Source: Dunaliella salina (taxonomy: Eukaryota; Chlorophyta; Chlorophyceae; Chlamydomonadales; Dunaliellaceae). Taken from it: a stretch of DNA of 16,155 nt. This document shows positions 1 to 16,155 of this stretch, piece after piece. The notes beneath the pieces are model-generated. The model had not been told where the DNA came from. It made no database searches and saw nothing but the letters and a program-made list of their open reading frames with translations. Each line of letters opens with the position of its first letter. Positions within the stretch are counted from its first letter, which is position 1. Both the position numbers and the translations under genes were made by a program. The DNA lies in contig MU069499.1 of the NCBI GenBank assembly GCA_002284615.2, positions 419,340 through 435,494 of the forward strand, read 5' to 3'.

Positions 1-73
<73 letters not shown>
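1..73. repeat. (GT)n dinucleotide microsatellite
   Basis: An uninterrupted GT run opens the window and ends at GATGCTGA. Because the sequence begins inside it, its true length is unknown. It probably marks an assembly edge. Confidence 0.97.
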
Positions 74-74
<1 letters not shown>

Positions 75-416
75 TGCTGATTTTTCATAACTGCACCTAG
101 GTGTGTAACTTCATGTTTTCCACTTCTTGTATCCTTTTGCTTAGTTTTTTTGCAGACTTTAATCTTTGAAGTTTAGAGTGCCAACAATCCACCAGTGCCT
201 TACAAGGAGGCGCAACACTGTTTGAAAGGTGTTGTGATTTACCAGAGGACGGTCGCGTATGGCTTTTGCAAGTCAGTCTTGTTGAGATTCGCCTCCAAGG
301 AATGGCAACGTTCAGATTGTTTTGTGTGCAGTAGGGATACTGAAAATGTATGAGTGCTCAAGCATTTGTCTTCACCATCAAGGTCACCATGCTTCTTTCT
401 TGCTCTTGACATGCAG
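74..416. other. unassigned sequence upstream of first visible gene 1 exon
   Basis: No exon here can be tied to its neighbours. A stretch near 215-310 is open in more than one + frame and reads somewhat like protein (for example ERCCDLPEDGRVWLLQ, followed by a possible GTCAGT donor). Its phase (0) does not match the phase 1 needed by the exon at 417. The pyrimidine-rich sequence ending ATGCAG at 416 is the 3' splice site of that exon. Confidence 0.4.
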
Positions 417-458
417 CGGAAGTGGCTGACAGCGTTGAAGAGATCACAGGAGGCATGG
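417..458 (+). CDS. gene 1 first visible exon (42 nt)
   Basis: A strong acceptor (CTCTTGACATGCAG) and a strong donor (GTGAGT at 459) bound 42 nt reading EVADSVEEITGGM with phase 1 at both ends. The next exon needs exactly phase 1, and the join gives GGMGEHGYMTG. Reading phase 0 instead also stays open (RKWLTALKRSQEAW), but it does not fit the next exon. An upstream exon must exist and was not found. Confidence 0.5.
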
Positions 459-1163
459 GTGAGTCCAAGCCATTTAGTGGAACCTTGCTCTTCACAATGA
501 TGACCTCACTTGTAGAAAAGAAAAAGGGGGAAGAATATACAGGCCGTAAAAACACTCCCCAACAATTGCGGTAAAAGACGCAATGGTGTAAAGAGGCACA
601 TGCCTCCCTCACCAGAAGATAAGAGGGTTGTTAGCGAGGACCAGGTTGTTTTCTGGCAGCACATGGCTCCAGGGCGCCAGAGTTATGATGAGCGTTTTTG
701 TTTTCAATGGCAAGTCTGGTTGGGGTAAGTTTATGTGCATATTGCACAGATTGAGCACACAACACTGAGCTTTCCTGCAAGCCTTCCTGCAAGCTTGGTA
801 TATCTGTGTGGGTCAGTCCCTGGTTTTCTGAGTTGGTCAAGGGTATGGGCAGTAAAGATCTCACCCACAACCAGAAGAATTGTGTGCAGAGAGGTCCCTG
901 TACATTGATGCACGCAGCTGGAAGAAGACGGATGTTATATTTTTCTTGTCATCTCCCGATAAATAGATTGGATAGGAGGGTTCCAAGGCAGGTTAGACTG
1001 GTGTTTCTTAGCATGGTACGATGCCAATGGGCAAACTGGTTTATCTGTGAATACTCCAGAAGTGAGGGAGCATGGTGCTGGCTGTCTGAATTTCTTATGA
1101 AGTGGGTTCATGCATTTTTGTCAACATGCTTGCCTTGTACACACCCTCTCTCTTCCCCCCCCC

Positions 1164-1216
<53 letters not shown>

Positions 1217-1228
1217 GCACACACACAA

Positions 1229-1265
<37 letters not shown>

Positions 1266-4200
1266 TGTTCACAATTTCTCATTATAGGCGAGCATGGATA
1301 CATGACTGGAACCAGGGGCCAGCGCAGCCAGGGTGCAGCACGCCTTGCTGGCAGGTAAGCTTCTCTGTTGCTTGCAGCCTTACACGAAGCAGCCATGATT
1401 GGAGCAGCCTTACATGGAAAGCTTTTACATACTGCCTGGCAGGACGAAGTCAGCAAAGGGTGACATTGCAACTTTTAAACTGGCAGCTTGTCTGAGGCGC
1501 AATATCCTTACAGAGAACTTTTGTGGACATGGATCATCTTTCTTCTTTGTTGATTTGGTAGATGAAGAGCGCTGTTGTGAAAAACATTCACAAAAGTAAC
1601 TCTCTAGTTGTGCTCAACATCTCTTTTCCCCACGCAACCAGTTCAAAACCTACCTTGAACATATTCTGGTTGCGGCCTGCCTTACGACAGATAAGCTCTG
1701 TACATTTAGATACTTCATGCATCTGTACATCTAGATACCTCACTCTGATACTTTATGCAAAGAGGTTAAGAAATGAGGCATAGCTTTTTTCACTTTATGT
1801 GCAAAAGATGAAAGCAAGTGCAAAGAGGTTAAGAAATAAGGCATAGCTTTAATCACTTTATGTGCAAAAGATGAAAGCAAGTGCAGGCATTGGGAACCTT
1901 AAAACCAAGCCTGTATGTCTTTGTCATTCTTCTCAGTCAACTTTACCAGACGTCTGTTCTCTTGTTGATTCTTTGCAGCGGAGCTTACTCCCTGTGCGCA
2001 AAGGTCCCAGCCAGTGGATATAAAGGAAGGAGGCCAGGAGACGTGCGTCTTGCATACCATGTAAGTAGAGATATGTGCACATCACAATTCCTTTATATAT
2101 GCATGCAGCATGCCTGCAGCAATGGTTTATGGATGCATACAATGATGCGTAATGAGTTGAGGTACTGGGAAGATTTCTCTGGGGCTAAGGGGTGGGTCTC
2201 CAGTTTGCTGGACAGGACCTGCCTGAAAGGTCGCGTCATAGGTCCCTGGTGGAAGTCAACTTGCTTGACTGACAGACTTGACAGCTTTCTTTCGATGCAT
2301 GCATGCGATGATGCATGCAGCATACCTGCCGCAGTGAGTCTTCTTTTCCTTAATTGCTGTTGGGAAAGGCTTCCTCTTCCTACATAACTTATTTCTTTTT
2401 CTTGCATGTAGCATGCCTGTCCACTTCCCCATGCGTGTTCCTTTCTACACTTGTCTAAGAAGAAAGAGGGTTCAGTTATGGATTCGGTTGAAATCGGCCC
2501 ATTTTTTGTTTGCAGAGCTATTGAAGTACTGCAAACCATAGATGGCAGTCACTGCCTGGCGCCAGTGCAGAGGGCTAATGGTGATGAGTCTTCACATACT
2601 GCTTTACCAAGGAGCAGGGCGTGACCTCTATGGACTTGGATATCAGGCTGCCAATGCTTGACTCTGCAAGCTGTCTTAAGTGATACTAGTCTTTCCATGA
2701 AAGTTCCAGCTTCCTTACCTCTTGCTAGTACTGATTGCTGGGCTTATCACTTCTGTGCCTGCCATACTCCTTACAGTCCGACCAGAGGGGGTTTAAGCAA
2801 TGGCCCCTCTCCTTCCTATGCACGATGGCCCCTCTCCTTCCTATGCACGATGGCCCCTCTCCTTCCTATGCACGGAACATTTCAATGCAGGGCTAGATTC
2901 TTTTCCTCACTCCACTCTAAAGAATGTGGTGTGTACACATATGAGGTGGGCTTATGCTACTGTAACACACGCTGCTGCTTCAGCTGGAGCTGCCTGTGGA
3001 GGGTGAGGAAGGAGATTGCCAACGAGAGCTTGGCTTGGACAGGTCAGGCTACTTTGTGCTTACAATCAAGAATCCAGCAACCAAGGAGACAAGCAAAGCG
3101 GCTGGACTACCAACTGCAGGTATTATTCTTGCACAGTTTTGAAAATTATGCACATTGTTTCTGCATACTGAGCTTTTGAACTCCTGCACATTATCTTAAC
3201 ACACTGAGCTTTTGAGCTCATGCACACAGGGATTGATAGCCATGTTGTGCATACAAGTGGCATTTGGAGCAGCAACAGAAATGCTACAGTGTGAACAAGG
3301 TCGCAATGTTCATTTCTTGATTCACATCCCCCTTTTTCTTTCTCCTGTTGGTCCCCAACGATTTTTTAATTGTGTTTGTATTAATATGCTCTTTGCTCTT
3401 TGCTCTTTGGTTACTGAATCCATGCCATCTGTTATTTCACTGTTGACTTGCAATTGATCATACAGAGTGATTCAAATGGAGCAACGTTGCTTGATGTGCT
3501 GTAGGCAGACTTGCCATAATAGATACTCCGAGATACTTTCATTTGAAAGCAACTGCTTTTAGGAATGGAAGCCATAACAAATGCTGCTCATACGTATGGC
3601 CATTGGGCAGGTCTGTTGCCCTTGCTTCTTCTATCTCTGCTTTCATACTGTAATGCACTAAAATCCAAGTGTATTTTCAAGTTGTGCGACAAAAGATCTG
3701 GATCTTATCATGTTTTGCAGGACCCAAGCCTGAATACACAGAGGAGCAGGCAGAGCAACTTGTGGTAAGTGTATGGCCTGTGTCATCCTTGAAATTCTGG
3801 TTGCATTTGATGCACGTTGATGCAACATAGGGGAGCAGGCAGAGCAGCTCGTGGTAAGTGTGTTACCCTTTCTTCTTAGACAGAAGCAATGTTGGGGAGC
3901 AAGGAATTAAGGCTACAAGCTACTTATGCTGTCCACTGCTACTTCCAAACACTGCTCAGTATGGGCACCAAGTTTACTCCGCAAAGAATCAATGCAACGT
4001 GCGCCTGATTTTTCATTTTTCATTTTCAGAGAGTCATAATGATGCATGCTTCATTTCTGTGCTTTTATATGTGAATGGTGGTCAGAATAGATTAAGAAAG
4101 GTCTACGCAGGCCAGAGGCTGTGTGCGTTAAGGGAAGGTCCCCTAACTAGCAAGCTAGGAAAGGCCTCACGCAAAGGCCCTCAAAATGCAAGAATTTACA

Positions 4201-5644
4201 CAGCTGGCCACCAGAAACAGAGCGAATAAGGAGTGGTGTAGGCTGCACTTTTCCACAAAATTCTCTTTTCCTCTCTTGATTGATGGCATGAAATGTCCAC
4301 CACTTGTTGCATTTCTGAGCTCATCACAGAGGACTTCATGGTGTGGAGGGCCTTAAAGATGTTATTTTGAAGCCTTCTTTCTGTACACATTGGGCGCCCA
4401 ACTGTGCAGGGGTACCAGTGGGCTGGTCCGTATAAAGATGTCACTGTGCTGGACTACAAGGGCACAGAGCTCCTGCTCATTGGAGGGCGCAACCAGCAAT
4501 TGCAAAGTAAGGAAAAAGTGGGAGCAACAGCCCAGCGTGCACTCAATTGATTTCCCATGCTCAAGCCTTGGATCAAGGTCTAGTTGCTTTGATGCGACTG
4601 CTTTGGTTTAATTTAATGTTAATGTTGCCTAAGCTGTAAGATTGTGCCGTTTGATGTCTTTGTCAATAAGGCGTGAACAGCCAATCACCTAGCAGCTGGT
4701 CATCTAACGCTGCGAGTGATGACTGATCAGCCTACGACAAAAGCTGAGGTAGAATTAGGTTGATTTGATGCTAATCAGGTGCTCAGTTAGTGAAGTAGTG
4801 TCGTGTGCTAAGTTAGTTATAAAGCTTTGGGTGCCATCTGCTCTTTCTCTCTACCTTTTGCTGTGTGCAGCAAGCATTGGCCCAGCAGCTGATCATTTGG
4901 AGGCCCTGGCTCAGAGGGACACCGACGAAGCACAAAAGGAGAAGGGTAGGTCCAAAAAAGCAATGTCCTGAATGTAAGCTCGTGATCGACAGATTCTGGA
5001 GGTCGAGTTGCTAACCTGTGGTATCGGAAACCCAAATGCTTTCAAAGTCAAAAAAGAACATGTTGTCCAAAGGCCATCTGCCCAAAAAAACATGCTTGCT
5101 AGAGTTGGACCATTTGCTCATGCTGCAGTGATAGATCACAGCTGTACCTGCATGCATGCCTTTACACCCTTTTTGTTGAAAGATGACCATCATGTGAAGC
5201 TCAGTGTAGTTTCTTTGCATTTCATGATACTGGGCATTGCGCTCAATTGCCTGTTTTTGGCTGTGGATCACTTGCAGGCAGTGCTTATTTGCAATCATTT
5301 GGCTCCAAAATAACATTCGAGATCACTGGCAGGCAACGCTCATTTGTCTTTGAATCACGCATGCTTCGAATCACATGCAAGATCTCTTGCAGGCATTGCA
5401 ACTTTTAAAACTTAGTTTTAGTTTTGGTAAAGGTTAATAGTATTTGCCTTCAATATCACTTGCAGGCAGTGTTCTTTTAACTAACTTTGGATTTTGAGCA
5501 CTTGCAGCCCGTGCACATTTGCCTTTATTTGGCATTGAACCACTTGCAGGCAAGGACAAGAAAGAGGCACTGACGGCTCAACTGCAAGAACGCCTTGGCC
5601 CTGCACCTGACATCTCACCTTCCAAGGATGGGCAGTGGAAATAG
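417..5644 (+). CDS. gene 1: spliced gene of an unrecognised family, paralogue of gene 2
   Basis: Function is not recognised. Proposed exons are 417-458, 1288-1459, 1979-2060, 2412-2564, 2984-3119, 3721-3764, 4410-4506, 4871-4945 and 5550-5644. Every junction keeps one reading frame and ends at TAG 5642-5644. From the ATG at 1395 the eight coding exons give 747 nt, or 248 residues plus stop. If the exon at 417 is coding, the protein is longer and its start is not visible. Landmarks in order: helix-like ALHEAAMIGAALHGKLLH; GAYSLCAKVPASGYKG; AIEVLQTIDGSHCLAP; ELPVEGEEGDCQRELGLD then SGYFVLTIKNP; PKPEYTEEQAEQLV; GYQWAGPYKDVTVLD then KGTELLLIGGR; a charged Lys/Glu/Gln-rich tail; terminal DGQWK. 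No signal peptide or membrane segment is apparent, so a soluble protein is inferred. The strongest evidence that it is real is the matching protein and shared intron positions of gene 2 on the other strand. The weakest parts are the 5' end (in-frame TAA at 1356) and the GTGCAG donor after 2564. Confidence 0.72.
631..905 (-). mobile_element. LINE-like retrotransposon C-terminal fragment, copy A (decayed)
   Basis: On the minus strand this reads LHTILLVVGEIFTAHTLDQL then, after a one-frame shift near 750-790, SVQYAHKLTPTRLAIENKN. It matches the fragment at 7540-7988 (LHTILLGVRGVIYAPHTLEPL, YAYKLASTRRALE) segment by segment. I recall such sequences at the C-terminal end of LINE-like reverse transcriptase proteins in algal genomes; that naming is from memory. 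The copy is 5'-truncated and frameshifted, so it is a dead fossil. It sits in the intron between the gene 1 exons at 417 and 1288. Confidence 0.65.
1155..1257. repeat. compound microsatellite C20-(TC)n-(AC)n
   Basis: Twenty C (1155-1174) run into about eleven TC units (to about 1196) and then about 30 AC units with a few interruptions (to about 1257). It ends 30 nt before the gene 1 acceptor at 1287, so this intron's pyrimidine-rich 3' region is largely microsatellite. Apparent protein frames through it on both strands are repeat artefacts. Confidence 0.97.
1288..1459 (+). CDS. gene 1 exon 2, with in-frame TAA or a mini-intron
   Basis: The acceptor is CTCATTATAG and the donor is GTGACA at 1460 (phase 2). 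The frame reads GEHGYMTGTRGQRSQGAARL, then TAA at 1356-1358, then ASLLLAALHEAAMIGAALHG and on to TAWQDEVSKG. The downstream part must be in this frame, because the join to the 1979 exon then gives KGGAYSLCAK, which has a counterpart in gene 2. The upstream part joins in phase to the 417 exon. A GTGCAG donor at 1333 with the TTGCAG acceptor ending at 1377 would remove 45 nt including the TAA and keep the frame. Alternatively translation starts at ATG 1395, which has G at -3. Confidence 0.6.
1757..1882. repeat. 63-bp tandem duplication in a gene 1 intron
   Basis: Copies lie at 1757-1819 and 1820-1882. Each begins GCAAAGAGGTTAAGAAAT and includes CACTTTATGTGCAAAAGATG. They differ at only a few positions (for example ATGAGG versus ATAAGG). 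They lie about 100 nt before the acceptor at 1978. Nothing suggests coding. Confidence 0.95.
1979..2060 (+). CDS. gene 1 exon 3
   Basis: The acceptor TTCTTTGCAG and donor GTAAGT are both near ideal. The 82 nt start in phase 2, end in phase 0 and read GAYSLCAKVPASGYKGRRPG then DVRLAYH. The gene 2 exon at 13829-13913 has the same phases and reads GTYCIYTYRTQPGVESRGP then RLAYVL, so this is one of the anchors for the homology. Confidence 0.75.
2412..2564 (+). CDS. gene 1 exon 4 (borders less certain)
   Basis: The acceptor TTTCTTTTTCTTGCATGTAG is preceded by an in-frame TAG formed by the splice site itself. The 51 codons run phase 0 to phase 0 and end AIEVLQTIDGSHCLAP before GTGCAG. A second acceptor-like TTTGTTTGCAG ends at 2515 inside the exon, but using it would not fit the phase of exon 3. 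The 3' part looks coding; the 5' part (Cys/His/Ser-rich) is less convincing. No gene 2 counterpart was found. Confidence 0.5.
2800..2874. repeat. three perfect 25-bp tandem repeats
   Basis: ATGGCCCCTCTCCTTCCTAT plus GCACG is repeated three times without a mismatch, in the intron before the gene 1 exon at 2984. Being 25 nt long, the unit shifts frame with each copy, which argues against a coding role. Perfect identity points to a recent expansion. Confidence 0.97.
2984..3119 (+). CDS. gene 1 exon 5, conserved core
   Basis: The acceptor is GCTGCTTCAG and the donor GTATTA; phases are 0 to 1 over 136 nt. It encodes LELPVEGEEGDCQRELGLDR then SGYFVLTIKNPATKET and SKAAGLPTA. The first 30 residues from ELP match gene 2 at 16 positions (my count), including the C-Q-x-x-LGL block and K-N-P. 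In gene 2 an intron separates K from NP; here the exon is continuous. This is the best conserved segment together with the 4410 exon. Confidence 0.8.
3721..3764 (+). CDS. gene 1 exon 6
   Basis: The acceptor TGTTTTGCAG and donor GTAAGT bound 44 nt (phase 1 to 0) reading PKPEYTEEQAEQLV. It corresponds to NPHYTAEQLASFK in gene 2. Its 3' end and donor are repeated 89 nt downstream (3831-3853). Confidence 0.78.
3831..3853 (+). pseudogene. partial duplicate of gene 1 exon 6 with its own splice sites
   Basis: After ACATAG, the sequence GGGAGCAGGCAGAGCAGCTC plus GTG and GTAAGTGTG repeats the end of exon 6 (GAGCAGGCAGAGCAACTTGTG, then GTAAGTGTA) with three changes. It could act as a 23-nt alternative exon or a rival donor. 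Adding 23 nt after exon 6 would shift the frame, so constitutive inclusion is unlikely. Confidence 0.6.
4410..4506 (+). CDS. gene 1 exon 7, GTELLL core
   Basis: The acceptor is CAACTGTGCAG and the donor GTAAGG; phases are 0 to 1 over 97 nt. It encodes GYQWAGPYKDVTVLDYKG then TELLLIGGRNQQLQ. Gene 2 has GQRWGSCEDLSLLDAEG then TELLLVGAR in an exon of the same phase at both ends. The invariant W, D-x-x-x-LD and GTELLL-[IV]-G-x-R look like a family signature. Confidence 0.82.
4871..4945 (+). CDS. gene 1 exon 8
   Basis: The acceptor is GCTGTGTGCAG and the donor GTAGGT; phase 1 to 1 over 75 nt. It encodes SIGPAADHLEALAQRDTDEA then QKEKG, acidic and Lys-rich and probably helical. It corresponds to the start of the gene 2 exon at 10864 (HVSYQTLIKHRQDLSAA). 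Confidence 0.72.
5263..5558 (+). repeat. six copies of an acceptor-like CACTTGCAGGCA element
   Basis: Near-identical pieces occur at about 5267, 5324, 5384, 5458, 5500 and 5541: ATCACTTGCAGGCAGTGC, ATCACTGGCAGGCAACGC, ATCTCTTGCAGGCATTGC, ATCACTTGCAGGCAGTGT, AGCACTTGCAGCCCGTGC and ACCACTTGCAGGCAAGGA. Several are followed by ATTTG. The last is the actual 3' splice site of the final gene 1 exon; the other five are look-alikes inside the intron. Confidence 0.8.
5550..5644 (+). CDS. gene 1 last exon
   Basis: It starts in phase 1 after CACTTGCAG and reads KDKKEALTAQLQERLGPAPD then ISPSKDGQWK and TAG. KEALTAQLQERLG aligns with KDLLINLLRKAVG in gene 2, and the PSKDGQW end aligns with PAETGKW. The frame stays open after the TAG until a TGA near 5960, which matters only if TAG is not a stop in this organism. 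Confidence 0.75.
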
Positions 5645-6487
5645 GCTGCAGCGTCTGATCTGTATCTGCACTGCATCAAGGGCTTGTGCAGCAAGCACCA
5701 CCGCAAGATGGCAGCTATGGGAGAGTTAATGAACGAGTGTTTTTCAATGTTCTTTGTGAGGGCAGAGATGACAAGGCCTGATCATTTCGGAGGAGAGCAA
5801 AGAGGGCCGCATCTTACTCCTCAAATCAATTCAAGACGAGAAGAATTTTGGCCTTTGACGTCATTTTCCCTTCTTATAACTCTTCTTGGAAGGACTTGCC
5901 TGTGTTTTTTTTTGACCCCGAGTCTGAGCAAATCACATTCTCATTCACACTCATGTCATTGACAATTTAATGCACAGAAACCAGATGCCATAATATGAGC
6001 ATTAAATCAATTATTCTTCTCCTGTACTATTGCTTGAATGGATTGTTTAATGTTAACTTTCTATTTGTAAATTTTGCTTGTGCCATGATTAAAAAGGAAA
6101 GAAGGATAGAAAAGAACATCCACTTAAGTAGGAGGACATATGTGGAAAGAACTAAGAACCAGCAGACGCTCTTGTAACTTAATAGAATTACTTTATGGGT
6201 AATTCAATAGCAATGTTACATTGTCAAACCACAGGGCCCCCACCCCTCCAAACTGGACCAGGAAGAATCCAGGATTTGAGATGGAGAATGATTTTAACAC
6301 TTGTTTAATACGAAGCCTATGTATGCTAACATAGTTGGAACAGACCATAATCATTTCAGGATTTGGAAGACACAGAAGCGCTTCACGAGTTTGTAAATCA
6401 ATTCATGTAAGTTATACTTGGAGTGGCGGGTTTGCGTCTTGGAATTTTCAAGACATGTGTAAATGTGTCTCTCAGAATTTAAAGGAC

Positions 6488-6855
6488 ATTTATGGCCATG
6501 GGGGGAGCCAATGTCGTGTTCGAGTGAATCGCAGGTGGAAAATTTTCTTGGTTTGAGAAGTTTGTGGAAATTCAGAAATTTTCTTTTTAGCCAGGCACTT
6601 TCAATCATTGAGCCTCCTTCGCTTATGCAAGCCACAATGCAACTTCGAGCAGACTGCGCTTCCCGCAGGAGCTCTCTCTACCCACACACAGCCTGTCAGC
6701 AGGCTGTCCGCTGGGCAAGGGAGGGGAACATTCAGAAATGATTAGTGCCTGAATAGGCAAAAAAATTCTGATATTTCACAAATTTCTCGAACCGGGAAAA
6801 TTTTTCACCCGCAATTCACGCGAACACGACATTGCCTCCCCGCCTGGCCATAAAT
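6488..6855. repeat. fold-back element: inverted repeat with ~95-bp arms
   Basis: The left arm (6488-6583) begins TTTATGGCC and contains CAATGTCGTGTTCG. The reverse complement of the right arm (6761-6855) starts the same way and has the same 14-mer in the same place. About 80 of 95 positions match by eye. The spacer is about 177 nt with no obvious coding. A transcript would fold into a long imperfect hairpin. It resembles a MITE or fold-back element; target-site duplications were not identified. Confidence 0.8.
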
Positions 6856-7539
6856 CCGTCCAAAATTTGGGATGGAGAATCACTTTGTGATTGATTCTAT
6901 ACCAACATAATGATACCAGAATGACACTGCACGGTTAGCTCAGACCAGGGTGCAGCACCTCAAGTAGTGGTCCTGCTGAACCTGCCTGTTCTTGCCTTCA
7001 GGTGACTGCTTGCACAGCTTTAGACTCTGTCTCTTGGTACTAATACACATGTTTGGATTAACCAACACCAATCACAACTTTATATTCTTCCCATGTAGCG
7101 ACCCACCGTTCCCCTCAGCAACGCAAAGCAGTTTTAGTTTTTGTTGTAAGATAGAACCTTTGCATTTAAATGTACAGAATGACCATGTGATTTACACTTA
7201 AAAGTTTACAAGTACAGCATGACTCACGCTCGGAGCGTGTACCTTGCAACCACATTGTTAGGCTTTTTGGGCCATGAAGTTCTGACCACTGGTGGACTAA
7301 CATACACTGATGGAGATCTAACCCGTTGCCAATTACAACTGAACTTACTTGTAGACAAATGAGATCTACGCAGGGAAATAGGATAAAAAATGAGAGGCCT
7401 GGCAGGGCCTGGAAAGAAAGAAAGAAAAGAAAAACTACGCAGGCAGTGAAAACACTCCCCGCATCAATCAAGGAAAAGGGGATACCTAGGGCCGAGGCAC
7501 CGTGTATCCGCTTCACCAAGAGAAAGCAAAAGAAAGAAG

Positions 7540-7988
7540 TCAGTGGGGATCAGGTGGGTTACTAGCAGTGGCCCGTGCCTGACCTTGTTGAAAGTTGAAA
7601 AAGTTTTTCTCAAGAGCGCGTCTGGTGCTAGCAAGTTTGTAAGCATACAGGACAGAATGAGCATGAAGCCTCCGAGCAAGCTTGGTGGCCTTGTGGGTGT
7701 CAAGACCAAGCTCCTTAAGAGGCTCCAATGTGTGCGGAGCGTAGATGACTCCTCGCACACCTAACAGAATAGTATGGAGGGTGACCTGAGCCAAGGCCCT
7801 AGAAAGATGACGACAAAGGTTGCGGCGTTGCTGCTTGGAAGCCTGAAGCTGGCTGTTGGGCCGGGTGTCCTCACAGTATTTGACTTCTACAAGGTGGATG
7901 CGACTCTGATCTGATTGGTCGAGTAGCTGTGGCTGGCCTGGATTCTATTTTTGAGACGGACTGCTTCAATGAAGTCCAGAATGATAAA
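7540..7988 (-). mobile_element. LINE-like retrotransposon C-terminal fragment, copy B
   Basis: Minus-strand frames give FIILDFIEAVRLKNRIQASH, a frameshift near 7910-7930, then SRIHLVEVKYCEDTRPNSQL, VTLHTILLGVRGVIYAPHTL and THKATKLARRLHAHSVLYAY, ending SNPPDPH. The VEVKYCEDT segment has the E-x-K look of a PD-(D/E)xK nuclease core; that is inference. The naming as the C-terminal end of a LINE-like protein is from memory of similar algal sequences. No reverse transcriptase core lies next to it, so this is a 5'-truncated, frameshifted relic. The downstream stretch at 7430-7480 (GCAGGCAGTGAAAACACTCC) resembles that downstream of copy A (530-575), probably the element's 3' UTR. Confidence 0.75.
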
Positions 7989-8721
7989 TAACAACCCACT
8001 TGGCGTGCATAATTTTGGTTTGCTAGCTTTACTTGTTGGGACTGAATGTTAGTGCCAGCGCTGAAGCACGCTGGCTATTTGCCCAGCGTAGACTTTTTGT
8101 TACCCATGACTGAGCTCTATGAATTTTGTAGAAAAAAGGATTAAAAACACATGGACAGAGAAAACTTCCCTATGTAGTTGATGGAAACAAATTGACTCCA
8201 AAAGGTCCTGGCTACGAGAATTTTCTTCACAGAACTTGAAAACTGTTGGACAAGGTGCAAAAAGGTAACAGCTTTGTGAACCTAGCAGGATGGGCAGTTA
8301 GCTTACAAGCAATCTTAAAGGCGCGCTAGTGGTCCAACCCTTGATTGTGTAAATTGCTCAAGGGCGCACTCTAAACCACCTTCACTTATGCCCCGTAAAA
8401 AGGTTCTGCCAGCACCAAGGTGTATCGTTGTTCTGTATACATATAAACAAAGAGCAAAGTCACTAGCATTCAAAATGAGATGCCATGCCACAAACGTTCT
8501 TCAAGATCAGGCACAGGGTGCTTCCAGGGGGAGGGGGTTGCTGGGCGTGTGGCAGCGGAGAAGAAAGAGGTACAGTCCAGGTGCTAATAAACATGGCTGA
8601 CAACCCTCCTGATCCCCATTAGCCCTGCTTTTGGCTCTTGCCTGGGCTAGCTGTTTCAAATCTTGGTTTGAGGGCTCTCTGGCAAGGCCCCAGCAGACTT
8701 TCACTTTTATTTTTGCAGGCT

Positions 8722-8767
8722 TGCTACTCAGGGAACCTTTCCTTGCTGCTACTCAGGGAGCCTTTCC
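8722..8767. repeat. 25-bp tandem duplication
   Basis: TGCTACTCAGGGAACCTTTCC at 8722 recurs as TGCTACTCAGGGAGCCTTTCC at 8747 with one mismatch. No function is evident. Confidence 0.85.
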
Positions 8768-9133
8768 AATGTATGCAGCCTATTGCCTGCATAGACTTTC
8801 CTTTCTCTCAATCACCAAGAGTCTCAGTCCAGTCAGCGCTTCTAGACAACTAGGTAAGAGTTCCTTCTACCACCGTACTTTTCCTGTTCATTATGCAGCT
8901 TGGTCGGCAACACTTGGGCCCAGAGAATCATGTTGTCATTGCATACTTGATCCATGTCGAGGACTGTTAATAGAAAGACTCTTTCTTCTTGGAGAAGAAT
9001 TAGCATAAGTTCAGGTTTATGTGTTATGTACACCTTGAAACATGGAAGCCTGTGCCGTTTGCAGGCACTTATGTTTTCTGAGAGGCAGTAAGCCAGAATG
9101 AGAAGGCTGCATCATATCAGGTGCAGCATAGCC

Positions 9134-9342
9134 CTAAAGCCACTTTCCTGTTTCTGCAGGCAAAGTTGGGATAGGATCTTCTTCAGGAGCATGCTGCTGC
9201 GGCTGCTGCGGCTGTTGCTGCAGAGGATGGAGGTGCTGAGACTGCTTTGTTACTTCTCCCTGACGCTGCCTCTCAGTTTTCACAGCCTCTGTCAGTGCAC
9301 CCGTGGGGATAAGAGGAACATCAGTGATGTGCACAGTACCAG
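9134..9342 (-). CDS. gene 2 last exon, Gln-rich, conserved GKW end
   Basis: The acceptor on the minus strand is CCTGTGCGCAG; the phase is 1. It reads GTVHITDVPLIPTGALTEAV, KTERQRQGEVTKQSQHLHP, LQQQPQQPQQHAPEEDPIPT and LPAETGKWL, then TAG. The Gln-rich part is encoded by a CAG/CAA-type tract (9195-9225) that may vary in length. The last ten residues align with the gene 1 end (PSKDGQWK). Confidence 0.72.
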
Positions 9343-12300
9343 CTGCGCACAGGAACAGAAACATCAGTGATGTGCACAGTAATAGTTGTGTGGATGACGC
9401 AAAAAAGAGAGGTAGAATTGCTTTTTAACGAGCAAGCTGCATGTATTGTACAAATGCATGGCATTTGCATGGTGCCAAGCTAGCTACTTGCTTGATGCAA
9501 ATGCAAACAAAAGCACTTCAGTACAGAAGGTGTCACATTAGCAAGCTTTTGCAATGCTGCTTAAAGTGCTTCCACACAGCGGAAGCACTTTGGGCAGCAA
9601 TGCAAAAGCTTTGCTGCATGGGCAGGTAGCCCTTCAACCAATCGCCTTCTTTTTTCCTTAAGATGTGCTGTGATTGATCTCAATCAGCAATCACAATGCA
9701 TTCTGGGGTGATGCTTGCTTTCCCTGATTGCATGTCCAAATTTCACTTTGCAATCGATGCTTCCAGGTATCAAATTCTTGTGATGAGTGGCTGCCCAAGC
9801 AGCCATTTTTTGAGGAACATGGAATCAGGTGCACTAAAGGGCATGAGACTGTGCCTTAAGGACTGCTGCACACCAGGGTCAGTTGTAACGATGGACGTGC
9901 CAGAACCGACAGCAGTGACGGCTCCCTTGCCACCCCCAGCAGGCAGGTCAGCGGATGGCACAGCAAGTGTGTGGTGTGGTGGGTTGGGGGGGTCCCCCAC
10001 AGCTTTGCGAAGCAGGTTGATCAGAAGATCCTGTAGAGTGGTGCATTGGAAAACTTTTGTGTGCTAGCTCCCCAAGTGAAAATCAAGTTGAGTACCACGC
10101 AAATGGGTTTGCACCTTTTACTGGTTTGATCTCCTTCCTTGGGTGTTAAGCTCAGGCAGCCTAACACATTCTCTGAAAAGGCTGATGATGACCAAAAAGA
10201 CATTGACCAGCCAAAATTGATTGCATCCTGCAATCCTTGCATTCCAGCTCAGGCACACTCAGCGCAGAGGCATGCTTCCAGAATCCACACCGTGTACCTT
10301 GTAGAAAGCTACAATTGTTCCCTGGGGCGTCTTCAATTGCTGCTTGTGCAGATTCATGCTCCGTCTCAGGTGTGGCCCCTGCTGCACTGAGATCTTGCCG
10401 GTGCTTGGTAACATTAAATCTTTGCAGCCAAGCTCAGGCACGCACATCTCACAGCCCATGTACCAACATAAATGACAGGCTTTCATAATTCACGCCGTGC
10501 ACCTTGTAGGAGCTAAAGTTCTCACAGTGGCGTCTTTTATCGCTGCTCGCGTAGTGCAGCAGTTGCTTGCTCTGTCTCTTGTGGGGCCCCTGCTGCACTG
10601 AGGTCTTGCCAAGATAACATAGAACCCTTGCAGTCAAGCTCAGACACACTCATCGCAGAGGCCATAGACTATCGAGGACAAAGACTTCCAGAATCCAACT
10701 GTGCACCTTGTAGGAAGCCACGACAGTGCTCCCAGTGGCGTCTTTCATCGCTGCTTGTGCAGTTGCTTGCTCCATGCCAGGTGAGGCTCCTGCTGCACTG
10801 AGATCTTGCCGATGCTTGATGAGTGTCTGGTAGCTCACATGCCTGATAGCATCATCCATGTTACCTGCATTCAAATCAAATGGCAATCCAGACAGCATCC
10901 ATTTTGCCTGCGTGCAAACAATTCCGAGTCGTGGCAGGCTACGGCTGCGCGTGTTTTGGTGACATGGAGTGCAACAGGTCGTGAACATCTTAGAAGCAAT
11001 TGTTGCGTCCGTTCCTCAAAAAAGAGTGGTGGCCCTCCCTTTTTTCCACATGATTTCTCTGAGCAGGTATCGTAAAGTCTCAGAATCTGATCAGCTCTGC
11101 TGACCAAATCCTCTGCACTTTGCACCATGAGCAGTGGCAGCCAGCAAACATCAAAGGCGATCATGCAAAATGTCACGTGCTTTCAGGAAAGTTCCCATGC
11201 CAGCAAGACAAACGGCTAAATTTTCTGAACGTACCTCTTGGGGGCTCATGTCTTGCACCAACCAGCAGCAACTCTGTTCCCTCTGCATCCAACAGGGAAA
11301 GATCCTCACAGCTGCCCCACCTCTGGCCCTGCATGAAGCATAAGTGTTGTGGAGAGCAAAAGTGTAAAAATAAAGCAAGGAGGGTGGAATGCAACCTGAT
11401 ACAAACACAGTGAGCCTGATAAAGCAGGGAGAGTGGATAGCAACCTGTCAGAGGCTCAGTCAGCCAAAGAAAAGCCAGAGACAGAGCTTACAAGGATTTG
11501 GAGGGTAAGCCATGCTTCTCAAACAAATGATACTTCATTCCCAAATCTAATATTCCCAGTGAAGTTGCAACCTTCATGCTGCTTGTGTCAATTTGACCTG
11601 TGCTAAGAAAAGGGTGGATGAAAGGGATCTTGATGTGCCTCACCTTGAATGAGGCCAACTGCTCTGCAGTGTAGTGTGGATTGCGTGAGATAGCGGGCCC
11701 AAAGGGTGGGCCTGCATCATCACCTCGGTACTGTGGGTTCTGCAAGGAGAGGAACATGCCCAATGGCTTAAGAAGGAGAAGGAGTCTATGCTGGAAAAAA
11801 GCCAGCGTGCATAATGAAAACGCAGTAGTTAGTCCTGAAACTGAGAGTGTGCCCCACCAACCCTCCCCCCCATGGCTGCATGGGATGGGCCTACACATTG
11901 ATATTTTAGCTAGAGCTTGAAAAGAAAAAAGAAAAGAATAGAAAGATCTTGCCATCAATAGAGCTGGCTGTGTGCATGCATATCTGACACTATGAAAGAG
12001 GCTCTCTCTCTCAGCCCTTGCATGCATGCTCTTCAAGGAGTACTTGCAAAGATCCGACCGATCCCAACAATACCTCTGCATTCATTTTCTTATGGGCAAG
12101 GCTTATCATGGAGCACCAGGTGTACAGCATCCAAGGCTCCTGTCCAAGTGAACTCTTTAGATTTTTTTCTTTTATACCAGTAAATTTCATCAGCAAGTTC
12201 TGATCTGAAGGGCAACGTGTTTCAAGAGTACATCCGCCAGCAGACTGCCTGCTTCCAAAAAAATAATCCTGTCACTTATAAAAAGCGCAGATACAATGAA

Positions 12301-13542
12301 CTTCCCTTAATAACAGCAGCCTCCGGTTAATGAAGACTTGTCTTATCTCCTCTAGAAGTACAGGCACCATAATTTATTTTGACACTGCTTGGTATTAAAA
12401 AATTGTGTAGCCCTAGTGCCAGCCTGATAATTACTCTGGCATGTTGTTGTGCAGTCAATCCTGCTTGATCTTCACCCTGGGATGCTTACAAAAGGGAACC
12501 AAGAACAAAAACGTAACACATTGTTTCCTCTTGGCCTTCCCCTTCGATGCTACAACCCACCCCTTCACCTCCTTCAATGCCTCATTTTTTTGAACCATAG
12601 AAGAGTCTTGAGGCGTGTCTCATGCGCCTCTCATGACAAATGCTTGGTCCAAGGTCGCAAGCACCTCTCATGTAAACAGCAAGGTCAAAGGTCAAAAGCA
12701 CCTCCCATGACAACTGCTTGGTCAAAGGTCGCAAGCAACTCCCATGACAACTGGTTTCAACAAAGGTCAAAAGCGCTTCTCATGACAAGTGATGACCATA
12801 TCTCAACAAAGGTCAAAAGCAAGCAGCTTCAGGTAACAAGCACAGCAGGCAGCTGCTCATATGCAAGACCCATCGGGCCTACCTTCACAACAAGAGCCAA
12901 GACACCCTTTTGCTCCAGCCCCAGGTCCTTCTGGCACTCCCCAGCCTCTGGCTCCATTGGCAGCTCCTGAGATTGGAATAACACAGGTTTTGTTGAAACC
13001 CTTCAGGTGTCAATGTATGCATTATTCAGTCTAAATCTGAGGTTTTGTTGAAACCCTTCAGGTGTCAATGTATGCATTATTCAGTCTAAATCTGAGAGCA
13101 GTTCCAGTTGGATATAGACAATGCAAGTGCATAAGTATTTCTGTTTTGGAAGCAATCTGTTCAAGATATTGGTTATTGCTAAGTTAAGCTCACATGTACC
13201 ACAGTTGAAGGCTCAACCAAATTTTGGTTGAATTGGTTGTGAAAAAATTCTAAATTTCAGTGCATAATCATACCTGCAATGCATGCAAGCATCTCTCTGT
13301 TAATGCTAACATCACCAGATGCGCAGCCATTTGCACCATCACAAATCCTCATGAATTTGCTTGCACAAAAGTCTAAATCTTCAGTGCATCATCGCCATCA
13401 TGACTAATCACTCATTGCAGACATGAGTCAGATCTGCAATGCATGCATCACTCTGTTCATGCTAACATCACCAGATGCACGGCCATATGCACCACCACAG
13501 ATCCTGATGAATGTGCTTGCACAAAATTCTAAATCTTCAGTG

Positions 13543-13615
<73 letters not shown>

Positions 13616-13913
13616 GTCATCATCATCATCATGACCCACCACTCATTGCAGACATGAGTCATGTCTGCGATGCATGCATCACTCTGTTCATGCTAACATC
13701 ACCAGATGCATGGCCATTTGCACCGTCACAATCCCTTGAACAGCGACCATGCAAATCTTCTTTGTACCCTACTGATTGCATGGCACTGGGCGTGCCAACA
13801 AAGGGCTCCAACTTTCTCTCCATCTTACCAGGACATATGCCAGGCGTGTGGAAGATGGTCCCCTGCTCTCAACTCCAGGCTGTGTGCGGTAGGTATAAAT
13901 GCAGTAAGTCCCA
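9134..13913 (-). CDS. gene 2: spliced paralogue of gene 1, 5' end incomplete
   Basis: Function is not recognised. Exons in transcript order are 13913-13829, 12966-12883, 11739-11644, 11328-11235, 10864-10707, 10030-9835 and 9342-9134. After the base that completes an earlier codon they total 921 nt, 307 codons including the TAG at 9136-9134, with every phase agreeing. Landmarks: GTYCIYTYRTQPG; ELPMEPEAGECQKDLGLEQK; NPQYRGDDAGPPFGPAISRN then PHYTAEQLASFK; GQRWGSCEDLSLLDAEGTEL then LLVGARHEPPR; DDAIRHVSYQTLIKHRQDL; DLLINLLRKAVGDPPNPP; a Gly/Ala/Thr-rich stretch; a Gln-rich stretch (LQQQPQQPQQ); terminal TGKWL. Compared with gene 1 it has about 100 extra residues between the LLRKAVG and GKW segments. 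Exons equivalent to gene 1's 1288-1459 and 2412-2564 were not found, and no start codon is visible. The protein is inferred to be soluble. Three gene 2 or gene 1 donors are GTGCAC/GTGCAG rather than GTRAGT, and these need transcript support. Confidence 0.72.
9317..9381. repeat. 22-bp direct repeat across the gene 2 last acceptor
   Basis: AACATCAGTGATGTGCACAG plus TA occurs at 9317-9338 (inside the last exon) and again at 9360-9381 (in the intron just upstream). The period is 43 nt. The acceptor at 9343-9344 lies between the copies, so the start of the exon was partly duplicated into the intron. Confidence 0.9.
9835..10030 (-). CDS. gene 2 exon, Pro/Gly/Ala-rich
   Basis: The acceptor on the minus strand is CACTCTACAG. 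The 196 nt (phase 0 to 1) read DLLINLLRKAVGDPPNPPHH, TLAVPSADLPAGGGKGAVTA and VGSGTSIVTTDPGVQQSLRH, ending LMPF before GTGCAC. The first 13 residues match the end of gene 1 (KEALTAQLQERLG); the rest is specific to gene 2 and looks disordered. The 3' border was chosen because phase 1 fits the next exon. Confidence 0.65.
10233..10830. repeat. three ~200-bp tandem copies of an exon-plus-intron segment
   Basis: The anchor TGCTGCACTGAGATCTTGCC recurs at about 10380, 10591 (AGGTC variant) and 10791, giving periods of 211 and 200 nt. Each unit holds, on the minus strand, a RQDLSAAGA-type coding piece ending CTACAAG before GTRCAC or GTG, then about 80 nt of intron. The unit nearest 10.8 kb is the live exon. 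The middle one meets a stop (TAA near 10538) in the equivalent frame. The last keeps QDLSAAGATPETEHESAQA open but has lost 2 nt near its end. The two extra copies are therefore probably decaying exon duplicates in the intron. Confidence 0.82.
10707..10864 (-). CDS. gene 2 exon, source of the tandem copies
   Basis: The acceptor on the minus strand is TTTGAATGCAG and the donor GTGCAC; phases are 1 to 0 over 158 nt. It encodes NMDDAIRHVSYQTLIKHRQD then LSAAGASPGMEQATAQAAMK and DATGSTVVASYK. The upstream join in phase gives HEPPRGNMDD, and the downstream join gives SYKDLLINLL. Confidence 0.68.
11235..11328 (-). CDS. gene 2 exon, GTELLL core
   Basis: The acceptor on the minus strand is GCTTCATGCAG and the donor GTACGT; phase 0 to 1 over 94 nt, as in the gene 1 exon at 4410. 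It encodes GQRWGSCEDLSLLDAEGTEL then LLVGARHEPPR. G, W, D, LLD/VLD, GTELLL and G-x-R are shared with gene 1. Confidence 0.8.
11644..11739 (-). CDS. gene 2 exon, NPHYTAEQ segment
   Basis: The acceptor on the minus strand is TTCTCCTTGCAG and the donor GTGAGG; 32 codons, phase 0 at both ends. It reads NPQYRGDDAGPPFGPAISRN then PHYTAEQLASFK. It continues K|NP across an intron that gene 1 lacks, and it spans a place where gene 1 has an intron (after LPTA). The surrounding open frame (11488-12081) simply reads through into both introns. Confidence 0.78.
12622..12830. repeat. degenerate ~45-bp tandem repeat in gene 2 intron
   Basis: At least four diverged units share CATGACAACTGCTTGGTCAA, then AGGTCGCAAGCACCTCTC or a variant of it (AAGGTCAAAAGC). 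They lie directly after the gene 2 exon ending at 12883, inside the 1.1-kb intron. The + strand open frame through it (12449-12970) is antisense to a real exon and is not accepted as a gene. Confidence 0.75.
12883..12966 (-). CDS. gene 2 exon, CQKDLGL core
   Basis: The acceptor on the minus strand is CCAATCTCAG and the donor GTAGGC; 28 codons, phase 0 at both ends. It reads ELPMEPEAGECQKDLGLEQK then GVLALVVK. It matches the gene 1 exon at 2984 almost without gaps, and its acceptor sits at the equivalent position and phase. Confidence 0.82.
12986..13095. repeat. perfect 55-bp tandem duplication
   Basis: GGTTTTGTTGAAACCCTTCA and the next 35 nt occur at 12986-13040 and again, unchanged, at 13041-13095. 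On the minus strand this lies just upstream of the acceptor of the 12966 exon. Perfect identity implies a recent event. Confidence 0.95.
13261..13740. repeat. three diverged copies of a ~150-bp unit, one interrupted by CAT expansion
   Basis: The anchor ATGCTAACATCACCAGATG recurs at 13303, 13459 and 13690. The first period is 156 nt; the second is 231 nt because the CAT tract grew between copies 2 and 3. Neighbouring shared pieces include GCAATGCATGC and TCTAAATCTTCAGTGCATCA. On the minus strand all copies stay open through ASGDVS-type sequence, but the differences between copies are almost all amino-acid changing, so purifying selection is not visible. Confidence 0.88.
13543..13632. repeat. 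(CAT)24-CGT-(CAT)5 trinucleotide tract
   Basis: Twenty-four CAT units (13543-13614), one CGT, then five CAT units. The first copy of the surrounding unit has only CATCATCGCCATCATGAC at the same place, which shows that the expansion is local. It lies in a gene 2 intron, so the poly-His frame on the + strand is not expected to be translated. Confidence 0.97.
13829..13913 (-). CDS. gene 2 first visible exon
   Basis: The acceptor on the minus strand is TTTTTGCTGTGCAG and the donor GTAAGA; phase 2 to 0 over 85 nt. It reads GTYCIYTYRTQPGVESRGPS then STRLAYVL. Phases, length and sequence parallel the gene 1 exon at 1979-2060. It begins in phase 2, so at least one more 5' exon exists. Confidence 0.75.
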
Positions 13914-16120
13914 CTGCACAGCAAAAACAGGTGACGTAGGTGCAGATGCAATCAATTCCATTTTGCTAATCAGGACCAAGTTTGGCAGCTAACGAGATGC
14001 ACAAATTATTTAGGCAGCAAATTCCCTCATAAGACAGAAGAAGCTCATGTGGAAGGACCCCGGAAGAATGCAGTTTTAAGGCACGAGGTTTTTAATGAGT
14101 GCTCCATTTTTAATGGCGCATTCTATGTGAGGAAAGTGTGTGTGTGTATTGAATGGGCATGGAGCTTTTGTGCCTTAATTCATAGAGTTTTGCGAGTCAG
14201 CTCTTGTTTTCTGGTTTTATCAAGAGTACAGACAGTATAGGGGGGAAGAGGGGGGTAGCCCCACGACCCAAAACCAAAAAGACTTTAGAGAGTGATCTTT
14301 GCACCTTAAAGTTGTTTGCAAAGCTCTTTAAAGAGTGATCTCTGCATCTTAAGTTGTTTGCAAAGCTCACAATCTTGTGACTATTGAGACCTCAAGCTAG
14401 CGCCAGGCTTTGTATCTTAACAACCATTTCCAGTGTTGGACAGCTCTCCCAAAATGGGCATGTCTTTTACTGCTCTCAGCATGGGTGTGCCACACCTTGA
14501 ACACTTAGGAACTCAAAACCAAAACGTCTATTGCACGGAAGATCAATTGATACCTTTTGGCCTGTATGCCAAATAAGCTGCAGCACCCTATTGCACCACA
14601 GTCAAATTTTGCAGATCTTGATCCTTGCAAAGAGTAATCTCAAGGTATTTGGGACCCTCATGCTAAAAGGAAAACATGATAGCTTTTATGCGCTTTGGGA
14701 TCCTTATGCTATTAAGAAAACAAGTCAAGAAATAGGGTGTAAACGTATATATCAAGTGCTTGATAAGACTCAGTATCCAGCCATACCCTGTTGAGGAAAT
14801 CCAGCACAAAGATCGCCACAATAAATTAATCTTTGAATTCCTCTCCTCCTTTTTCTTCTGTGTACGCATATTTAGCCTTCCATGCTGATATGGTATTTGC
14901 CAAATACTGTAGTGACTCTAATGTATTACAATACTGATTTCTTACGAGGCTCCAAAATGATTTCATTAATCAATTTGCGAGGATTAAGCGTTGATGAGAC
15001 CCGCCCAAAAAAACTCAAAGTTTGCGAACTCCTGCGTTTTGCGTCTCAAACACAGGATTTTTTCTTTACTTATCCGCCCATCATTTCATCTGAAGAGTTA
15101 TTCTCAGATACCTCCATGAGCTCCAAACCCCTCCTCGCCCATGCGCTCCGCCCCTCTCCTTCCTGATGCGTGCACCACTGCATGCTGATGCCATTCTTTC
15201 CTTTTAGCCAGGAAGCTTGATGGAAGCAGCTGGACCCACACTACCTTAGGGAGAGGTGGTTCTTCCTCCACCATGCCAACTCTGGGTAAGGCGAGTATGG
15301 AGCTCCATGGGCGGACCATCACCCTCCTTGCGCTTCCGCTCTGTACCCATACAACCCATGTCGAAAAGGGTTCTTTGCCCCTTAAACGCATGTGGCTGGA
15401 TTGAGGTCTGATTGATTGCTTGATATAACCCCGCACTTTTTTATGAACCCTTGGAAAGAGTGATTTTAAAAGTCATTCCAGATTGCAAGAGGCCCCAAAA
15501 ATCATTTGATTACTCGTGAAGTATCGCTACGGTACTTACAGTGTAAGGAAGTACTGATCCTTGGAATAGAGATTGATCCTACAATGGAGCCATGGGACAT
15601 TGTTGAATGAGGCCAGGAAGGTACCGGTGATCTGGGGTCCTTTAATTTCCATCATTTTTGACCAGCATAAATTTCAAATACAAAGTAAAAAATGAAAGGA
15701 TACATACCAATTTGCATTAAGGCTGGTGGGGCTGACGGTGAGCCTCGCCGACTACGAGCACAGCTAGGAGCAGCCAAGCCAACGCACATCCAATAGATAA
15801 TCAGCCATACATCCAAGCACACGTCTTTTCCTCCAGTAGGCAGCCTGATCTGTGCACCCCTTTCCCTCTGATGTTTGGAGTGCTGACTTGCATGACATAT
15901 GTGGTGAAAAGAAAAGAGAAGAAAGCCAGAGGCTGCGTGCATAAAGGGAAGTGCATTATCTGGTGCTTACCTTTTCTAATAGGGACTTCACAGCACAAAA
16001 GCGGAGTAGCTGCAAATTTCCTTTAGATAAGCCAAGTTCACATAGGGCTTTGCAAATTGTAAACAGTGTCACTCCTTCATTTCCATGTTTCCTCATTGTT
16101 TCCCCCCAGCAGCACAACAG

Positions 16121-16121
<1 letters not shown>
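13914..16121. other. region upstream of gene 2; only weak exon-like pieces
   Basis: The 5' exons of gene 2 should be here or beyond the window. One candidate is 15107-15167 on the minus strand, bounded by GCATCAG and GTATCT, where ATGGGCGAGGAGGGGTTT gives MGEEGF, resembling MGEHGY of gene 1; the residues before it do not match. On the + strand 15209-15290 (CTTTTAG acceptor, GTAAGG donor, reading ARKLDGSSWTHTTLGRGGSS) also looks exon-like. I could not connect either to a gene. Confidence 0.3.
14287..14369. repeat. 43-bp imperfect tandem duplication
   Basis: AGAGTGATCTTTGCACCTTA and the following GTTGTTTGCAAAGCTC repeat after 43 nt as AGAGTGATCTCTGCATCTTA and the same ending. Noncoding by appearance. 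Confidence 0.88.

Positions 16122-16155
<34 letters not shown>
16122..16155. repeat. poly-C run at window end
   Basis: Thirty-four consecutive C close the window. As with the GT run at the start, this is a likely place for an assembly to stop, so the true length is unknown. Confidence 0.97.

Follow-up and report, generated by a model that had tools for sequence, protein, structure and literature searches.

The 16,155 bases analysed here (the window), from the 285-Mb genome of the green alga Dunaliella salina, hold two intron-rich genes that face each other and that are virtually certain to be a paralogous pair within one protein family. The family has a domain of about 250 residues and no curated name, and its members, though very infrequent, come from all three domains of life, a distribution typical of mobile accessory genes. 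The predicted fold of the domain resembles the barrel of the LigD 3'-phosphoesterase (PE) domain. As the best explanation overall we tentatively favour a horizontally transferred family of PE-like barrels, duplicated in the alga, that would grip a polyanion.

The exons of both genes were re-derived from splice sites and reading frame and are listed in Table 1. Gene 1 lies on the + strand; its eight exons within the window form one open frame with a TAG end at 5644. Its translation is identical, letter for letter, to residues 228-438 of the public Dunaliella salina protein DUNSADRAFT_14983 (P0122, 438 aa), which was found by the joined query at E 2.1e-132; the 227 further N-terminal residues of the public protein show that gene 1 extends beyond the window. 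Two N-terminal features of the family, an LExGxIxFxYRP strand and GKKxLP, are present in P0122 and were not seen within the window. The bases adjoining the window in the genome sequence are N. The second exon of gene 1 aligns with the TRGERxxPAARPAGEG block of prokaryotic relatives, and the alignment is colinear to the C terminus, where DISPSKDGQWK corresponds to the kept PxxPxxxGxW of the bacterial proteins. The seventh exon is also held by P0001, a translation from another assembly (E 5.3e-3), with 2 of 25 residues changed as judged by eye.

Table 1. Exons of the two facing genes, in positions of the window
Feature	Position	Strand	Content
Gene 1, first in-window exon	417..458	+	coding from residue 227/228 of DUNSADRAFT_14983
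Gene 1, exon	1288..1354	+	EHGYMTGTRGQRSQGAARLAG
Gene 1, exon	1979..2060	+	GAYSL..RLAYH; phase-2 acceptor common to gene 2
Gene 1, exon	2984..3119	+	LELP..KNP..LPTA
Gene 1, exon	3721..3764	+	GPKPEYTEEQAEQLV
Gene 1, exon	4410..4506	+	GYQW..GTELLLIGGR
Gene 1, exon	4871..4945	+	SIGPAADHLEALAQRD..
Gene 1, last exon with stop	5550..5644	+	..DISPSKDGQWK, stop; weak profile match (E 5)
Gene 2, exon	13829..13913	-	GTYCI..RLAYVL; absent from public model DUNSADRAFT_14984
Gene 2, exon	12883..12966	-	ELPMEPEAGECQ..VVK
Gene 2, exon	11644..11739	-	NPQYRGDDAG..ASFK
Gene 2, exon	11235..11328	-	GQRW..GTELLLVGARHEPPR
Gene 2, probable exon	10707..10864	-	NMDDAIRHVSYQ..; start phase as in gene 1

Gene 2 lies on the - strand, with five exons in the window. 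Its public counterpart, DUNSADRAFT_14984 (Dunaliella salina, P0002, 108 aa), was matched by the two-protein profile at E 7.8e-45 and is by eye identical to gene 2 from MEPEAG to EPPRG, after which (following GARHEPPRG) it reads into the intron. With the GTYCI exon missing and this run-on, the public model is truncated at either end, and the exon comparison shows how to extend it. A 206-bp tandem array overlaps the probable fifth exon. A candidate last exon at about 9342-9160 resembles the family C terminus by eye and is out of phase with the donor at 10707. Since a family profile run over 822 open stretches found no N-terminal exon of gene 2 above noise in the window, gene 2 probably reaches beyond it, as gene 1 does.

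The two proteins match with BLASTP at E 6e-27, with 37% identity over 131 aa, in line with the original proposal of two spliced genes on opposite strands whose proteins should still match under proper scoring (the first S of the gene 2 query was modelled on gene 1, only the last base of its codon lying within the window). The earlier count of 16 identical residues in 30 over the ELP..KNP block is correct by eye. A profile free of algal sequence, namely alignment A3 minus the algal protein, comprising prokaryotic genome loci and metagenome proteins, gave 85.5 bits for gene 1 and 66.0 bits for gene 2, compared with 4.6 for the best of 1000 shuffled controls. Identity at codon positions 1/2/3 is 0.53/0.66/0.38 over 125 aligned codons, the pattern expected for coding sequence. 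Six-frame genome searches with gene 1, gene 2 and a longer P0122 stretch returned only these two loci among the best candidates scored, and further paralogues in the Dunaliella genome were rejected.

All 11 introns are GT..AG, with lengths of 315-1143 bases. The intron before G-x-x-W (phase 0) and that after the GTELLL exon (phase 1) have the same position in both genes, and the acceptor before GAY/GTY is in phase 2 in both, the upstream exon being known for gene 1 only. In random draws of sites, three or more exact agreements arose in 1.5e-5 of trials, under a model that treats the acceptor as a full site. Of the shared introns named in the initial annotation, these stand, whereas the one before ELP is offset by one codon, at AYH|LELP in gene 1 and AYVL|ELP in gene 2, with phase 0 in each. 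The differences that it named, a K|NP intron in gene 2 only and an intron after LPTA in gene 1 only, were recovered on re-derivation.

The exon chains could in principle be fortuitous or belong to pseudogenes, as might be suspected from the unclear 3' end of gene 2, with the tandem array over its fifth exon, and from a public model that reads through into intron sequence. We consider this extremely improbable given the splice sites, the codon-position identities and the match between paralogues, together with the exact agreement of gene 1 with a public protein, its colinearity with prokaryotic proteins and a conserved core in gene 2 that contains no stop. An RNA feature was also rejected, there being no Rfam gathering match in the window.

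Neither the pair nor its relatives gave an acceptable match in Pfam, searches of PDB sequences returned nothing acceptable, and NCBIfam, run on ten relatives, gave no match; for these curated libraries, the initial failure to recognise a domain or family thus holds. Matches below the Pfam cut-offs (DUF6381, DUF7205, DUF3105, Usp and others) were treated as chance similarity. The suggestion that the family might be undescribed is right as regards a curated name, but both genes are already listed publicly as hypothetical proteins, under the two DUNSADRAFT accessions. We found no paper with GTELLLIG, DUNSADRAFT_14984 or three other public names, and none of the listed matches on D. salina and horizontal gene transfer concerns the family, as far as titles and the beginnings of abstracts tell.

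The alternative suggestion, that the family is lineage-restricted, fails, as relatives occur in a second green alga, in a fungus and in both bacteria and archaea. The two-protein profile search returned 203 proteins at E 1 or better; among the best 120, most are unnamed metagenome proteins, and the named prokaryotic ones are one from Isosphaeraceae and one from a Thermoproteota MAG. The joined query added Cz01g30210 of Chromochloris zofingiensis and the basidiomycete protein DENSPDRAFT_814046 (Dentipellis sp.). Scanning genome contigs with two peptide patterns gave 31 prokaryotic loci in eight bacterial phyla and one archaeal (Nitrososphaeria). The bacterial hosts are from Deltaproteobacteria/Myxococcota, Chloroflexota, Nitrospirota, Zixibacteria, Pseudomonadota, Actinomycetota, Planctomycetes (Isosphaeraceae, which we take to belong there) and a Fibrobacteres MAG; presumably, the prokaryotic hosts are largely from soil, marine and hypersaline settings. 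Within host groups the family is sparse: it is present in 1 of 240 genomes of the Bradyrhizobium host's class, namely that host, in 4 of 120 genomes of the Nitrosocosmicus class (host counted, one of the four in pieces) and in 12 of 81 genomes of the Micromonospora host's genus (hosts counted).

A distribution so thin and yet so wide is consistent with the horizontal transfer of an accessory gene, and the gene may well have spread in this way. In a tree of 36 proteins, the pairing of the two Dunaliella proteins has support of 98/89, and their grouping with Chromochloris 95/94; P0002 occupies only a third of the columns in this tree, and with the fuller gene 2 model the pair is at 100/99. A single algal origin followed by duplication is probable: the ancestor shared by the two sampled green algae would already have had the gene, and the duplication would have taken place within the Dunaliella line. 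The fungal protein sits apart on a long branch, and a single eukaryotic clade was not rejected (AU p 0.376). Because the deep bacterial branches lack resolution, the tree does not allow a donor to be named. A phage or viral origin was tried and rejected: tblastn of phages with the gene 1 core found nothing, none of 58 pattern-matching stretches on viral contigs encodes a relative, and a search of BFVD returned nothing at E 0.001. A defence gene was likewise rejected, with a single weak PADLOC match (E 0.025) among 34 members.

When 410 ORFs from the 31 loci were compared all against all by BLASTP, no conserved partner emerged, and a conserved operon was rejected; in 11 of the 31 loci the family gene itself was not among the ORFs called. 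With the family gene and a presumed antisense-ORF cluster set aside, the largest clusters of neighbours span six loci, in varying places. Pfam was run on 98 neighbours, consisting of 96 of 142 ORFs from 25 of the 31 loci (spurious-looking ORFs dropped; L031, L040, L048, L036, L051 and L053 excluded beforehand) plus two added by hand, L030:6140-6808 (phosphoribosyltransferase-like) and L034:4582-5136 (Hsp20-like). PEBP was found four times, phosphoribosyltransferase three times, CBS twice, and DUF389 and a Na/H exchanger at least once; the phosphoribosyltransferase count is biased upward by the hand addition. The control set was 101 of 116 ORFs from 20 stretches at chosen positions in 11 of 16 host genomes, and its 25 most frequent families, the number shown and one that may hide singletons, contain no PEBP, phosphoribosyltransferase or CBS. 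The difference is small and not significant alone. Genes resembling Hsp20, OsmC and PRC-barrel proteins were seen by eye in family loci.

Of the 16 host genomes searched, which supplied 16 of the 31 loci, 12 carry the LigD PE domain (LigD_N), as do 38 of 240 genomes of one host's class. Fisher's test gave p 6e-4 for the alphaproteobacterial hosts (5 of 6) against that class and p 8e-7 for all 16 hosts against the same single class; the latter mixes phyla, and genome size and habitat confound the two tests alike. Together, the neighbours and this co-occurrence hint at a role in stress or genome maintenance. Stress might be the whole of it: a general stress-island protein for desiccation, salt or oxidation, with a barrel that is structural or binds small molecules and has no connection with nucleic acids, would account for the accessory, stress-type neighbours counted above, for those noted by eye, and for a patchy distribution over the hosts' presumed habitats. 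We nonetheless find this reading doubtful, as no neighbour is common to most loci, the excess over control loci is small (with one of its phosphoribosyltransferases placed by hand), and a small-molecule barrel leaves the conserved basic residues, described below, unexplained.

The family domain folds confidently in structure prediction, and in comparisons of the predicted structures the nearest solved fold is the LigD PE barrel, according to VIA-align for both models and to Foldseek for the algal model. On these models, the domain probably adopts a PE-like barrel of eight strands. The alignment for the first model took in 24 of the 31 loci, without L043, L047 and L054 (frame breaks), L035, L040 and L048 (further Micromonospora) and L033 (same protein as P0014). 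Matching of residues between the family and LigD beyond the VIA-align ranges is a matter of interpretation and was not used as evidence. The full gene 1 protein has in addition a charged tail, with pLDDT below 50 over the tail's first 79 residues.

The LigD PE domain is represented by Pfam PF13298 (LigD_N) and by PDB entries 3n9b, 3n9d, 3p43, 3p4h and 5dmp. PF13298 matched none of 34 family members, hhalign gave a probability of 0.2% for the family against LigD, and 47 of 150 column-shuffled LigD profiles scored as well as or better than the real one. The PE site uses His42, His48 and Asp50 for Mn, with Arg52, His84 and Tyr88, as described in PMC8656161. In the family alignment, no His column reaches 80% (the best has 78%, and gene 1 has Arg there), and two Asp columns do. 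Both the barrel and the presence of LigD_N in most host genomes searched would suit an active member of the LigD 3'-phosphoesterase superfamily that repairs 3' ends of DNA or RNA and whose sequence has diverged too far for detection; the lack of any histidine column at 80%, where the enzyme uses three histidines, and the failed profile comparison with LigD make this quite improbable. Judged by its sequence and by its active-site residues, the barrel domain cannot be filed as a PE enzyme.

What is conserved instead is largely basic. In P0122 numbering, the conserved positions are R167 (33/35), R183 (34/35), R204 (36/36), K211 (35/36), R221 (29/36), R250 (26/29), R253 (30/36) and R259 (35/36), and the other conserved residues include E158, Y166, D180, Y266, Y289, E292, Q303, N320 and D365; the public gene 2 protein has no letters at the conserved basic positions. 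The barrel domain may work like a polyanion-binding barrel. In the least certain steps of the mechanism that we favour, these arginines and lysines would grip a polyanion, either a nucleic-acid end or a polyphosphate-like ligand, and the protein would be a non-catalytic or differently catalytic factor of stress response or genome maintenance. Polyanion binding by a mechanism other than that of PE is, taken by itself, possible though far from assured. It is rather unlikely that the family is specifically a new branch of the LigD-phosphoesterase superfamily that extends over bacteria, archaea, green algae and fungi and in which the Mn site of His/His/Asp was lost and a conserved Arg/Lys set grips nucleic-acid ends or another polyanion independently of metal, with acquisition by green algae, a disordered charged tail and duplication. 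If the PE-like fold is true, a DNA-repair fold gains a branch without the known active site, and a salt-tolerant alga offers a testable candidate for stress or genome maintenance.

Among known systems, CYTH and triphosphate tunnel metalloenzymes, as well as Mediator Med18, were also matched in the structure comparisons, at lower Z than the LigD PE barrel. CYTH enzymes carry an ExExK motif in their first strand. That the protein is related to the CYTH or triphosphate-tunnel enzymes, with triphosphate or polyphosphate as its ligand or substrate, is quite improbable. Strand 1 of the family has the consensus LExGDIYFxYRPx, in which ExExK is absent, and no CYTH profile match was reported among 34 members. 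Compared with the LigD PE domain, the family has no sequence similarity and no conserved histidines, and most of its ORF-called members are stand-alone proteins, with 17 of 20 having lengths of 220-325 aa and the rest 134, 161 and 546.

The degenerate tandem array that overlaps the probable fifth exon of gene 2 could represent either duplication or decay of that exon. By eye, part of the exon's coding segment (DLSAAG..) recurs within the array. Between gene 1 and gene 2 is an inverted repeat that resembles a fold-back element or one of MITE-like type, and further repeats, listed with these in the table, lie in a gene 2 intron and at both ends of the window. The sequence adjoining the window in the D. 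salina genome reads N.

Repeats in the window and their placement relative to the two genes
Feature	Positions	Details	Location
Degenerate tandem array	10275-10810	206-bp unit, 2.6 copies	Overlaps gene 2 fifth exon
Inverted repeat	6488-6599 and 6744-6855	112 bp; arms 81% complementary; 144-base spacer	Between gene 1 and gene 2
Two repeat pairs	13283-13730	119 bp and 113 bp	Intron separating gene 2 exons 1 and 2
(CAT)30 array	13283-13730		Intron separating gene 2 exons 1 and 2
(GT)36	1-73		Start of window
Run of 34 C	16122-16155		End of window

Among the relatives in other genomes, three family genes (L050, L053, and L054) are found in a single Nitrososphaeraceae MAG, each on a different contig, and the reading frame of L054 breaks within the range of the match. 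One Micromonospora match (G437:C1:4976345-4977082) sits within an open frame of 818 codons, which is possibly a fusion or simply a long GC-rich frame. The basidiomycete member, P0124 from Dentipellis sp. KUC8613, lies on a long branch in the tree and possibly reflects a separate transfer.
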